Both the position numbers and the translations under genes were made by a program. The notes beneath the pieces were generated by a model that did not search any database, was not told the origin of the DNA, and was given only the letters and a program-made list of their open reading frames with translations. This document shows, one piece after another, positions 1-64,000 of a stretch of 64,000 bases of DNA. The stretch is from Pontibacter sp. FD36 (GTDB lineage: Bacteria; Bacteroidota; Bacteroidia; Cytophagales; Hymenobacteraceae): contig NZ_JADPMP010000011.1 of NCBI RefSeq assembly GCF_015686655.1, forward strand, positions 124,001 through 188,000. The letters run 5' to 3'. Position 1 is the first letter of the stretch; every line of letters starts with the position of its first letter.

Positions 1-390
1 GCTTTGGATCATGCCGAGCAGTTCGTCCATTGAATAACCCGTCAGGTTGACGTCCTCCGATGCGATATTGCCTGCTTCTTCCGTTTCATGTGAAACGGTC
101 ATGAGCGATTTCTGTCGCAGCTGTTTCAGGGCTGTGTTAATCATGATGCGGCGCACCCAAAACTCCAGCGGACAGTCCCGCTTAAAATTCTGAATGTTGG
201 CAAACACTTTCACAAAGCCTTCCTGCATCATATCCTCTGCCTCAAAGCTAGTCGGGGCGTAGCGCATACATACCGCCATCATCTTACGGGAGTAAAGGTC
301 ATAGAGCAGTCGCTGCATGTCCCGCTTGCCGGCAATGCATCCCTCTATGAGTTTATCCTCTTCTGATTTAGGTTTTGTAAAAAGCTTCAA
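1..390 (-). CDS. ECF-type RNA polymerase sigma factor (partial, 3' end outside window)
   Basis: This is the N-terminal part of a sigma-70 family protein that would direct RNA polymerase to alternative promoters. The visible ~130 residues contain a typical sigma region 2: a helix reading DMQRLLYDLYSRKMMAVC, then FEAEDMMQEGFVKVFANI (the core-binding segment with the DxxQE-like pattern) and LEFWVRRIMINTALKQLR, followed by a linker that leads toward region 4. The frame is open from a TTG codon at 388-390, preceded by an AGAAGAGG purine run and an in-frame stop further upstream, so TTG is the best start. The other choice is a Met codon 23 residues in, which would cut the first helix. The C-terminal DNA-binding region lies beyond the window edge. 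No anti-sigma gene is visible. Confidence 0.85.
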   Translation of the reverse strand, partial: MKLFTKPKSEEDKLIEGCIAGKRDMQRLLYDLYSRKMMAVCMRYAPTSFEAEDMMQEGFVKVFANIQNFKRDCPLEFWVRRIMINTALKQLRQKSLMTVSHETEEAGNIASEDVNLTGYSMDELLGMIQS

Positions 391-562
391 ACGCCTCTTC
401 TTTTAGCTTCACTCCTATGATTCCCATAGCGAGGCAATGGTTGCAAGCACAAAAAAATATTTTTTCACCTCTGGTGGGTGGCATTAAAGCGCACCAAGAA
501 CAATTGCATGGTAAATATATTAAAATTAATTATTCTAACAACAGCAAAATAGTGTATAAACA

Positions 563-595
563 GCGAAGGCCTCTCCGATATGGAAAGGCCTTCGC
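563..595 (-). terminator. Intrinsic terminator after the YkvA-like gene
   Basis: A perfect 10-bp inverted repeat (GCGAAGGCCT / AGGCCTTCGC) with a 13-base loop lies just downstream of the minus-strand gene at 622-1065. It separates that gene from the sigma factor gene further down the same strand. The T-run after the stem is weak. Confidence 0.6.
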
Positions 596-621
596 CGGGT
601 TTGTTTAAGGTGAGAGAAGGT

Positions 622-1065
622 TTAAAGTAGTGTTAAAAACAAAAGTTTGTAGAGGATGATGGAAACAAGCGCAGCGATCAGCATCCAGTTATAACCGATG
701 ATCTGGTAAGCACTGGTAGCCCCCTCGCCTTCCTGGTTCAACACTTCGTACGCTTGCAGACGGGCCTGCCCTAGTATATTTTTGGATACCAACTGGTAGG
801 CAGCATGTATACCCAGCACCACCAATACCACATCATCCAGGAAGCCAAATACCGGCACCAGATCAGGAATCAAATCAATAGGTGAAATGGCATAGCCGAT
901 GACCAAGGCTAACAAGAGCGGTACATACCATCTTACTTCCGGGTGACGGGCAGACAGGTATAGGGCGTATATCTCCGCATTTATCTCATGCGCTTTCTGG
1001 CGAAGGTAGGTCAACTGCATCATGGGTGTAAGGGTAGTATAACTCTCCTTACGCAGCAGCCCCAT
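622..1065 (-). CDS. YkvA-like DUF1232 membrane protein
   Basis: A 147-residue membrane protein. The family hallmark ISPIDLIPD sits at residues 60-68, inside a hydrophobic stretch (about 47-88) that ends in FLDDVVLVVLGI, exactly as in the DUF1232/YkvA family. A second hydrophobic segment lies at the C-terminus (about 126-147). The biochemical role of the family is not established; members are small integral membrane proteins. It reads away from aroE on the same strand with a 38-base gap, so it may be the last gene of that operon. The hairpin at 563-595 ends transcription. Confidence 0.8.
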   Translation of the reverse strand: MGLLRKESYTTLTPMMQLTYLRQKAHEINAEIYALYLSARHPEVRWYVPLLLALVIGYAISPIDLIPDLVPVFGFLDDVVLVVLGIHAAYQLVSKNILGQARLQAYEVLNQEGEGATSAYQIIGYNWMLIAALVSIILYKLLFLTLL

Positions 1066-1103
1066 CAGAAAGTTTCATTATAACATAAAATAAACGCAAT
1101 ATT

Positions 1104-1850
1104 TTATTCCGGCTTTTCGTTCGCCCAGATTTTCCAGGCAGCATTGGCCTGTGCATGAAGCATGGGCAGGCCATTCAGCGTTTTGGCCCCTGCCAGGCGA
1201 CCTTTCTGCAGGAACAACGTTTCTTCGGGGTTATATACCAGGTCGTAGAGGTAGTGTCCTGTCGTCAGGGTTTCGTAAGGTATAGCCGGGGCACTATCCG
1301 TATCAGGGGCCATACCCAGCGGTGTCGTATTGATAATCAGGGTATAAGCCTGCAGTACTTCTGGTGTTATGGCATCGTAATGCAGCTGCTTCTCAGTGGG
1401 ATTGCGCGAAACCGAGGCATAAGGTATAGCCAGTGAATCCAGGGCAGCCCACACTGCCTTTGCAGCACCGCCCGTACCCAGCACCAGGGCTTTGTTGCCT
1501 TCATCAGCCGGATAGAACTGCTGCAGCGTATCCCGAAAGCCAATGAAGTCAGTATTATAGCCTTTCGTTCTGCCATTCTCTAATCTGATCGTATTCACGG
1601 CACCGATACGGGCAACGCTTTCATCCAGCTCGTGCAGGTATGGAATAACAGCCTCTTTGTATGGCACCGTTACATTTAGCCCAACCAACTCAGGCTCCCG
1701 GGAAAGCAAATCAGGAAACCCGGCTATGTCGGGCAGTTCATAAAGCTCATAGGCAGCATCTGCTATACCTTCTTTTGCGAACTTCGCAGTGAAGTAGCGC
1801 TTTGAGAATGAGTGCCCGAGCTTTTTGCCGATGAGTCCGAACCTGCGCAT
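1104..1850 (-). CDS. aroE: Shikimate 5-dehydrogenase
   Basis: This enzyme reduces 3-dehydroshikimate to shikimate with NADPH in aromatic amino acid synthesis, in the cytoplasm. The 248-residue protein has the N-terminal substrate motif GKKLGHSFSK, the catalytic lysine in LNVTVPYKEAV (K65), the catalytic aspartate in NTDFIGF (D101), the nucleotide-binding turn VLGTGGAAKAV (about 123-133) and the conserved NTTPLGM. Length is normal for the short bacterial form. The start is 2 bases after the stop of the DUF368 gene, so the two are probably co-transcribed and translationally coupled. Confidence 0.95.
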   Translation of the reverse strand: MRRFGLIGKKLGHSFSKRYFTAKFAKEGIADAAYELYELPDIAGFPDLLSREPELVGLNVTVPYKEAVIPYLHELDESVARIGAVNTIRLENGRTKGYNTDFIGFRDTLQQFYPADEGNKALVLGTGGAAKAVWAALDSLAIPYASVSRNPTEKQLHYDAITPEVLQAYTLIINTTPLGMAPDTDSAPAIPYETLTTGHYLYDLVYNPEETLFLQKGRLAGAKTLNGLPMLHAQANAAWKIWANEKPE

Positions 1851-1852
1851 GC

Positions 1853-2833
1853 TTATACCCTTTCCACTGTGTTGGGGTCGTCCGTCAGGCGGTCGATCAG
1901 GTATACCAGCAGGAAGCCGAAAATGGCCAGTCCGACAGCGTACAACAGGTATGGCTCCTCACCTGTTAGCTGTGCGAAAGTGGCCGGAGAGATATTTTCC
2001 TGTACCAGCGGTTTCACTACGCCATGGCGATCAGTGTAGGTTTGCACTGTTTCCTTCCAGGGCCATACCTTGTTCAGTGAGCCTACCATGAAACCTGTGA
2101 GCATGGCCACTGTGATGTTGTAGTAGTTCTTGAGCATCCAGTTGAGCACATGCGAAAAAGCCAGAAGACCTGTTACACAGCCCGCACCGAATACCAAAAT
2201 CATATCCAGCTTCAACTCCTTCAGCGCATTCATCATGAACTCGTACTTAGCCATCAGCAGCAACAGAAAACTACCTGAAAGCCCAGGCAGGATCATGGCG
2301 CAAATGGCAATGGCTCCTGAAAGGAAAATAAACCAGTAAGCTTCCGGCGTTTGCATAGGCACCGCAATGGTGACCCAGTAGGCAATGGCCACGCCTACCA
2401 TACCTGACAGTAGCACAATCGGGCGCCATTTGGTAATCTTTTTCCCTACGACCAGTGCCGAGGCTACAATAAGACCAAAGAAGAATGCCCAAAGCAGAAT
2501 CGTGTGGTTCTCGAGCAGGTAGACCACCAGCCGCGAGAGTGAAGCGATCGAAAACAGGATACCTCCCACCAATACCACCAGGAAGGTACCATTGATATGT
2601 TGCCAGAAACCTTTGAGGTCGAAGCGGGACAGCAGGCGTAGCGCCTCGCCGTTGACGGAGCGGATGGAATTCAGCAGCTCTTCGTAAATGCCCGTGATAA
2701 AGGCGATCGTTCCGCCTGATACACCTGGCACCACGTCCGCGGCTCCCATGCCCATACCTTTCGAAAACAGCAACAGGTATTCTTTTAAAGATCGTCGTCT
2801 CATGCTTTTTTGTAACTGGATTTGGCTAAGCAC
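1853..2833 (-). CDS. DUF368 family membrane protein (undecaprenyl phosphate translocase, PopT-like)
   Basis: A polytopic membrane protein of up to 326 residues with about eight hydrophobic segments. The family signature GMGMGAADVVPGVSGGTIAFITGIYEELL lies near the N-terminus. DUF368 proteins have been shown in other bacteria to return undecaprenyl phosphate across the cytoplasmic membrane for reuse in wall and glycan synthesis; that function is carried over here by family membership only. The start may be the Met 10 codons downstream (MRRRSLKEY), which gives a more usual N-terminus. It lies between comA and aroE on the same strand, with a strong terminator immediately upstream, so it probably has its own promoter overlapping that hairpin. 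Confidence 0.85.
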   Translation of the reverse strand: MLSQIQLQKSMRRRSLKEYLLLFSKGMGMGAADVVPGVSGGTIAFITGIYEELLNSIRSVNGEALRLLSRFDLKGFWQHINGTFLVVLVGGILFSIASLSRLVVYLLENHTILLWAFFFGLIVASALVVGKKITKWRPIVLLSGMVGVAIAYWVTIAVPMQTPEAYWFIFLSGAIAICAMILPGLSGSFLLLLMAKYEFMMNALKELKLDMILVFGAGCVTGLLAFSHVLNWMLKNYYNITVAMLTGFMVGSLNKVWPWKETVQTYTDRHGVVKPLVQENISPATFAQLTGEEPYLLYAVGLAIFGFLLVYLIDRLTDDPNTVERV

Positions 2834-2837
2834 AAAA

Positions 2838-2871
2838 AAATTGCCCGTCGGAGTTACCGATGGGCAATTTT
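2838..2871 (-). terminator. Intrinsic terminator after comA-like gene
   Basis: The stem AAATTGCCC(G)TCGG pairs with CCGATGGGCAATTT around a 5-base loop and is followed on the minus strand by seven T residues. It lies between the phosphosulfolactate synthase gene and the DUF368 gene, only 5 bases before the latter's start codon. Confidence 0.85.
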
Positions 2872-2888
2872 CAATTATCTGTTATGTA

Positions 2889-3677
2889 TTAAGCGTCGAT
2901 GATTGGCGCTCCGTTGTTCAGGAAGTGTGTGAATGTATCGCCACGCAGACCCAAACGGATTGTCTCAAGCGGAATAACCTCGCTTGGCGCAATATTGCCC
3001 AGGTTCACGTTGGCTCCCAACAGCTTGATAAACCAAACCTGCTGCGCTTTCTGAGGGGCTTCCCACAGGATCTTCTCAAACGGAATTTTGGTCAGGATCT
3101 CTTCTACCAGACCGCTGCGTACCTCACCCGTAGAGCGGAACAGACCGACGTTACCACCTTCACGGGCTTCACCGATCACTTTCCAGGCACCTGCATCGAG
3201 CTCAGCCTGCATCAGTCTGATCCACATATAAGGCGGGATGATTTTCTCTGCGTCTTTAGAACCAACTTCTGACAAAACGGTTACCTGCTCCGAAAGCGTC
3301 TGGATGTAGCCACACTTCTTTTCGTGGTTCATTTCAATCGATCCATCCGATACCTCAGCGAACGTCATGTCATACTTGTCGAGCACACGGCGGTAATCGT
3401 CGAACTGATTGCGGGCTATAAACGCCTCAAACAAAGTGCCGCCAAAATATACGGGTATACCGGCTGCACGGTAAACGTCAAGCTTCTTCTGCAGGTTAGG
3501 CACTACATACGAAGTAGCCCAGCCCAGTTTTACAATGTCTACGTACTCACCTGCTACTTCCAGGAAATCCTCTACTTCACGTATACTCAGGCCTTTGTCC
3601 ATCGCCATGGTGAAACCACGGTCACGGGGTTTCACTTCACGCTCCGGCAGGCCATTCAAAAAATAGTTGCTGTTCAT
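2889..3677 (-). CDS. Phosphosulfolactate synthase family protein (ComA)
   Basis: A 262-residue TIM-barrel protein of the ComA family, which adds sulfite to phosphoenolpyruvate to give (2R)-phospho-3-sulfolactate. The segments FTMAMDKGL, VDIVKLGWATSYV, VYFGGTLFEAF, FAEVSDGSIEM, EVGSKD, EGGNVGLF and WEAPQKAQQVWFI run in the order expected for the barrel strands and carry the conserved acid and lysine residues. In methanogens the product feeds coenzyme M; in Bacillus spores it gives sulfolactate. What it feeds here is not visible, since no ComB or ComC homologue is adjacent. Its ATG overlaps the TAA of the upstream TPR gene by one base (TAATG), which indicates translational coupling. Confidence 0.85.
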   Translation of the reverse strand: MNSNYFLNGLPEREVKPRDRGFTMAMDKGLSIREVEDFLEVAGEYVDIVKLGWATSYVVPNLQKKLDVYRAAGIPVYFGGTLFEAFIARNQFDDYRRVLDKYDMTFAEVSDGSIEMNHEKKCGYIQTLSEQVTVLSEVGSKDAEKIIPPYMWIRLMQAELDAGAWKVIGEAREGGNVGLFRSTGEVRSGLVEEILTKIPFEKILWEAPQKAQQVWFIKLLGANVNLGNIAPSEVIPLETIRLGLRGDTFTHFLNNGAPIIDA

Positions 3678-5074
3678 TACTTGCGGTATTGGTCAATTAA
3701 TCGGGATAATGCGCGCTGCGACTCCAGCTCAGGGAAGAACTCAAACAACAGCTTATGTTTATCGAAGTCCAAAATTAACGCATTTTCCAAATAATTGTAT
3801 GCTTCGCGGTATTTTCCTGCCGAAAGCATATAGGCGCAAGCCCTATAATACAGTTCAGCCTCGTCAGGCTGCAATTCTATCGCATTCAGAATAATTTCTG
3901 TCGCCTCCTCAAAGTTTCCCTGCTCATACAGGATGATTGACCAGTTGAGGTAAATGTCTTTATCCTCGGGTTGGATTTCGGCTGCGCGGGCATAACTCTC
4001 CAGTGCCGACACCACATGACCCACATGGTACTCAGCTGATGCCAACGCCACCCAGTAGTCCACACTGTCGTCATAGAGCGTGACAGCCTTCTTAAAGAAG
4101 TGCACTGACTCGTACCACTTGCCCTGCGCATCCAGTACCACGCCTATCCCAAACCAGGCTTCATCCATCTCCGGGTCCAGGTCGATGGCTTTCTGGTAGT
4201 AGCGGCGCGACAGGTCCCACTGCTGCATCTTCTCGTAGCACTCACCTATGTTGCAAAACACCTCCGCCGATGGCGACCCGTGCTCCAGCATACCGTTAAA
4301 TGCTTCGATCGCCTTGGTATACTCGCCTATAAACACATAGGCATTGGCCATGTTGTTGTAGGCCGTGATAAAGTCAGGCTTGATGATAGTAGCATAGTCG
4401 TAGGCGGCAATGGCTTTTTCGTAAGATCCCAGTTTGTTGTACACATTGCCCAGGTTAAACCAAGCCACATAGGAGTAAGGGTCTTTGTCGATAAAAGCCT
4501 GGAAGAATGGAAGTTCTTCGCGCATGGTTCCTGTGATCTCCATGCAGTAGATGATCTCCTGCATGGCGGCCTCATTCTCCACGTTCAGCTCGATACACTT
4601 CTTGTAGTACTTGACAGCCGAGCTGAACTTACCCCAACTCTGGTAGGTAAGGCCAATATTGAAGTATATATCGTCGCGGTCCTCGGCAAAGGCCAGCGCT
4701 TTTTTGAAATGATCTACGGCATCGCGGTACTCGCCACGCTGCGTGAATATAATGCCCCGGGTCAGGAGCACGTCAGGGTTCTGCGGCTCCACCTCGGCTA
4801 CCTGGTCGATGAGCACCATGGCATCATCGAAGTTGCCGGACATTGCCAGCAGCTGTGCCTTGTCTATTTGAAGCCCGGTCGAAAAAGGATATTGTGCTAT
4901 AGCAGAATCACAGGCCAGGAGCGCCTTCTTATAATCAAAGTTGGCGGTATAGTGGTCTATGATATATTCAAAATCGGTCAGGTCAAAAAAAACGGTCTCA
5001 TTAGTCCCCAGCATCTGCTCGAACCGAATGATCAGTTCAGAATCCTCGCTGTGCTCGTCAAAATTCTCTTTCAT
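3677..5074 (-). CDS. Tetratricopeptide repeat protein
   Basis: A 465-residue protein made almost wholly of TPR units. Repeats of about 34 residues with the W/Y-x2-G-Y/A pattern run from about residue 45 to the end, for example RGEYRDAVDHFKKAL, WGKFSSAVKYYKKCI, LGSYEKAIAAYDYAT, IGEYTKAIEAFNGML, QGKWYESVHFFKKAV and QGNFEEATEIILNAI. There is no signal peptide or membrane segment, so it is probably a cytoplasmic scaffold. It is common in Bacteroidota just upstream of the comA-like gene, as here, with a one-base overlap. The specific partner is unknown. Confidence 0.85.
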   Translation of the reverse strand: MKENFDEHSEDSELIIRFEQMLGTNETVFFDLTDFEYIIDHYTANFDYKKALLACDSAIAQYPFSTGLQIDKAQLLAMSGNFDDAMVLIDQVAEVEPQNPDVLLTRGIIFTQRGEYRDAVDHFKKALAFAEDRDDIYFNIGLTYQSWGKFSSAVKYYKKCIELNVENEAAMQEIIYCMEITGTMREELPFFQAFIDKDPYSYVAWFNLGNVYNKLGSYEKAIAAYDYATIIKPDFITAYNNMANAYVFIGEYTKAIEAFNGMLEHGSPSAEVFCNIGECYEKMQQWDLSRRYYQKAIDLDPEMDEAWFGIGVVLDAQGKWYESVHFFKKAVTLYDDSVDYWVALASAEYHVGHVVSALESYARAAEIQPEDKDIYLNWSIILYEQGNFEEATEIILNAIELQPDEAELYYRACAYMLSAGKYREAYNYLENALILDFDKHKLLFEFFPELESQRALSRLIDQYRK

Positions 5075-5144
5075 CTCCTATATCCCACAAACTGCTAAAA
5101 AGGCAGCTCTTGTCTTTTAACTACATTTATAAACTGCAAATAGT

Positions 5145-6155
5145 TTAGTTTGCGCGGGTCAGTTCCGGACCTCTCTGATTCTGTGCTATTTGCAGCAAAA
5201 CCTGGCACGTCCAGGCGATGGATTCGCTCAGTGGCCTGAACTCCATACCCGTTATTTTCCGAACTTTCTGATTGTCAAATAGGTGGCTCTTAGCAGTTAC
5301 GCGTGCCGTATCTTTGGTGATCAGTGGCCGGCCTCCTGTAAGCCAGGCACGGGCATGTTCCAGCCGCCACACCACTTCGGCCAGTGCCGGAGAGACTCTC
5401 ATGGAGGGGGCTTTTTTGCCGAAACATCGGGCAGCCTCCGCAAAGAACTCTTTGTAAGTGAGCTGCCCTGTATTCAGTATAAACCGTTCGCCGGAAACAT
5501 CCGAGAATGTCAGCCGCAGCATGGCTTCCACCACATCGCGTACATCCACAAAGTTGGCACTGCCCGGGGTATAGAAAGGTCGTTGCTGGTACACATATTT
5601 AAAGAGGCGGGTGCTGCTGCGGTTCCAGTCGGCTGGGCCCAGTACGACGGAGGGGTTCACGATCACGGCCTGCAGGCCTTCCGCTATACCTCGCCATACC
5701 TCCAGCTCACCGTAGTGCTTCGACTCGGCATAAGCTGACTGCTTCTCACCGGAATCCCACTTGCTGGTTTCATTCAGCAGAGTTGCTTCCTTGCTGCGAC
5801 CAATAGCCGCGATCGAGCTTACATGGCACAGCTTGATCTCCTCCGCTGCATCCAGACAGGCATCTACTATGTTAGCGGTACCTTCCACATTCACCTGTTG
5901 CAACAGCTCGGCATCCTGTGGGGCGTAAGACACTAATCCGGCGCTATGAAACACGTAGCTTACTCCTTTCAATGCTTTCCGGAGCAAGGCAATATCCAGT
6001 ATGTCACCCTCGACCCAGTCTACCTGGTCAGCCTGCGCGACAGCCGGCACCTGTCCACGGTACAGCGCACGCACACGGTGGCCCTGCGCGACGAGTGCCG
6101 GTATAAGATAGCTGCCAATCAGGCCACTGCCGCCTGTCACGAAAACCATCGACAT
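5145..6155 (-). CDS. NAD-dependent epimerase/dehydratase (extended SDR)
   Basis: A 336-residue extended short-chain dehydrogenase/reductase. The N-terminal Rossmann motif TGGSGLIG is at residues 7-14, the GDILD acidic turn near 50-54, the active-site serine region HVSSIAAIG near 111-119 and the catalytic YxxxK pair at Y142 and K146 (YAESK). The closest group by eye is the dihydroflavonol-4-reductase-like or 3-beta-HSD-like SDRs, which act on sugars, sterols or other secondary alcohols; the substrate cannot be told from sequence. It lies 22 bases after the CpsB-like gene and 70 bases before the TPR gene on the same strand. Confidence 0.85.
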   Translation of the reverse strand: MSMVFVTGGSGLIGSYLIPALVAQGHRVRALYRGQVPAVAQADQVDWVEGDILDIALLRKALKGVSYVFHSAGLVSYAPQDAELLQQVNVEGTANIVDACLDAAEEIKLCHVSSIAAIGRSKEATLLNETSKWDSGEKQSAYAESKHYGELEVWRGIAEGLQAVIVNPSVVLGPADWNRSSTRLFKYVYQQRPFYTPGSANFVDVRDVVEAMLRLTFSDVSGERFILNTGQLTYKEFFAEAARCFGKKAPSMRVSPALAEVVWRLEHARAWLTGGRPLITKDTARVTAKSHLFDNQKVRKITGMEFRPLSESIAWTCQVLLQIAQNQRGPELTRAN

Positions 6156-6177
6156 GGGTATAGGAGAAGTTAAGGGA

Positions 6178-6924
6178 TTATAATTTACTGTTGAGTAGCG
6201 GAAGCTCGAGAGCTTTCACCAGGTATTTTGAGCAAAGCACTTTGTGCAGGTTGGCAACGTGCTTCAGGCTGTGCGCATCGGAACCCAGAAAGTCAACAAG
6301 GCCGGCGTCTATAAGTTTTTCGATCACCATCTTGGCGCCCGGCGAGTAATAGCCCGTGAGTGAATTGAGGTTCGGCTGCAACAGTACACCCTGCTCACGC
6401 AGTCGCACCAGGTCGTCGAACTTGCCATAAAAATAGGTATAGCGCTCAGGGTGGGCCAGCACCGGTTTGTAACCCAGCGACTGCATCCGGAAGATGGCTT
6501 CGCGCAGGTTGAGCGGCTCGTTCAGGAAAGAGGTCTCGAACAGCAGGTAGTTGTCGCCAAACGTAAGTAGCTCCTCGTTGTCTTCCAGCTTCTGCAGCAG
6601 CGCCTCGTCCAGGTAGTGCTCTGCGGCGCAGGCCAGTTCCATCTCTATCCCTTCGGCCGTTACGGCATCCTGCAACACTTTCAGCTGTGTGCGTATGATC
6701 TCGGGGGTGTTGCGGTAGAAATCGCTCATGATATGGGGCGTCATGATCAGCTTGCGGTAGCCTAGCTCCTGCATGCCGCGCACCAGCTCCAGCGACTGCT
6801 CCACGGTGGCGGCGCCGTCGTCTATACCTGGCAGTATATGGGAGTGCATGTCCACGCCGATGGTACTCAGCGATTCAACTTGCACTTCTTCCTTGCCAAA
6901 CAGATTCTGGAAAAACTTTATCAT
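6178..6924 (-). CDS. CpsB/CapC-type tyrosine phosphatase (PHP domain)
   Basis: A 248-residue PHP-domain metallohydrolase of the CpsB/YwqE type. Metal ligands are visible in DMHSHILPGIDDG (H27, H29, D35), MTPHIM, AAEHYLD, LAHPERY and GSDAHSLKHV near the C-terminus, the full set expected for the trinuclear PHP site. Relatives dephosphorylate the tyrosine kinases that control capsule and exopolysaccharide export. No kinase or polysaccharide gene is next to it in this window, so the link to capsule is by family only. The 5' region holds a small inverted repeat at 6965-6984. Confidence 0.88.
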   Translation of the reverse strand: MIKFFQNLFGKEEVQVESLSTIGVDMHSHILPGIDDGAATVEQSLELVRGMQELGYRKLIMTPHIMSDFYRNTPEIIRTQLKVLQDAVTAEGIEMELACAAEHYLDEALLQKLEDNEELLTFGDNYLLFETSFLNEPLNLREAIFRMQSLGYKPVLAHPERYTYFYGKFDDLVRLREQGVLLQPNLNSLTGYYSPGAKMVIEKLIDAGLVDFLGSDAHSLKHVANLHKVLCSKYLVKALELPLLNSKL

Positions 6925-7251
6925 TTGCTCAATTCAACCGTATGTACACGGCACAAAACACAAACGTTGCCAAACACGGCAACGCAACATCAAAATAACG
7001 CAAATATTATACGCTATCAAAATAAACGCAGCGCGTTTGGGTTTATTAAAAGAAGATCACGCTGAACGCACAAATTCCTGGTAGACTTAGGCTGCCTGAG
7101 TTGACCCAGGCCAAAGATACAACCGCTGTGCAGACATCGGTTTATTCAAAATAAAACCCCGAATTTGCCAATCAGGCTTATTTGTTTAGTTTTGTAAACC
7201 CTTTATTCAAATTTCAGTTTAATACACGCGACTTTAATACAAAAAACTTAA
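6925..7251. other. Divergent intergenic region between cpsB-like gene and acyl-CoA dehydrogenase
   Basis: These 327 bases hold no gene. They contain the 7-bp inverted repeat CGTTGCC-6-GGCAACG at 6965-6984, which would lie in the 5' leader of the minus-strand phosphatase, and a strong plus-strand promoter at 7164-7194. The rest is AT-rich without further recognisable structure. Confidence 0.7.
7164..7194 (+). promoter_or_regulatory. Bacteroidota-type promoter of the acyl-CoA dehydrogenase gene
   Basis: TTTG at 7164-7167, exactly 19 bases, then TAGTTTTG at 7187-7194. This is a full match to the -33/-7 consensus (TTTG, 19-21 bases, TAnnTTTG) used by the housekeeping sigma factor in this phylum. 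Transcription would start near 7200, leaving a leader of about 50 bases. Confidence 0.8.
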
Positions 7252-8391
7252 ATGGAATTTAACTATACAGAAAACCAGCGCATGATTGCCGACATGATCC
7301 GTGACTTCGGCGCCAAAAACATCAAACCGAAAATGATGGAATGGGACGAGAGTCAGGAGTTTCCGGTGGAGGTGTTCAAGCAGCTGGGTGAACTGGGCCT
7401 GATGGGCGTGCTGGTACCAACCGAATACGGTGGCTCCGGCTTTGGCTACCTGGAATATGTGACTGCTATCGCGGAACTTTCTAAAATCGACGGTTCTATC
7501 GGTCTTTCCATGGCGGCGCACAACTCGCTTTGCACTGGTCATATTCTACAATTCGGTAACGAGGCGCAGAAGAAGCAATACCTTCCTAAACTGGCCACAG
7601 CCGAGTGGATCGGTGCCTGGGGCCTGACGGAGCCTAACACAGGCTCTGACGCTGGCAACATGCGCACCGTGGCAGTACAGGACGGCGACTACTATGTAAT
7701 CAACGGTGCCAAAAACTTCATCACGCACGGCAAAACCGGCAATGTGGCTGTTGTGATTGTGCGCACCGGCGAAGTGGGTGACTCTCATGGCATGACCGCT
7801 TTCATCATTGAGAAAGGCACACCGGGCTTTAGCGCTGGTCGCAAAGAAGACAAACTGGGTATGCGCGCCTCTGAGACCACGGAGCTGATCTTTGAAGACT
7901 GCCGTGTACACAAAGACCAGATCCTGGGCAATGTGGGCGAAGGCTTTATTCAGGCGATGAAAGTATTGGACGGTGGCCGCATCTCGATCGCAGCGCTTTC
8001 GCTAGGTATAGCGCAGGGTGCTTTTGAGGCAGCACTAGCCTACTCACAGGAGCGTCAGCAGTTCAACAAGTCAATATCCAGTTTTCAGGGTATCGCTTTC
8101 AAGCTGGCTGATATGGCTACCGAGATTGAAGCAGCTGCACTCCTCACCTACCAGGCAGCCGACATGAAAAACCGTGGTCTGAACGTGAACAAGGAGTCGG
8201 CGATGGCAAAACTATACGCCTCTGAGGTATCGGTGCGAGTGGCAAACGAAGGCGTGCAGATCTTCGGTGGCTATGGCTTCACGAAAGACTACCCGGCCGA
8301 GAAGTACTACCGTGATGCCAAGCTTTGCACCATCGGTGAGGGAACCAGCGAGATTCAAAAGCTTGTTATCTCCAGAGCTATCCTGAAATAA
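7252..8391 (+). CDS. Acyl-CoA dehydrogenase
   Basis: A 379-residue FAD flavoprotein that forms the 2,3 double bond of acyl-CoA in fatty-acid or branched-chain amino acid breakdown. It has the three-domain acyl-CoA dehydrogenase layout: helical N-domain, beta middle domain with the FAD/substrate segments WGLTEPNTGSDAGNM and FITHGKTGNVAVV, and a helical C-domain. Conserved segments include KLGMRASETTELIFEDCRV, QIFGGYGFTKDYPAEKYYRDAK and the catalytic glutamate in GEGTSEIQ (E363). Chain-length specificity cannot be read by eye, but it fits the short-chain group. It is monocistronic, with its own promoter and terminator. Confidence 0.95.
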   Translation: MEFNYTENQRMIADMIRDFGAKNIKPKMMEWDESQEFPVEVFKQLGELGLMGVLVPTEYGGSGFGYLEYVTAIAELSKIDGSIGLSMAAHNSLCTGHILQFGNEAQKKQYLPKLATAEWIGAWGLTEPNTGSDAGNMRTVAVQDGDYYVINGAKNFITHGKTGNVAVVIVRTGEVGDSHGMTAFIIEKGTPGFSAGRKEDKLGMRASETTELIFEDCRVHKDQILGNVGEGFIQAMKVLDGGRISIAALSLGIAQGAFEAALAYSQERQQFNKSISSFQGIAFKLADMATEIEAAALLTYQAADMKNRGLNVNKESAMAKLYASEVSVRVANEGVQIFGGYGFTKDYPAEKYYRDAKLCTIGEGTSEIQKLVISRAILK

Positions 8392-8417
8392 AAGGCTATC
8401 TTTGCCCAAACAAAATA

Positions 8418-8457
8418 GTGCCTGCAGGCTGTTTTGGCTGTGCAGGCACCTTTTTTT
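8418..8457 (+). terminator. Intrinsic terminator of the acyl-CoA dehydrogenase gene
   Basis: GTGCCTGCA pairs with TGCAGGCAC around a 14-base loop and is followed by C and seven T residues. Confidence 0.9.
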
Positions 8458-8489
8458 CAGTGGGTTGCGTAAATATTTTGCTCAACCTA

Positions 8490-8521
8490 TTGATTTTTAA
8501 GATAAACATTGATTAAATTTG
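8490..8521 (+). promoter_or_regulatory. Bacteroidota-type promoter of rpsU
   Basis: TTG at 8490-8492, 21 bases, then TAAATTTG at 8514-8521, matching the -33/-7 consensus of the phylum. It lies 33 bases before the rpsU start codon. Confidence 0.75.
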
Positions 8522-8554
8522 CAACCCTAAATATCAGAAGAAGCGAGCAAAAAT

Positions 8555-8749
8555 ATGATTATTGTAAACGTAAAAGATAACGAGTCTGTAGACCGTGCCT
8601 TGAAGAGATTCAAGAAGAAATTCGAGAGAACTGGTGTTCTGAAAGAACTGAGAGCGAGAACGTTCTTCGAAAAACCATCTGTTTCTAAGAGAAAGCAAAA
8701 AGAAAGAGCGAAGTACAAGCAGCAGCTTTTCGCTAACGAAAACTACTAG
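8555..8749 (+). CDS. rpsU: 30S ribosomal protein S21
   Basis: A 64-residue basic protein with the S21 hallmark: an N-terminal IIVNVKDNESVDRALKRFKKKFERTGVLKELR, a middle ARTFFEKPSVSKRKQKERA and a short C-terminal tail. S21 sits at the 30S platform near the anti-Shine-Dalgarno region and takes part in initiation. It has its own promoter and is followed by a long hairpin that also covers the xerC start codon. Confidence 0.97.
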   Translation: MIIVNVKDNESVDRALKRFKKKFERTGVLKELRARTFFEKPSVSKRKQKERAKYKQQLFANENY

Positions 8750-8775
8750 TCTTTCTTTAAAGATATTTTATTTTT

Positions 8776-8823
8776 CCATACCTTGGTATAAATGACAGAC
8801 ACATCTGTTATACCAAGGTATGG
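8776..8823 (+). terminator. 16-bp perfect hairpin between rpsU and xerC, containing the xerC start codon
   Basis: CCATACCTTGGTATAA (8776-8791) is the exact reverse complement of TTATACCAAGGTATGG (8808-8823), with a 16-base loop. The sequence after the stem is AATTATTTTTT, so it could terminate rpsU transcription. The ATG of the recombinase gene (8820-8822) lies inside the 3' arm, so in any read-through transcript the start codon would be paired. Confidence 0.65.
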
Positions 8824-9698
8824 AATTATTTTTTAAGTACCTCGAGTACGAAAAGCGGTACAGTCCGCACACTCTTACTTCTTATCACACTGATCTGGGG
8901 CAGTTCGCGCAGTATCTGCAGGACACGTACCAGATCACCGATCCCGCTGAGGCAGACCATACCATCATACGGTCCTGGATACTCACGCTCGTGCACAAAA
9001 ACCTGGAGGCCCGTTCTGTTAACCGGAAAATCGCCTGCCTCCGCTCCTACTATAAATTCCTGTTAAGCCAGCAGCGCATCAGCGCCAACCCGATGCTGCG
9101 CATCAAAGCCCCTAAAGTTTCAAAGAAACTCCCTGCCTTTGTGCCGGAGGAACCTTTTAACCACTTCCTGGACAGCTTTACCTTTGAGAACACCTTTGAA
9201 GGGCAGCGTGACCGCCTGATACTGGAGTTCCTGTATGGCACAGGTATGCGACTCGCTGAGCTTATAGGTATCGGCCATGAAGACGTGGATCTGCATGCTA
9301 AAACAGTGCGTGTATTGGGCAAGGGAAACAAGGTGCGGATTATTCCTTTGAACGACACACTGGTGGTTGCCATCAAGCAGTATTTGGAACACAAGAAAAG
9401 CCTGTTTGGCAATAACAATTCGGAAAGGCTGCTCGTTACTAATAAAGAACGTCCACTGTATCCGAAGTTCGTTTATCGTGTCGCAAAAAAGTACATCAGC
9501 TTGGTCACCACCTCCGAACATAACAGCCCGCATGTGCTGCGACATTCCTTCGCTACTCACCTGCTAAACAATGGCGCAGACCTGAATGCCATCAAAGACC
9601 TGCTGGGGCACGCCAGCCTGGCCGCTACACAGGTATACACACACAATTCGATAGAGAAGCTGAAATCGATTTTCGAGAAGGCTCATCCAAAAGCATAA
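8820..9698 (+). CDS. Tyrosine recombinase XerC/XerD
   Basis: A 292-residue tyrosine recombinase of chromosomal Xer type, which resolves chromosome dimers at dif. It has the N-terminal SAM-like core-binding domain (FFKYLEYEKRYSPHTLTSYHTDL) and the catalytic set R144 (GTGMRLAEL), K168, H238 and R241 (HVLRHSFATHLL), H264 (LLGHASLAAT) and the nucleophile Y273 (QVYTH). The position between rpsU and hpf is the usual housekeeping site in this phylum, so it is not a phage integrase. XerC and XerD cannot be told apart by eye. The start is the ATG in the hairpin stem; no other Met gives a complete N-domain. Confidence 0.93.
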   Translation: MELFFKYLEYEKRYSPHTLTSYHTDLGQFAQYLQDTYQITDPAEADHTIIRSWILTLVHKNLEARSVNRKIACLRSYYKFLLSQQRISANPMLRIKAPKVSKKLPAFVPEEPFNHFLDSFTFENTFEGQRDRLILEFLYGTGMRLAELIGIGHEDVDLHAKTVRVLGKGNKVRIIPLNDTLVVAIKQYLEHKKSLFGNNNSERLLVTNKERPLYPKFVYRVAKKYISLVTTSEHNSPHVLRHSFATHLLNNGADLNAIKDLLGHASLAATQVYTHNSIEKLKSIFEKAHPKA

Positions 9699-9723
9699 AG
9701 TTTAACCATAAAATGTTACGATT

Positions 9724-10026
9724 ATGAAGCTACAGATGCATTCAATCCACTTCGAGGCTGACAGACAGCTGACCGATTTCATCCAGCAGAAAGTAGACAA
9801 ACTGGAAACATTCTACGACCGCATTGTAGAAGGCGAGGTGTTTCTTAAACATAACAACAACGACGGAACAAACAATAAAACAGTAGAGATCAAGTTATTC
9901 GTACCAGGCTCCACCCTATTCTCAAAAGAAGATGCCTCATCTTTTGAAGCCGCCGCCGACGCAGCTGTTGAGGCAATGCGCAGACAACTGAAAAAATTCA
10001 AGGAGAAGCAAATGGCACATCATTAA
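9724..10026 (+). CDS. hpf: Ribosome hibernation-promoting factor (HPF/YfiA family)
   Basis: A 100-residue short HPF/RaiA protein that binds the 30S decoding region and inactivates ribosomes in stationary phase. The family pattern is visible: MKLQMHSIHFEADRQLTDFIQQKVDKLETFYDRI, a beta strand VEIKLFVPG, then EDASSFEAAADAAVEAMRRQLKKFKEK. It lacks the C-terminal dimerisation domain of long HPF. It lies 25 bases after xerC/D on the same strand and is closed by a strong bidirectional terminator shared with metK. Confidence 0.93.
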   Translation: MKLQMHSIHFEADRQLTDFIQQKVDKLETFYDRIVEGEVFLKHNNNDGTNNKTVEIKLFVPGSTLFSKEDASSFEAAADAAVEAMRRQLKKFKEKQMAHH

Positions 10027-10059
10027 GCCATTCCGACCCTTGCTATACCTGAATCAGGT

Positions 10060-10105
10060 ATAAAATAAAAGGCCTGCTGATCGCTCAGCAGGCCTTTTAT
10101 TTTAT
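10060..10105. terminator. Bidirectional terminator between hpf and metK
   Basis: A perfect 21-bp stem (10060-10080 with 10085-10105, core AAGGCCTGCTGA / TCAGCAGGCCTT) with a 4-base loop is flanked by A-rich and T-rich sides, so it works for both converging genes. Confidence 0.92.
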
Positions 10106-10119
10106 CAGGATAAGGCTGG

Positions 10120-11424
10120 TTACAAACCGAACTCTTCCTTGATCTTATCTACATAATCGAGTTTTTCCCATGTGAATGTATCAAACTCTTTTACTTCCTT
10201 CTGGCCGTTCACTAAAACCTCTACCGTTTTCTTACCCGGTGTTCTACCCATATGGCCATAGGCGGCTGTCTCTGAGAAGATTGGGTTCTGCAAACCGAAA
10301 CGTTGAATAATCGCGTAAGGGCGCATATCGAACAGCTTGTTCACCTTTTCAGCGATCTCACCGTCACTCATCACGTTACCGCTGGCGTCTTTTACTTTGG
10401 TAGAGCCATAAGTAGTTACATACAGACCAACCGGCTTGGCAACGCCGATGGCGTAAGCAACCTGCACCAGGGCCTGATCCGCTACACCCGCAGCCACCAG
10501 GTTTTTGGCGATATGGCGTGCCGCATAGGCAGCAGAGCGGTCTACCTTGGAAGAATCCTTGCCAGAGAAAGCACCACCACCGTGTGCACCTTTGCCACCA
10601 TAGGTGTCAACGATGATCTTACGGCCAGTCAGGCCAGTGTCGCCGTGTGGGCCACCGATCACAAACTTGCCGGTTGGGTTAATGTGGTAAGTGATCTCGT
10701 TGTTGAAAAGCTTCTGAATGCGTTCTGGCAATTGCTTCAGTACGCGCGGAATCAGAATACTGTCTACATCAGCCTTAATCTGAGCTACCATCTGCTTTTC
10801 AGCAGCCAGCTTGGCTTCATTGCTGTCCGTTTCCGGAAGCACAAACTCATCGTGCTGCGTTGAGATCACGATCGTATCGATCTTCTCAGGCACGTGGTTG
10901 TCACTGTAACGAATAGTCACCTGCGACTTGGCATCAGGGCGCAGGTAAGTCATCTCCTTGCCTTCTTTGCGGATGGCAGACAACTCCTCCAGCAGTAGGT
11001 GTGAAATACTCAGCGCCAAAGGCATGTAGTTGTCCGTTTCGCTTGTGGCATAACCGAACATCATGCCCTGGTCACCAGCACCCTGATCTTCTGGGTTTGT
11101 GCGCTCTACTCCCTGGTTGATATCTGGAGACTGTTCGTGTATAGCCGAAATAACACCACAGGCGTCGGCATCGAACATATATTCTGATTTGGTATAGCCG
11201 ATTCGCTTAATAACATTACGGGCGACCTTCTGCACATCTACGTATGCTTCGGTTTTTACTTCGCCGCTCAGCACAACAAGGCCTGTCGTTACCAGCGTCT
11301 CGCAAGCCACTTTAGACTGTGGGTCCTGCTTCAAAAATTCATCTAGGAGGGCATCAGAAATCTGATCCGCTACTTTATCCGGGTGTCCTTCTGATACAGA
11401 CTCGGAGGTGAACAAATATGGCAT
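10120..11424 (-). CDS. metK: S-adenosylmethionine synthase
   Basis: Methionine adenosyltransferase makes SAM from ATP and methionine in the cytoplasm. The 434-residue product starts [17 protein letters not shown], the standard N-terminus with the ATP-binding GHPDK motif. Later come the methionine-loop region [24 protein letters not shown], the glycine loop [21 protein letters not shown] and GGGAFSGKD. The frame stays open for 20 more codons upstream, but that extension matches nothing in the family, so the ATG at 11422-11424 is chosen. No SAM riboswitch was recognised in the 5' region. Confidence 0.97.
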
Positions 11425-11734
11425 TTCAATAGTGGGTTTAGGTACAAAGTATAAACCAACTGCCGGCAACGACAGCGATTGCAAAGCTACGCCAATTCCG
11501 CCACAATAAAAACGATCATTTACACAAGATATACTTGCATTTGGAATCTAACGGAGCTGCGAAACATTCTTCTTAAGAAATTGTATCTAACATATAAAAA
11601 GTATTTTATCCATTACAGTGTCTGCAAGAAGGCAAAATATAGTCACAAGGCACAGCAACTTAAAAATAGCTATAGAAAACCTTTTATATATAGCCTCGTT
11701 TCAATCATTAAAATTGCACATTTAAGACTCAACG

Positions 11735-12553
11735 ATGAAAAAGTATATTCTAATGATATGGTGCCTGGCCATGACAGCACAAGTCAGCCTGGCTCAAAAT
11801 AACTCTCCTTATAAAACTAAATTTACAGTAGACGCCCCTATAACGGCTGCTGGTATGGGCCTCAGCTATTACGGCCTCACCCGCATGCAGGACAAGGAAG
11901 GACTGACAGAGCAACAAATCGCTAACCTGAACAGAAACCAAGTAAACAGCTTCGATCGCTTTTCAGTTGGCTATGATTCTGAGCAGGCAAAGAAAATAAG
12001 TGACTTCCCTTTTTACGGTTCATTCGCGCTTCCTTTTTTCCTGGCTTTTGATGACGATGTACGCAGCAATGCCGGTCAGGTGTTTGGACTCTACGTGCAG
12101 ACTATGGCTGTAACAGGTGCGATCTTTACCATGACAAGTGCCTTTGCCCCCCGTACACGCCCCCTGGTGTATAGCCCGGATGTAGAGATGGGTGAAAAAA
12201 TGCGAGCGAATGCCCGCAACTCATTTTATGCCGGTCATACCACTGCGGCTGCGGCGGCATCCTTTTTCTTTGCCAAAGTATTCCATGATTTCAACCCAGA
12301 CTCTCCTGCCCGTACTTACGTGTGGCTGGGCGCAGCCACTGTGCCTGCCGCAGTAGGCTACCTGCGCCTGCGAGCCGGTAAGCACTTTCTGAGTGACAAC
12401 TTGCTGGGCTACGCTGTGGGAGCCGCTGTTGGAGTGGTGGTACCACAACTGCACAAGAAGTCTAATACCAGCGGTTTTTCGCTCAGCCCAACCATTATTC
12501 CGACCTTTACCGGCACTGCCTCGCAGGGTGCCAACCTGAGCTATACCTTTTAA
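11735..12553 (+). CDS. PAP2-family phosphatase (secreted/membrane)
   Basis: A 272-residue protein with a signal peptide (about 1-20, ending SLAQ) and a type-2 phosphatidic acid phosphatase domain. The three motifs are visible in order: RTRPLVY, SFYAGHTT and LRLRAGKHFLSDNLLGYAVG, giving the catalytic histidines of the acid phosphatase/haloperoxidase fold. It likely removes phosphate from lipid phosphates (phosphatidate or undecaprenyl diphosphate) at the periplasmic face. A decayed copy of its last ~45 codons follows at 12592-12720. Confidence 0.85.
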   Translation: MKKYILMIWCLAMTAQVSLAQNNSPYKTKFTVDAPITAAGMGLSYYGLTRMQDKEGLTEQQIANLNRNQVNSFDRFSVGYDSEQAKKISDFPFYGSFALPFFLAFDDDVRSNAGQVFGLYVQTMAVTGAIFTMTSAFAPRTRPLVYSPDVEMGEKMRANARNSFYAGHTTAAAAASFFFAKVFHDFNPDSPARTYVWLGAATVPAAVGYLRLRAGKHFLSDNLLGYAVGAAVGVVVPQLHKKSNTSGFSLSPTIIPTFTGTASQGANLSYTF

Positions 12554-12591
12554 ACTGTGGCATAAAGATTCTCTTCGAGACCCGGTAATAT

Positions 12592-12720
12592 GCCACTGCA
12601 GCAGGCTACCTGCGTATGCAAACCGAGGAGCAGTTACTGAGTGATCCGAGGATCGGCAATAGCCTAAGAGCAGGTATAGGTAAACTGTTGCCGCAACTGA
12701 ACACGAAGCAAAACACCTGA
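12592..12720 (+). pseudogene. Decayed partial duplicate of the 3' end of the PAP2 gene
   Basis: Read in frame, these bases give GYLRMQTEEQLLSD, then GKLLPQLNTKQNT and a stop, which aligns with GYLRLRAGKHFLSD and VVVPQLHKKSNT at the end of the intact gene just upstream. The first bases (GCAGTAGGCTACCTGCG in the intact gene, GCAGCAGGCTACCTGCG here) are almost identical. The catalytic Lys-His pair is lost and there is a stop immediately before the fragment, so it is a remnant and not a gene. Confidence 0.75.
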
Positions 12721-12726
12721 AATAAA

Positions 12727-12754
12727 AAAGGCTGCCCCACTTGGGGCAGCCTTT
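12727..12754. terminator. Bidirectional terminator between PAP2 and susD1
   Basis: A perfect 12-bp stem AAAGGCTGCCCC / GGGGCAGCCTTT with the 4-base loop ACTT; A-run on the left and T-rich tail on the right. Confidence 0.9.
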
Positions 12755-12774
12755 CCTTTGATCAAGAGCAAGAA

Positions 12775-14274
12775 CTATGGGTTCTGCTCAGCATTAGGGT
12801 TTGCATCCATCTCGCCTTGCGGGAGCTGGTGGATAAACAGATCAGAGTTGGCAGGAGTTACACCTAGCACAGCGGTGTGGTTACCCTCACGTACCAGTGG
12901 CTTCTGCAGACGCTTGATATCAAACAAGCCAAAGCCTTCGCCGTACAGCTCTTTTCTTCTCTCTACAGAGATCTCTTCCAGGAGCGCATCACCGATAGCC
13001 AGCGTAGGCAGCACAACAGTACCTGCCTCATAACGCTGCTGACGCAGCTCAAGCAGTAACAACTGCGCTTCCACCGGATTGTTCAGTCTTGCCTGCGCCT
13101 CTGCTTCGATCAAAAGCATTTCTGCAGAACGCATCAATGGAATGTGTCCACCCAGGTTAGCCAGGTCTTTGAACTTCGTGATCGTGAAGCGGTCGTAGCT
13201 CCAGATCTTCTCACCTTTGCTGTTAAGCGTAAAGGCTTCTGTATCTTCCTGGAATTCGCGACGTGCGTCATTCTCATCAAACAGCTCTACGAATCTGTCG
13301 TTTGCACGGAAGTTGTTATAACCTCTGCGAACGTACTCGCGGCTTCCGTCTTCCAGCACCTTGTAACGGCCATCAATGAAAGAATGGAATGATGCGTAGG
13401 CGTTGTTCTGGTCAGCAGACTGCGGTAAGCCCCAGATCCACTCTGCGTTGCCATAGTTGTTGAAACCAGCCTGATATTCCGTAGGCGTCATCAGCGGATA
13501 GCCAGTGCGTGCCTTACGAGCAAACTCAGTTGCTTTATCCCACTGGCCCATCTCCAGGTATACCCTGGCCAGCATACCCTGCGCCACATTCTTGTTGATG
13601 CGGCTCTTGCTTGGTCTTGCGCTGGTCAACGCTTGCTCAGCCTCAGTCAGATCAGTCACTATCTGGCTGTATACCTGCTCGAGCGTTGCTCTTTCCTTAC
13701 CTTGAGTTGATGGCGTGGTAGGCTCCAGCATCAGTGGAACAGCCGGTGCATTTTTATCCTTCAGGTAAGTGTGCTGATACACACGCGCCAGGTTGAAGTA
13801 CGAAAATGCTCTGATCACCTTTGCCTCAGCCTCAAATCTTGCTTTCTCCTGCTCAGTGGCATCGCCCAGGTTTTTAGCATTGGCAATGATGCTGTTCGCG
13901 TTCGTGATCAGGTTGTAGGAGTGGCCCCAAAGAATACGGGTACCACGGTAAGTAACCAGCTTGTTATCAAGCTCATACTGGTATACATACCAGTTGGTAT
14001 TGGCCATTACATCCTGTCCCATCACATCGAAGGTCAGCATCAGCGACGGCACACCGTAGCTGTCGTGGCTTACGGCTCCCTGGTTTACCGGTGCCTGGCG
14101 CATCAAACGGATGATACCTGTCAGCGCAGCTTCCATACCTTCTTTGGTAGTGTTTACCTGTTCAGCAGGCACACTGTTAGAAGGCACAGCCTCCAGGAAA
14201 TCTTTCTCGCATGCAGTTAAACTCAGTGTGGCTCCAAGAATAGCTGCAACAAACTTTATATTCTTAATCTTCAT
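12775..14274 (-). CDS. RagB/SusD-family nutrient-binding outer membrane lipoprotein (pair 1)
   Basis: A 499-residue surface lipoprotein that caps the SusC channel and binds the incoming nutrient. It has a lipoprotein signal (lipobox LTAC, cysteine at about 22), then the SusD helical TPR scaffold with NANSIIANAKNLGDATEQEKARFEAEAKVIRAFSYF-type region, and the conserved C-terminal block DALLEEISVERRKELYGEGFGLFDIKRLQ. It lies 22 bases after its susC partner, the usual susC-susD order. It resembles the SusD at 27356 (both end in NANPNxEQNP). Ligand unknown. Confidence 0.93.
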   Translation of the reverse strand: MKIKNIKFVAAILGATLSLTACEKDFLEAVPSNSVPAEQVNTTKEGMEAALTGIIRLMRQAPVNQGAVSHDSYGVPSLMLTFDVMGQDVMANTNWYVYQYELDNKLVTYRGTRILWGHSYNLITNANSIIANAKNLGDATEQEKARFEAEAKVIRAFSYFNLARVYQHTYLKDKNAPAVPLMLEPTTPSTQGKERATLEQVYSQIVTDLTEAEQALTSARPSKSRINKNVAQGMLARVYLEMGQWDKATEFARKARTGYPLMTPTEYQAGFNNYGNAEWIWGLPQSADQNNAYASFHSFIDGRYKVLEDGSREYVRRGYNNFRANDRFVELFDENDARREFQEDTEAFTLNSKGEKIWSYDRFTITKFKDLANLGGHIPLMRSAEMLLIEAEAQARLNNPVEAQLLLLELRQQRYEAGTVVLPTLAIGDALLEEISVERRKELYGEGFGLFDIKRLQKPLVREGNHTAVLGVTPANSDLFIHQLPQGEMDANPNAEQNP

Positions 14275-14296
14275 TTTTCTCTACTAAAATAAGTTC

Positions 14297-17200
14297 TTAC
14301 AGAGTTGCACGCACCCCTACCGATACAGTTTTCTGTGTTGGGAAGCGGCTGTTTGTGATACCATCGATGCTTTGCTCTGGATCCAGGCCTGGCGTTTTGA
14401 ACAACGTCCACAGGTTGTCACCCTGTACAAAGATTCTGGCATTCTTCAGGCCAACTTTATCCTGCAGGTTCTGAGGTAGTGTATAGCCCAGCGTCACGTT
14501 ACGCAGACGCAGGTAGGAAGCATCTACCAGGAATCTGGATGAGTTAGCGTTCGTGTTCAGCGCCTGTGCAGTTCCTAATCTTGGCACATCTGTGTTCGTG
14601 TTCTCAGGTGTCCATCTGTTCATGATGTCTGTGTGCCAGTTGGTTCCGCGTCTGTCACCACCGTGCATCAGGTTGCTGTAGTCTGTGTTCAGTATCTCAC
14701 CACCAACGCTGTAAGTGAAGAACACGCTCAGGTCGAAGTTTCTGTAAGCAAAGTTATTTGTCACACCACCTGTCAGATCTGGCAGCGCAGTGCCCACATA
14801 GTAGCGGCTTGCTTCGTTGTAGTTAGATGTAGTTACTTTATCAACCACATTACCTTCAGCATCTTTTACGTCTTTGTACCACATGCTCAGACCAGTGTTT
14901 GGATCAACACCAGCAAAATCCTGGATAAAGAAGTCGTAGATAGAACGGCCTACTTTCAGCTGCTTTGTACCCATCAGGATAGTTTCCTGTGGCAGCTCTG
15001 TCAGCTCGTTTCTATTGTGTGCAGCGTTGATGTTAGCAGACCATGTGAAGTCTCCTTTGTCGATCAATCTGGCATCCACATTCAGTTCCACACCTCTGTT
15101 ACGCATGGCTCCCAGGTTGTCAAACACTGACGTGAAACCAGTTGAAGGAGACAGCGGCTTGTTGAACAACAGGTCCTTGGAAGTTCTGCTGTAGTAGTCG
15201 AAGGAAACATCCAGTCTGTCGAAGATTGTCGCGTCGATACCTACGTTAAAGGCAGCCTGCTTTTCCCATGAAAGCACACGGTTCTCAAGTTTGTCCAGGA
15301 TGATACCAGGAGCACCCAGGTCACTGTAGCCTGAGGTATACAGGCCTCTGTAAGCGTAGTAGTCTACACCGCCACCAGAAGTCAACAGACCTTCGTTACC
15401 GGAAGTACCGTAGCTGGCACGAATCTTAGCATCGTTTACCCATGGCAGTGCGCTCATGAAATCTTCCTGCGTAATTCTGTATGAACCACCGATAGAGAAG
15501 AAGTTACCCCAACGGTTGTCTGCATGGAAACGGGAAGAACCGTCACGACGGAAAGAGCCAGACAGGTAGTACTTGTCCATGAAGTTGTAGTTAACCTGAC
15601 CCAGGTAGCTCATCAGCGAGCGTCTGTCAGACTGGCTGCTCAAATCAGTGATAGTCGAAGCATTGTCCAACTCAGTATAGCCAGGCAGTGCCAGGAAGTT
15701 GGTTTTCTGACCATACATGTAGTCGTACTTGTAATTGAATGCCTCAAAACCACCCAAGGCGTCGATCTGGTGCTGACCAAATGCTTTGCTGTAGCTCAAG
15801 ATGTGGTTGATGGTGTACTCTACGAAAGAGCTTCTCCACTGCGTACCACGACCGCCTACACCGGCACCGTCACCAAAGTTCGGGTTGTAGAACGTGAAGT
15901 CCTTGGTGTTGTCGCCTGTCAGCGCAAAAGTAGTTTTGTATTTCAGGTCAAGCGGAAGGGTAACTTCACCGAAGGTATTCAGGCTCCAGGTAAGCACATT
16001 GCGCTTCAGCATGTCCAGTTCTGTTGTACCTACCGGGTTGCTGTTGCCACCGTAAGGACGGGTTGCGTTGAAGTCGAACTCAGATGGGTTGTTGATAAAT
16101 GTACCATCAGCACTTCTTCTTCTGTAGATTGGGTACACAGATCCAATGTTTCTACCCCATGATACCACGTTTCTGAAAGAGGTACCGCTGGAAGTAGGGG
16201 CATTCTGGTCTGTATTAGCGATCAGGGCATTTACGCCAAACTTGATCTTGTCGGTAACCTGTGAGCTTACGCGCAGACGTGAGGTATAACGCTTAAAGCC
16301 GGATGTGATGAAAGCACCTTCCTGATTCAGGTAATTACCAGAGAAGTAGTAGTTGGTTTTGTCGCTACCACCCTGGATACCGAAATCGTACTCCTGACGG
16401 GTAGCCTTTCTGTAAAGGGCATCTCTCCAGTCGTCTTCCCAGGCAGGGGTAAGTCCAGCTTTCAGTCTACCGTCAAGGCCTACTGGCTCTGCATCGTTGT
16501 ATGGGTTGTACTGCTGGCCATTTGCTGACCCGCCTGCGATCTGGCTTACTACTGACTTGGTTGCATACTCCTCTGGAGAAGCAAACTTGCCTTGCCACAG
16601 AGTTTTGTTCGCATTTGCATCATTGCGCAGTGCTTCCCAGGTCAGTTCATAGAACTGTTGCGGATTAACTGTTTCATAATCTTTTACAGCAAAGTCAGAG
16701 ATACCATAAGTAGCGCCGAAGGTGATAGTTGGCTTCTTAGGTGCGTTACCGCCTTTTGTAGTGATTACCACTACACCGTTGGCGGCACGTGAACCGTAAA
16801 GAGCAGCAGCACTTGCATCTTTCAGTACTGTCATCGACTCGATGTCGTTCGGGTTAATGGCATTCAGGTCACCAGAGTAAGGTGCGCCATCCACTACGTA
16901 AAGCGGAGTAGAAGAAGAGGCAACTGAACCGATACCGCGGATACGGATCTGACCGGTAGAACCTGGCTGACCGCTGTTCTGCACAACCTGTACACCTGGG
17001 GTTAAACCACCCAGCGCTTTGGTCACGTCGTTCACCTGCAGTTTCTCAATCGATTCTGACTTGATAGCGGAAGCGGAACCCGTAAATGATTTCTGATCCG
17101 CAGTACCGTAGGCAACTACCATTACTTCAGACAGTGTTTTGCTGTCTTCCTGTAGCTGTACATTGATTGTAGTGCGACCAGTCGTGCTAATTTCCTGCTT

Positions 17201-17440
17201 AACATAACCCAAGTAGGAAACTATCAGGGTAGCATCGTCTCCGTTCACGTTCACGGTGAAGTCACCTTCCACTCCTGTGTACGTTCCTACGGTAGTACCT
17301 TTCACTGCCACACCTACACCTGGTAGTGGTTGTCCTGTCCCAGCATCGGTTACCCGACCTGAGATGGTTCGGCTTTGCGCCTACGCCTAGCTCACCAGGG
17401 CGAACAACATTACCAAGCCCATAAATAGAACTTTTCTCAT
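14297..17440 (-). pseudogene. SusC/RagA TonB-linked outer membrane receptor with two in-frame TAG codons in the signal peptide (pair 1)
   Basis: The family start is the ATG at 17438-17440 (MRKVLFMGLVMLFALVS), a normal signal peptide, but codons 18 and 20 are TAG (17387-17389 and 17381-17383) where paralogues have residues such as Q. The frame then continues intact as AQSRTISGRVTDAG, a carboxypeptidase-D-like domain, the LSEVMVVAYGTADQKS linker, a plug domain and a complete barrel of about 1000 codons. Restart at the internal ATG at 17309-17311 would give a protein with no signal peptide and part of the first domain missing, which could not reach the outer membrane. It is therefore called a recent pseudogene; a sequencing error or amber read-through are the alternatives. 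Confidence 0.75.
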
Positions 17441-17469
17441 AAAGCAAGGTCAGGTAAATTGGTAAAATT

Positions 17470-17507
17470 GTGTTTGATCAAACACCTAAAGTTACAACAT
17501 CAAACAC
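17470..17507. promoter_or_regulatory. Candidate operator upstream of susC1 (palindrome plus half-site)
   Basis: GTGTTTGATCAAACAC at 17470-17485 is a perfect 16-bp palindrome, and the half-site TCAAACAC recurs at 17500-17507. It lies 30 bases upstream of the susC1 start, where a regulator of the uptake pair would be expected to bind. No cognate regulator is encoded nearby. Confidence 0.5.
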
Positions 17508-17968
17508 TTAATGTAAACTGACATCCAAAAAAACATGCTTCTATCTTCACCAAACAACTTTTTTACCAGATTAACTCATCTACAAATAATGTAATCACCT
17601 AATATCAAATAATATATAGAAAGCCTATACAAGTATTGTTTAAATATAAATTTTCCAACTCAAATTTACTTTATTACATTTAAGCAAGATCCACCTGCAC
17701 TTTTACCTTCATCTTTAAATTGGGAAAACGGCCGAAAACCTATCGTATACCTACAATTAGCCCAAAAACCAATTGGATATTTCTTACCTCTGCCATTTTT
17801 TACTGCCTTTTTGGGATGCCTGCAGCATAGGAAACAGTTATTGAAACCGGCTATTTTTTCCCTCCACCCTGACATACTTTGAGGACATAATTCGCTTTCT
17901 ATGAGAAAAGACTCTGTGTAAAGTCACGGTAGTTGCGCAGGCGGGAAAGCAGATCAGACGCCATAAAA

Positions 17969-18000
17969 AAAGCGTGAAGCACTTTCGCACTTCACGCTTT
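17969..18000 (-). terminator. Intrinsic terminator of the S9 peptidase gene
   Basis: AAAGCGTGAAG pairs with CTTCACGCTTT around a 10-base loop; on the minus strand it is followed by a run of seven T residues. Confidence 0.88.
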
Positions 18001-18021
18001 AGATCAATTGAAACAATCAGT

Positions 18022-20424
18022 TTACTTTTTCAGATTCTCTTCGAAGAGTTTGTAGATACGCTTGTATTCGTCAGTCCAGCTGGCTGGCTCCGTAAAGCCG
18101 TGGTCTTCTACCGGATACACAGCCAGTTCCCAATTGTCCTTGCCCAACTCGATCAGGCGCTGGGTCAGGCGTACCACGTCCTGGAAATGTACGTTGGTAT
18201 CCACCATGCCGTGGCAAATCAGGAGCGCACCCTTCAGGCCTTCCGCGTAGTAGATTGGCGAGCTTTTGGCATAAGCCAGGCTATCGAGCTGCGGTACGTT
18301 CAGAATGTTGGAGGTATAGCCGTGGTTGTAGTGAGCCCAGTCTGTAACTGAACGCAAGGCCGCACCAGCTGCAAATACATCCGGCTCCGTGAACATGGCC
18401 ATCAGCGTGATGAATCCGCCATAAGAACCTCCATAAATACCGATGCGCTTCGGATCTACGTTATACTTGTCTGCAAGCAGCTTGGCACCATCTACGTGGT
18501 CGCTCAGGTCTTTGCCACCCATAAACTGATAGATGCCGGTGCGTACGTCACGGCCGTAACCGGCGCTGCCGCGATAATCAATGTCCAGTACGGTATAGCC
18601 GTTGTCGGCCAGGAAGTTGTGGAACATGTACTCTCTGAAATAAGAGCTCCACCACTTGTGCGCATTCTGCAGATAGCCGGCGCCGTGTACAAAGATCACA
18701 GCTGGTCCATTGGCCACTGCCTTCTCCGGACGATACAAGCGGGCATACACGTCTTCTCCGTCACTCGCCTTAAAGCTGATTACTTCCGGTTCACGCCAAT
18801 TGTAAGACTTAAACTCATCAGTAAGCGATGATGTCACCTGACGTGGCTTCGCTCCTTTTTTGTTATCCTGCACATACAGCTCCCATGGCTTGTTGCTGTA
18901 AGAGTAGCGTATGGCCATTGTCTTCTCATCCGGTGACAGGGTCACCTCGTGTGCGCCTGTTCCAGAGGTCAGCTGGGTCATCTCCCCGCCATTAATCGGC
19001 ATTCTATAGAAATGCTTCTCGCCTGGGTGTACTTTGTTTGCCGTGAAATACCAGCTCTTCTTGTCTTTGGAGATTTGAGGACCAGACACTTCAAACTTAC
19101 CACTTGTGAGTGCTTTCTTGCTGCCATTGTTCAGGTTCACCGCATAGAGGTGTGAGTAACCGCTTTCTTCTGACTGGAACCACACATGCTCATTGTCTGG
19201 CATGAAACCGATATCACCGGTGCCGTAGCCTATACCTGGTCCATTGATCCAGGCTTCGTCGCGCTGCCGGTCGAGTGTGCTCAGTTTGCCAGTGGCAGGA
19301 TCTACTTTCAGTATCCAACGGTCTTTGTTGTCGGCTGCGCGCGCTACCATCACGGCATGCTTTCCATTGTCTGACCAGATAGGGCCGAACATAGTCACAG
19401 CGCGTGCTTCTGGTTTAGCAGTTTTGGTAGCTGGCTCTTTAGCGGTGCTTGCTTTTGTATCGCGATCGCGGATATAAGCAGGCTGATCATTTATACCTTC
19501 AATGCTGCCTACCTGCAGCGCATAGGTCGTGTCGCGGCTGATGTCATACACAAACGACTCAAAGGTTGCTTGCGCATCTCCTACTTTGGTGCGGGTGTTG
19601 ATATCCTCGGTATACCCTGATGAAGTCACGAAATCTGGCACGATAGCGACCTTGGCATTTTTAGGTCTTGTAGCTGTGCGGTAGCTGATGTAGCGCTCGT
19701 CCGGACTCAGCACGATGTTATCAACCGACTTATCACCGATGTAAATTTCTTTCGGGCGGGCCGGGCTATCGGCTTTCTGCTGCTTTTTGGCGGCTTCCTT
19801 GTCTGCTTCACGCTCGCGCACGATCTGTAGCAAAGCTAGCTGCTGCTCTTTCAGCCACTCACGCTGTGGATTCTTGCCCTCTTCTCCTGGCTTGCTGCCT
19901 TTTTTGAAGTCGGTCAGCTGCGCCAGCTGGCCATTGGAAATTGTCCACAGGTATAAGTTGCCATCTTTCACAAATGCTACCTTTTTCTCGTCGTGACTGA
20001 ACGATGGGCTATTTTCTCGCTCTACAGTATTGGTGATCTGCTGCGTTTTGCCACTTTTGACATCGAGCAAATAGATGTCACCGTTCTTCTCGTATACCTT
20101 CTGCGTTTTGGCTCTGTTATAGCGTGCATTCCAGGTTGCTGGCAGGGCACGGCGTTCCTGCGGGCTTACCTTCTGCAGGTTGCCGCCGTTTGCTGACACA
20201 CTGTAAAGTGAGTCTTTGCGGTTAGCATCAGGGTTCCAGCTGAAGTAGATCTTCTTGCCATCCTCTGACCAGAACACATTGCTGGGCGAGGTGCCGATCC
20301 AGGTTGGATCACGCATGATCTTCTCCACACTCAGCTTGCTGCTGTTTTCCTGCGCCTGCACAGCGGTACCACCAGCCAGTACAAGCCAGGACATCAGGAG
20401 GAGGGCTTTCTTCTTAAGAAGCAT
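18022..20424 (-). CDS. S9-family prolyl oligopeptidase / dipeptidyl peptidase, secreted
   Basis: An 800-residue serine peptidase that removes short peptides in the periplasm. It has a signal peptide (about 1-24, ending AVQAQ), an N-terminal beta-propeller built of WD40-like TolB repeats (for example NTVERENSPSFSHDEKKVAFVKDGNLYLW), and a C-terminal alpha/beta-hydrolase domain. The catalytic triad is readable as S667 in GGSYGG, D741 in HGMVDTNVH and H775 in EDHGFTEP. A charged insertion of about 25 residues (EEGKNPQREWLKEQQLALLQ) lies in the propeller. It sits between susC-susD pairs 1 and 2, next to an amidase, so it may process peptides for uptake; this is an inference from context. Confidence 0.93.
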   Translation of the reverse strand: MLLKKKALLLMSWLVLAGGTAVQAQENSSKLSVEKIMRDPTWIGTSPSNVFWSEDGKKIYFSWNPDANRKDSLYSVSANGGNLQKVSPQERRALPATWNARYNRAKTQKVYEKNGDIYLLDVKSGKTQQITNTVERENSPSFSHDEKKVAFVKDGNLYLWTISNGQLAQLTDFKKGSKPGEEGKNPQREWLKEQQLALLQIVREREADKEAAKKQQKADSPARPKEIYIGDKSVDNIVLSPDERYISYRTATRPKNAKVAIVPDFVTSSGYTEDINTRTKVGDAQATFESFVYDISRDTTYALQVGSIEGINDQPAYIRDRDTKASTAKEPATKTAKPEARAVTMFGPIWSDNGKHAVMVARAADNKDRWILKVDPATGKLSTLDRQRDEAWINGPGIGYGTGDIGFMPDNEHVWFQSEESGYSHLYAVNLNNGSKKALTSGKFEVSGPQISKDKKSWYFTANKVHPGEKHFYRMPINGGEMTQLTSGTGAHEVTLSPDEKTMAIRYSYSNKPWELYVQDNKKGAKPRQVTSSLTDEFKSYNWREPEVISFKASDGEDVYARLYRPEKAVANGPAVIFVHGAGYLQNAHKWWSSYFREYMFHNFLADNGYTVLDIDYRGSAGYGRDVRTGIYQFMGGKDLSDHVDGAKLLADKYNVDPKRIGIYGGSYGGFITLMAMFTEPDVFAAGAALRSVTDWAHYNHGYTSNILNVPQLDSLAYAKSSPIYYAEGLKGALLICHGMVDTNVHFQDVVRLTQRLIELGKDNWELAVYPVEDHGFTEPASWTDEYKRIYKLFEENLKK

Positions 20425-20462
20425 AATAGATATTGTGTTTTAGATTAGGTTGTAGTTAAAGA

Positions 20463-20495
20463 TAAAATTAAGCTTTAAAACTCAAACTTGCCAAA
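20463..20495 (-). promoter_or_regulatory. Candidate promoter of the S9 peptidase gene
   Basis: Read on the minus strand: TTTG (20492-20495), 21 bases, then TAATTTTA (20463-20470), one mismatch from the phylum consensus TAnnTTTG. It lies 39 bases before the start codon. Confidence 0.55.
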
Positions 20496-20531
20496 CAGAG
20501 CATCCTCTTCTTAACGGAGAGGAGTTATACC

Positions 20532-22217
20532 TTACTTACTGCTGCTAAGCGCCATTGGCGGATGTTGCTCGTCAAAGTTTGTCAGGTCCTGGTATAGCTT
20601 AGCCAGAGCCAGCACCTTGGCTTCGCCATACAGCTTTCCCATAAAGGTGATCGTGGTAGGCATCCCGTTCTTCTGGAAACCATTGGGCAGCACCACACAT
20701 GGATGACCGCTCAGGTTTGTCATCACCAGGTTACTGCCTGCATAAGATGGACTCAGGTACACATCTATACCTTTCAGTTTCTCGTGCATCTGCTGTATGA
20801 TGAGTGAGCGTACTCGCTGGGCCTGCAGATACTCCACGGCGGTAACAAAGCGTCCAGCCCTGAAGATATTTGGCCAAGCGTTCTTATGCTGCTGCACCAT
20901 CATACTGTCACGGCCGCTTCGCGTCAGTTCATCGAAAGCGGCTGCTCCTTCCACCGAGATCGTCATGGTCAGGTCACGCGCTGGCAGATTTGGCAGTTCA
21001 ATTGGCACGAGCTCTATACCTTCTTTTCGGAGTGCCTCCAGTGTGGCTTTATCATTCTCCTTGAAAGGATAGTCCCGTTCGAAGTCTTTCTGCAGATAGC
21101 CTACCCGCAGCTTACGCACATCAATGTTCTTATTGTAGTTGAAAGGAGCGTCCACAATGGTCAGGTCTTTTCCGTCCGGGCCATGAATGGCATTGAACAC
21201 AATGGCGCAGTCTTCAGCGGAGCGGGCGATTGGTCCAATCTTATCCATAGACCAGCTCAGCGCCATGGCTCCATGTCGGCTCACACGGCCAAAGGTAGGA
21301 CGCAGTCCTGTGGTACCGCAGGCAGTGGAAGGTGACACGATGGAGCCAAGGGTCTCTGTTCCGATCGCAAAAGGCAGTAAACCCGCGGCCACTGCTGCAG
21401 CTGATCCGGCTGAGGAGCCGCTTGAACCTTTGTTTAAATCCCAGGGTGACCGTGTTTTACCTCCATACCATACATCACCCATTGCCAGTTCGCCTAATGT
21501 CAGTTTAGCTACCAACACAGCTCCAGCATGCTCGAGCCGCTCCACAACAGTAGCGTCCAGGTCAATCTGCTGGTCTTTGTAAGGAACAGAGCCCCATGTG
21601 GTCTTGTACCTCTTTGTAGCCAGCAGGTCTTTCACACCATAAGGTATACCGTGGAGCATGCCTCTGTACTTTCCGGCCTTTATCTCCTGGTCTGCGCGTC
21701 TGGCTTGCTCCAGTGCCAGCTCCTCTGTCAGGCTGGTCACACATTGCAAGGTAGGCCCGTGCTGCTTCAACCGATCCAGGTAGAATCTGGTGAGTTCCTC
21801 TGAGCTGATCTGCCGTGTACGTACCAATTCAGCCAGTTGCGGTACCGAGTAAAAAGCGAGGTCCTCTCTGTTTGCTGGCAGTTTTATACCTTTCCGGCGC
21901 TCTACTTCAAACTTCTCCCGCTTCTGCTCAAATTCAAACCCCACAGGTATAGGATTAAATTGTAAAGCAGGCGCTACATCGTTTGACAAGGGTTGTTCTC
22001 TGATGCGCTGGTAGCTGCTCCTGAACTCAGCGACGTTTGCTGTAGCGGAATCCAGTTGCGCATCCGTAAACTTCAGCCCAATCATTTGCTGTGCATTCCG
22101 AAGCACATCCACGGTGATCTTATCATCAGCCAGTTTTGAGATAAAGGCACCTGACAGGAAGCAGACTCCATATAAGCATAACTTGTAATGAAATGTTTTA
22201 TAAGCCATATTATGCAT
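20532..22217 (-). CDS. Amidase (amidase-signature family), exported
   Basis: A 561-residue amidase-signature enzyme that hydrolyses a C-N amide bond. The Ser-cisSer-Lys machinery is present: K196 in GIPYGVKDLLAT, the glycine/serine signature GSSGSSAGSAAAVAAG (about 264-279) and the nucleophile S292 in TETLGSIVSPS. A hydrophobic N-terminus (about 12-28) suggests export or membrane anchoring, unlike the cytoplasmic GatA of transamidosomes, and there is no gatB/gatC nearby. An N-terminal extension of about 100 residues precedes the domain. The Met at codon 4 (MAYKTFH) is an equally good start. It follows susD2 on the same strand after a very long hairpin. Confidence 0.88.
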   Translation of the reverse strand: MHNMAYKTFHYKLCLYGVCFLSGAFISKLADDKITVDVLRNAQQMIGLKFTDAQLDSATANVAEFRSSYQRIREQPLSNDVAPALQFNPIPVGFEFEQKREKFEVERRKGIKLPANREDLAFYSVPQLAELVRTRQISSEELTRFYLDRLKQHGPTLQCVTSLTEELALEQARRADQEIKAGKYRGMLHGIPYGVKDLLATKRYKTTWGSVPYKDQQIDLDATVVERLEHAGAVLVAKLTLGELAMGDVWYGGKTRSPWDLNKGSSGSSAGSAAAVAAGLLPFAIGTETLGSIVSPSTACGTTGLRPTFGRVSRHGAMALSWSMDKIGPIARSAEDCAIVFNAIHGPDGKDLTIVDAPFNYNKNIDVRKLRVGYLQKDFERDYPFKENDKATLEALRKEGIELVPIELPNLPARDLTMTISVEGAAAFDELTRSGRDSMMVQQHKNAWPNIFRAGRFVTAVEYLQAQRVRSLIIQQMHEKLKGIDVYLSPSYAGSNLVMTNLSGHPCVVLPNGFQKNGMPTTITFMGKLYGEAKVLALAKLYQDLTNFDEQHPPMALSSSK

Positions 22218-22276
22218 CGTATTTTGATTAGTTTAAAAGTTATTAAAGCAGTTGAGATTTTTCTTAGTACTGATAT

Positions 22277-22356
22277 ACTAATATTTTTTACTATTTCAAC
22301 AAAAAAGGCCGTCTTTTCAGACGGCCTTTTTTGTTGAAATAGTAAAAAATATTAGT
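22277..22356 (-). terminator. Very long perfect terminator hairpin overlapping the susD2 stop codon
   Basis: Bases 22277-22314 are the exact reverse complement of 22319-22356 (38 bp, loop TTTC), with core AAAAAAGGCCGTCT / AGACGGCCTTTTTT. The susD2 TAA at 22352-22354 lies in the stem. Because the arms carry both A-runs and T-runs it can terminate in either direction. Confidence 0.9.
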
Positions 22357-23797
22357 AACCAGGATTCGGTACTAATGATGGATTAATGTCTAGCTCTCTT
22401 TGAGGAATTGGAAGAATTGTTAAATCTCCACCAAATACAGCTTTGCTGGCGCCTTCCCCATTTGTTTTAAGAGGTTTTTTATATCTAAGTAGGTCCATTC
22501 GGCGTAGGCCTTCGAATGCTAACTCCTTACGTCTTTCATCAAGTATCGCCTCAACCAAGCCATTCAAATTAGAAAATGATTCAACTGTATAAGGCGCTAA
22601 TCCAGCTCTAACTCTTAATCTGTTAAGTAGTTGTATTGATTCAGATGCACCTGACACCGTTGTTGCCTGCTTCGCTATTGCCTCAGCTAAAGTAAGAACT
22701 ACCTCTGTAGTACGAATAATAGGAGCGTTATCTGCATTATTTACTGCATCAGGGTATTTAGTAGTGAATGTGTAGGTACCACCATCAGCACCTACTCCTA
22801 CGGAGCTTAGCGATGAAAGACGTTTATCACCAGTTTCGTATGATGCTAAAAATTCCGGCGAAAAAGCAGCATCACCTCTGCCACCGTTTGCAGCAGGTCG
22901 GTAATATGATGCGAGTCCACCACTTCCTGTACGACCGTTGTCAATAGCAGAGTTCTGAATTGTAAACACATCCTCAGAAGTATTCGCATTATAGAAAGAG
23001 TAGTCTGTAGCCAAGTTGTAAGAACCGTTATTTAAGACAGTTCTTGCATTTTGCTCTGCTTGGGACCAGTTCTCTCTATATAAATATAGTCTGGATAGCA
23101 GGGCTTGAGCAGCTCCAACTGTTGCTCTGCCGCGTGCCTCCGAAGGATCACCAAAATCAGCAGCATTTTTAAGGGCTGGAATGGCCTCCTGCAGATCTTT
23201 CTCGATCTGAGCATGAACTTGGTTTAGGGTAGCTCTTTCAGGATAAGTAATTTCACCTGAGAAAGCATCTAACACTAATGGTACTGACAGATTATCCCCT
23301 CCACTGAACTGGTAGGGCTGAGAAAAGAAATTGGACATCTGAAAATAAAGCAACGCTCTTATAAACTTCGCTTCAGCAACTACTTGAGCTTTTTCAGCAT
23401 CTGTGAAACCTTGGTCCACAACAGTTGGCACCTTCGCAATAACATTATTAGCTCTTGTAATCGCTCTGTAGTGAACTTGCCATAGTGCTTGTATACTGGA
23501 ATTTGCACCTACAATGTTAAAGTTTTGGATTTCTTGTAAAGTAGGGAAAGATCCAATAAACTGAACGTTATCTGCGTGGAAGTCTCCAATGATATGAGAC
23601 AATCCTCCAAAGATTTCGTAGTTCTGAGTTGTACTATATACACCAAACAAAGAACTCATGGCGGCAGCCTCGTTCTTGAAAGCAGATTCCTCTGTTAAGT
23701 CCTGCTCAGGCCTTAATTCATTAAGTTTATCCTCGCAAGCGAAAAGCCCTAATGCCAAGGAAAACCCTAATGCTTTTAATATATGTTTCTTATTCAT
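22352..23797 (-). CDS. RagB/SusD-family nutrient-binding outer membrane lipoprotein (pair 2)
   Basis: A 481-residue SusD-like lipoprotein. The signal ends in lipobox LFAC with the cysteine at residue 21, followed by EDKLNELRPEQDLTEESAFKN. The SusD helical core (RANNVIAKVPTV, KAQVVAEAKFIRALLYFQMSNFF) and the C-terminal block AILDERRKELAFEGLRRMDLLRYKK are clear. It starts 22 bases after susC2. Codon use is AT-richer than most genes in the window. The end of the coding region is buried in a 38-bp hairpin. Confidence 0.93.
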   Translation of the reverse strand: MNKKHILKALGFSLALGLFACEDKLNELRPEQDLTEESAFKNEAAAMSSLFGVYSTTQNYEIFGGLSHIIGDFHADNVQFIGSFPTLQEIQNFNIVGANSSIQALWQVHYRAITRANNVIAKVPTVVDQGFTDAEKAQVVAEAKFIRALLYFQMSNFFSQPYQFSGGDNLSVPLVLDAFSGEITYPERATLNQVHAQIEKDLQEAIPALKNAADFGDPSEARGRATVGAAQALLSRLYLYRENWSQAEQNARTVLNNGSYNLATDYSFYNANTSEDVFTIQNSAIDNGRTGSGGLASYYRPAANGGRGDAAFSPEFLASYETGDKRLSSLSSVGVGADGGTYTFTTKYPDAVNNADNAPIIRTTEVVLTLAEAIAKQATTVSGASESIQLLNRLRVRAGLAPYTVESFSNLNGLVEAILDERRKELAFEGLRRMDLLRYKKPLKTNGEGASKAVFGGDLTILPIPQRELDINPSLVPNPGY

Positions 23798-23819
23798 TTC
23801 TATTAGAATTTAAGCGTTA

Positions 23820-26804
23820 TTAGAATGTTAGGTTAACACCGCCTGTGATTGATCGTGGCTGTGGTAGAGCAAAGAAAGATTCACCTGCCACTAGGTTAGA
23901 GCCTCCGTTAGCTGAAACTTCTGGGTCTGGACCTCTGAAATCTTTTGATGTTAAAGTCCAAATATTTTGTGCCATAACATAAATGCGAGCTGAAGAAAGC
24001 ACTTTGCTTTTGCTCACAATATTCTCCGGAAGAGTATAACCAAGGGTTACATTTTTCAATCTCAAGTATGAGCCATCCTGCAGATGAAGTGTAGACAACT
24101 GCGCGAAGTTTGGAAGAGTTGGGCTATTAAGCGCTGGAGCAAATGCATTTCTATTTTCAGGAGTCCAGTAGTTTAGGAGGTCGGTACTCTTATTATATGC
24201 ACTTGTCATGTTTTCAGTAAAGCGTAGACCATCAATTAGGACTTTATTTCCATAAGAGAAATTAAAGAATGTATTAAGATCAAATGACTTGTATCTGAAT
24301 CTGTTAGTGAAACCGCCTGTAAAGTCTGGTATTGCGCTACCTACGACAACGCGATTTGCGCTTGAGTAAGTTGTTGTCACATTACCATCTTTATCCAGCC
24401 ATTCAGCATTGCCAGTTTCGGGGTTGATACCAACATATCTAACTAGATAGAATGTATTCAGACTCTCTCCCTCAATAGCACGCTGTGCAGAACTTCCTGA
24501 AATAAAGTTTCTTCCTTCTGGATCTTTGTTATCAGGTAATGAAAGCATTTCATTCTTTAAGAAGCCCATGTTTAATGAAGTTGTCCACTCAAAATCTGCA
24601 GTTTTGATATTTCTGCTTGTCAGCATCAAGTCAAGTCCACGATTTCTCATCTCACCTACGTTTCTAGTAGCACTGGCAAAACCTGTTGTATAAGGATAAG
24701 GTTGGCTAGCTAGCAGGCTTATCGTATTTTTTTCGTAAATACTTGCCTCAATATCAAAACGGTCAAACACAGTTGCGTTCAAAGTAACGTCTAGCTGAGC
24801 AGTTTCTTCCCATCTTAAATCTGGGTTAGGAACAGTAGTTGGAATCAAACCAGATTTACCGTTGTAATCGGCTCCACTACCGCCGGCGAACAGCCCTAGG
24901 TACGCGAAGTTACCAATCCTATCGTTACCTGAAGTACCATAGCTAGCCTTTAGCTTTAGGAAATTTAGGAAGCTTACATTTTGCAGGAAGCTTTCTTCTG
25001 ATAAGATCCAACCAGCAGCTACGGCGTAGAATGTACCATATTTATTGTTTGCGCCAAATCTAGAGGAACCATCTCTACGCAAAGTACCCTCTAATAGGTA
25101 TCTGCTGTTATAATCGTAACTCACACGACCAAAATATGACTCAAGTGCCCACTCAGAACCTGTAGCACTTGTTGTAAGAGGTGTACTTGCTGAACCCACG
25201 TTTGGTAAATCATCACTCGCAAAACCAGAACCTTCTACCAGCATGTTATCCATGCGCGAAGTTTCAAAGCTATGTCCTGCTAATACACCAATCGTATGTC
25301 CGTTAAAAAACTTATTGTAGTTTAACGTGTTAGTAGTTAACCACTTATTATCAGCAATGTTTGACCTGTAACCATAACCACCTGGACTAAGGATATCTGG
25401 ATCACGGTATTTAGAATCTGACTCAACAAAGTCTATACCCCAGTCTGATCTAAATTTGAAATCTTTCAGGAATGTTACTTCAGCAAAGACGTTACCAGTG
25501 CTCCTTACTAAATTGTAATCATTTCTAGTAAGTGCATCTTGTGCTATTGAATTCACAATAAATCCTGTGTTTTGGAAATTTCCGTCAGGACCGTATGGCG
25601 TAACCCAAGGGCTTTGCAGATAAGCACCAGTTAATGGAGCAGCAGTACTGTTTTCAACGCCCACACGTCGCATGTCAGAGTTTGACATACTATAATTCAC
25701 ACCTACCTTAACATTTTCAGATACATTGTGCGCCAGATTAAATCGCCCGGAAAGTTTTTTCAACTCGTTACCAATAGTAAAACCTGTTTCATCAGAATAG
25801 AGGCCACCAATGAAGAAAGTAGTTTTATCATTCCCTCCTCTAGCAGAAAGGCTATAAGAGTTTATGCTACCCTTCTGAGTTACTCCGTCTACCCAATCAT
25901 ACGAATCTACTCCGTTACCAAAGCTAGGTACCGCAGTTCCTCTTGCTTTTGCAACATCTGTTCTGAATGTTCTATACTCCTCAGCGGACATATACTTAAG
26001 CTGGTTTGTTGCTTCAGATACACCTGTAAAATAGTCGAAGTTAACCTGTGTTTTTTGTCCTTTTGAACCAGATTTGGTAGTGATCAACACTACACCATTA
26101 GCACCTCTTGAGCCGTAAATAGCAACAGCTGCTGCATCTTTCAATACACTCATAGATTCGATATCATTAGGGTTGATATTGATTAGAGGATTAAGAGCAG
26201 CGCTACCACCTTGGTCAGATGCAGTATAACTTCCATCATTTAAAGGAACTCCATCAACCACATAAAGTGGCTGACCGCCAGCAGTAATTGAGGAAGTACC
26301 TCTAACTCGTACATTTGCTGCTGCTCCCAATACACCTGAAGAGTTGGTCATTTGAACACCCGCAGCCTGTCCCTGTAGCAATTGTTGTGGGCTGGTCAAT
26401 GGGGTATCTTTAAAGGACAATGCATCTACAGTAGCAACCGATTGAGTACTAACTCTTTGGTTTTGAGTACCATAACCAACGACCACTACTTCAGACAATT
26501 GTTTATTATCCAGTTCAAGTGAAACATTCACGTTATTATTATTTCCGACAGCTACTTCTCTTGTGAGATAGCCAATATAACGGAAAACAAGCGTGTTGCC
26601 ATCTCCTGCCACGTTAACACTAAATGAACCGTCTGCATTAGTTGCTGTACCAGTAGTGGTACCCTTAACAACTACAGATACCCCAGGAAGAGGTACTCCG
26701 TCCCCTGCCCCTGTAACTTTACCTGTTATTGTCCGACTCTGTGCCGCTACTTGGCCCAAAAGCGCAAACAAAAACAAGAAGTTAAGTAGTAATACTTTCT
26801 TCAT
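23820..26804 (-). CDS. SusC/RagA-family TonB-linked outer membrane receptor (pair 2)
   Basis: A 994-residue TonB-dependent barrel that imports the ligand delivered by its SusD partner. In order: signal peptide (about 1-21, GQVAAQ), carboxypeptidase-D-like domain (about 22-105, ITGKVTGAGDGVPLPGVSVVVKGTTTGT), the LSEVVVVGYGTQNQR linker typical of SusC, a plug domain (PLYVVDGVPLND, GSRGANGVVLITTKSG) and a beta barrel ending in the aromatic terminal strand SITGGVNLTF. The first ~110 residues and the promoter are nearly identical to those of susC3 at 28835, while the barrels differ. It is AT-rich compared with the flanking genes. Confidence 0.95.
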   Translation of the reverse strand: MKKVLLLNFLFLFALLGQVAAQSRTITGKVTGAGDGVPLPGVSVVVKGTTTGTATNADGSFSVNVAGDGNTLVFRYIGYLTREVAVGNNNNVNVSLELDNKQLSEVVVVGYGTQNQRVSTQSVATVDALSFKDTPLTSPQQLLQGQAAGVQMTNSSGVLGAAANVRVRGTSSITAGGQPLYVVDGVPLNDGSYTASDQGGSAALNPLININPNDIESMSVLKDAAAVAIYGSRGANGVVLITTKSGSKGQKTQVNFDYFTGVSEATNQLKYMSAEEYRTFRTDVAKARGTAVPSFGNGVDSYDWVDGVTQKGSINSYSLSARGGNDKTTFFIGGLYSDETGFTIGNELKKLSGRFNLAHNVSENVKVGVNYSMSNSDMRRVGVENSTAAPLTGAYLQSPWVTPYGPDGNFQNTGFIVNSIAQDALTRNDYNLVRSTGNVFAEVTFLKDFKFRSDWGIDFVESDSKYRDPDILSPGGYGYRSNIADNKWLTTNTLNYNKFFNGHTIGVLAGHSFETSRMDNMLVEGSGFASDDLPNVGSASTPLTTSATGSEWALESYFGRVSYDYNSRYLLEGTLRRDGSSRFGANNKYGTFYAVAAGWILSEESFLQNVSFLNFLKLKASYGTSGNDRIGNFAYLGLFAGGSGADYNGKSGLIPTTVPNPDLRWEETAQLDVTLNATVFDRFDIEASIYEKNTISLLASQPYPYTTGFASATRNVGEMRNRGLDLMLTSRNIKTADFEWTTSLNMGFLKNEMLSLPDNKDPEGRNFISGSSAQRAIEGESLNTFYLVRYVGINPETGNAEWLDKDGNVTTTYSSANRVVVGSAIPDFTGGFTNRFRYKSFDLNTFFNFSYGNKVLIDGLRFTENMTSAYNKSTDLLNYWTPENRNAFAPALNSPTLPNFAQLSTLHLQDGSYLRLKNVTLGYTLPENIVSKSKVLSSARIYVMAQNIWTLTSKDFRGPDPEVSANGGSNLVAGESFFALPQPRSITGGVNLTF

Positions 26805-26832
26805 AAACTACACTTGTTTTGTTAGGTTGTTG
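26701..26832. repeat. Copy A of a 132-base direct repeat at the susC2/susC3 5' ends
   Basis: Hand alignment with 31947-32078 shows five differences over 132 bases and no gaps. The repeat covers the susC2 signal-peptide codons, the start codon and the leader upstream of it. Confidence 0.85.
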
Positions 26833-27355
26833 AAAAATAGATTAGATAATAGAATAGTTTTATTTTCAAATATAAGTAAAATTTTCATCTTAAAAGCTTA
26901 TAATTTGACAAATTTGTATTCCCTAATTAGTGGATTCTATAATATTCATCTTCTGTTAAAAGGATGTATGTATTTATTTATTACAACCCTATAAATTCTT
27001 TCTTTTACTTCCTGATTCACTTGATTATTTCATCACTCTAATGCATGAATTTACTTGTATCAATTTCAAGTTTTAAGTATGACATAATGATAAATCTATA
27101 AAATGGGAATGTTTTAGCTAAAACTGAATTTATTCTAATTTGGAAAACTCTCTTTAAATTTTTTTGCAAGGGTTGACATATGACCTTATGTTAATTATTG
27201 AATAGAACTAAAAAAATAGAAAAGAATAAGAAGTTATCACTAGCTATAAACAATAAAAGCGGTACAGAGTAGCTCTATACCGCTTTTATTGTTCTTTCTA
27301 CTTTTTTTGATTTTTAAATCATTGAAAGCAGTTTTAGCCTCTATTTAATTTATAA
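26805..27355. other. AT-rich intergenic region between susD3 and susC2
   Basis: The 551 bases hold no gene. A TATATTTG box (26867-26874, minus strand), matching TAnnTTTG, is the likely -7 element for susC2, 63 bases upstream of its start. The terminator of susD3 lies at 27249-27293. The rest is strongly AT-rich and shows no further structure. Confidence 0.6.
27249..27293 (-). terminator. Intrinsic terminator of susD3
   Basis: AACAATAAAAGCGGTA pairs exactly with TACCGCTTTTATTGTT, with an inner AGAG/CTCT pairing, downstream of the minus-strand susD3. The stem has T-rich and A-rich ends on both sides. Confidence 0.85.
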
Positions 27356-28825
27356 TTATAGAGGATTCTGTTCAATGTTTGGATTAGCATTGACTTCATC
27401 TTGGGGAATTAAGAACTGCCATTCGATGCTTCCAGCTGGCACAGTCCAAGCTCTACTGCCAACCAAAGAAGAGTTATGGTTAGCTCCTGATCTGTCAAGC
27501 GGACTGTTGGTACGTTTCAAATCAAGGAAGCGGAAACCTTCACCCCAAAGTTCTACTCGACGTTGCGTCATGATTTCATTAATAAGGTCTTGACCTGTAA
27601 GAGTAGACTTCTCATAAGCCGCATCTCTATTTTTCGCTAGTGGATATAATGCATCTGCTGCTTCAGCGTATAGTCCTAAACGTGCCTTAGCTTCCGCTTC
27701 AATCAAATACATCTCCGCTACACGCATCAATGGAACGTCACCTACACTTAAACTAGAGCTCTTTGCTAAGAACTTCTTATTTGCATATGGTTTTTTCTCT
27801 CCATTCGGCGGCACAGGAATGCTTGCTCCAGTTGGATCCCATAGCTGCTTACGAACATCTGTTGCAGATATCTTATCATAAAGCGCAGAATTTATTGCCT
27901 TAGGATTTGTTCTAATATTCGTAGAATTGAAATTAGCTGACATAAAAGCGAAGAAAGAGTGGAAGTATGTTTGCTGATCGTCAAGCTGAATACTCCCCCA
28001 CATCCACTCAGTATTGCTTGCGCTGTTAAAGCCAGCTGTATAAGCTGCATTAGACATTAGAGCAAAACCTGTTCTTGCTTCTGCTGCATACTGTGCAGCA
28101 GTAGCCCAATCCTGCATGGTAAGAGCTACACGTGCTTTAATGCCTTTGGCTACATTTATATTTAAATGTGATTTGTTACTACGAGTGGTAGTCAATAATC
28201 CAATTGCCTGATCCAAGTCTGCATTAACTTGTGCGTATACCTCCTCTACTGTAGCACGTGGTTGAGGCTCAATTGTCGCAGTCGTTAAAAGCGGAACTCC
28301 TAACTGAGAGTTTGGCTTTGCATTGGCATCATAACGTTGAGCGTAAAGTTGTACGGCATTAAAATGCGCCCAGGCTCTGTAGGCATAGGCTTGGCCTTTT
28401 ATTGCATTTTTCTCTGCTTCTGGACCTTCTGCATTATCAATGTTCTCGATAATGTTATTGGCATTAACAATAGCTCTGTAGTACATGTAGTACAACCACT
28501 TCACCGAACTGGCATTAGCATTTCGGTGAAGCTGCCATTGATAAGTTGAGTTAAACCAGCCGTTACCAGCTGAAGTCATAACTACATCTTCACCTAGCAT
28601 ATCCAGATGGACCATGGCGCCACCTTGTCCAGCTTGGTCCATATTCCCCCATTGGAAGTACAAAGACCTGTGTATACCATTTATAGCACCCCAGGCATTC
28701 TTAGTTGTTGTAAAAACATCCTGGTCAGACACCGCATTAGTCGGGCGCAGTTCCAGATAATCTTTATCGCATGAAGCGAAAACTAACATACAAGCTGTTA
28801 GTGAACTATATATAAACTTTTTCAT
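27356..28825 (-). CDS. RagB/SusD-family nutrient-binding outer membrane lipoprotein (pair 3)
   Basis: A 489-residue SusD-like lipoprotein with lipobox FASC (cysteine at about 19) followed by DKDYLELRPTNAVSDQDVF. SusD landmarks are RAIVNANNIIENIDNAEG, KGQAYAYRAWAHFNAVQLYAQRY and the C-terminal ELWGEGFRFLDLKRTNSPLDRSG and FLIPQDEVNANPNIEQNP. Overall it is closest in this window to SusD1 (12775). It begins 9 bases after the susC3 stop. Confidence 0.93.
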   Translation of the reverse strand: MKKFIYSSLTACMLVFASCDKDYLELRPTNAVSDQDVFTTTKNAWGAINGIHRSLYFQWGNMDQAGQGGAMVHLDMLGEDVVMTSAGNGWFNSTYQWQLHRNANASSVKWLYYMYYRAIVNANNIIENIDNAEGPEAEKNAIKGQAYAYRAWAHFNAVQLYAQRYDANAKPNSQLGVPLLTTATIEPQPRATVEEVYAQVNADLDQAIGLLTTTRSNKSHLNINVAKGIKARVALTMQDWATAAQYAAEARTGFALMSNAAYTAGFNSASNTEWMWGSIQLDDQQTYFHSFFAFMSANFNSTNIRTNPKAINSALYDKISATDVRKQLWDPTGASIPVPPNGEKKPYANKKFLAKSSSLSVGDVPLMRVAEMYLIEAEAKARLGLYAEAADALYPLAKNRDAAYEKSTLTGQDLINEIMTQRRVELWGEGFRFLDLKRTNSPLDRSGANHNSSLVGSRAWTVPAGSIEWQFLIPQDEVNANPNIEQNPL

Positions 28826-28834
28826 TTTTCGTAA

Positions 28835-31800
28835 TTATAAAGTTACGTTTAAGCCTAATGAAAGCACTCGTGCCGGGGTGTAGGAGTTGGATGTAACACC
28901 AGTAAATGACTGTCCTACGTTCATCCCTTTGCGAGCCGAGAATAGATGCAAGTTCTCGCCAGAAGCGTAAATTCTAGCATTTTGAATTGAGAATCTTGAT
29001 GAAATTGAACTTGGTACGCTATAAGTCAGAGTAGCATTTCTAATGTTCAGGTAAGATGCATCAACCAACCAGCGATTAGATGTTCCCGCAGCGAAATCTG
29101 GTGCATTGCTTACATCAAGTCTCGGCACATTTGTGTTTGGGTTCTCAGGAGTCCATCTGTTTAGGATGTCGCTATGAAGAGCACCGCCATACTGAGCGCC
29201 ATGTGTCATCAATGTAGCATAAGATCCATCATACATTTTACCTCCTACCTGATAGGTAGCTAGAATTGACAAGGAGAAGTTTTTATACCTGAATGTATTT
29301 GTGATACCACCTGTAAAATCAGGGATGGCACTTCCTGAGTAATCAAATCTTGCATTATTTACAGATGTAGTTACAGTGTCACCATTTGCAAGAATTTTGC
29401 TATTAGTCGGGTTATATGTCTCAGCCAAGTATAATGGATTACCATTTTCAGGGTCAACACCATACCACTGACGCAGCCAATAAGCATACAAATCTTTACC
29501 TTCTTTCAGCTTTTTCGTTCCGCTGATAATTTCCTCCTGCCCTTCTGGCATTTTAGTAATGCGGTTTTTCAAAGCAGTCCAGTTAAAATCGACATTCCAT
29601 CCGAAATCATCGCGCTCAATAACATCTGCTGACAACTGTACTTCAACACCTCGGTTGTACATAGTTCCTATGTTCAGGTTACGATCAAGTACACCACTTG
29701 AAACCGGAAGAGGAACACGGAAGAGCATGTTTGAAGACTGTCTGTTGAAGAACTCGATGTGACCATTTAGCTTACTAAACAGAGCAAAATCTAATCCAAC
29801 ATCGAAGCTGCCACTAGACTCCCATGTAAGATTTGGTGAAGCAAGATTAGAAAGCAGGAATCCTGGCTCAGCACCATTATTAAAGCCCGGTCCACTACCA
29901 TATAAACCTTGAGAAGGATAATATTCCAGCGACCCGCCTGATGTTAGAACACCGTCATTACCAACTTCACCATACGAAGAACGGAGTTTCAGCATATTAA
30001 CCCACTCAGGCATTGTGATAAATGTCTCGTTGTCAATTCTCCAGGCACCACCAATAGACCAGAAGTTACCCCAACGCACACTATTGTCAAACTTAGAGGA
30101 ACCATCACGGCGGAATGAAGCAGATACAGTATACTTATTATCAAAGTTGTAATTCACTCGAGAAAAATAACTTTCAATTCTATGCTGTAGTTTATACCCT
30201 CTAAGGCTGTTTACAGAAGCAAAATTGTCTAATTCAATATTGCCAGCTAATACTTCGCCTTGGCGGAACCCATAGTTATAATTGTAGTTATAGTCATAAT
30301 TCTCGTGACCAACCAAAACATCTACATTATGTTTATCTCCAAATGTATTAGCGTATGACAATAATTGGTTAAGTGTATAGCTAGATGTCGTGGTAAGTGT
30401 TCTGCTAGCACGTCCAGCAGGAGCACCATCACCTACAAGAGTATTTTGATAAGAAATACCTTCGTAATTAGTAATATCACCTGCCAGGTTGGTTCTGAAT
30501 TTAAAGTTATTCAAGAAAGATATTTCTGCGAACGTCCTAGCGCTTAATACATTACGCTTAACCTGCTCTTCGTTTAGCTGAGTTTCTGCTACAACATGCC
30601 TTCCTGGGCTCGCACCTGCCGGGCGGTTTGGCAAACCCAATTCATTCATATTACCCAAGTCGTAAATTTTGTTGCCAGCCTCATCAAGAATAAACTCGCC
30701 TGTCTCAGGTTTCTGTGCATAAACCGGGAAGATTGGCCCCATGGTTCTTGCGAAATAGAAAGGGTTAACATAACCTGAGGAGCTTTCATCAGATGCCTGA
30801 TTAGACTGCGTAATATTTCCTGACAGGTTTAATCCTGTGCTGAGCCATTTCTTTGGAGAAGCATTCAAGTTAACACGGCCAGTAAAACGCTCGTAGTCAG
30901 ATCTAGTTACAAATCCTTTCTCATTAAGATAACCAAGTGACACAAAGTAGTCACTCTTGTCTGATCCTCCATTTAAGGTTACCGCGTAGTCTCCACGAGA
31001 GCCTGTTCTTGAAAGCGGTTCAAACCAGTCCAAATCTTTTTCGCTGTAGATGAGCCGTGCATCAGGGTTCAGTGTACCATCCTGCATTACGATCTGATCA
31101 TTAGGCACGTTAAAAGGATTATAACCCAAGTTATTGTAGATACTATTGATTCTATTACCGTTAGCAGCTGTACCGCCAATAGAGGCAATCCGGTTTGCAT
31201 CTTCCAATGATCTAGTACCTGAGTAATGCATGCTGTTTCTGTAAGCCTCCCATGCTAATGGGTAATACTGATATGCATTTACACGATCGTATTCTGGTAG
31301 AGCCCTTGTTACTACACCTTGGAGGGCTTTAAAACTTACTTCATTACGGTTTTTAGTACCTCTCTTCGTTGTGATCATTACAACACCATTAGCAGCACGT
31401 GAACCATAAAGTGATGTAGAAGAAGCATCTTTCAGAACCGTAATATCAGCTATATCTTCTGGATTCAGGTTGCCTAAGGTCCCAGAGTATGGCACACCAT
31501 CCACAACGTACAGTGGCGTATTTGAAGAGTTTACAGAACTTATACCTCTGATACGAATAGCTGGTCCCTCACCAGGCTGTCCGCTACCAGAATTAGTTTG
31601 CACACCCGCGATTTGGCCAGCAACAGCATTAGATATATTGGTCACTGGACGCTGTGCGATCTTTTCTACTGTAACTTGACCAGCAGAACCCACAAATGAT
31701 CCTTTATCTGCAGTACCATAAGCTACAACTACAACTTCTGATAACTGCTTATCATCTAGTTCTAGCACCACATTAATAGAAGCATTTGTACCAATCGCCA

Positions 31801-32050
31801 CCTCTTTCGCTACGTATCCAATATAGCGAAACACTAGCGTGTTCGCACCATCAGGCACGTTAACACTGAACGAACCATCTGCATTAGTTGCTGTACCTGT
31901 GGTGGTGCCTTTTACTATTACAGAGACTCCTGGCAGGGAAGCTCCGTCCCCTGCCCCTGTAACTTTACCTGTTATTGTCCGACTCTGCGCCGCTACTTGG
32001 CCCAAAATTGTAAACAAAAACAAGAAGTTAAGTAGTAATACTTTCTTCAT
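28835..32050 (-). CDS. SusC/RagA-family TonB-linked outer membrane receptor (pair 3)
   Basis: A 1071-residue SusC-type importer: signal peptide (GQVAAQ at about 17-22), carboxypeptidase-D-like domain, the linker LSEVVVVAYGTADKGSF, plug domain (RIRGISSVNSSNTPLYVVDGVPYSG, YGSRAANGVVMITTKRG) and a barrel that ends RVLSLGLNVTL. The linker and plug resemble SusC1 (AYGTADQKSF), while the first ~110 residues and the leader match SusC2. It therefore looks like a mosaic of the other two. AT-rich. Directly followed by susD3. Confidence 0.95.
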   Translation of the reverse strand: MKKVLLLNFLFLFTILGQVAAQSRTITGKVTGAGDGASLPGVSVIVKGTTTGTATNADGSFSVNVPDGANTLVFRYIGYVAKEVAIGTNASINVVLELDDKQLSEVVVVAYGTADKGSFVGSAGQVTVEKIAQRPVTNISNAVAGQIAGVQTNSGSGQPGEGPAIRIRGISSVNSSNTPLYVVDGVPYSGTLGNLNPEDIADITVLKDASSTSLYGSRAANGVVMITTKRGTKNRNEVSFKALQGVVTRALPEYDRVNAYQYYPLAWEAYRNSMHYSGTRSLEDANRIASIGGTAANGNRINSIYNNLGYNPFNVPNDQIVMQDGTLNPDARLIYSEKDLDWFEPLSRTGSRGDYAVTLNGGSDKSDYFVSLGYLNEKGFVTRSDYERFTGRVNLNASPKKWLSTGLNLSGNITQSNQASDESSSGYVNPFYFARTMGPIFPVYAQKPETGEFILDEAGNKIYDLGNMNELGLPNRPAGASPGRHVVAETQLNEEQVKRNVLSARTFAEISFLNNFKFRTNLAGDITNYEGISYQNTLVGDGAPAGRASRTLTTTSSYTLNQLLSYANTFGDKHNVDVLVGHENYDYNYNYNYGFRQGEVLAGNIELDNFASVNSLRGYKLQHRIESYFSRVNYNFDNKYTVSASFRRDGSSKFDNSVRWGNFWSIGGAWRIDNETFITMPEWVNMLKLRSSYGEVGNDGVLTSGGSLEYYPSQGLYGSGPGFNNGAEPGFLLSNLASPNLTWESSGSFDVGLDFALFSKLNGHIEFFNRQSSNMLFRVPLPVSSGVLDRNLNIGTMYNRGVEVQLSADVIERDDFGWNVDFNWTALKNRITKMPEGQEEIISGTKKLKEGKDLYAYWLRQWYGVDPENGNPLYLAETYNPTNSKILANGDTVTTSVNNARFDYSGSAIPDFTGGITNTFRYKNFSLSILATYQVGGKMYDGSYATLMTHGAQYGGALHSDILNRWTPENPNTNVPRLDVSNAPDFAAGTSNRWLVDASYLNIRNATLTYSVPSSISSRFSIQNARIYASGENLHLFSARKGMNVGQSFTGVTSNSYTPARVLSLGLNVTL

Positions 32051-32078
32051 AAACTACACTCGTTTTGTTAGGTTGTTG
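31947..32078. repeat. Copy B of the 132-base direct repeat at the susC2/susC3 5' ends
   Basis: Same orientation as copy A at 26701-26832, about 5.2 kb away, with five mismatches by hand count. It covers the susC3 start and leader. Confidence 0.85.
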
Positions 32079-32112
32079 TAAATAGATTTGATAATAGAAT
32101 AGTTTTTATCTC

Positions 32113-32142
32113 CAAATATAGATATTAAAATCATTTAACAAA
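32113..32142 (-). promoter_or_regulatory. Candidate promoter of susC3
   Basis: On the minus strand TTTG (32139-32142), 18 bases, then TATATTTG (32113-32120). The -7 box is an exact TAnnTTTG match and the spacing is one base short of the usual 19-21. The same -7 box recurs upstream of susC2. Confidence 0.55.
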
Positions 32143-32288
32143 ACCTTAACAAAGATTCTTCGTAATATTTTTTTATGCCCTTTAAAAGCCCTCAGACAGC
32201 GTTGAAAGCCACAAAATGACGTTTACAACACCTTGAAGGCCACATCATTTGAGAATACAGTAGTCTGAGGAGGGAATAACCAATGCAT

Positions 32289-32317
32289 GACCACCTTTCC
32301 AGGTGGTCTCTTTTTTT
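32289..32317 (+). terminator. Plus-strand intrinsic terminator without an upstream plus-strand gene
   Basis: GACCACCT pairs with AGGTGGTC around the loop TTCC and is followed by TC and seven T residues. On the minus strand the stem is not followed by a T-run, so it serves the plus strand. Confidence 0.85.
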
Positions 32318-32380
32318 CAGGAAAAAGCTTGCTTCATACGGAGGGTGTTATAACAACAATAGTAACGACCGTAACAAAAG

Positions 32381-32767
32381 CTAAACACCGTATCCGCCGG
32401 AGTCTCCGTAATTGCCTGATTGCGCCATCACGATCGCGTGTGCCTGCTGCGCTTCCTTGATATTATACTCAAATGCCAGCCGCTTGTAGTTGATCACATC
32501 TACTATAGTACCTACAAAACACAGTCCGGCTGTGAACAGGTATAGCAGCCCCATCCCTACATGCCCGAGTACAAAACGATGCACACCGGCTACTCCAAAA
32601 AATCCGATAACAGCAGTAATGAGCACAAGCAGCGGTTCACGCCGGCGGGATCTGTAAACAGAAACAAACTGCTGCACCTCGTAGTCCGACATAGCGTTCA
32701 GCAGGCCCTGCACATAAGCCATCTCATCGGGCTCAAGTTCAGGCATTAAATTAAATACATTAGCCAT
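32381..32767 (-). CDS. TM2 domain-containing membrane protein
   Basis: A 128-residue protein with a TM2 domain: two membrane helices (about 46-62 and 68-91) joined by a short turn with HRFVLGHVGMGLLYL, the DxF/HRF-type family signature. An N-terminal soluble part precedes it and a tail with glycines and a tyrosine follows. Function of the family is not defined. The start is 4 bases from the stop of the DUF2752 gene upstream, and TM2/DUF2752 pairs are common in Bacteroidota, so they form one unit. Confidence 0.88.
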   Translation of the reverse strand: MANVFNLMPELEPDEMAYVQGLLNAMSDYEVQQFVSVYRSRRREPLLVLITAVIGFFGVAGVHRFVLGHVGMGLLYLFTAGLCFVGTIVDVINYKRLAFEYNIKEAQQAHAIVMAQSGNYGDSGGYGV

Positions 32768-32770
32768 AGT

Positions 32771-33109
32771 TTATAGTTTAGAATGATACAGGTATAACTT
32801 GCGTGATTGCACTAACAGCTCCAACACACGCCAGCACAATATAAGCAGAGCAGGCAAGCCCAACGGGTGGGCCTCCCAGGAAGACGCCAGGTCGCCTCTG
32901 AATAAATAAGCCACACTATGCCCCAGACCACACCCCGGGCAGCCACCCTGCCACACCCAACTGATGGGACACAAGCTGAACAAATGATTGCCTGCAGGCT
33001 CCATACCAGCCAGTAACAGTAAGCCAAGCATCCAGGCACCCGCTTCCGGGAGTACTCGCCAAGCTGCGTAGAAGGCTCTATTTCTGTTAATTTCGTGCAT
33101 TGTCACCAT
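32771..33109 (-). CDS. DUF2752 membrane protein
   Basis: A 112-residue protein with the DUF2752 hallmark, a CPGCGLGHSVAYLFRGD segment (family form CPxCGxTRA) in the loop between two hydrophobic stretches, and a third hydrophobic stretch at about 81-95. Members are small membrane proteins of unknown function that often accompany TM2 proteins, as here. The first Met may be MHEINRN three codons further on. Confidence 0.82.
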   Translation of the reverse strand: MVTMHEINRNRAFYAAWRVLPEAGAWMLGLLLLAGMEPAGNHLFSLCPISWVWQGGCPGCGLGHSVAYLFRGDLASSWEAHPLGLPALLILCWRVLELLVQSRKLYLYHSKL

Positions 33110-33214
33110 AAGGTATATTTAATATCGTGATTGTGCAAGTTATAATACATCCAAATGATAACATCTGCCCACATGTCTGTCGTATGACTAGGAAGAATCT
33201 AAATAAAGAACAGT

Positions 33215-33430
33215 ATGGAATGCAACGTTGGATTGACTGAACAGAAAGTACGCGTGTTGGCAGGACTTGCCATTATCGGAGTGGGCGCATACTATAATAT
33301 AAAGGCATTGTCAGCTATCGGGGTTATACCTATTGTTACGGGTATGCTGCGCTATTGCCCCGTCAACCAGGCAATCGGCTACAACGGCTGCACCGGGGAG
33401 CAACACCGTGTGAAAAGCGCAGTACTTTAA
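33215..33430 (+). CDS. DUF2892 (YgaP-like transmembrane) protein
   Basis: A 71-residue protein with two hydrophobic segments (about 13-27 and 30-44). It matches the YgaP-type transmembrane domain: the start MECNVGLTEQKVRVLAGLAIIGVGAYY and the ending GMLRYCPVNQAIGYNGC are characteristic. There is no rhodanese domain in this short form. It is divergent from the DUF2752 gene and probably co-transcribed with the reductase gene 53 bases downstream. Confidence 0.85.
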   Translation: MECNVGLTEQKVRVLAGLAIIGVGAYYNIKALSAIGVIPIVTGMLRYCPVNQAIGYNGCTGEQHRVKSAVL

Positions 33431-33483
33431 TTATATGTAAAAGCGGCTATACATAAGCTTGGGTTTTACGTACCTATAGCGCT

Positions 33484-34017
33484 ATGAGAAAGATCATCCT
33501 GTACATCGCTGCCAGCACCGACGGGTTCATTGCCCGGCCCGACGGAAACATCGACTGGCTACACGACAAGAAGTACAACATACCTGACGAAGACTTCGGC
33601 TACACGGCCTTCCTGCAAACGATCGACACCACCCTGATGGGGCGCAAGACTTACCAGCAGGTTATGGGCTTCGACATGCCCTTCCCCTACCCTGACCTGA
33701 AAAACTATGTCTTCAGCCGCTCCGATCAACAAGACACGGAGCATGTGTCCTTTGTGAAAGACGATGTGGTCGACTTTATAGAAAAGCTAAAGGAGCAGCC
33801 CGGTAAAGACATCTGGCTCATTGGCGGCGGACAGTTGAATGCTACCGTGCTCAATGCTGGCTTACTGGATGAGATTATCCTGACATACATCCCGATTGTG
33901 CTGGGGAAAGGAATTCCGCTGTTTTCTGCTGATACGGAAGAGCATAAGCTAAAGCTGATCCCGACTGAGAACAAACTTTACCGCAATGGCTTCCTGCAGG
34001 TGAGGTATAGTTGCTGA
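33484..34017 (+). CDS. Dihydrofolate reductase-like protein (RibD C-terminal domain)
   Basis: A 177-residue protein of the DHFR/RibD-C fold. It shows MRKIILYIAASTDGFIARPDGNIDWL at the N-terminus, TTLMGRKTYQQVMGF for the nucleotide-binding helix and DIWLIGGGQLNATVLNAGLLDEIILTYIPIVLGKGIPLF at the C-terminus, the standard pattern of the YyaP/YwjB group of putative NADPH reductases. True folate specificity is doubtful, as such proteins are usually not the housekeeping FolA. A strong terminator follows. Confidence 0.9.
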   Translation: MRKIILYIAASTDGFIARPDGNIDWLHDKKYNIPDEDFGYTAFLQTIDTTLMGRKTYQQVMGFDMPFPYPDLKNYVFSRSDQQDTEHVSFVKDDVVDFIEKLKEQPGKDIWLIGGGQLNATVLNAGLLDEIILTYIPIVLGKGIPLFSADTEEHKLKLIPTENKLYRNGFLQVRYSC

Positions 34018-34023
34018 TTATCT

Positions 34024-34072
34024 AACCCAGAAAGCCCTCAGCTGCATTATGCAGCTGAGGGCTTTCTGGGTT
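34024..34072 (+). terminator. 23-bp perfect terminator hairpin after the DHFR-like gene
   Basis: Bases 34024-34046 pair exactly with 34050-34072 around the loop TTA (core GCCCTCAGCTGCA / TGCAGCTGAGGGC). The following T-run is poor, but the stem is very stable. Confidence 0.8.
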
Positions 34073-34108
34073 CAGGTGCTAGTACGTTAGGGCTCTGATT
34101 GGCTGCGA

Positions 34109-34330
34109 TTACAATTCAGGATTTTCCTGATCGGTTTTTCTCTGCTCCAGTTCTTTTTCGGCATCCTCTTTCTGGTGCTCACGCTCCACTCTTTCATCAT
34201 CCATCAGCCCCTGGCTAACAGTGTCCGTAAACTGTCTGGAAAAGCCGAAGCTCTCATCAACAGTTGGCACATCATAATTTCCAGTATTAAAAAATAATCC
34301 TGAAACGTAGCTTCTTCTACGGCGTCTCAT
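34109..34330 (-). CDS. Small hydrophilic protein of unknown function
   Basis: A 73-residue protein that I do not recognise. It begins with five arginines in a row after the Met (MRRRRRSY), then SGLFFNTGNYDVP, and ends in a charged, probably helical tail (DDERVEREHQKEDAEKELEQRKTDQENPEL). There is no signal peptide or membrane segment. A clear AAGGAG ribosome-binding site stands 7 bases before the ATG, unusual for this phylum, and supports a real gene. It sits between two terminators and is transcribed alone. Confidence 0.6.
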   Translation of the reverse strand: MRRRRRSYVSGLFFNTGNYDVPTVDESFGFSRQFTDTVSQGLMDDERVEREHQKEDAEKELEQRKTDQENPEL

Positions 34331-34451
34331 CTCACACTCCTTTCTATTAAATAACGGCTGCTCCGCTATGTATTTATAAATAGTTTATACTATGTTATAC
34401 GTAAATCATGCAACAATAGACTGGATTTATACCTAAATAAAGGGCATAAAA

Positions 34452-34485
34452 GAAGCCTGCCCGACAGATGTGTCAGGCAGGCTTC
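34452..34485 (-). terminator. Intrinsic terminator of the DEAD-box helicase gene
   Basis: GAAGCCTGCCCGACA pairs with TGTCAGGCAGGCTTC (one mismatch) around GATG, followed on the minus strand by GCTT..TTTTATG. Confidence 0.8.
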
Positions 34486-34507
34486 GCAAGTAGGGTACAC
34501 AGTTAGA

Positions 34508-35773
34508 CTATTTCTTCTTTTTAGCCTTGCTTTTCGCTTTCTTCGATTTGGCGGCTTTTACTTTTGACTCTGTTTCCTCTGCCTCTTTCATCAGGGCTTT
34601 CCAGTCAAACTTGGCCTCGGCGCTGAAGTCGATGGTTGCTTCACGGTCTTCAGGGTCGAGCTGCAGCACTTTTATGTCTTTGGTCAGGTAGGTCTGTATT
34701 TCATCAAGCATTGGCTTTTCTTCGGCACTGCAAAAGGAGACAGCTATACCTTTGGCCATACCACGGCCTGTACGTCCCACACGGTGCACGTAGTTTTCGG
34801 GCTGCTCCGGCAGGTCATAGTTCACCACATAGTCTACGCTCGGGATGTCGATGCCGCGTGCGCTCACATCCGTGGCGATCAGGAGCTTCACCTCTCCTTT
34901 CTTGAACTTCTTCAGGGCTTCCAGGCGATCTCTCTGCTCTTTGCCCCCGTGGATGCTCATCGCAGCGATGTCTACGCGCTCCATGGCAGCAACTACGCGC
35001 TCAGCCCGCACCTGCGTGCGTACAAAGGCGAGTATCTTTTTATCGGGGTTCTCTTTCACAACCCGCTCCAGGAAGAATCGCTTCTCGTCCATCTCCACGT
35101 ACATCACGGAATGGTCCACGTTCTTTGAAACCGGGTCTTTCGGGGATATCTGAATGCGCACCGGCTTGTTCACGAGCGAATAGGCAAGTTCCTTGATCTT
35201 TTCGTTGATAGTGGCCGAGAAGAACAGGGTCTGCCGCTTGCGTGGCAGTTTGGTGATCAACTGGCGGATGTCGTGGATGAAACCAAGGTCGAGCATGTGA
35301 TCCGCTTCGTCCAGCACGAGTGTCTCCACACGCTCCAGCCGGATGTAGCCCTGGCTCACAAGGTCGAACAGGCGCCCCGGTGTAGCCACCAGGATGTCTA
35401 TACCTGCCTCCAGCCTGGCGATCTGCGGTCCCTGCTCCACGCCACCAAACACACAGAAGGTCTTCACGCGGGTATGGCGACCGAGCTCTTCAAACACCTC
35501 AGTGATCTGCAAAGCGAGCTCACGTGTAGGCACCATCACCACACACTTGATGCCATCGGAGCGACGGCGGTTGATCTGGTACTGCAGCTTATCCAGCACA
35601 GGTATAGCGAAAGCGGCCGTCTTGCCGGTACCTGTCTGGGCAATCGCCAGCACATCCTCGCCTTTCATGATCGGAGGGATCGCTTTAAACTGTATATCGG
35701 TTGGCTTCCGGAAACCCAGCTTACTCAGGCTTTTTTTGATCTCATCGGATATGCGGTAGTCTTCGAACTTCAT
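34508..35773 (-). CDS. DEAD-box ATP-dependent RNA helicase
   Basis: A 421-residue RNA helicase that remodels RNA duplexes, for example in ribosome assembly or RNA decay. Motifs appear in order: Q motif (FRKPTDIQFKAIP), I (AQTGTGKT, 45-52), Ia (PTRELALQ), II (VLDEADHMLD), III (FFSATI), IV-V (LIATDVSARGID) and VI (YVHRVGRTGRGM). The last ~25 residues are almost only Lys, Ala and Ser, a basic tail that binds RNA in RhlE/CsdA-like proteins. Assignment to RhlE is likely but not certain. Confidence 0.94.
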   Translation of the reverse strand: MKFEDYRISDEIKKSLSKLGFRKPTDIQFKAIPPIMKGEDVLAIAQTGTGKTAAFAIPVLDKLQYQINRRRSDGIKCVVMVPTRELALQITEVFEELGRHTRVKTFCVFGGVEQGPQIARLEAGIDILVATPGRLFDLVSQGYIRLERVETLVLDEADHMLDLGFIHDIRQLITKLPRKRQTLFFSATINEKIKELAYSLVNKPVRIQISPKDPVSKNVDHSVMYVEMDEKRFFLERVVKENPDKKILAFVRTQVRAERVVAAMERVDIAAMSIHGGKEQRDRLEALKKFKKGEVKLLIATDVSARGIDIPSVDYVVNYDLPEQPENYVHRVGRTGRGMAKGIAVSFCSAEEKPMLDEIQTYLTKDIKVLQLDPEDREATIDFSAEAKFDWKALMKEAEETESKVKAAKSKKAKSKAKKKK

Positions 35774-36209
35774 GATAATGCTTTGCTGATTGGCTACTGG
35801 TCTTTACGTAAGGTCGCAGCGAATTGCAAAGGTACAGCTTCTTTTTCTGATTCGCCTAAGGTATAGACCCGGCTTGCTACGCCATTTGTTGCACAAGCCA
35901 ATGCAGCGCAGCATCGCTTCAAAGACTACTCCCCTGCAGCAGTTTATCTCAAGTACTTAACCACCGGCTTACTTTAAGGCATAAACCCGCCAGAAGGTAT
36001 AAGCTCATCACCTGGCCGAAATACAGTAAAAAGATTAAAAATAAAGAAGCAAAATAAACTTTTATGATAGCATTACTATTATTAAAGAAAGTTGTTATAA
36101 CTTTGCAGAAACCAATCTCGAATAATGAGCAGCTGCAACAGGAATAGCAGCATCTAAAAAAAGGGAACGGACACTTGACACAGGCGTAGTCTTAAACAGT
36201 CATCAGCAC
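35774..36209. other. Divergent intergenic region between helicase and tetR-type operon
   Basis: The 436 bases hold no gene. The helicase leader is at the left. At the right an AT-rich stretch (about 36010-36105) contains the -7 box TAACTTTG for the export operon. No operator palindrome for the TetR protein was recognised by eye. Confidence 0.6.
36098..36105 (+). promoter_or_regulatory. Candidate -7 element for the tetR-ABC-hlyD-tolC operon
   Basis: TAACTTTG matches TAnnTTTG exactly. No TTTG is found 19-21 bases upstream, so the -33 half is weak. Distance to the tetR start is about 105 bases. Confidence 0.45.
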
Positions 36210-36896
36210 ATGAACACGACCAGCATTAAAATAAACCTGAACCACAAAGCTTACATGCGTGACCCGGAGAACACCGAACTGGGCCGCCGCATCATCAACG
36301 AGAGCATTCGCCTGATCGACGATCTGGGCTTTGAACAGTTCACGTTCCGGAAGCTGGCAAATGTAATTGGGTCTACGGAAGCTTCCATTTACCGCTATTT
36401 TGAGAACAAGCACAAGCTGCTGGTGTACCTGGTGTCGTGGCACTGGGCCTGGCTTGACCACTTTGTACTGTTTCACACCAACAACATAGCTGATCCGCGG
36501 GAGCGCCTGAGCCGGGCTATAGACGTGATCACATCCTCTGGCATTGACAACCCTGCTACGCTGCACATCAACGAAAGCGCCCTGCACAGGATCGTGATAG
36601 TTGAGGCTTCCAAGGTATACCTGACCAAGGAAGTAGACGATGACAACAAGGACGGTTATTTCCTGGAGTACAAGCGCCTATGCCATCACATAGCCGAAAT
36701 GGTGCTCGCCATAAATCCCGACTACCCTTACCCGCATGCCCTCATCAGCACGATCATGGAGGCAGCCCACCAGCAGGTGTTCTTTGCCGAGCACCTGCCT
36801 TCGCTCACCGAGATCAAGGGCACAAAGCGCTCTCCCGAAGAAACGGCTACTTTTTTAAAACATCTGGTATTTGCGGCAGTTGACCAGAAAAGATAA
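36210..36896 (+). CDS. TetR/AcrR-family transcriptional regulator
   Basis: A 228-residue one-component regulator. The N-terminal helix-turn-helix is at about 35-75: RRIINESIRLIDDLGFEQFTFRKLANVIGSTEASIYRYFENKHKLLVYL, with the usual xSxxSIYRYFxxKxxLL end. The C-terminal helical part would bind a ligand and form the dimer. It is the first gene of a four-gene unit and ends 9 bases before the ABC gene, so it most likely regulates the exporter it precedes and its own promoter. The N-terminal 25 residues are longer than usual; a Met at codon 16 (MRDPENTEL) could also be the start. Confidence 0.88.
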   Translation: MNTTSIKINLNHKAYMRDPENTELGRRIINESIRLIDDLGFEQFTFRKLANVIGSTEASIYRYFENKHKLLVYLVSWHWAWLDHFVLFHTNNIADPRERLSRAIDVITSSGIDNPATLHINESALHRIVIVEASKVYLTKEVDDDNKDGYFLEYKRLCHHIAEMVLAINPDYPYPHALISTIMEAAHQQVFFAEHLPSLTEIKGTKRSPEETATFLKHLVFAAVDQKR

Positions 36897-36905
36897 AGCA
36901 GACAC

Positions 36906-38645
36906 ATGAGTAAAGCATATAAACATAAACCTCTTTACACGCCGATGCAGCGTTTCTGGCAGCTTCTTGCCGCTGAGAAGCGTGAGATCGTGTACCTGTA
37001 CATTTATGCGATCGTGGCGGGCCTTATCAGCCTTTCGCTGCCATTGGGTATCCAGAGCATCATCGCTTTCATATCGAGCGGCCAGATCACGGTGTCGGTG
37101 GTGGTGCTGATCACCCTGATCGTACTGGGCTTACTTATTGTAGGCGGTATGCAAATCATGCAGCTGTGGCTGGTGGAGTACATACAGCAGCGCATTTTTG
37201 CGCGCACGGCTTTCGACTTTGCTTTCAGGGTACCGCGGCTGCAGTCGGAGGCGCTGCACCGCTACTATCCGCCAGAGCTGATGAACCGCTTCTTCGACAC
37301 CATTTCGTTGCAGAAATCGATGGCCAAGCTGCTGACTGACTTTACCACGTCTGCCATACAGATCGTCTTTGGTCTTATCCTGCTATCGTTCTACCACCCC
37401 TACTTCATCGTGTTCGGCATGATTCTAGTCATCGTGCTGATCGGCATTCTTTATTTCACGAGTCCCCGTGGCATCGACACCAGCATCACAGAGTCGAAGT
37501 ACAAGTACAAGCTGGTCGCCTGGCTACAGGAAATGGCCCGTTCGATGAATACTTTTAAGCTAGCCGGTCAGTCTGATCTGCCCACCGAGAAAACCAATGG
37601 TTTTGTCACCAGCTATCTAAAAGCACGCAAACAACATTTCCGCGTGCTGATGACGCAGTATTTCAGCTTTGTAGGCTTCAAAACCGTGATTACGGGAGGC
37701 CTGTTGGTGCTGGGTGCCATACTTGTGATTCAGCGGGAAATCAACATCGGGCAGTTTGTGGCTTCCGAGATCGTCATCATCCTTATCATGACGGCGGTGG
37801 AGAAGATCATCATCAAACTCGATACGATCTATGACATGCTTACCAGCCTTGACAAGCTGGGGCAGGTGACCGATATGCCCCTGGAGGAAGAGCGTGGCGT
37901 AGCCATGCCTGACAGAGGACAGGGCTTGTCAATACAGGTAAAGAACCTGCGCTACCAGTACCCGAACGTGGAAGAATATGCTATCAACGGCGTTTCATTC
38001 GATGTGCTGGCCTCAGAGCGGGTATGCATCGCGGGCTTTAACCGGTCGGGCAAGTCGACGCTTAGCCAGTTGCTGCTTGGTCTGTACGAGAACTATGAAG
38101 GCAGCATCGCCTACAACAATCTCTCGATGCGCGACCTCGACAAGAATAGCATGCGCCGCCTGATCGGTGACAACACCTCCAAGGAGCAGGTGTTTGACGG
38201 CACCATCCTGGAGAACATCACGCTTGGTATACCGAATGTGCCGATCGAGGATGTGATCTGGGCGACTGACAACGTAGGCCTCACCGAATTTGTACATGAA
38301 CTGCCAGACGGCCTGCAAACGGAGCTGACCGGTGGCAGCATTCGCCTGCCGGCCAGTGTGTCGCGCAAGATCATTATGGCCCGCTGCCTGGTGCTGCGCC
38401 CTAAAATGCTGCTCCTGGATGATTTCTGGGGAGGTATGGAAAAGCACGAGAAGCTACGCCTGATCCAGATGCTCTCGTCGCAGGAGTTCAGCTGGACGCT
38501 TCTTATCATCTCCAATGATCCGGAAGTGATGGCCATCTGCGACCGCACGCTGCTCTTGAAAGGTGGAAAACTCGTGGCAAACGGCAATTACGAAGAGATC
38601 CGCCACAGCACACCCTATCAGCAACTGGCCAACCTGACTGTATAA
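36906..38645 (+). CDS. ABC transporter, fused permease-ATP-binding protein with degenerate ATPase motifs
   Basis: A 579-residue half transporter: a six-helix permease (about 30-310) and a C-terminal nucleotide-binding domain (about 340-579). The Walker A GFNRSGKST (377-385) is intact. The LSGGQ signature is replaced by LPASVS (481-486), the Walker B glutamate by aspartate (LLLDDF, D506), the H-loop histidine by Asn (IISNDP, N537) and the Q-loop glutamine by a GDNTSKEQ segment. So ATP may be bound but scarcely hydrolysed. It lies between tetR and hlyD/tolC genes, which suggests the inner-membrane part of a type I-like export complex. No peptidase C39 domain. Substrate unknown. Confidence 0.85.
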   Translation: MSKAYKHKPLYTPMQRFWQLLAAEKREIVYLYIYAIVAGLISLSLPLGIQSIIAFISSGQITVSVVVLITLIVLGLLIVGGMQIMQLWLVEYIQQRIFARTAFDFAFRVPRLQSEALHRYYPPELMNRFFDTISLQKSMAKLLTDFTTSAIQIVFGLILLSFYHPYFIVFGMILVIVLIGILYFTSPRGIDTSITESKYKYKLVAWLQEMARSMNTFKLAGQSDLPTEKTNGFVTSYLKARKQHFRVLMTQYFSFVGFKTVITGGLLVLGAILVIQREINIGQFVASEIVIILIMTAVEKIIIKLDTIYDMLTSLDKLGQVTDMPLEEERGVAMPDRGQGLSIQVKNLRYQYPNVEEYAINGVSFDVLASERVCIAGFNRSGKSTLSQLLLGLYENYEGSIAYNNLSMRDLDKNSMRRLIGDNTSKEQVFDGTILENITLGIPNVPIEDVIWATDNVGLTEFVHELPDGLQTELTGGSIRLPASVSRKIIMARCLVLRPKMLLLDDFWGGMEKHEKLRLIQMLSSQEFSWTLLIISNDPEVMAICDRTLLLKGGKLVANGNYEEIRHSTPYQQLANLTV

Positions 38646-38647
38646 CC

Positions 38648-40003
38648 ATGAAAGAGAAAGATCCCTATACCCCTTCGCGGGAGCATAACTCCATGGAGGC
38701 GATGGAAATGGTGCGCACACCAGGGCTTGGGCGTACATTAGCCTACTGGATCATCGGCATCGTGCTCTTCCTGATCCTGATCCTGTTTTTGCCGTGGACG
38801 CAGAATATTTCGTCGCGCGGCGCACTCACCGCCCTGAATCCGGAAGACCGGCCACAGACTGTGCAAAGCACCATAGCAGGTCGCATCGAACGCTGGCATG
38901 TGCAGGAGGGCCAGCTGGTGCAGAAAGGCGACACGATCGTTAGTTTGTCGGAGGTGAAGGAAAAGTTCTTTGACCCGCAGCTGCTCGACCGTCTGGATGA
39001 ACAGGTGCAGGCTAAGGAAGGAGCCGCTACAGCTACAAGAGCCAAGTCTGAGGCGCTGCAGGACCAGATACAGGCGCTGCGGGAAGGTTTGCAGTTCAGT
39101 CTGGACAAGGCTCGCAATAAGATAGCCCAAATACAGCTGAAGGTGCAGAGTGACAGTGCGGATCTGGTAGCGCAGCGTGTAGAAGTGGAAATAGCCCGCA
39201 ACCAGTATGTGCGACAGGAAGAACTGTACAGGCAAGGTTTGAAGTCGCTGACTGAACTGGAGGCACGACGTCTGAAACTACAGGAAGCGGAAGCCAAACT
39301 CATTGCCAACGAAAACAAACTGGGCAGCACCCGTGCCGAACTGCAGAACGCCTATACTGAGCTTAGCTCGTTACAGGCAGAGTATGCCGATAAACTTGCC
39401 AAAGCTGAATCGGAGCTTAATTCAAACCAGGCCTACCTGTACAGCACGATTGGAGATGTGTCGAAGTTGCGGAGCGAGTATAGCAGTACGCTGGTACGAA
39501 GCACCTTTTATCAGGTGGTGGCGCCGCAAACGGGTTACCTGGTGCGGACACTTCGTGCAGGTATAGGTGAAACCATCAAAGAAGGAGAAGCCATTGCCAC
39601 CATCATGCCCGAGGACCCACGCCTGGCTGTGGAGCTTTACGTACAACCCATGGACCTTCCCCTGCTCTATCGCGGTGCTCCGGTACGCCTGCAATTCGAT
39701 GGCTGGCCGGCACTCGTCTTCTCGGGTTGGCCAAACTTGGGCTTCGGTACGTTTGGCGGCAAAGTGGCTGTGATCGACAATACCGCAACCAACGGCCTGT
39801 ACCGCATGCTGGTGGTGCAGGACCCGGAGCAGGAAGAATGGCCTGAGGCAATTCGCATCGGCTCAGGCGTGCAGGGCTGGGCTATGCTGAACACTGTGCC
39901 GATCTGGTACGAACTATGGCGCCAGCTCAACGGCTTCCCGCCAGACTACACGGGTACGCTGCCTGTGGATGGCGCCAACTCCCAGACCAAAGAAGAGAAA
40001 TAA
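38648..40003 (+). CDS. HlyD-family periplasmic adaptor (membrane fusion protein)
   Basis: A 451-residue adaptor that links the inner-membrane ABC protein to TolC. It has a short cytoplasmic N-terminus, one membrane helix (about 31-50), a biotinyl-lipoyl half (TIAGRIERWHVQEGQLVQKGDTIVSL), a long coiled coil (about 110-285, with many QALREGLQ and KLQEAEAKL-type heptads), the second lipoyl half (VVAPQTGYLVRTLRAGIGETIKEGEAIATIMP) and a beta-barrel end. The gene starts 2 bases after the ABC gene and ends 4 bases before tolC. Confidence 0.92.
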   Translation: MKEKDPYTPSREHNSMEAMEMVRTPGLGRTLAYWIIGIVLFLILILFLPWTQNISSRGALTALNPEDRPQTVQSTIAGRIERWHVQEGQLVQKGDTIVSLSEVKEKFFDPQLLDRLDEQVQAKEGAATATRAKSEALQDQIQALREGLQFSLDKARNKIAQIQLKVQSDSADLVAQRVEVEIARNQYVRQEELYRQGLKSLTELEARRLKLQEAEAKLIANENKLGSTRAELQNAYTELSSLQAEYADKLAKAESELNSNQAYLYSTIGDVSKLRSEYSSTLVRSTFYQVVAPQTGYLVRTLRAGIGETIKEGEAIATIMPEDPRLAVELYVQPMDLPLLYRGAPVRLQFDGWPALVFSGWPNLGFGTFGGKVAVIDNTATNGLYRMLVVQDPEQEEWPEAIRIGSGVQGWAMLNTVPIWYELWRQLNGFPPDYTGTLPVDGANSQTKEEK

Positions 40004-40007
40004 GTAC

Positions 40008-41444
40008 ATGAGAAGATATCCCTTTTTAGTCTTTTCGCTGTTGCTGCTGTGCCTGACAGGTATAGCCCGGCCGGGTATAGCCCAGTCGGCTGACTCGGTG
40101 CGGGTACTCACCATGCATGCGCTCTACGAGCAGGTGTTGGCGCATCACCCGCTGGCGGCCCAGGCAGCGCTGCTTGCCCGCCAGGCTGACCAAGAAATAC
40201 GCATGGCCCGTGGCGGCTTCGATCCTGTCATCAGTAGTAAGTATGGCGAGAAGCAGTTTTCGGACAAGGAGTACTATACCTACTGGAACAACAGCCTGCG
40301 TGTGCCGCTGTGGTTTGGTCCGCAATTGCTGGCAGGCTATGAGCGCAACAGTGGCCCCTACCTGAACCCCGAGAAGTACACGCCCTCGAACGGCCTGAGC
40401 TACGCAGGTATAGCCATACCGCTGGGGCAGGGCCTGTTTATGGACGAGCGTCGCGCCATTGTGCGACAGGCGCAGCTGCTGCCCCAGATGGCCGAAGCCG
40501 ACCGCCTCAAGCTGGTGAACAAACTGCTGCTCGACGTGGCGAAGGATTACTGGGACTGGCTCTATTATTATAATGAGGTGCAGGTATACCGGGAGGCCCT
40601 GGAGCTAGCCGAAGTCCGCACCCGGGCTGTGAACGAGCGTGCCCGACAGGGTGACCTGGCCGCTATCGACACGGTAGAGGCACGCACCGAGGCCCTTAAC
40701 CGCCGGGTGTTATTGAGCGCCGCCCTGCAGCAGTACAACAACAGCAAGCTGCGGGTGGAGATGCACCTGTGGGACGAAGGCAATCAGCCGCTGGAGCTTG
40801 CCGCCAATGCCGTTCCTTCGGCGGAAGGCACCGAACTGGATCCACTTAGTCCCGAAGACCTGCAGGAGTTGGTAGCGCTGGCCAAGGTCAACCACCCTGA
40901 TATCGTTAAACTCGACTTGAAGGGACAGCAGCTGGAAGTGGAGCGCCGCTTCGCCGCTGATAAGCTCAAGCCGAAATTGGATGTAGAGTACAACCTGCTG
41001 CAGAGTGACTTTTTCATGAACGGAGAAGCTTTTCAGGCGCCTTACATGCGCAACAACTACAAGGTGGGTATCAGCTTCAGCCAACCACTGTTCTTGCGAC
41101 AGGAACGTGGCAAACTGCAACTCACTAAAATAAAGCAGCAGGAAGTAGGCTTTCAGCAGTCCTTTACTTTAAGGGCAATCGAAAATGCGGTGCAGATGGT
41201 GTACAATGAATGGCTGGCATTGGAAGAGCAGATTGCGCTGCAGGAGCAAATGGTAGTCAATGCCCGCATCTTACAGGAAGGCGAGATCATTAAATTCAGG
41301 GCTGGCGAAAGCTCCATATTCCTGATCAACGCCCGTGAGCAGAAGCTACTGGAATCACAGATCAAGCTCTATGATATGCGCAGCAAATACGCTAAAATCA
41401 AAGCCCAACTCTACTGGTCAGCCGGTAACATGCAGCAGGAATAA
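40008..41444 (+). CDS. TolC-family outer membrane efflux protein
   Basis: A 478-residue outer membrane channel component. The signal peptide runs from MRRYPFLVFSLLLLCLTG to about ARPGIAQ (residue 26). Two OEP repeats follow: LYEQVLAHHPLAAQAALLARQADQEIRMARGGFDP and LQELVALAKVNHPDIVKLDLKGQQLEVERRFAADKLKPKLD, the classic TolC pattern. The start ATG at 40008 gives the signal peptide; the frame is open 13 codons further upstream but that would overlap hlyD and destroy the signal. It closes the export operon. Confidence 0.92.
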   Translation: MRRYPFLVFSLLLLCLTGIARPGIAQSADSVRVLTMHALYEQVLAHHPLAAQAALLARQADQEIRMARGGFDPVISSKYGEKQFSDKEYYTYWNNSLRVPLWFGPQLLAGYERNSGPYLNPEKYTPSNGLSYAGIAIPLGQGLFMDERRAIVRQAQLLPQMAEADRLKLVNKLLLDVAKDYWDWLYYYNEVQVYREALELAEVRTRAVNERARQGDLAAIDTVEARTEALNRRVLLSAALQQYNNSKLRVEMHLWDEGNQPLELAANAVPSAEGTELDPLSPEDLQELVALAKVNHPDIVKLDLKGQQLEVERRFAADKLKPKLDVEYNLLQSDFFMNGEAFQAPYMRNNYKVGISFSQPLFLRQERGKLQLTKIKQQEVGFQQSFTLRAIENAVQMVYNEWLALEEQIALQEQMVVNARILQEGEIIKFRAGESSIFLINAREQKLLESQIKLYDMRSKYAKIKAQLYWSAGNMQQE

Positions 41445-41474
41445 ACCACAATTCTAAAAAACATAGCAAACATC

Positions 41475-41499
41475 TGTGGATAAGTGTGAGTTATCAACA
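41475..41499. other. Pair of inverted DnaA-box-like sites
   Basis: TGTGGATAA at 41475-41483 is an exact DnaA box (reverse complement of TTATCCACA). Seven bases later TTATCAACA (41491-41499) differs from the consensus by one base. The two face each other in the intergenic region between tolC and the lamin-tail gene. Whether DnaA binds here is not known. Confidence 0.5.
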
Positions 41500-41691
41500 G
41501 AGTTGCTAACATACTTAGCCACCTTCTAAAAAAGTTAGTTTAAGAAGTTTGAATGGGAGTATTTCCTTGTTACTAGCTGAGGTTATACTTAGCAACGACT
41601 CGAATAGCCTGATTCGGATAATGTCGCGTCCTGTCCTTACAAATGACTAACTTTTGGTTTTCTCTCTCCTAGACCCCAGACTCTTAAACTT

Positions 41692-44484
41692 TCATAACCT
41701 CCCTCCTATTACCACCCGCTCCTTGTGCACGCTCTTCTGCCCATCCAGCCCGAAGAGCTCGATGTAGAACAAGTAATAGCCGATAGCGGCTTTAGTGCCG
41801 TCCTGTCGGGTGCCGTCCCAGCGGAAGAAGCCTGTGGAGGCTAGCAGTTCGTTGCGCACCAGCTTGCGTATTTCCCGCCCCTGTGCGTCAAAGACGGTGA
41901 TATTGGCCACAAAGCCTGTTTGGTCAGTACTATAGTTGACAGTAGTAAAATCTTCATACCCATCGTCATCCGGTGAGAAAACCCTGGGCTCAATGGTGAA
42001 CATACGCTGTGCCGCTATACCTGGCTGTGACTGCGAGTTGAGGTAGCCGGGCGTAGCACCCAGTGAAGTGGCAGCTGAATGAAAGTTGTCCGCTGAGGTT
42101 GGACTGTCCAGCCGGATGCGCTCCAGTGAAATGCCGTTGCGGTCGTCGATCAGGCTAAAGTGCATGCGCTCACTGTAGTCGAAGCGGTCTGCGATGCGGC
42201 TATCTGGCTGCAGAAGCACCACAGATCCGGCCGCGTCGGGATAAGTGGGCAGCGACACCATCCTAAGGAAAGTTTCTTCACGGGCAGCAGGATAGTTATT
42301 TTTGATGTTCTCCGGATTGATGGTGAGCACCACGTAAGCACCCGGCTCCAGCACATGGCTACTCGTTGTGATCACGCGCCGATTGGTAATGCTGTCGTTG
42401 CTAACGTTAGCCAAGTGCCAGTTTTGCAGGTTGATGAATTTATCGCTGCGATTGACAAGCTCCACAAAGTCTACACCACCCGGCCTTGGGTTGAACAGTA
42501 CTTCATTAATCACAACATCGCCAGGCACCGGAGCTGAGGGCAGGGCAAAGGTAGCCGTGAGCGGTTGTGAGCTGAGGTTGCCGGCGCAATCGCGTATACC
42601 TGTGGCCGTTAAGGTATAGCGCTGCCGCTCCTGCAGCGGGCTGGCCAGTTGCAATACCACCTCTTCAAACAATGGCGAAGCAACCTGCACCCCGGCTATA
42701 CCTACACCTGCCGGACTCAAGGTATAGCGGCTCACCTCGGCCACCTGCGCACTATCCAGCCGCTCGTTAAAACGCAGCAGGAGCCGGTCGGGTGCCAGTG
42801 CTGTCACCCCAAGCAGGACAGGTGGTGTGTTGTCAGGTATAGAGGCAGCTACGGAGTTCGGCTGGGCAGGTGTCCCGCCGCGAGCGTCGGTGGAGGCGAT
42901 CCAGTTATCTGCTCCAGCGCAGGGATTGGTGACGTCAATCATCTCCAGACTCCAGCCGCCGTTGCGCTTGGCATTGTCGCGGTACCAGGCATCGCTGTAG
43001 TTTACAGCGTAAATCAGGCGACCATTTGACTGGCGTAGCTGAAGCAGCTCACCAGTATTGTTAAGGCTCGGGAAATTGCTGATGCCAATTGTGCGGCCGT
43101 ATTGCGTAAAGTTGGCTACCTGTGTGTTGGGTACGACTACCGCATACTCGCCAGGCTGCAGTAGCGTGTTAGGTAGTGTGGTGGTAGAAGTGGCATCGGA
43201 GTAGCGTATACCTTGTAGGTTGAGCACCTTCTCGGTCGGGTTATGCAGCTCGATATACTCCACGGCAGGCAGCCCGGTGGCAGGCGTTTCCCGGGCCATG
43301 ATCTCGGTGATCAGCAGTTCGTTATACCCGGGCAGCACAGGCGGCAGCGCATACTGGAAAGTTAGCTCCACCGGACCCGGCAAAGTGTTGCCATACAGGT
43401 CAGCTACACCTGCCACCGCAATCGTGTTGGCCCCGTTCCGAAGTGACTGCGCAAATGTGAGCAGCACGGTCCCGCTTTCTGTAAGTTCAGCCGATGTTGG
43501 TTTGGCGCTACCGTTCAAGGTATAGTTTGCTGTGTTTTGGGCAGCGGCAGGATCAAGCGGCTCGTTAAAGCGTAACTCCAGCGACTGTGTGCTCAGTGGC
43601 TGAGCGCTCTCCAATACGGGTGGGATGGTATCGGTGATCCGAAAATCATCAAAATAAAAGCGCTGACTGTTGGCTGAGCTATACCTGACCAGCACCCCGA
43701 AGTAAGCGGATCGTCTGTGTGTAGCATCTGTTACGGAGCCTTGGCTTCTGTAGCTTTGGCCTGTTCCGGTCACGTCTATTTCCAACTGCCAGGTATAGTC
43801 GAGGCTTCGCGTTACCCGCACCCGCACGATATTATTAGAGGTCGCCACAGTTTTATCCTCGCCGTTGATGATGATAACAGCCGGTTTACCAGCGTCTTTC
43901 CGGAAGAGGCTCACTTCGTCGGGCGTACCTCCAATGCGCACAAAATAGCCGTTCGCATCAGTAGCTTTGAGATCCTCCTTGTCAGATAGCAGGAAGATGT
44001 CGGCATAGTTGCTGGCAGAAGTTGCCAGGCGCAGGTTGGCCCAAAACTCCCAAACAGTACCCACCGCCGCCTGAGAGGGCGTGGCCAGGTATAGCACAGT
44101 GCCCGTCACCGCCGGCCCACTGCTTTGCAATTGATTTTGGGGATTCACAATGAAGTCATTCACATTGCCAGTCCAGGTGGGGTTTTGGGTGAAGTTGCCA
44201 TCAGAGAAGTCATCCAGAAGTTGGGCAGAGCTAAGGTATGGGAACAGAAGCAACAGGCCTGCAATCAGTGCCTTTTGAGCAATTACGGACCTGGTGGCAC
44301 GAGAAATGAAGTAGCTTAAACCTGCAACCAGCATTAGCACCCATTTTGCCATGCTGAAAGAATTTTGGTTAATAGCCTGGCAGGCTATACAACTTTCGGT
44401 TATCTGGTCCACCGCCAACTCTTCATTCAAGAGAAAAAATCCGGATTCAGTATTTACAAATGCTTGGCGTAAAGTTTGTTTCAT
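41692..44484 (-). CDS. Lamin-tail-domain secreted surface protein with gliding/T9SS-type C-terminus
   Basis: A 930-codon frame for a modular extracellular protein. After an N-terminal hydrophobic export segment (AQKALIAGLLLLFPYLSSAQ) come a lectin-like region (LLDDFSDGNFTQNPTWTG... FYFDDFRI), an Ig-like domain (PPVLESAQPLSTQSLELRFNEPLD), a lamin-tail domain (LLITEIMARE), a second Ig-like domain, a second lamin-tail domain (DVVINEVLFNPRPGGVDFVELVNRS) and a C-terminal FlgD-like/gliding-motility domain (FSPDDDGYEDFTTVNYST... GYYLFYIELFG), which probably acts in type IX secretion. The true start is uncertain: the Met at 44352 (MAKWVLMLV) gives a more plausible export signal than the 44-codon extension upstream. 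Confidence 0.8.
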   Translation of the reverse strand: MKQTLRQAFVNTESGFFLLNEELAVDQITESCIACQAINQNSFSMAKWVLMLVAGLSYFISRATRSVIAQKALIAGLLLLFPYLSSAQLLDDFSDGNFTQNPTWTGNVNDFIVNPQNQLQSSGPAVTGTVLYLATPSQAAVGTVWEFWANLRLATSASNYADIFLLSDKEDLKATDANGYFVRIGGTPDEVSLFRKDAGKPAVIIINGEDKTVATSNNIVRVRVTRSLDYTWQLEIDVTGTGQSYRSQGSVTDATHRRSAYFGVLVRYSSANSQRFYFDDFRITDTIPPVLESAQPLSTQSLELRFNEPLDPAAAQNTANYTLNGSAKPTSAELTESGTVLLTFAQSLRNGANTIAVAGVADLYGNTLPGPVELTFQYALPPVLPGYNELLITEIMARETPATGLPAVEYIELHNPTEKVLNLQGIRYSDATSTTTLPNTLLQPGEYAVVVPNTQVANFTQYGRTIGISNFPSLNNTGELLQLRQSNGRLIYAVNYSDAWYRDNAKRNGGWSLEMIDVTNPCAGADNWIASTDARGGTPAQPNSVAASIPDNTPPVLLGVTALAPDRLLLRFNERLDSAQVAEVSRYTLSPAGVGIAGVQVASPLFEEVVLQLASPLQERQRYTLTATGIRDCAGNLSSQPLTATFALPSAPVPGDVVINEVLFNPRPGGVDFVELVNRSDKFINLQNWHLANVSNDSITNRRVITTSSHVLEPGAYVVLTINPENIKNNYPAAREETFLRMVSLPTYPDAAGSVVLLQPDSRIADRFDYSERMHFSLIDDRNGISLERIRLDSPTSADNFHSAATSLGATPGYLNSQSQPGIAAQRMFTIEPRVFSPDDDGYEDFTTVNYSTDQTGFVANITVFDAQGREIRKLVRNELLASTGFFRWDGTRQDGTKAAIGYYLFYIELFGLDGQKSVHKERVVIGGRL

Positions 44485-44680
44485 GCGCAGATATTGTGGT
44501 GAAAACTTACGAACTTCGCAGCCGCAAAAGGAACAGCACGGGCAAACATAAAGACACTCACAGGTCTTTGGAGACGCTGTGAGGTCGGGAAAACGGCCGC
44601 TTTTGTAAGATGTAGAACTTTTACGCGACCTTGAGGAGTTAGTTAGAGGAACTTAACACATTAACCATATACCCTAAACA

Positions 44681-45670
44681 ATGAAAGTAGCAGTAGTAGG
44701 CGCCACCGGATTAGTGGGCGGCGAGATTTTGAAAGTGCTAGCGGAGCGCGACTTCCCGGTAACGGAATTATTGTTGGTTGCTTCTGAAAGATCTGTTGGT
44801 AAACAGATGGAGTTTAAGGGTAAACAGATAAAGGTGATCGGGATGCAGGACGCGATCGCGGCTGCTCCGCAAATTGCCATTTTCTCAGCCGGCGGCAGCA
44901 CCTCTACCGAGTGGGCTCCTAAGTTTGCAGAGGCCGGCATCGTGGTAGTCGACAACTCCTCTGCCTGGCGCATGGACCCTTCCAAGAAGCTGGTAGTACC
45001 GGAGATCAATGCAAAAGAACTGACAAAAGAAGATAAGATCATTGCTAACCCTAACTGCTCTACCATTCAGATGGTGGTGGCCCTGAACAAACTGCACGAA
45101 GAGCTGAAGGCAAAGCGTATTGTGGTAAGCACCTACCAGTCGGTGACAGGCACAGGCGTGAAGGCGGTGGAGCAGCTCATGAACGAGCGTGCAGGCAAAG
45201 AAGGCGAGAAAGCATACCCCTATACCATCGACCTGAACGTGTTACCGCACATCGACGTATTCCAGGACAACGGCTATACCAAAGAGGAGATGAAAATGAT
45301 CCTCGAAACAAAGAAGATCATGAGCGACGACTCTATCCGCGTAACGGCTACGGCAGTACGTATACCTGTAATGGGCGGTCACTCAGAGTCGGTGAACGTG
45401 GAGTTTGAGAAGGATTTCTCACTGGACGAGGTATACCGCATCCTGAACGAAACCGAAGGCGTGAAGGTGGTAGACGATGTAAAGAACCTGCAATACCCAA
45501 TGCCAAAAGACGCACACGGCAAAGATGAAGTACTCGTAGGCCGTGTTCGCCTGGACGAAACCCAGCCGAGAACGCTAAACATGTGGATCGTAGCGGACAA
45601 CCTGCGCAAAGGTGCTGCGACCAATGCGGTGCAGATTGCAGAGTATCTGGTGAAGCACGAGTTGGTGTAA
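44681..45670 (+). CDS. asd: Aspartate-semialdehyde dehydrogenase
   Basis: Reduces aspartyl phosphate to aspartate-4-semialdehyde with NADPH, on the way to lysine, diaminopimelate, threonine and methionine. The 329-residue protein has the nucleotide motif VVGATGLVG (5-13), SAGGSTS for the phosphate site, the active-site cysteine C126 in NPNCSTIQ and the conserved histidine region MGGHSESVNVE. Length is typical for bacterial Asd. It is divergent from the lamin-tail gene and closed by a strong terminator. Confidence 0.97.
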   Translation: MKVAVVGATGLVGGEILKVLAERDFPVTELLLVASERSVGKQMEFKGKQIKVIGMQDAIAAAPQIAIFSAGGSTSTEWAPKFAEAGIVVVDNSSAWRMDPSKKLVVPEINAKELTKEDKIIANPNCSTIQMVVALNKLHEELKAKRIVVSTYQSVTGTGVKAVEQLMNERAGKEGEKAYPYTIDLNVLPHIDVFQDNGYTKEEMKMILETKKIMSDDSIRVTATAVRIPVMGGHSESVNVEFEKDFSLDEVYRILNETEGVKVVDDVKNLQYPMPKDAHGKDEVLVGRVRLDETQPRTLNMWIVADNLRKGAATNAVQIAEYLVKHELV

Positions 45671-45691
45671 GGTCAGTTAACAGAAAACTAT

Positions 45692-45725
45692 AAAAAAGGA
45701 AGCTCTTGACGGGGCTTCCTTTTTT
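45692..45725 (+). terminator. Intrinsic terminator of asd
   Basis: AAAAAAGGAAGC pairs with GCTTCCTTTTTT around a 10-base loop. Confidence 0.9.
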
Positions 45726-45870
45726 ATTCTAGCGAACCGGTAAAAAGTGTAACCCAAGAAGAACTTGCTGACTTTTCTATTATCCTGCATTTATGTGCTT
45801 CTAATACTCAAATCTCTTGCTAGAACACGTAACTTATGCTTGCATATTTAAGCTCACTGCACCAAAGATC

Positions 45871-46413
45871 ATGAAACTCCAACCTATCCATACCGAAAGG
45901 CTCGTGCTGATACCTTTCACGCTTGCGGCAGCCCGTGCACTTTATAGCGGTGACAACGGTGTGCTTACATACCTTGGGTTGCAGATAACTCCTCTTTGGC
46001 CTGATCAGGAGAGCATGGATACGTTGCCCAAGATTATCAAAAGACTCGAGCAATTACCTGAACCGACTGGCTTTGAGTCGTGGATGATCGTACTGAAACA
46101 CAATGCCACTGTAATCGGTGATGCTGGTTTTAAGGGAGGACCGAATCAGGATGGGGCTGTGGACATCGGCTATTCTATCATAGCGCAGGAACAGCAGAAA
46201 GGGTATGGGCTGGAAACGGCCAGAGGGTTGGTGGACTGGGCTTTTCAGCAAAATGGAGTGAAAGCGGTGACGGCCAGCTGCCTCTTAGAAAACACGGCCT
46301 CTATCCGAATACTCGAAAAACTGGGCATGCAGGAATTGGTCAGAGATGATGAAGTCATTTACTGGAAGCTAGAGAATAAAAGGGCAGGTATACCTGTTGC
46401 TACGCTGCAGTAG
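45871..46413 (+). CDS. GNAT-family N-acetyltransferase
   Basis: A 180-residue RimJ/RimL-type acetyltransferase that uses acetyl-CoA to acetylate an amine. Signals are IHTERLVLIPFTLAAARAL near the N-terminus, VIGDAGFKGGPNQDGAVDIGYSIIAQEQQKGYGLETARGLVDWAF, including the acetyl-CoA loop Q-x-x-G-Y/G, and SCLLENTASIRILEKLGM. The substrate is unknown. The frame is open 18 codons upstream but the ATG at 45871 gives the normal KLQPIHTERL start. Convergent with the monooxygenase gene. Confidence 0.9.
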   Translation: MKLQPIHTERLVLIPFTLAAARALYSGDNGVLTYLGLQITPLWPDQESMDTLPKIIKRLEQLPEPTGFESWMIVLKHNATVIGDAGFKGGPNQDGAVDIGYSIIAQEQQKGYGLETARGLVDWAFQQNGVKAVTASCLLENTASIRILEKLGMQELVRDDEVIYWKLENKRAGIPVATLQ

Positions 46414-46461
46414 CAGTTTATCCTTTTCAAAACACAAGGGAAACGATCTCCTAGGTCCTGA

Positions 46462-47604
46462 TCAGAAATCCACGCGATACAAATCCTCCATTTGCCGCTG
46501 GGTAATAAACCGGGGCATGGCACGGAAAAGTGTGTTTCGGAGCTTCCCCAATAATGGGTTTCTCCAGTGCGCTACTTCTCCCAGCGTGCGTGAAAGACCG
46601 ATCACTTTAGCTGTGCGGGCTTTGCGGCGTTTCTCGTAGCGCTTAAGGGCATTGGCCAGCACAGGTTCCTGCTTCAGACATTGGGCCAGTACCACAGCAT
46701 CCTCTATAGCCTGACAAGCGCCCTGCCCCATGTTGGGCGTAGTGGCGTGCGCCGCATCACCGAGCAAGACTATACGGCCGTATACAAAATGCTTCAGAGG
46801 CTTCAGGTCAGCGATGTCGTTCCAGATGAGCTGGTCTTGTGAAGTGGAAGCCAGCACAGCCTCTACAGGCGAATGCACCATCTCGAAGTGACGGGCCAGT
46901 TTTTCAGGAGTCATGTGGCGCATCTTTTCATCACGCTGTGGAGCATTGATGCAGGCGTACCAGTAGATATTATCGCCCTGTAGCGGCGCTATACCTACTC
47001 TGCCTTCCGGTGCCCAGGTCTCTGCTGATATCATTTTGTTGATCTCTACCCCCGGATTGTCGATCACGGCGCGCCAGCAGGTATAGCCGGCGTAGCGCGG
47101 GATGCTGTCAGGTACAAGTTGCTGCCGGACTACCGAGCTGATACCGTCAGCAGCGATCAGCAGATCAGCCGTGGCATGGGTGCCATCGGCGAACATGACC
47201 TGCACTTGATCGCCCTTCTGCTCCACCTCTTCGCAACGCTTGCCCAGCACAACGGATTCAGGATGAAGATGACTGAGAAGCACTTCATGCAGGTCGGCGC
47301 GGTGTATCACAAAGTTGTTGATACCATACTTGTTGCTCAGGCGGCGGGTGTCCATATTACTGATCTCCTGCCCGTGCTCGTCGAAGATCACCAGTGCATC
47401 GAGCTGCTTGCCTCTTGCGACCACATCGTCCACCACACCGAGCCTTTGCAGGCCCTGCATCGCATTGGCGGCAAGCCCTACGCCAGCCCCCAGTCCTCTG
47501 AACTTGGGAGCTGCCTCGTACACGGTGGTGTCTATACCTGCCTGCTGCAGCGCAAGTGCCGCACACAGTCCTCCGATTCCACCTCCTATTACTATGGCTT
47601 TCAT
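46462..47604 (-). CDS. FAD-dependent monooxygenase
   Basis: A 380-residue class A flavoprotein monooxygenase of the UbiH/salicylate hydroxylase group. It has the N-terminal dinucleotide motif GGGIGGL (8-14), the DG motif (LLIAADGISSVVRQQL, about 150-165) and the GD motif (IVLLGDAAHATTPNMGQGACQAIEDA, about 276-301), so it would hydroxylate an aromatic or ring substrate with NAD(P)H and oxygen. No pathway genes are adjacent to suggest the substrate. It follows the LPG-synthase-type gene on the same strand after about 70 bases. Confidence 0.9.
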   Translation of the reverse strand: MKAIVIGGGIGGLCAALALQQAGIDTTVYEAAPKFRGLGAGVGLAANAMQGLQRLGVVDDVVARGKQLDALVIFDEHGQEISNMDTRRLSNKYGINNFVIHRADLHEVLLSHLHPESVVLGKRCEEVEQKGDQVQVMFADGTHATADLLIAADGISSVVRQQLVPDSIPRYAGYTCWRAVIDNPGVEINKMISAETWAPEGRVGIAPLQGDNIYWYACINAPQRDEKMRHMTPEKLARHFEMVHSPVEAVLASTSQDQLIWNDIADLKPLKHFVYGRIVLLGDAAHATTPNMGQGACQAIEDAVVLAQCLKQEPVLANALKRYEKRRKARTAKVIGLSRTLGEVAHWRNPLLGKLRNTLFRAMPRFITQRQMEDLYRVDF

Positions 47605-47672
47605 AAATGAGATCTCTTTCTATACCTTATACTGACAGAACAAGAAAAGTGGCTTGTTTGATCCGGCAAGCC

Positions 47673-48755
47673 CTACTTGGCAGAGGCGTCGTGGTAGCTG
47701 ACCTCTTCCTCTTCCACAGAAGCGCGTCCAAACACCTTGGCCACCCACTTCGGCAGGAAGATAGAGCCCAGCACCAGGTATGGGTAGTAAGTAATGAGGC
47801 GGTAAAGCACCACCACGATGTTGCTGAAGCGGCCCAGGAACAAGCCGAAGAAACTCGGGAAAGCCATCTCCACTATACCTGCCCCACCCGGCGTAATGGC
47901 TACCAGCATGACGATCCAGAAGATCAGATTGCGGGAGATGATGAGCATGTGCTCGGCAAAGGTCACATCGGTAAAGGCCGCGATCAGGCAGTTGAGCAGG
48001 AAGTAGCGGGCACTCCACACAAAGATGGTCGAGATGATGGCCCGGGCCCAATAGTTGAAATCTTTGCCGCGCAGCTGTTGCGAAGCCCACACAATCTCGT
48101 TGCCATGGTGGAAGGCGTTGATGCGCCACTTGCGTAGCAGCTTCCAGCCGGTCAGCTTCAGCAGGATCCACTTGAAAGCACGCGGACGCACAAACAAGGC
48201 ATAGATCATAATGAAAGTATAGACAGCTATGAGGGTATAGCTGATGTAAAATGCGGTTTTGAGTGCGTTGACATCGGTAGCCGAGAGGCCAAAGTCAGGG
48301 AATACTTCACCCTGCGTGGCCAGCAGCGCAATAGGAGCCGCGATGATGAAGAACATGTTGTCAAGCACGGCCGTGAGCATCACGTAGGCCAGCGACTTCC
48401 CCAGCGGTATACCTTCTTTGTTGAGCACGATGGTGGCAATAGTGGTACCGCCAACCACCGAGGGGGTAATGGCCGAGGCAAACTCCCAGAGCATGATCAC
48501 ATCGAGACTGTTGCGCCAGGTCAGGAATTTGTCGGTGAGGCTGCGGATGCGGTACATGTAACCCAGGTCGCGGATCACGAGCACGAGCAGGGCTGCGGCC
48601 AGCCACCACCAATTGGCTTCGGCTATACCTTTCAAATCACTGAGCTTATCGTCTTTGATGAACAACCAGGCCGTAGCGCCCAAACCCAGCAGTACCGGGA
48701 TCAGGATCTTGATCGGACTAAAGTTCTTCAGTATGGTCTTTTTATTCTGGTCCAT
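47673..48755 (-). CDS. Lysylphosphatidylglycerol synthase-type transmembrane (flippase-like) protein
   Basis: A 360-residue membrane protein with about eight hydrophobic segments. The family motifs of the LPG synthase TM region/UPF0104 are present: WWWLAAALLVLVIRDLGYMYRI, FASAITPSVVGGTTIATIVLNKEG, and IVMLVAITPGGAGIVEMAFPSFFG. It has no soluble aminoacyl-transfer domain, so it is not a full MprF; the membrane half is often described as a lipid flippase. A TAGTTTTG box at 48807-48814 (minus strand) could be its -7 element. Confidence 0.85.
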   Translation of the reverse strand: MDQNKKTILKNFSPIKILIPVLLGLGATAWLFIKDDKLSDLKGIAEANWWWLAAALLVLVIRDLGYMYRIRSLTDKFLTWRNSLDVIMLWEFASAITPSVVGGTTIATIVLNKEGIPLGKSLAYVMLTAVLDNMFFIIAAPIALLATQGEVFPDFGLSATDVNALKTAFYISYTLIAVYTFIMIYALFVRPRAFKWILLKLTGWKLLRKWRINAFHHGNEIVWASQQLRGKDFNYWARAIISTIFVWSARYFLLNCLIAAFTDVTFAEHMLIISRNLIFWIVMLVAITPGGAGIVEMAFPSFFGLFLGRFSNIVVVLYRLITYYPYLVLGSIFLPKWVAKVFGRASVEEEEVSYHDASAK

Positions 48756-48873
48756 GCAGGCTATCGTAACCCAGCTCTTTGGCGCTTGCTCTTAGCGGCT
48801 GACGTGCAAAACTACTTAACTATTCGGCAACTCGGGGGAAACAGTTCGGCTTTTTCGGGATTTTCGGGATTTG

Positions 48874-49644
48874 CTATTCGAGGATAAGCTGTGTCACCTG
48901 AGCTGCCTGTCCCTCGGCTTTGGTAATGATGAAGTCATTGAAGCCATCCCCAACCTCTATACCGATCAGGTTAAGCTGCAGCATGTCCAGGATCGCTAGG
49001 AAGTTGAAGATCATGCCGATCTTGTCCGGGAAGGCCGAAATGATCTCTGAAAATGCTATCTGGTTCTTCTCTTCGATGATACGGGTGATATAGTCCCGCT
49101 GCTCCTCTATGGTATAAGGATAGGTAAGCACGGTGTGCTTCGGACGGTTCTGCTCCTCTTCGAATCGGTGCATCACTTTGTCGAATACCCGCATCAGTTT
49201 GTAAAGGCTCAGGTCCTGCAGTTCGTACTCAAAGTGGTTGGCATTGGCGATCTGCTGCAATTCTTCGTGCACATTGCCACGGTTTTCCTGTGCCAGCCGG
49301 AAGTCTTCCATCTGGCCAAGGTCACCAAGCACCGCCTTGTACTTCTTGTACTCTAACAGATGCTGCACAAGTTCCTGGCGCGGGTCAATCTCGTTGCCTT
49401 CTTCATCCTTCTCAGTGCGTGGCAGCAGCATTTTAGCCTTGATGCGCATGAGTGTGGCAGCCGTCAATATAAAGTCGCTGGCCACCTCAATGTTGAGCTG
49501 TTCGAGCTGCCGCAGGTAGCCCATGAACTCATTGGTAATCTGAAAGATGGGAATATCGTGTATATCCAACTCGTCACGCTCAATGAAGAAGAGCAACAAG
49601 TCAAACGGCCCCTCAAACAACGGTAATTTAATTTCGAAACTCAC
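48874..49644 (-). CDS. scpA: Segregation and condensation protein A
   Basis: The kleisin subunit of the SMC-ScpAB condensin, which bridges SMC heads during chromosome segregation. The 256-residue product shows the N-terminal SMC-binding domain (FEIKLPLFEGPFDLLLFFIERDELDIHDIPIFQITNEFMGYL, DFILTAATLMRIKAKMLLPR) and the C-terminal winged-helix (IISAFPDKIGMIFNFLAILDMLQLNLIGIE). scpB and smc are not next to it in this window. The start MSFEIK is standard. Confidence 0.93.
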   Translation of the reverse strand: MSFEIKLPLFEGPFDLLLFFIERDELDIHDIPIFQITNEFMGYLRQLEQLNIEVASDFILTAATLMRIKAKMLLPRTEKDEEGNEIDPRQELVQHLLEYKKYKAVLGDLGQMEDFRLAQENRGNVHEELQQIANANHFEYELQDLSLYKLMRVFDKVMHRFEEEQNRPKHTVLTYPYTIEEQRDYITRIIEEKNQIAFSEIISAFPDKIGMIFNFLAILDMLQLNLIGIEVGDGFNDFIITKAEGQAAQVTQLILE

Positions 49645-50031
49645 TTCTCTGGCCTTTGGTTAATGCGCTGATCGCTGCAGATGGACAAAAATACTAATTT
49701 ATTCGGATGAAATAGCAGCGCGAGGACTACGTTATAGAAGCCGTACCTGCATGATTTCCAAACAAAATAAGCTTACACCTGTATAAGTGTAACGTTATCA
49801 AGTGGCGCGATTGCTGTTAAGTTCCATCACACGAAATCCTTATTGGCTATCAATCACTTACCACTCTTATCGCATATACCACTGTTGGCTGCCCTGACAG
49901 GATAGGGAGGAGAAATAGCAGCTTGTATTCTGAATTTTGCTAACTTTACGTTTTGTCTGGCTAATTGTATTTTTCGCTTTGCAAACTTTTGCCGGAAAAA
50001 TTTGTTGGAAGTCTATAATAAAGACATTTCT
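49645..50031. other. Divergent intergenic region between scpA and dxs
   Basis: The 387 bases hold no gene. TATTTTTG (49686-49693, minus strand) is a -7-like box for scpA, and TTTG (49952) with TCGCTTTG 18 bases on (49974-49981, one mismatch) is the best dxs promoter candidate. Both are modest matches. Nothing else was recognised. Confidence 0.5.
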
Positions 50032-51948
50032 ATGATCATCAAACCAGGAGAGCTTCTTGCCTCCATTGACACACCTGCTGACCTGCGCAAAATGAAGCCA
50101 GAGCAACTGCTGCAGGTATGCCAGGAGCTAAGGCAATATATCATCGATGTGGTATCGATCCACGGCGGTCATTTTGGGGCCAGCCTTGGGGTGGTGGAAC
50201 TGACCACAGCACTGCATTACGTGTTCCAGACCCCTTACGATCAACTGGTATGGGATGTGGGGCATCAGGCATACGGGCACAAGATCCTGACCGGCCGTCG
50301 CGACAACTTCCACACCAACCGCAAGTATGGCGGACTCTCTGGTTTCCCTAAGCGTAAAGAAAGTGAATACGACACCTTTGGCGTAGGCCACTCGAGCACC
50401 TCCATTTCGGCGGCGCTGGGTATGGCTGTCGCCTCACAATACAAAAACGAAGAAGATCGCCAGCACATTGCTGTGATCGGTGATGGCGCCCTGACCGGCG
50501 GTATGGCTTTTGAAGCCCTCAATCACGGAGGCGCGACCAATGCCAACCTGCTGGTAGTCCTCAACGACAACTGCATGAGCATTGACCCGAATGTGGGCGC
50601 TCTCAAAGAATACTTAACCGACATTACCACCTCCCGCACTTACAATAAGCTGCGCGATGAGCTCTGGAATGTACTAGGCAAGATCAGTAAGTTCGGTCCA
50701 AATGCACAGCACATTGCCTCTAAGGTAGAGAGCGGCATTAAGGCTACACTTTCCAAGCAGAGTAACCTGTTCGAAGGTCTGAACTTCCGCTACTTCGGTC
50801 CGATCGATGGGCACGACATCAACCACCTCGTGTCGGTGATGGAAGACCTCAAGCGTATACCTGGTCCGAAGATCCTGCATGTGCTTACCACAAAAGGCAA
50901 AGGCTTTGCCCTCGCCGAAAAAGACCAGACCAAATGGCATGCGCCGGGTCTGTTCGACAAGATAACGGGTGAGATTTACAAGAAACACCACGATACGCCG
51001 CAGCCTCCTAAGTACCAGGACGTTTTTGGTCATACGATGGTAGAACTGGCCGAGCAGAATGACAAAATCATGGGTGTAACGCCTGCGATGCCATCTGGCT
51101 GCTCACTCAACATCATGATGAAGGCAATGCCGGATCGTGCCTTTGACGTAGGTATAGCCGAGCAGCATGCAGTAACATTCTCCGCTGGCCTGGCCACGCA
51201 GGGCCTGGTGCCGTTCTGCAACATCTACAGCACGTTTATGCAGCGCGGTTACGACCAGGTGGTGCACGATGTGTGCCTCCAGAACCTGCATGTGGTGTTC
51301 TGCCTCGACCGTGCTGGCTTCGCCGGTGCTGATGGTCCGACGCACCACGGCGCTTACGACATTGCCTACATGCGCTGTATCCCGAATATGGTGGTAGCTG
51401 CCCCTATGAATGAGCAGGAGCTGCGCAACATGATGTACACGGCATCTCAGGAGGGGGCTGGTCCGTTCACGATCCGCTACCCGCGTGGCGAAGGCGTGAT
51501 GCCAGAGTGGCGCACTCCGCTGGAACTGCAGCAGATCGGCAAAGGCCGCACGGTGCAGGAAGGCGACGAAGTAGCGATCCTGACATTCGGCCACATTGGT
51601 AACTATGCCGTGGACGTTTGCCAGAAACTGAGTTACGAAGGCATAAACCCGGGCCATTACGATATGCGCTACTGCAAGCCACTCGACGAGGAGTTGCTGC
51701 ACCACATCTTCAGCAAGTACAGCAAAGTGATCACTGTGGAAGACGGCTGTCTGCAGGGTGGATTCGGAAGCGCGGTGCTGGAGTTTATGGTCGACAACGG
51801 CTATACGGTACAGGTGAAGCGCCTCGGTATACCTGACCAAATCTTCGAGCACGGCTCACAGCTGGAGCTGCACCGCGACGCTGGTTTCGACCCGACTGCG
51901 ATTGAGAACACTGTTAGAGAGATGATCGGTGTTGCAGTGAAGGTATAA
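50032..51948 (+). CDS. dxs: 1-deoxy-D-xylulose-5-phosphate synthase
   Basis: The thiamine-diphosphate enzyme that condenses pyruvate with glyceraldehyde 3-phosphate, the first step of the MEP isoprenoid pathway. The 638-residue product starts MIIKPGELLASIDTPADLR and shows the cofactor segment HGGHFGASLGVVELTTALHYVF, FGVGHSSTSISAALGMAVA, AVIGDGALTGGMAFEALNHGG (the GDG...N motif), the C-terminal transketolase segments FDVGIAEQHAVTFSAGLATQG and GPTHHGAYDIAYMRCIPNMVV. Ten extra codons upstream from a TTG are open but not used in the family. Followed by a strong terminator. Confidence 0.97.
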   Translation: MIIKPGELLASIDTPADLRKMKPEQLLQVCQELRQYIIDVVSIHGGHFGASLGVVELTTALHYVFQTPYDQLVWDVGHQAYGHKILTGRRDNFHTNRKYGGLSGFPKRKESEYDTFGVGHSSTSISAALGMAVASQYKNEEDRQHIAVIGDGALTGGMAFEALNHGGATNANLLVVLNDNCMSIDPNVGALKEYLTDITTSRTYNKLRDELWNVLGKISKFGPNAQHIASKVESGIKATLSKQSNLFEGLNFRYFGPIDGHDINHLVSVMEDLKRIPGPKILHVLTTKGKGFALAEKDQTKWHAPGLFDKITGEIYKKHHDTPQPPKYQDVFGHTMVELAEQNDKIMGVTPAMPSGCSLNIMMKAMPDRAFDVGIAEQHAVTFSAGLATQGLVPFCNIYSTFMQRGYDQVVHDVCLQNLHVVFCLDRAGFAGADGPTHHGAYDIAYMRCIPNMVVAAPMNEQELRNMMYTASQEGAGPFTIRYPRGEGVMPEWRTPLELQQIGKGRTVQEGDEVAILTFGHIGNYAVDVCQKLSYEGINPGHYDMRYCKPLDEELLHHIFSKYSKVITVEDGCLQGGFGSAVLEFMVDNGYTVQVKRLGIPDQIFEHGSQLELHRDAGFDPTAIENTVREMIGVAVKV

Positions 51949-51979
51949 GACTAGACAAAAAAGTTTTTGACGATAAGAC

Positions 51980-52019
51980 AAACCCCGCAGTTCTTCAGGT
52001 GCTGCGGGGTTTTTGTTTT
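51980..52019 (+). terminator. Intrinsic terminator of dxs
   Basis: AAACCCCGCAG pairs with CTGCGGGGTTT around an 11-base loop, followed by TTGTTTTA. Confidence 0.9.
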
Positions 52020-52042
52020 AATTCCCCTGTATGGATCAGGTC

Positions 52043-52208
52043 CGGTTCATTCTAGGGAAATAGGCTCAAAATAAAATGTCATTCTGAAAAGAATCTTGGT
52101 TAAAGGGATGGCCCCTACTACCAAGAGTTTAAGCCATTACTACGTGCGAGGGTAGGGGGCCTCTTTACCAAGATCCCTACGGGATGACAAAAAAAGTAGA
52201 ATGAACCG
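52043..52208. repeat. MITE-like palindromic element
   Basis: A 166-base segment is bounded by perfect 12-bp inverted repeats CGGTTCATTCTA (52043) and TAGAATGAACCG (52197). Nested inside is a second pair at 52077-52100 and 52167-52189 (…AATCTTGGT against ACCAAGATCCC…), and a third imperfect pair GGCCCCTAC / GTAGGGGGCC, so the whole unit folds into a long hairpin. It encodes nothing. No target-site duplication was seen. The element resembles intergenic repeats I recall from related genomes, without a specific match. Confidence 0.7.
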
Positions 52209-52216
52209 ACCCTGCT

Positions 52217-52363
52217 GTAGGGACAGGCCGCGACTTGTCCGCAGCATAGCCTAGCTGATGAAACAAGAAATTATCCTTTGCGATATACCTGCCAATCTAT
52301 ACTTTTATACCACCTGAAAACTACTCGTGCATGATTCGGACAGGTCTCGGCCTGTTCCTGCAG
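52217..52363. repeat. Two inverted copies of a GGACAGG-type palindromic repeat before the alpha/beta hydrolase
   Basis: A unit reading GTAGGGACAGGCCGCGACTT at 52218 and its reverse complement form at 52337-52363 (CGGACAGGTCTCGGCCTGTT) share the pattern RGACAGGCCGmGACyTGTCCG in opposite orientation. Each is itself nearly palindromic. The second copy ends 17 bases before the start codon of the hydrolase gene. Confidence 0.6.
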
Positions 52364-52379
52364 ATAAACCCCGCAAACT

Positions 52380-53159
52380 ATGACAAAACACGCTACCTAT
52401 ACCGACCACGGCTCCGGCGATCCCATTGTTTTCCTGCATGGCTTCTGCGAGAGCACGGCTGTTTGGGATGATTTTGCAAAGCCATTGCAACAGAAGTTCA
52501 GAACTGTGGCGCTGGACCTGCCCGGCTTCGGTAACAATACCCAAGGTATAGCCGACTATAGCATGGGAGGCATGGCTGACTATGTGAAGCAGCAGCTCGA
52601 GCAGCTAGGCGTTAAAAAGTGCATCCTGGTGGGTCACTCTATGGGCGGTTATGTGAGTATGGCCTTTGCGGAGAAGTATAGCAACATGCTCAGCGGCCTC
52701 TGCCTTTTCCACTCCTCTGCCCTCCCCGACACCGACGAGAAAAAGGAAAACCGCGATAAGACCATTGAATTTGTAGAGAAGCACGGTGTAGAAAAGTTCA
52801 TGCAGTCTTTCATAGAGCCACTTTTCTATAGCGAGAACCGTGGCCGACTTCAAAAGGAGATTGCGCTGATGAAAGAGATCGGCACCAACACACCGAAGGA
52901 GAGCGTGACCGAAGGCCTTGCCGCCATGCGCGACCGAAAAGATAGAACTGAAGTGCTGGCCACGGCTAAATTCCCGGTGTTATTTATCTTTGGCAAAGAC
53001 GACGGTGCCGTGCCACTCGACAAAGCCCTGGAGCAATGCCACCTGCCTGACAGCAGCATGGTTTACTTCCTCGGCAAAACCGGCCACATGGGCATGTTCG
53101 AACGCACCTACGAAACCCGCAAAGCCCTCGAGAAATTCGCTGAAACGATTTATGGGTGA
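52380..53159 (+). CDS. Alpha/beta hydrolase
   Basis: A 259-residue esterase or hydrolase of the alpha/beta fold. The oxyanion loop FLHGFCES, the nucleophile elbow GHSMGG (S87), the acid in FGKDDGAVP and the histidine in GKTGHMGMFE form a complete triad. There is a cap domain of about 70 residues between the halves. No signal peptide, so cytoplasmic. Substrate not evident. The last 8 bases overlap the start of the MFS gene, so the two are translated together. Confidence 0.92.
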   Translation: MTKHATYTDHGSGDPIVFLHGFCESTAVWDDFAKPLQQKFRTVALDLPGFGNNTQGIADYSMGGMADYVKQQLEQLGVKKCILVGHSMGGYVSMAFAEKYSNMLSGLCLFHSSALPDTDEKKENRDKTIEFVEKHGVEKFMQSFIEPLFYSENRGRLQKEIALMKEIGTNTPKESVTEGLAAMRDRKDRTEVLATAKFPVLFIFGKDDGAVPLDKALEQCHLPDSSMVYFLGKTGHMGMFERTYETRKALEKFAETIYG

Positions 53160-54327
53160 GGTTTTAAAAGCGCCCCCAGCCCGCATCCTTCCTACCATTG
53201 TGCTTTCGCAGTTTGCGGGTACTTCACTTTGGTTTGCCGGCAATGCGGTTCTGCCGGAGCTTAAGGCTTCGTTGCAGTTGCAGGACGGTGCTTTGGCGCT
53301 GCTGACCTCGGCGGTGCAGCTGGGTTTTATAGCGGGCACGCTGGTATTCGCTTTTCTTTCGCTGGCCGATCGTGTGTCGCCGCGCCTGCTCTTTATGCTG
53401 TGTGCTTTGCTGGGAGCTGTTGCCAATGCCTTGGTGGTATTTGCTGCGAAAGACCTTTATGCCGTGCTGTTGCTTCGGGCGCTGACTGGATTTTTATTGG
53501 CAGGTATCTACCCTGTCGGAATGAAAATAGCAGCCAGCTGGTATAGCACGGGCCTGGGCAAGGCGATTGGTTACTTAGTGGGTGCTTTAGTGCTTGGGAC
53601 TGCATTCCCCCACCTGATCCGGGCACTTGGTGCTGAACTGCCCTGGCAGCAGGTCATGTTAGCGATAAGCGCCATGGCTGCTACAGGTGGTTTACTCCTA
53701 TACCTGTTTGTGCCTGACGGACCGTATCTGAAGAAAGGCGCGACCTTCAAGCTCAGCAACATGCTGCAAGCTTTCCGTGACCGGGCTTTCCTGTCGGCGG
53801 CTTTTGGCTACTTCGGTCACATGTGGGAGCTCTATACCTTGTGGGCATTCACGCCGCTGATCCTGGCGCTGGCAATTCCACAACTCAGTCCCGGTGAGGT
53901 GTCGGCTTACAGCTTCGCCGTGATTGCGGCCGGGGCAGTAGGCTGTATTGGGGGTGGCTACCTTTCACAGGTATGGGGGAGTGCTCGGGTGGCTTTTGTG
54001 CAACTGCTGCTCTCGGGCCTGTGCTGTCTACTTTCGCTGGTAATGCTGCAACTGGATACACCACAACTGCTTATACCATTCCTGCTCTTCTGGGGCATCG
54101 TCGTGGCGGGGGATTCGCCGCAGTTCTCAGCTCTTACTGCACAAACCGCCCCTGCGCAACTGGTTGGCACAGCGCTTACCATTGTAGTGGCCATTGGTTT
54201 TGCCATAACAGTAATCAGTATTCAACTCACGGGCTTTTTGTTCACGCAATTGCAGTTGCACCATACCTTGGCACTGCTGGCTGTCGGACCGGCACTGGGC
54301 TTGCTGGCGCTGCGACGCCTGGTATAA
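53152..54327 (+). CDS. Major facilitator superfamily transporter
   Basis: A 391-residue MFS transporter with about 12 hydrophobic segments and a central loop near residue 190-215 (YLFVPDGPYLKKGATFKLS). The second-helix/loop region AFLSLADRVSPRLLFML resembles the MFS GxLaDrxGrr motif between helices 2 and 3. The frame is open much further upstream, but that part overlaps the hydrolase gene; the ATG at 53152 overlaps the hydrolase TGA by 8 bases (ATGGGTGA) and starts a normal cytoplasmic N-terminus. Substrate unknown. Confidence 0.88.
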   Translation: MGEVLKAPPARILPTIVLSQFAGTSLWFAGNAVLPELKASLQLQDGALALLTSAVQLGFIAGTLVFAFLSLADRVSPRLLFMLCALLGAVANALVVFAAKDLYAVLLLRALTGFLLAGIYPVGMKIAASWYSTGLGKAIGYLVGALVLGTAFPHLIRALGAELPWQQVMLAISAMAATGGLLLYLFVPDGPYLKKGATFKLSNMLQAFRDRAFLSAAFGYFGHMWELYTLWAFTPLILALAIPQLSPGEVSAYSFAVIAAGAVGCIGGGYLSQVWGSARVAFVQLLLSGLCCLLSLVMLQLDTPQLLIPFLLFWGIVVAGDSPQFSALTAQTAPAQLVGTALTIVVAIGFAITVISIQLTGFLFTQLQLHHTLALLAVGPALGLLALRRLV

Positions 54328-54391
54328 CGCACAACGCAACTTGTCTGGCTGTACCTTGTTTGGCGGCTTAAGCTTTAGTCAGCCTAACAAA

Positions 54392-54417
54392 AAAGCCGAC
54401 CCAATCGGACCGGCTTT
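54392..54417. terminator. Terminator between the MFS gene and the lipocalin-like lipoprotein gene
   Basis: AAAGCCG pairs with CGGCTTT, with inner CCGA/TCGG pairing, between the two converging genes; preceded by an A-run and followed by T-rich sequence. Confidence 0.7.
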
Positions 54418-54442
54418 CCTGCTCAAAAAATACTTTTATTTC

Positions 54443-54874
54443 TTAGTCAGCTTTCAGCTCCATCTTAGAGCCATCGCCACCTACCAGGTGCATTTCTTTG
54501 TCTGTCAGTTTCTCTACTGTGAAGTTCTGCGACACGTCGGATCCTTCAAAAGTTAGGGACAATCGTCTGCCTGCCTGGTCGTAGGTCCAGGTGCCGGTTT
54601 CAAGTGAGCCACCGCCACCCATGGCAAAGCGCCCATCCGAGTAAAACTGCATCGTTTCCTGCTTTTCTTCCTGGGTCAACTTGTCTTTGTCGCCGGAGGC
54701 GGTGAGTTCCTTGTCAGCTTTCCAGGTCTTGCTGCTGCCACCTGAGATCATGTTGGCGTTGCCCGCATCATCGCCATTGCCTCCGCAGCTAGCCATGAAG
54801 GCCATCAGCATGAAGGCCATCACAAAAGTCCAGGAGGTTTTTACTCTGTTCAATGTCGCATTCATCTTATTCAT
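54443..54874 (-). CDS. Lipocalin-like lipoprotein of unknown function
   Basis: A 143-residue lipoprotein: signal with lipobox FMASC (cysteine at about 30), then a Gly/Asn-rich linker and a small beta-barrel-like domain with KTWKADKELTAS, MQFYSDGRFAMGGGGSLETGTWTYDQAGRRLSLTFEGS and FTVEKLTDKEMHLVGG, which matches the lipocalin-like domains frequent in Bacteroidota. It likely sits in the outer membrane or periplasm. Role unknown. An alternative start is the fourth codon (MNATLNRV). Confidence 0.8.
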   Translation of the reverse strand: MNKMNATLNRVKTSWTFVMAFMLMAFMASCGGNGDDAGNANMISGGSSKTWKADKELTASGDKDKLTQEEKQETMQFYSDGRFAMGGGGSLETGTWTYDQAGRRLSLTFEGSDVSQNFTVEKLTDKEMHLVGGDGSKMELKAD

Positions 54875-55080
54875 AGTTTATGGTTGTACATACCTGCGCC
54901 TGCTCATGCAGGAGACGTGCATTGATTACGGCTAAAGTACATGAAAGTTAATGCAAGCCGTCTCAATAAAACCAATCACGCAGGCACCACAACCATGCCC
55001 CCCTATTGGCGTATCTATTTAAGCAGCTGTGCATTCACGGTTGTGCTTAAAACGAGTACTGACATTAAAATAACTGAAAT

Positions 55081-55395
55081 ATGGGATTGCGTGATTTTTT
55101 CAAAAAAGGAGAGCAAGAACCTGCCAAGAAGAGCTCCGATCAGGTTAACAAAGTACCCGGCCAGTCCGAGGACCACAAGTTTTTTACAAACAAAGACGAG
55201 CAGCAGGTAACGGATCCAAGCGCCAACCAGGATGTGTATACCGTGCAGAGCGGCGACTCACTTTCCAAAATCGCCAAGAAACTCTACGGCGATGCCAACG
55301 CCTGGAACAGAATTTATGAAGCGAACAAGGACACCATCGGTGGAAACCCAGACCTGATCCGTCCGGGCCAGCGTTTTAAAATTCCGAGAACTTAA
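55081..55395 (+). CDS. LysM domain-containing protein
   Basis: A 104-residue protein with a C-terminal LysM peptidoglycan/glycan-binding domain (about 53-102): YTVQSGDSLSKIAKKLYGDANAWNRIYEANKDTI, then LIRPGQRFKIP. The N-terminal half is charged (LRDFFKKGEQEPAKKSSDQ) and lacks a signal peptide or BON domain. This matches the YgaU-like short LysM proteins, which here miss the usual BON part. A strong terminator follows. Confidence 0.9.
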   Translation: MGLRDFFKKGEQEPAKKSSDQVNKVPGQSEDHKFFTNKDEQQVTDPSANQDVYTVQSGDSLSKIAKKLYGDANAWNRIYEANKDTIGGNPDLIRPGQRFKIPRT

Positions 55396-55409
55396 GCAGC
55401 GATAGCTAT

Positions 55410-55453
55410 AAAACAAAACAGCCGGTTTCTGCAGAAGCCGGCTGTTTTGTTTT
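55410..55453. terminator. Bidirectional terminator between the LysM gene and the MORN/TonB-C gene
   Basis: AAAACAAAACAGCCGG pairs with CCGGCTGTTTTGTTTT around a 12-base loop. It ends at the stop codon of the converging gene. Confidence 0.9.
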
Positions 55454-56608
55454 TTAAAGATTGAGCGGATACCTATACCGCGTGTAAATGGGTTCGAGGT
55501 TACGGGTCGCAGGTTTCCAAACAGGCATTGCCGTAAACCCTTTTGTGATAATATCTTTCACTATTTCTTCCTGAATACTTTTAGGAAGGATCACATTTTC
55601 CACCTTTCCTTCGTCCGTGATATCAAAGTCTACATAAACTACCTTCTCAAACTTAACTCCTGATAGTTTCAAAGGGTTAACGATGTATTTGCTCATGTAA
55701 CTCTGGTAAGCCTTATCACCACCCGGAAACTCAGGCGCTGTTGTTGGATGCTCTTCATATATAAAAGGTTTGCCCTCCAGTTGAGCATATACCTTATAAT
55801 AGTCCGGCTTCGATTTAACTTTCACAGCTTCTACTTCCCATCCCATCACACTAGCTACTACAGGATAATTCCCTGCATATATTTGCGGATCAACCATCCA
55901 CCTCTCTACTTTTTGCAAGTAGTAAGGCTCATTCCCTACTTCAAATCTATCAATGCCCGAATTAAGATAAGCTAAACTTGGCTTGAATTTCTGGTCTTTT
56001 ACAAACTCCCCATCAGAGAATAACTGCTCTATCTCTGATTGACCTTTGTTATTGGTTCTGCGCCAAAGCCCATCTTTCAGGCCGTTGCGGTAGTTGCCCT
56101 CTAACATGGCTTTGCTTTTCTCATCTTCTTCCAGCTTAATACTAACCTTGCCATTGCCATTTTTGACCTGTTGTTTCCCGTCTGCGCTCCAACTCTGCAT
56201 CACTTTTACACCCAGGCTATCATAAAGCAGCACGTTCATTAATTGGCCGTTGGGCCACCAGAACTTCCACTCTCCTACACGATAGTTGTTTTCGTAGGCG
56301 CCACTGCTCTCTGGTTTCCCATCAAAATGGAAGAACTGCCAGTGTCCTCTCTTCAACCCCCTATCATAAAAGCCATTTGCCAGTACCTTGCCGTTCGAGT
56401 AGTAGTCAATCACATCGCCATCAAAGCTAAAACCTCGCAACGTCTTAAGTTTGGCTACTGTATCCGGCATCATGACTGAGCGGGCAAATGCCGCATGTTC
56501 CTGCTTGGTGATCAGCCAGTTAGTGTTATAGAATATCATCTTTTCTTGCTGCGCGAAGGCCGTACCCAACCATAGCGTAAAGAAAACAGAAAGTATAGCG
56601 TGTTTCAT
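55454..56608 (-). CDS. Secreted MORN-repeat protein with TonB-like C-terminal domain
   Basis: A 384-residue exported protein. The signal peptide ends at about residue 19 (GTAFAQ). The middle has YwqK/MORN-type repeats (VIDYYSNGKVLANGFYDRGLKRGHWQFFHFDGKPESSGAYENNYRVGEWKFWWPNGQ, YRNGLKDGLWRRTNNKGQ). The last ~100 residues resemble a TonB C-terminal domain (APEFPGGDKAYQSYMSKYI, VYVDFDITDEGKVENVILPKSI, MPVWKPATRN). Such proteins are common in Bacteroidota envelopes; the partner is unknown. Confidence 0.82.
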   Translation of the reverse strand: MKHAILSVFFTLWLGTAFAQQEKMIFYNTNWLITKQEHAAFARSVMMPDTVAKLKTLRGFSFDGDVIDYYSNGKVLANGFYDRGLKRGHWQFFHFDGKPESSGAYENNYRVGEWKFWWPNGQLMNVLLYDSLGVKVMQSWSADGKQQVKNGNGKVSIKLEEDEKSKAMLEGNYRNGLKDGLWRRTNNKGQSEIEQLFSDGEFVKDQKFKPSLAYLNSGIDRFEVGNEPYYLQKVERWMVDPQIYAGNYPVVASVMGWEVEAVKVKSKPDYYKVYAQLEGKPFIYEEHPTTAPEFPGGDKAYQSYMSKYIVNPLKLSGVKFEKVVYVDFDITDEGKVENVILPKSIQEEIVKDIITKGFTAMPVWKPATRNLEPIYTRYRYPLNL

Positions 56609-56641
56609 AAAAGAATAAATTCAGGCGGCAAACATAATCAA

Positions 56642-56677
56642 AAAAGCCCGCCAGACCATACAGTCCTGCGGGCTTTT
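56642..56677 (-). terminator. Intrinsic terminator of ndk
   Basis: AAAAGCCCGC pairs with GCGGGCTTTT around a 16-base loop, downstream of the minus-strand ndk; the minus strand ends in a run of T. Confidence 0.87.
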
Positions 56678-56705
56678 GAGAAATCAATAAGTACTCTTTA
56701 TTTGC

Positions 56706-57125
56706 TTAGAAACGCTCGTCAGCAGAGAAGAAGAAGTCGCCTTCGATCTGTGCGTTCTCGTCAGAGTCAGAGCCGTGTACGGCGTTTGCCTCGATAGACT
56801 TGGCGTATACCTTACGGATCGTGCCTTCCTCAGCCTGAGCCGGGTTAGTAGCGCCGATCAGCTTGCGAAAATCCTCTACTGCGTTGTCTTTCTCCAGGAT
56901 CATGGCTACGATCGGGCCAGATGACATGTACTTCACCAGGTCACCGTAGAAAGGACGCTCTTTGTGTACTTCGTAAAACTTACCGGCACGCTCCTCAGTC
57001 AGTCTTGTCTTCTTCATCGCCACGATGCGGAAGCCACCTTCCTCGATCATTTTAGTAATGCCACCGATGTTGTTGTCTGCAACCGCATCCGGCTTAATCA
57101 TGGTAAATGTGATGTTTCCAGCCAT
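56706..57125 (-). CDS. ndk: Nucleoside diphosphate kinase
   Basis: Transfers the gamma phosphate of ATP to nucleoside diphosphates. The 139-residue protein starts [15 protein letters not shown], shows [15 protein letters not shown] for nucleotide binding and the active-site histidine H117 in NAVHGSDS. Length is standard. A TAATTTTG box at 57166-57173 (minus strand) is a good -7 element 41 bases upstream. Confidence 0.96.
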
Positions 57126-57165
57126 GTCTATTGTGTTAATATGTGTATGTTTCGTTTTGAAGGTG

Positions 57166-57173
57166 CAAAATTA
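57166..57173 (-). promoter_or_regulatory. Candidate -7 element for ndk
   Basis: TAATTTTG on the minus strand matches TAnnTTTG exactly. The -33 TTTG is not seen at the expected distance. Confidence 0.45.
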
Positions 57174-57385
57174 GCGCATTTAGCTTAATTATAGCAGCAC
57201 TTTGGCTACACTTTCTGCAAATATTTATGTTAATGCACGCACGGCTATACCTGCATGCAGTGCCTTGCTCCTGCTCACTAGCCCGCCTACGATGTCTTAA
57301 AACGCTATTTTATTGCTTTAGAAGTTATTTTTACAGAAATTTGCGCCTTATATCCCTATTAATCAGCGGATTTATAACAAGCTTT

Positions 57386-58402
57386 ATGCACGACATTAAT
57401 GCTCTCAAAGAGCTTCTGAGAGAACCTAAAGAGGTGATGATCACCACACACCACAAACCGGACGCCGATGCGTTGGGTTCGTCACTGGGTCTGGCCGGCT
57501 ACCTCAAAAAGCTGGGGCACCGGGTTACCGTGATCACTCCTTCCGACTACCCTAACTTCCTGAATTGGATGGAGGGCAATGATGATGTGCTCGTTTACTC
57601 TGAGAAAAACGACGCCCTGGTACGCCGCATCATCGAAGAGTCGCAGATGATCTTCTGCCTTGACTTTTCTAACCTGTCGCGCATCAACGAAATGGGTGAG
57701 TACATCCGTCAGGCGAAAGGCACTAAAGTGCTGATAGACCACCACCTGCAGCCCGAGGATTTCGCTGACCTGGATTTCTCCAACCCACAGGCCGCCGCTA
57801 CTGCCGAACTGGTATACGACCTCATCAAAGCCCTGGGCGACGGCGACAAAATCGACACAGGTATAGGCGAGTGCCTCTATGCCGGCATCATGACCGACAC
57901 AGGTTCTTTCCGCCACCCGAGCACTTCCAAAAACGTGCACCTGATCATAGCTGATCTGCTACACATCGGGGTGAACACCTCTAATATTCACCGCCTTATC
58001 TACGACAGTTCTTCGGAACTACGCCTGCGCTTCCTGGGTTATGCCCTCAAAGACAAGCTGGTCGTGCTTCCTGAGTACAGAACAGCTTATATTGCCATTA
58101 CAGCCGAGGAGTTGAAAGCATATGACTCCAAAACCGGCGATACGGAAGGCCTGGTTAACTTTGCGCTGTCCATCGAAGGCATCGTTTTTGCAGCCGTGAT
58201 CATCGATCGTTCGCAGGCTGTGAAGATCTCTTTCCGATCGGTAGGCAATTTTTCTGTCAACGAATTTGCCCGTGCCAACTTCAATGGCGGTGGTCACAAG
58301 AATGCAGCCGGCGGCATGTCAATAGACAGTCTCGAGAATACCGTGGCCAGGTTTGAAAGCCTGCTGCCACAATATAAAGAGCAGCTGCAGGCTTCTGTTT
58401 AG
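57386..58402 (+). CDS. DHH-family phosphoesterase (NrnA-like)
   Basis: A 338-residue DHH/DHHA1 protein, probably a bifunctional oligoribonuclease and pAp phosphatase. The metal-binding motifs are present: MITTHHKPDADALGSSLGL, FCLDFSNLSRI, VLIDHHLQPEDF (the DHH signature) and YAGIMTDTGSFRHPSTS. The C-terminal DHHA1 motif reads NFNGGGHKNAAGG. The frame is open 53 codons upstream but that part does not resemble the family; the ATG at 57386 gives MHDINALKELLREPKEVMITTHH. It is followed 29 bases on by an FKBP lipoprotein gene. Confidence 0.92.
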   Translation: MHDINALKELLREPKEVMITTHHKPDADALGSSLGLAGYLKKLGHRVTVITPSDYPNFLNWMEGNDDVLVYSEKNDALVRRIIEESQMIFCLDFSNLSRINEMGEYIRQAKGTKVLIDHHLQPEDFADLDFSNPQAAATAELVYDLIKALGDGDKIDTGIGECLYAGIMTDTGSFRHPSTSKNVHLIIADLLHIGVNTSNIHRLIYDSSSELRLRFLGYALKDKLVVLPEYRTAYIAITAEELKAYDSKTGDTEGLVNFALSIEGIVFAAVIIDRSQAVKISFRSVGNFSVNEFARANFNGGGHKNAAGGMSIDSLENTVARFESLLPQYKEQLQASV

Positions 58403-58431
58403 TAACAAACATTTTATCCAACCTATAACCC

Positions 58432-59394
58432 ATGCTATTTAAATCAAAGTTCTTATTGCCGGTACTAGCCGGTGCTATGTTGCTGCAATCCTGCGGCGAC
58501 AAAAACAAAAGCGACGAATTCCGCACGACGGCTGACGGCCTGGCTTATAAGATATATGAGCAAAAAGACGGTGAGTATGTGAACCGTGGCGAGATAGACC
58601 CGAACGACACAACAGGCGCACGTCTTGGTCAGGTGATCACGATGCACATGTCGTACCGCACGGCTGACGACTCTGTATTGTTCGATTCACGCCAGCAGGG
58701 CCAGCCGGTGATGCTGCCGGTAATGGAGCCAACCTTTAAAGGTAGCCTTGAAGACGCCCTAACGATGATGCGTGCTGGTGACAGCGGCGTGTTCAAGATC
58801 AGTGTGGACTCACTTTTCGCCAATACCTTCAACCAGCCAATGCCTCCTTTCATCAAGCCAGGCACGCATTTCACTTTCTTCCTGAAAGCTGACAAAATCC
58901 AGTCTGAGGAAGAGGCGATTGCAGACCAGCAGAAAATGTTTGAGGAGCAGATGCTTGCTCAGCAGGAGCGTGCCAAAGAGCAAATCAAAGTTGATGACGC
59001 CAAAATTCAGGAGTACATCAAAGAGAAAGGCCTGAAGAATGTGCAGAAGACAGACGCTGGCGTGTACTACGTGGTAACACAGCCTGGCAAAGGCCCGAAA
59101 GCAAAAGCAGGTGACAATGTATCAGTACATTACAAACTGTCTTTCTTGGACGGTAAAGAGCTGGAGTCTTCTTATGACAACCCAATGAGCGGCGGTCAGC
59201 CATTCACATTCCCGCTTGGCCAGGGTCAGGTAATCCAGGGTTGGGACGATGGTATTGCGCAACTGAACGAAGGCAGCAAGGCCATCCTGCTTATACCTTC
59301 TACATTGGCTTACGGCGAGCAGGCACGTGGCGAGCAGATGCCAGCCAACTCTATCCTGCGTTTCGACGTGGAGCTTGTTGATATCAAAAACTAA
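58432..59394 (+). CDS. FKBP-type peptidyl-prolyl isomerase lipoprotein (two FKBP-like domains)
   Basis: A 320-residue lipoprotein isomerase. The signal carries lipobox LLQSC (cysteine at about 21). A first degenerate FKBP-like domain (about 60-160: GQVITMHMSYRTADDSVLFDSRQQG, GSLEDALTMMRAGDSGVFKISVDSLF) is followed by a coiled-coil linker rich in Gln/Glu (about 163-200) and a complete FKBP domain (about 205-320: DNVSVHYKLSFLDGKELESSYDNP, VIQGWDDGIAQLNEGSKAILLIPSTLAYGEQA). It would help fold proteins in the periplasm or outer membrane. Co-transcribed with a second FKBP lipoprotein. Confidence 0.93.
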   Translation: MLFKSKFLLPVLAGAMLLQSCGDKNKSDEFRTTADGLAYKIYEQKDGEYVNRGEIDPNDTTGARLGQVITMHMSYRTADDSVLFDSRQQGQPVMLPVMEPTFKGSLEDALTMMRAGDSGVFKISVDSLFANTFNQPMPPFIKPGTHFTFFLKADKIQSEEEAIADQQKMFEEQMLAQQERAKEQIKVDDAKIQEYIKEKGLKNVQKTDAGVYYVVTQPGKGPKAKAGDNVSVHYKLSFLDGKELESSYDNPMSGGQPFTFPLGQGQVIQGWDDGIAQLNEGSKAILLIPSTLAYGEQARGEQMPANSILRFDVELVDIKN

Positions 59395-59421
59395 TTTCCA
59401 ATTACCCTTAACCCGATTACC

Positions 59422-59964
59422 ATGAACCTGAAACACAAAAAGCAGAAACTGAGCATATGGCTTGCTAAGGCTCTCTTCTTGTTCGTTGTACTGGTCTCTT
59501 TTGCGTCGTGCAAGGAAGAAAACAAAAATCCTTATTACGTGACGCCTGAGCAGATAGAGGCTCAGAAGAAGATAGACGAGGAAACGATCCGGAAATACTT
59601 CAGGACCAACAATGTGGACACAACCAAAGTTGTGCGCTTGAACAGCGGTATTTATATCCTGACAAAAAAAGCTGGTGAAGGTGATGTAATCAAGCCAGGG
59701 CAGTATGCTGAGGTAAACTACATTGGCCGCAATGTGAGCAACGATGTATTTGACAGCTCGTTCAGAAGCGGTAAGCCGTTCTCGGTACTAGTAGGCGCCG
59801 GACAGGTGATCAAGGGTTGGGATGAAGGACTACAGCACTTGCGCAAAGGCGAGGAAGCGAATCTGTATATCCCATCTTACCTGGGCTATGGCTACTATGG
59901 TAGCAACAGCATTCCGCCAAACTCCGTGCTGATATTTGAAATAGATGTGTTGCAAGTACGCTAG
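59422..59964 (+). CDS. FKBP-type peptidyl-prolyl isomerase lipoprotein (GldI-like)
   Basis: A 180-residue lipoprotein isomerase: signal with lipobox SFASC (cysteine at about 30), a charged linker, and one FKBP domain (about 85-180: GQYAEVNYIGRNVSNDVFDSSFRSGKPFSVLVGAGQVIKGWDEGLQHLRKGEEANLYIPSYLGYGYYG, IPPNSVLIFEIDVLQV). Size and lipoprotein form resemble GldI of gliding Bacteroidota, and the window also encodes a PorZ protein, but GldI is not proven. It follows the larger FKBP gene after 27 bases. Confidence 0.9.
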   Translation: MNLKHKKQKLSIWLAKALFLFVVLVSFASCKEENKNPYYVTPEQIEAQKKIDEETIRKYFRTNNVDTTKVVRLNSGIYILTKKAGEGDVIKPGQYAEVNYIGRNVSNDVFDSSFRSGKPFSVLVGAGQVIKGWDEGLQHLRKGEEANLYIPSYLGYGYYGSNSIPPNSVLIFEIDVLQVR

Positions 59965-59979
59965 CAGCTATTTATACCT

Positions 59980-60020
59980 AAACAGAAAAGGCGATGCATT
60001 GTGCATCGCCTTTTCTGTTT
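59980..60020. terminator. Bidirectional terminator between the FKBP gene and recO
   Basis: A perfect 19-bp stem (59980-59998 with 60002-60020, core AAAAGGCGATGCA / TGCATCGCCTTTT) with the loop TTG, directly at the recO stop codon. Confidence 0.92.
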
Positions 60021-60021
60021 A

Positions 60022-60732
60022 TCAGCTCAGCACTTCCGAAAGGATTGCCAGTGACTTGATTTCTCCCAGTCGCTCCACGTGGAGCTGGTAATAGCGGATC
60101 AGGATAGAAAGCATCTCGCGGCGCACCTTGCCGTTCGGTATAGCCGCCTGCGCAGGTGTATGCAGCAATTGGTCAAAAAGCTGCTCGTAAGCCTGCAGCG
60201 CCAGTACCGGCGGGGCGTCGGTGAGCGACTGCGCATTAGGCGAGAAGGCCACTTGCTCCACAATCTCCGTTCCGCTGCTCGGCCCAAAACCCAGGTGGTG
60301 GCTCAGGTGCAGCAGGAAGATCAGGTGAAAATTTTCGAAATGCTCCTGCAACTCGTCGAACTCGATGATGGCATTGAACAGGAAATGAAACAGCGCAGGG
60401 TTCTCCTCCTCCTCTTTGATCGTGCGCGACACCATTTCAGACAGGAACAACAGAATGCTGCTCTTGCGGATGTCAAAAGGTATAGTGGAGAAGGGGTAGG
60501 CGCTCTTGTATTCAGAGATGCGTGTCAGGCCGCCTTTGTGTGAGGTATAGACCACCATATCGAGCAGCGTGAAAGGCTGAAACAGGGCAATACGGGAGCC
60601 TGTGCCTTTTTTGCGCACACTGTTCACGATGTACGACTGCACGCCCAATTGCTCGGTGTATACCTTGGCGATGATCGATGACTCGCGAAACTTGATATAG
60701 TTGAGTACGATGCCTCTTGTCTTGACTAACAT
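60022..60732 (-). CDS. recO: DNA repair protein RecO
   Basis: Loads RecA on SSB-coated DNA in the RecFOR pathway. The 236-residue protein has the N-terminal OB-fold (MLVKTRGIVLNYIKFRESSIIAKVYTEQLGVQSYIVNSVR, LFQPFTLLDMVVY) and a helical C-terminal domain. The short zinc-finger of some RecO proteins is not evident. It begins directly after the stop of the porZ gene with no gap, a common arrangement in Bacteroidota. Confidence 0.93.
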   Translation of the reverse strand: MLVKTRGIVLNYIKFRESSIIAKVYTEQLGVQSYIVNSVRKKGTGSRIALFQPFTLLDMVVYTSHKGGLTRISEYKSAYPFSTIPFDIRKSSILLFLSEMVSRTIKEEEENPALFHFLFNAIIEFDELQEHFENFHLIFLLHLSHHLGFGPSSGTEIVEQVAFSPNAQSLTDAPPVLALQAYEQLFDQLLHTPAQAAIPNGKVRREMLSILIRYYQLHVERLGEIKSLAILSEVLS

Positions 60733-63039
60733 TTACTCCAGTACGGCTATTTTAGTGATACAGGTTTGACGTGTCTCGCGGTCAGCTGCGAAGACCAGAT
60801 ATACGCCGGCTTTTACGCGCTTGCCGTTGTACCCGCGGGCATCCCAGGTAAGTGTGCCGCCGGTGGCTCTCGCTTTGTATACCAGCGTACCGTTGATGTC
60901 GGTGATGCGCACATCGGCGTTGTTTGGCAGCCCGGACACGCCAATCAGACCAGTATAATCAGGCCTTACCGGGTTCGGGTATACCTGGGCACACTCAGGC
61001 TTGCCTTCTGTGATCGTAGCGCCTGAACGATAAGACGCTATACCTTCACCTGTCACCACAAACACTTCACCGGAGCTGTGCTCTATAGCTACCGACAATA
61101 CTCTGTTAGAAGGCAAAGGACTGTTCTGTATGGTAAAATGCTGCAGCAGGCGATCCCCATCTGGGCTGAAGAGCCAGAGTCCGTTGTCAGTGGCCATCCA
61201 CTTGCGGTTGGCACCGTCCACAGCAATGTCGCGCACCAGTTGCCCACCGAGCAGCGGCCGTCCTTCAATGATCGGGATCCGGGCATCGTACACCTGACCA
61301 GCGAACACAGCGGCCGTACTATAAAACACACCCACTCCTGCTGACGTCCCGATCCACATGTCGCCGTTCAGGTCCTTGGTGATGCTGTACACGGCTCCGC
61401 TTGGCAAGTTGCCATTGCCAGCGCCTGCCCTGAGCTCCCGCACCTGCTGTTTTGCCTCGTCATACACGACCAAGCCGTTGCGCACATTACCTGCATGGCT
61501 AATACTCAACCACTTGTACCCATTATCGTCTATCGCCAGTCGCTCCAGGTTGCTGTTATCGGCTATACCTGGCAGATTGAACCCCTGCCACTCCCCGTCC
61601 GGACGCAGCACATGCAAGCCCGGCGCACCGGCTACCCGGTGGCGGTTCACCACCCATACCTGCCCGGCAGCATCCACGGCCACATCGATCAGACGTACCT
61701 GCTCGGTGCGGTCGGTAGTTGGCTGCGTGCTAAGCAGCGTGCTGTTAGTGCCATTGTAGAGTAACGGTTGCTCCTCTCCTTTCCAGACCAGCAAGCCATT
61801 CCCGTAAGTCGCCATGTATACATGTCCTGTCACCGGATTGTAGACTGCATCCACAAAGTCCCGGAGCGGCGTGCCACCTGACGGTGATAAAGCAGGGCTG
61901 TTGTTATACCATTGCCCGCCCTGGTAACCGTAGTAGCCATCAGTGCGGTTGAGGGGCTGGTAATTATCGCTGTAGCCTCCGCTGAGCACATACACCACCC
62001 CATTGCCAGCAGCCACCCGGAAGCTGTTGCTCGACGCAGGACCTGGCGGGGCAAAAGTCTTCAGCTCACTCTCAAGTCCCCAAGCAATCAGGCCGCTGCG
62101 CCTGTCTGCCACCCATGTCGTGCTCCCGGCATCCTGCACCGCCATGCGTGGCGCCTGTATACCTGGGTGCTGCAACATAGAGGCTACCCCACGGTTATCC
62201 AGCAGCAAAACGCCCTGTTCTGTAGCACTTAGCAGGTAATTGGTAGAAGATTGCAGATGCAAAATGTTGCTGGCATCAGGTATAGGAACCTGCTCCCAGA
62301 CACCCTGCCGGAGCACACGCAGGCCATAGGCCACCGACGCCAGGTATACCTGATTCTGAAAAGAGGCCATGGCAGTTAGGTTGGCATTTTGTGGAAGACC
62401 AGTAGACACTGCCTGCCAACTGCGGAAATCTTTTAGGTTGCTTGTCAGACGGTTGGCACGCCATACCTGCCGGTCCGTCATCAGGTATAGCCAGTCGCCT
62501 TGTACGGTGCTTGCTTTTATAGCAAGGCGCTCACCGCCAGGCCCGAGGTTAGTGTAAGTGTCTTTTATCTCCTGCTGGGCCAGATCAACAACTACTACCC
62601 CAAAAGCTGTGGACAGGTAGGCTGTTTTGTGATGGATGTGAATATGATGAATGGTTTTGTCCCCGTCGACGGCAAGGCGCAGGATGGAAGGCAGATTGAC
62701 GATTCGGTTTTCCTGCAACAGGTCGATGTTGGCGTTGGCGTAGGCGATAACAAGTGTAGCTGTTTCCGAATCGTAGCCAATGGTGCTGATGCGCTGCTCG
62801 CTCAGTCCGTCGATGCGGGTGACAGGCTGCACATTCCGGTACTCCTTGTCATAATAAAACAGGCCCTGATCGGCCGCCAGGTATACGCGGTCACCGGCAT
62901 CGGCCACAGCCCTGCCTTGGGTATAAGGCACGTGCAGCTGCCATTGTCCTATACCTACCGGACTCTGTGCCTGCACTAGTGCCGGCAGCCAAAGCAGCAC
63001 GACAGACAGGTATAGCAGACGCAAAAGCAGCTTCGGCAC
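60733..63039 (-). CDS. porZ: Type IX secretion PorZ-like beta-propeller protein
   Basis: A 768-residue secreted protein with a signal peptide (about 1-24, ALVQAQ), two beta-propeller halves built from two-component-regulator-type repeats (for example IGQWQLHVPYTQGRAVADAGDRVYLAADQGLFYYD and DGLSEQRISTIGYDSETATLVIAYANANIDLLQ) and a T9SS C-terminal sorting domain (VYPNPVRPDYTGLIGV, DVRITDINGTLVYKA, WDARGYNGKRVKAGVYLVFA). This architecture and the adjacent recO match PorZ, the surface protein that passes anionic LPS to the T9SS sortase in Porphyromonas. The name is given by architecture and neighbourhood. Confidence 0.82.
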   Translation of the reverse strand: MPKLLLRLLYLSVVLLWLPALVQAQSPVGIGQWQLHVPYTQGRAVADAGDRVYLAADQGLFYYDKEYRNVQPVTRIDGLSEQRISTIGYDSETATLVIAYANANIDLLQENRIVNLPSILRLAVDGDKTIHHIHIHHKTAYLSTAFGVVVVDLAQQEIKDTYTNLGPGGERLAIKASTVQGDWLYLMTDRQVWRANRLTSNLKDFRSWQAVSTGLPQNANLTAMASFQNQVYLASVAYGLRVLRQGVWEQVPIPDASNILHLQSSTNYLLSATEQGVLLLDNRGVASMLQHPGIQAPRMAVQDAGSTTWVADRRSGLIAWGLESELKTFAPPGPASSNSFRVAAGNGVVYVLSGGYSDNYQPLNRTDGYYGYQGGQWYNNSPALSPSGGTPLRDFVDAVYNPVTGHVYMATYGNGLLVWKGEEQPLLYNGTNSTLLSTQPTTDRTEQVRLIDVAVDAAGQVWVVNRHRVAGAPGLHVLRPDGEWQGFNLPGIADNSNLERLAIDDNGYKWLSISHAGNVRNGLVVYDEAKQQVRELRAGAGNGNLPSGAVYSITKDLNGDMWIGTSAGVGVFYSTAAVFAGQVYDARIPIIEGRPLLGGQLVRDIAVDGANRKWMATDNGLWLFSPDGDRLLQHFTIQNSPLPSNRVLSVAIEHSSGEVFVVTGEGIASYRSGATITEGKPECAQVYPNPVRPDYTGLIGVSGLPNNADVRITDINGTLVYKARATGGTLTWDARGYNGKRVKAGVYLVFAADRETRQTCITKIAVLE

Positions 63040-63128
63040 AGGTATAAAAATTAGGTATAGGTCTCGCTTATGTTATCAGGAATCATATGCAACGCACTGC
63101 GGCCTCGGCCACAGGTATAGCACCAGCG

Positions 63129-63722
63129 TTACTTCTTTTGCTTGATACCTTCCTGGAAGCAGTGGCGGCAGCGGGCTTCGTAAGATTCCGTTTCACCCAG
63201 CAGCACCTGCTGCTCTGATAAAGCATTGCGGTAAGAATAAGTCGCAATATCACCGCACTGCACACAGATGGCATGCACCTTGGTTACGTACTCGGCCACC
63301 GCCATCAAAGCCGGCATCGGTCCAAAGGGTTTGCCCAGGTAGTCCATGTCCAGGCCGGCGGCGATCACACGCACGCCACTGTTGGCCAGCTTCACGCATA
63401 CCTCGGCCAGGCCGTCGTCAAAGAACTGCGCCTCATCTATACCTACCACATCGCAACTGCCGCCCAGTAGCAGCATGTCCTGCGCAAAGTCTATCGGCGT
63501 AGAGCGTATGGCATTGGCATTGTGCGACACCACATCCTCTTCATGATAGCGCTTATCGATAGTCGGCTTGAATATCTCTACCTTCTGCTTGGCGATCTTG
63601 GCCCTGTTCAGTCGCCGGATCAGCTCTTCGGTCTTCCCCGAAAACATCGATCCGCAGATCACCTCTATCCACCCTCTTCTGATTGCGTGGTTCTCGTTAC
63701 CTACGCGCGGTTCTATAAACAT
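63129..63722 (-). CDS. tdk: Thymidine kinase
   Basis: Phosphorylates thymidine to dTMP with ATP in nucleotide salvage. The 197-residue type II enzyme has a P-loop GSMFSGKT (24-31), the catalytic base E98 in IDEAQFF, the lasso region and the zinc-binding cysteines CVQCGD and CRHCFQ. It is slightly longer than usual at the N-terminus ([20 protein letters not shown]), as in other Bacteroidota. Confidence 0.94.
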
Positions 63723-63747
63723 GTACTATTTCGTAATGGCTGATTGG

Positions 63748-64000
63748 CTAGTTGCTATACTTCATGTGCGGGAGCATGGTCTGCTGGGGCACGCGGCCCT
63801 GGGCATCTCCGCTTACTAATGTACACTGGCAGGTCAGTCTTTCGTTAGCTTGTAGGCGGCCTCTGTCACGGTAGCGTTGTTCGCTGTCGGTGAGCGGACC
63901 GAAGTGCTCCAGCCCCTCCTGCACAATAATGCGGCAGGTGGTGCAGCGCCCCTTGGCTCCGCAGGCGTGCATCCAGTCGATGCCCTCAGCTTGTATGGCC
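63748..64000 (-). CDS. 2Fe-2S ferredoxin (partial, 5' end outside window)
   Basis: The last 83 codons of a plant/adrenodoxin-type [2Fe-2S] ferredoxin: HACGAKGRCTTCRIIV gives the C-x5-C-x2-C cluster ligands, and LTCQC provides the fourth cysteine near the C-terminus. The frame runs to the window edge, so the N-terminal beta-grasp half is missing. It probably carries electrons in a redox chain; no partner is visible. Confidence 0.85.
   Translation of the reverse strand, partial: AIQAEGIDWMHACGAKGRCTTCRIIVQEGLEHFGPLTDSEQRYRDRGRLQANERLTCQCTLVSGDAQGRVPQQTMLPHMKYSN

Follow-up and report, generated by a model that had tools for sequence, protein, structure and literature searches.

Two neighbouring nonsense codons in the signal peptide of a Pontibacter SusC-type transporter gene, probably a very recent pseudogene

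Recent nonsense pseudogenes of bacteria typically have early stops in a frame that is otherwise intact, and their orthologues and partner genes are intact as well. The SusC-type gene described here, susC1, follows this pattern, but differs in that its two stops are neighbours and form a perfect 6-base tandem repeat. Members of the SusC/RagA family (NCBIfam TIGR04056) have a full-length profile match, Plug and CarboxypepD_reg-like domains and a neighbouring SusD gene; susC1 has all of these, and departs from the family by two nonsense codons in its signal peptide. RagAB-type importers, as far as excerpts of two papers describe them (PMC11817032, PMC7782687), are the same SusCD-type pair as susC1 and its partner susD1, and protein uptake is proposed for RagAB in these excerpts.

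The window, that is, the whole 64,000-nucleotide stretch of DNA that we analysed, covers positions 124001-188000 of contig C2 (232 kb) in a draft genome of 38 contigs and 4.84 Mb. On its minus strand, susC1 (14297-17440) starts with an ATG at 17440 and closes with a TAA ending at 14297; profile matches and full-length orthologues identified it as a gene for a SusC/RagA-type TonB-dependent outer-membrane transporter. TIGR04056 matched with 842.9 bits (cut-off 368.25) over profile positions 1-980 of 981, and Plug (PF07715) and CarboxypepD_reg-like (PF13715) were both above their cut-offs. The N-terminus reads MRKVLFMGLVMLFALVS, TAG, A, TAG, then AQSRTISG. As the sequence-only reading of this DNA had reported, both TAGs lie in a 6-base repeat of the signal peptide with an open frame behind them: codon 18 (17389-17387, minus strand) and codon 20 (17383-17381, minus strand) are TAG within TAGGCG TAGGCG, the perfect tandem repeat TAGGCGTAGGCG (17378-17389), and the frame is open from there to its TAA, giving a 1047-residue protein when translated through both stops. 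A translatable signal peptide is needed for outer-membrane export, and this region of susC1 (17375-17440, minus strand) is broken by the stops at codons 18 and 20; the corresponding region in P. lucknowensis (locus L033) is MRKVLFMGLVMLFALVSQAWAQ.

Comparison with relatives showed that the stops were absent from 7/7 distinct Pontibacter orthologues. In each of these, codons 18-22 encode Gln-Ala-Trp-Ala-Gln; codon 18 is CAG or CAA, and codon 20 is TGG. Six of 11 named-record loci were taken as orthologues (P. lucknowensis DM9, Pontibacter sp. HSC-14F20, P. chinhatensis, P. arcticus, P. ummariensis and P. anaerobius), together with genome G021, and their DNA identity to susC1 was 76-95%; the alignment figures of HSC-14F20 (92.0% DNA identity) were equal to those of genome G008. 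The other five loci (30-41% protein identity) were set aside, and the only Pontibacter among them, P. aydingkolensis, likewise had no stop at that place. The P. lucknowensis DM9 gene was full length and stop-free, with 97.4% protein and 94.8% DNA identity to susC1, and read QAWA vs stop-Ala-stop-Ala in the window; residues 1-40 were the same in both except at the two stops. Its gene order also matched that of the window (amidase, S9 peptidase, susC, susD, PAP2 on the other strand, metK).

The changes on the window lineage were CAG to TAG (C>T) at codon 18 and TGG to TAG (G>A) at codon 20, seven bases apart. Because the orthologues carry QAWAQ at equal length, the TAGGCG TAGGCG repeat is the product of both substitutions and not of a duplication. 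Two C-to-T changes, or one change plus a 6-base duplication, had been put forward from the window alone; an origin of either kind, from SQAQAQ or by duplication, was ruled out by QAWAQ in the orthologues, where codon 20 is Trp and calls for G>A. Without orthologues, the origin of a stop seen in a single genome can thus be misjudged, as here at codon 20, which was Trp and not Gln.

We also searched the genus for similar stops. A start-pattern search returned 23 places, of which one was susC1 of the window and one (in genome G033) was not a SusC; the remaining 21, which are SusC-like signal peptides from elsewhere in the genus, were read, and 0/21 had a stop. The motif TAGGCGTAGGCGCAR matched in 2/41 Pontibacter genomes, and its recurrence as a stop motif was rejected, as the second match sits inside a long open frame and is read differently. 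A loose pattern (start plus TAGGC) matched only susC1 in its own genome, where the reversed control also gave one match.

Nineteen SusC genes of the genome scored over the TIGR04056 cut-off. The 18 other than susC1 (including locus L052), read by eye, lacked stops from their start up to the matched domain, which bears out the sequence-only reading that the paralogues are free of stops at this place. That reading had also described the partner gene as intact, correctly so: susD1 (12775-14274, minus strand; PF14322 and PF07980), a SusD-family gene with a TAG stop, is open and 98.8% identical to its P. lucknowensis counterpart, and its window branch shows 17 synonymous changes and 2 missense changes. 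A TIGR04056 survey of 41 genomes, in which ~15 candidates were scored per genome, the best matches were listed and signal peptides lay outside the profile, yields no base rate of signal-peptide stops, since the profile reports susC1 itself as stop-free. Among the best matches listed, one Pontibacter SusC match (genome G027, C29:167361-170366) had one internal TAG, so nonsense lesions of the SusC family may occur elsewhere in the genus.

To date the loss, we assigned changes to branches by parsimony, using P. lucknowensis and HSC-14F20 as the two relatives and dropping 17 ambiguous sites. The window branch of susC1 carried 59 synonymous changes, 16 missense changes and 2 stops, and the P. lucknowensis branch 58, 12 and 0, respectively; no difference in missense:synonymous changes was shown between the branches (16:59 vs 12:58, Fisher P = 0.54). 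Under a simple model, which ignores recombination, ~3% of the window branch was free of constraint, with an upper limit of ~11.5%. By this sequence comparison the part of susC1 beyond the stops still looks constrained, so the loss, if real, would be very young; jointly, these figures suggest either a very recent loss or stops that are a sequence error.

Divergence along the gene was uneven. Codons 230-335 (16436-16753, minus strand), which follow the plug domain, had 85.5% identity to P. lucknowensis and to HSC-14F20 alike, compared with 95-97% identity to P. lucknowensis outside this patch; with 26 synonymous and 7 missense changes, the patch is probably a recombination import. For codons 790-810 (15011-15073, minus strand), subtraction left 6 missense changes and 1 synonymous change to the window branch, unlike the remainder of the gene; this short patch could be a variable loop, a second import or a first sign of relaxed constraint. 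Outside both patches, which were picked by eye after the data had been seen, there were 32 synonymous changes, 3 missense changes and the 2 stops, and no frameshift was found in susC1.

Taken together, susC1 is probably a very recently inactivated SusC-type transporter gene of a Pontibacter species close to P. lucknowensis. Of the readings offered from the window alone, that of a newly dead gene pair is the best supported, because the orthologues are intact, the remainder of the frame is constrained and susD1 is intact, and that of read-through control is unsupported. Two G:C>A:T transitions, seven bases apart, would have replaced Gln18 and Trp20 of the signal peptide by TAG, so that translation should stop after 17 residues, with no later start that brings a signal peptide. 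We infer that SusC1 protein is absent, which would leave the outer membrane without SusC1 and SusD1 without its barrel, a lid without a pore. A recent nonsense pseudogene of this kind matters little, being turnover in one of 19 full-score SusC-type genes, 18 of which are left. The death of susC1 would be an ordinary event, its sole odd point being that the stops stand side by side. Against a recent pseudogene, neutral decay predicts scattered lesions, whereas two stops one codon apart were seen, with only 3 missense changes outside both patches, no frameshift, and in one genome only. The relaxed constraint that a dead gene should in time display was likewise not seen, either because the loss is too recent or because susC1 is not dead.

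The pairing of the stops was therefore weighed against neutral expectation. Among the possible transition-type nonsense pairs of the P. lucknowensis gene, 10/2612 fall within two codons, and only 73 single transitions in the ~3140-base gene yield a stop; ~22 missense changes are expected per stop (2.44 vs 0.113 per synonymous change). Because close pairs are this rare and this many missense changes are expected, two independent neutral hits are unlikely and account poorly for the paired stops. Our guess is that one clustered mutation, or a nonsense mutation with misaligned copying between 6-base units, fits better. A clustered event would have made both neighbouring stops at once; alternatively, one nonsense mutation would have arisen and one 6-base unit would then have been copied onto its neighbour (CAGGCG-TGGGCG to TAGGCG-TAGGCG). 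A C>T and a G>A by which two 6-base units became the same resemble a single event, and in this respect the locus is mildly instructive on mutation. Hypermutation of the lineage was rejected, as C:G>T:A changes made up 27/77 on the window branch vs 27/70 on the P. lucknowensis branch, and so was CCWGG methylation as a common cause, since only 1/27 such changes, that of codon 18, fell on the second C of a CCWGG site, unlike that of codon 20. All 8 changes of the window branch from 17483 to 17382 were transitions, and the sister branch had none there; under uniform placement, a 102-base stretch with at least 8 changes appeared in 946/2000 runs and hence is not rare. In the other genomes among 50 of the genus, no donor of the changed start region was found within 2 mismatches.

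In the ranking of explanations, the recent nonsense pseudogene is the most likely and a sequence or assembly error comes second. Under the latter, the living strain would have an intact susC1 and both TAGs would be consensus errors, which we consider unlikely, yet worth taking seriously. An error would fit the constrained look of susD1 and of the remainder of susC1, the placing of both changes within 8 bases, the draft state of the assembly (38 contigs) and the restriction of the stops to this genome among the relatives read. However, the site lies ~141 kb into the 232-kb contig, away from its ends, and two random transitions would rarely both be stops, given the 73 single transitions of this kind. 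The genome also had one full-length copy only, and the next matches within it were short, with identities of 78% or less, so there is no sign of a collapsed duplicate. Selected loss, in which phage, toxin or laboratory culture favoured inactivation, is a variant of the recent pseudogene and compatible with it. Outer-membrane transporters can act as phage receptors, and the loss is very recent and affects susC1 alone among the genes compared; one stop would have been enough, though, and we hold selection to be a rather improbable addition.

Read-through or recoding, by which TAG is decoded at a useful rate and SusC1 serves as a low-level or conditional transporter, would agree with the constrained open frame behind the stops and with TAG being one base away from both the Gln and the Trp codons of the relatives. 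The control by read-through that the sequence-only reading had entertained nevertheless found no backing, and we rate it as very improbable. The amber-suppressor check named there gave a CTA anticodon in 0/40 tRNAs found in the genome (150 of 218 first-look candidates scored), a set in which no tRNA labelled Ile and no Ala-TGC appeared, so some tRNA genes lie outside the assembly or the search; the missing tRNA genes probably sit in rRNA operons. Release factor 1 (prfA) is an open frame of 363 codons (493.6 bits), and TAG is in normal use as a stop: among 35 long, little-overlapping ORFs of the window, 27 ended in TAA, 5 in TAG (including susD1) and 3 in TGA. RNA structure as a read-through signal was rejected, since the surroundings of the stops were unremarkable (z = -1.33; 26/200 shuffles as stable), and no in-frame TAG was conserved in relatives (0/7 orthologues, 0/21 SusC-like signal peptides read). 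The excerpts of the literature matches listed mention neither read-through nor paired stops in SusC signal peptides. Over two serial TAGs, moreover, the loss would multiply. There is a very slim chance that the TAG pair is a functional gate, with a near-cognate tRNA (Gln or Trp) reading UAG rarely, so that a little SusC1 with a functional signal peptide is made; if true, the gate would throttle an outer-membrane transporter at the level of translation, and the intact remainder of susC1 would be explained. A signal peptide supplied by frameshifting or by a different start is scarcely credible, as nothing was found in its support. An upstream start in another frame, which the sequence-only reading had named as an outcome that would overturn its claim, was looked for, and neither of the other two frames encoded a signal peptide running into the mature frame; past codon 20, the first in-frame start is codon 44, already within the mature protein. 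The ATG and the codons that follow differ from those of P. lucknowensis only by one synonymous change and the stops. Just upstream of the ATG, three bases (17451, 17449 and 17445) changed on the window branch.

Ahead of susC1, the stretch 18022-22217 (minus strand), flanked by susCD pairs, contains an S9 prolyl-oligopeptidase-like gene and an amidase gene, in the same order as in P. lucknowensis. Because the neighbours are an S9 peptidase, an amidase and further susCD pairs, this is a possible peptide-uptake cluster, and susC1/susD1 may have served peptide uptake, in line with the proposal for RagAB. The signal peptides of the two susC genes at 23820-26804 and 28835-32050 are almost the same. 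For the susD at 22352-23797, the match in locus L033 of P. lucknowensis was to the susD1 there and reached only 28.8%, so the susCD pair to which it belongs seems to be other than the L033 pair.
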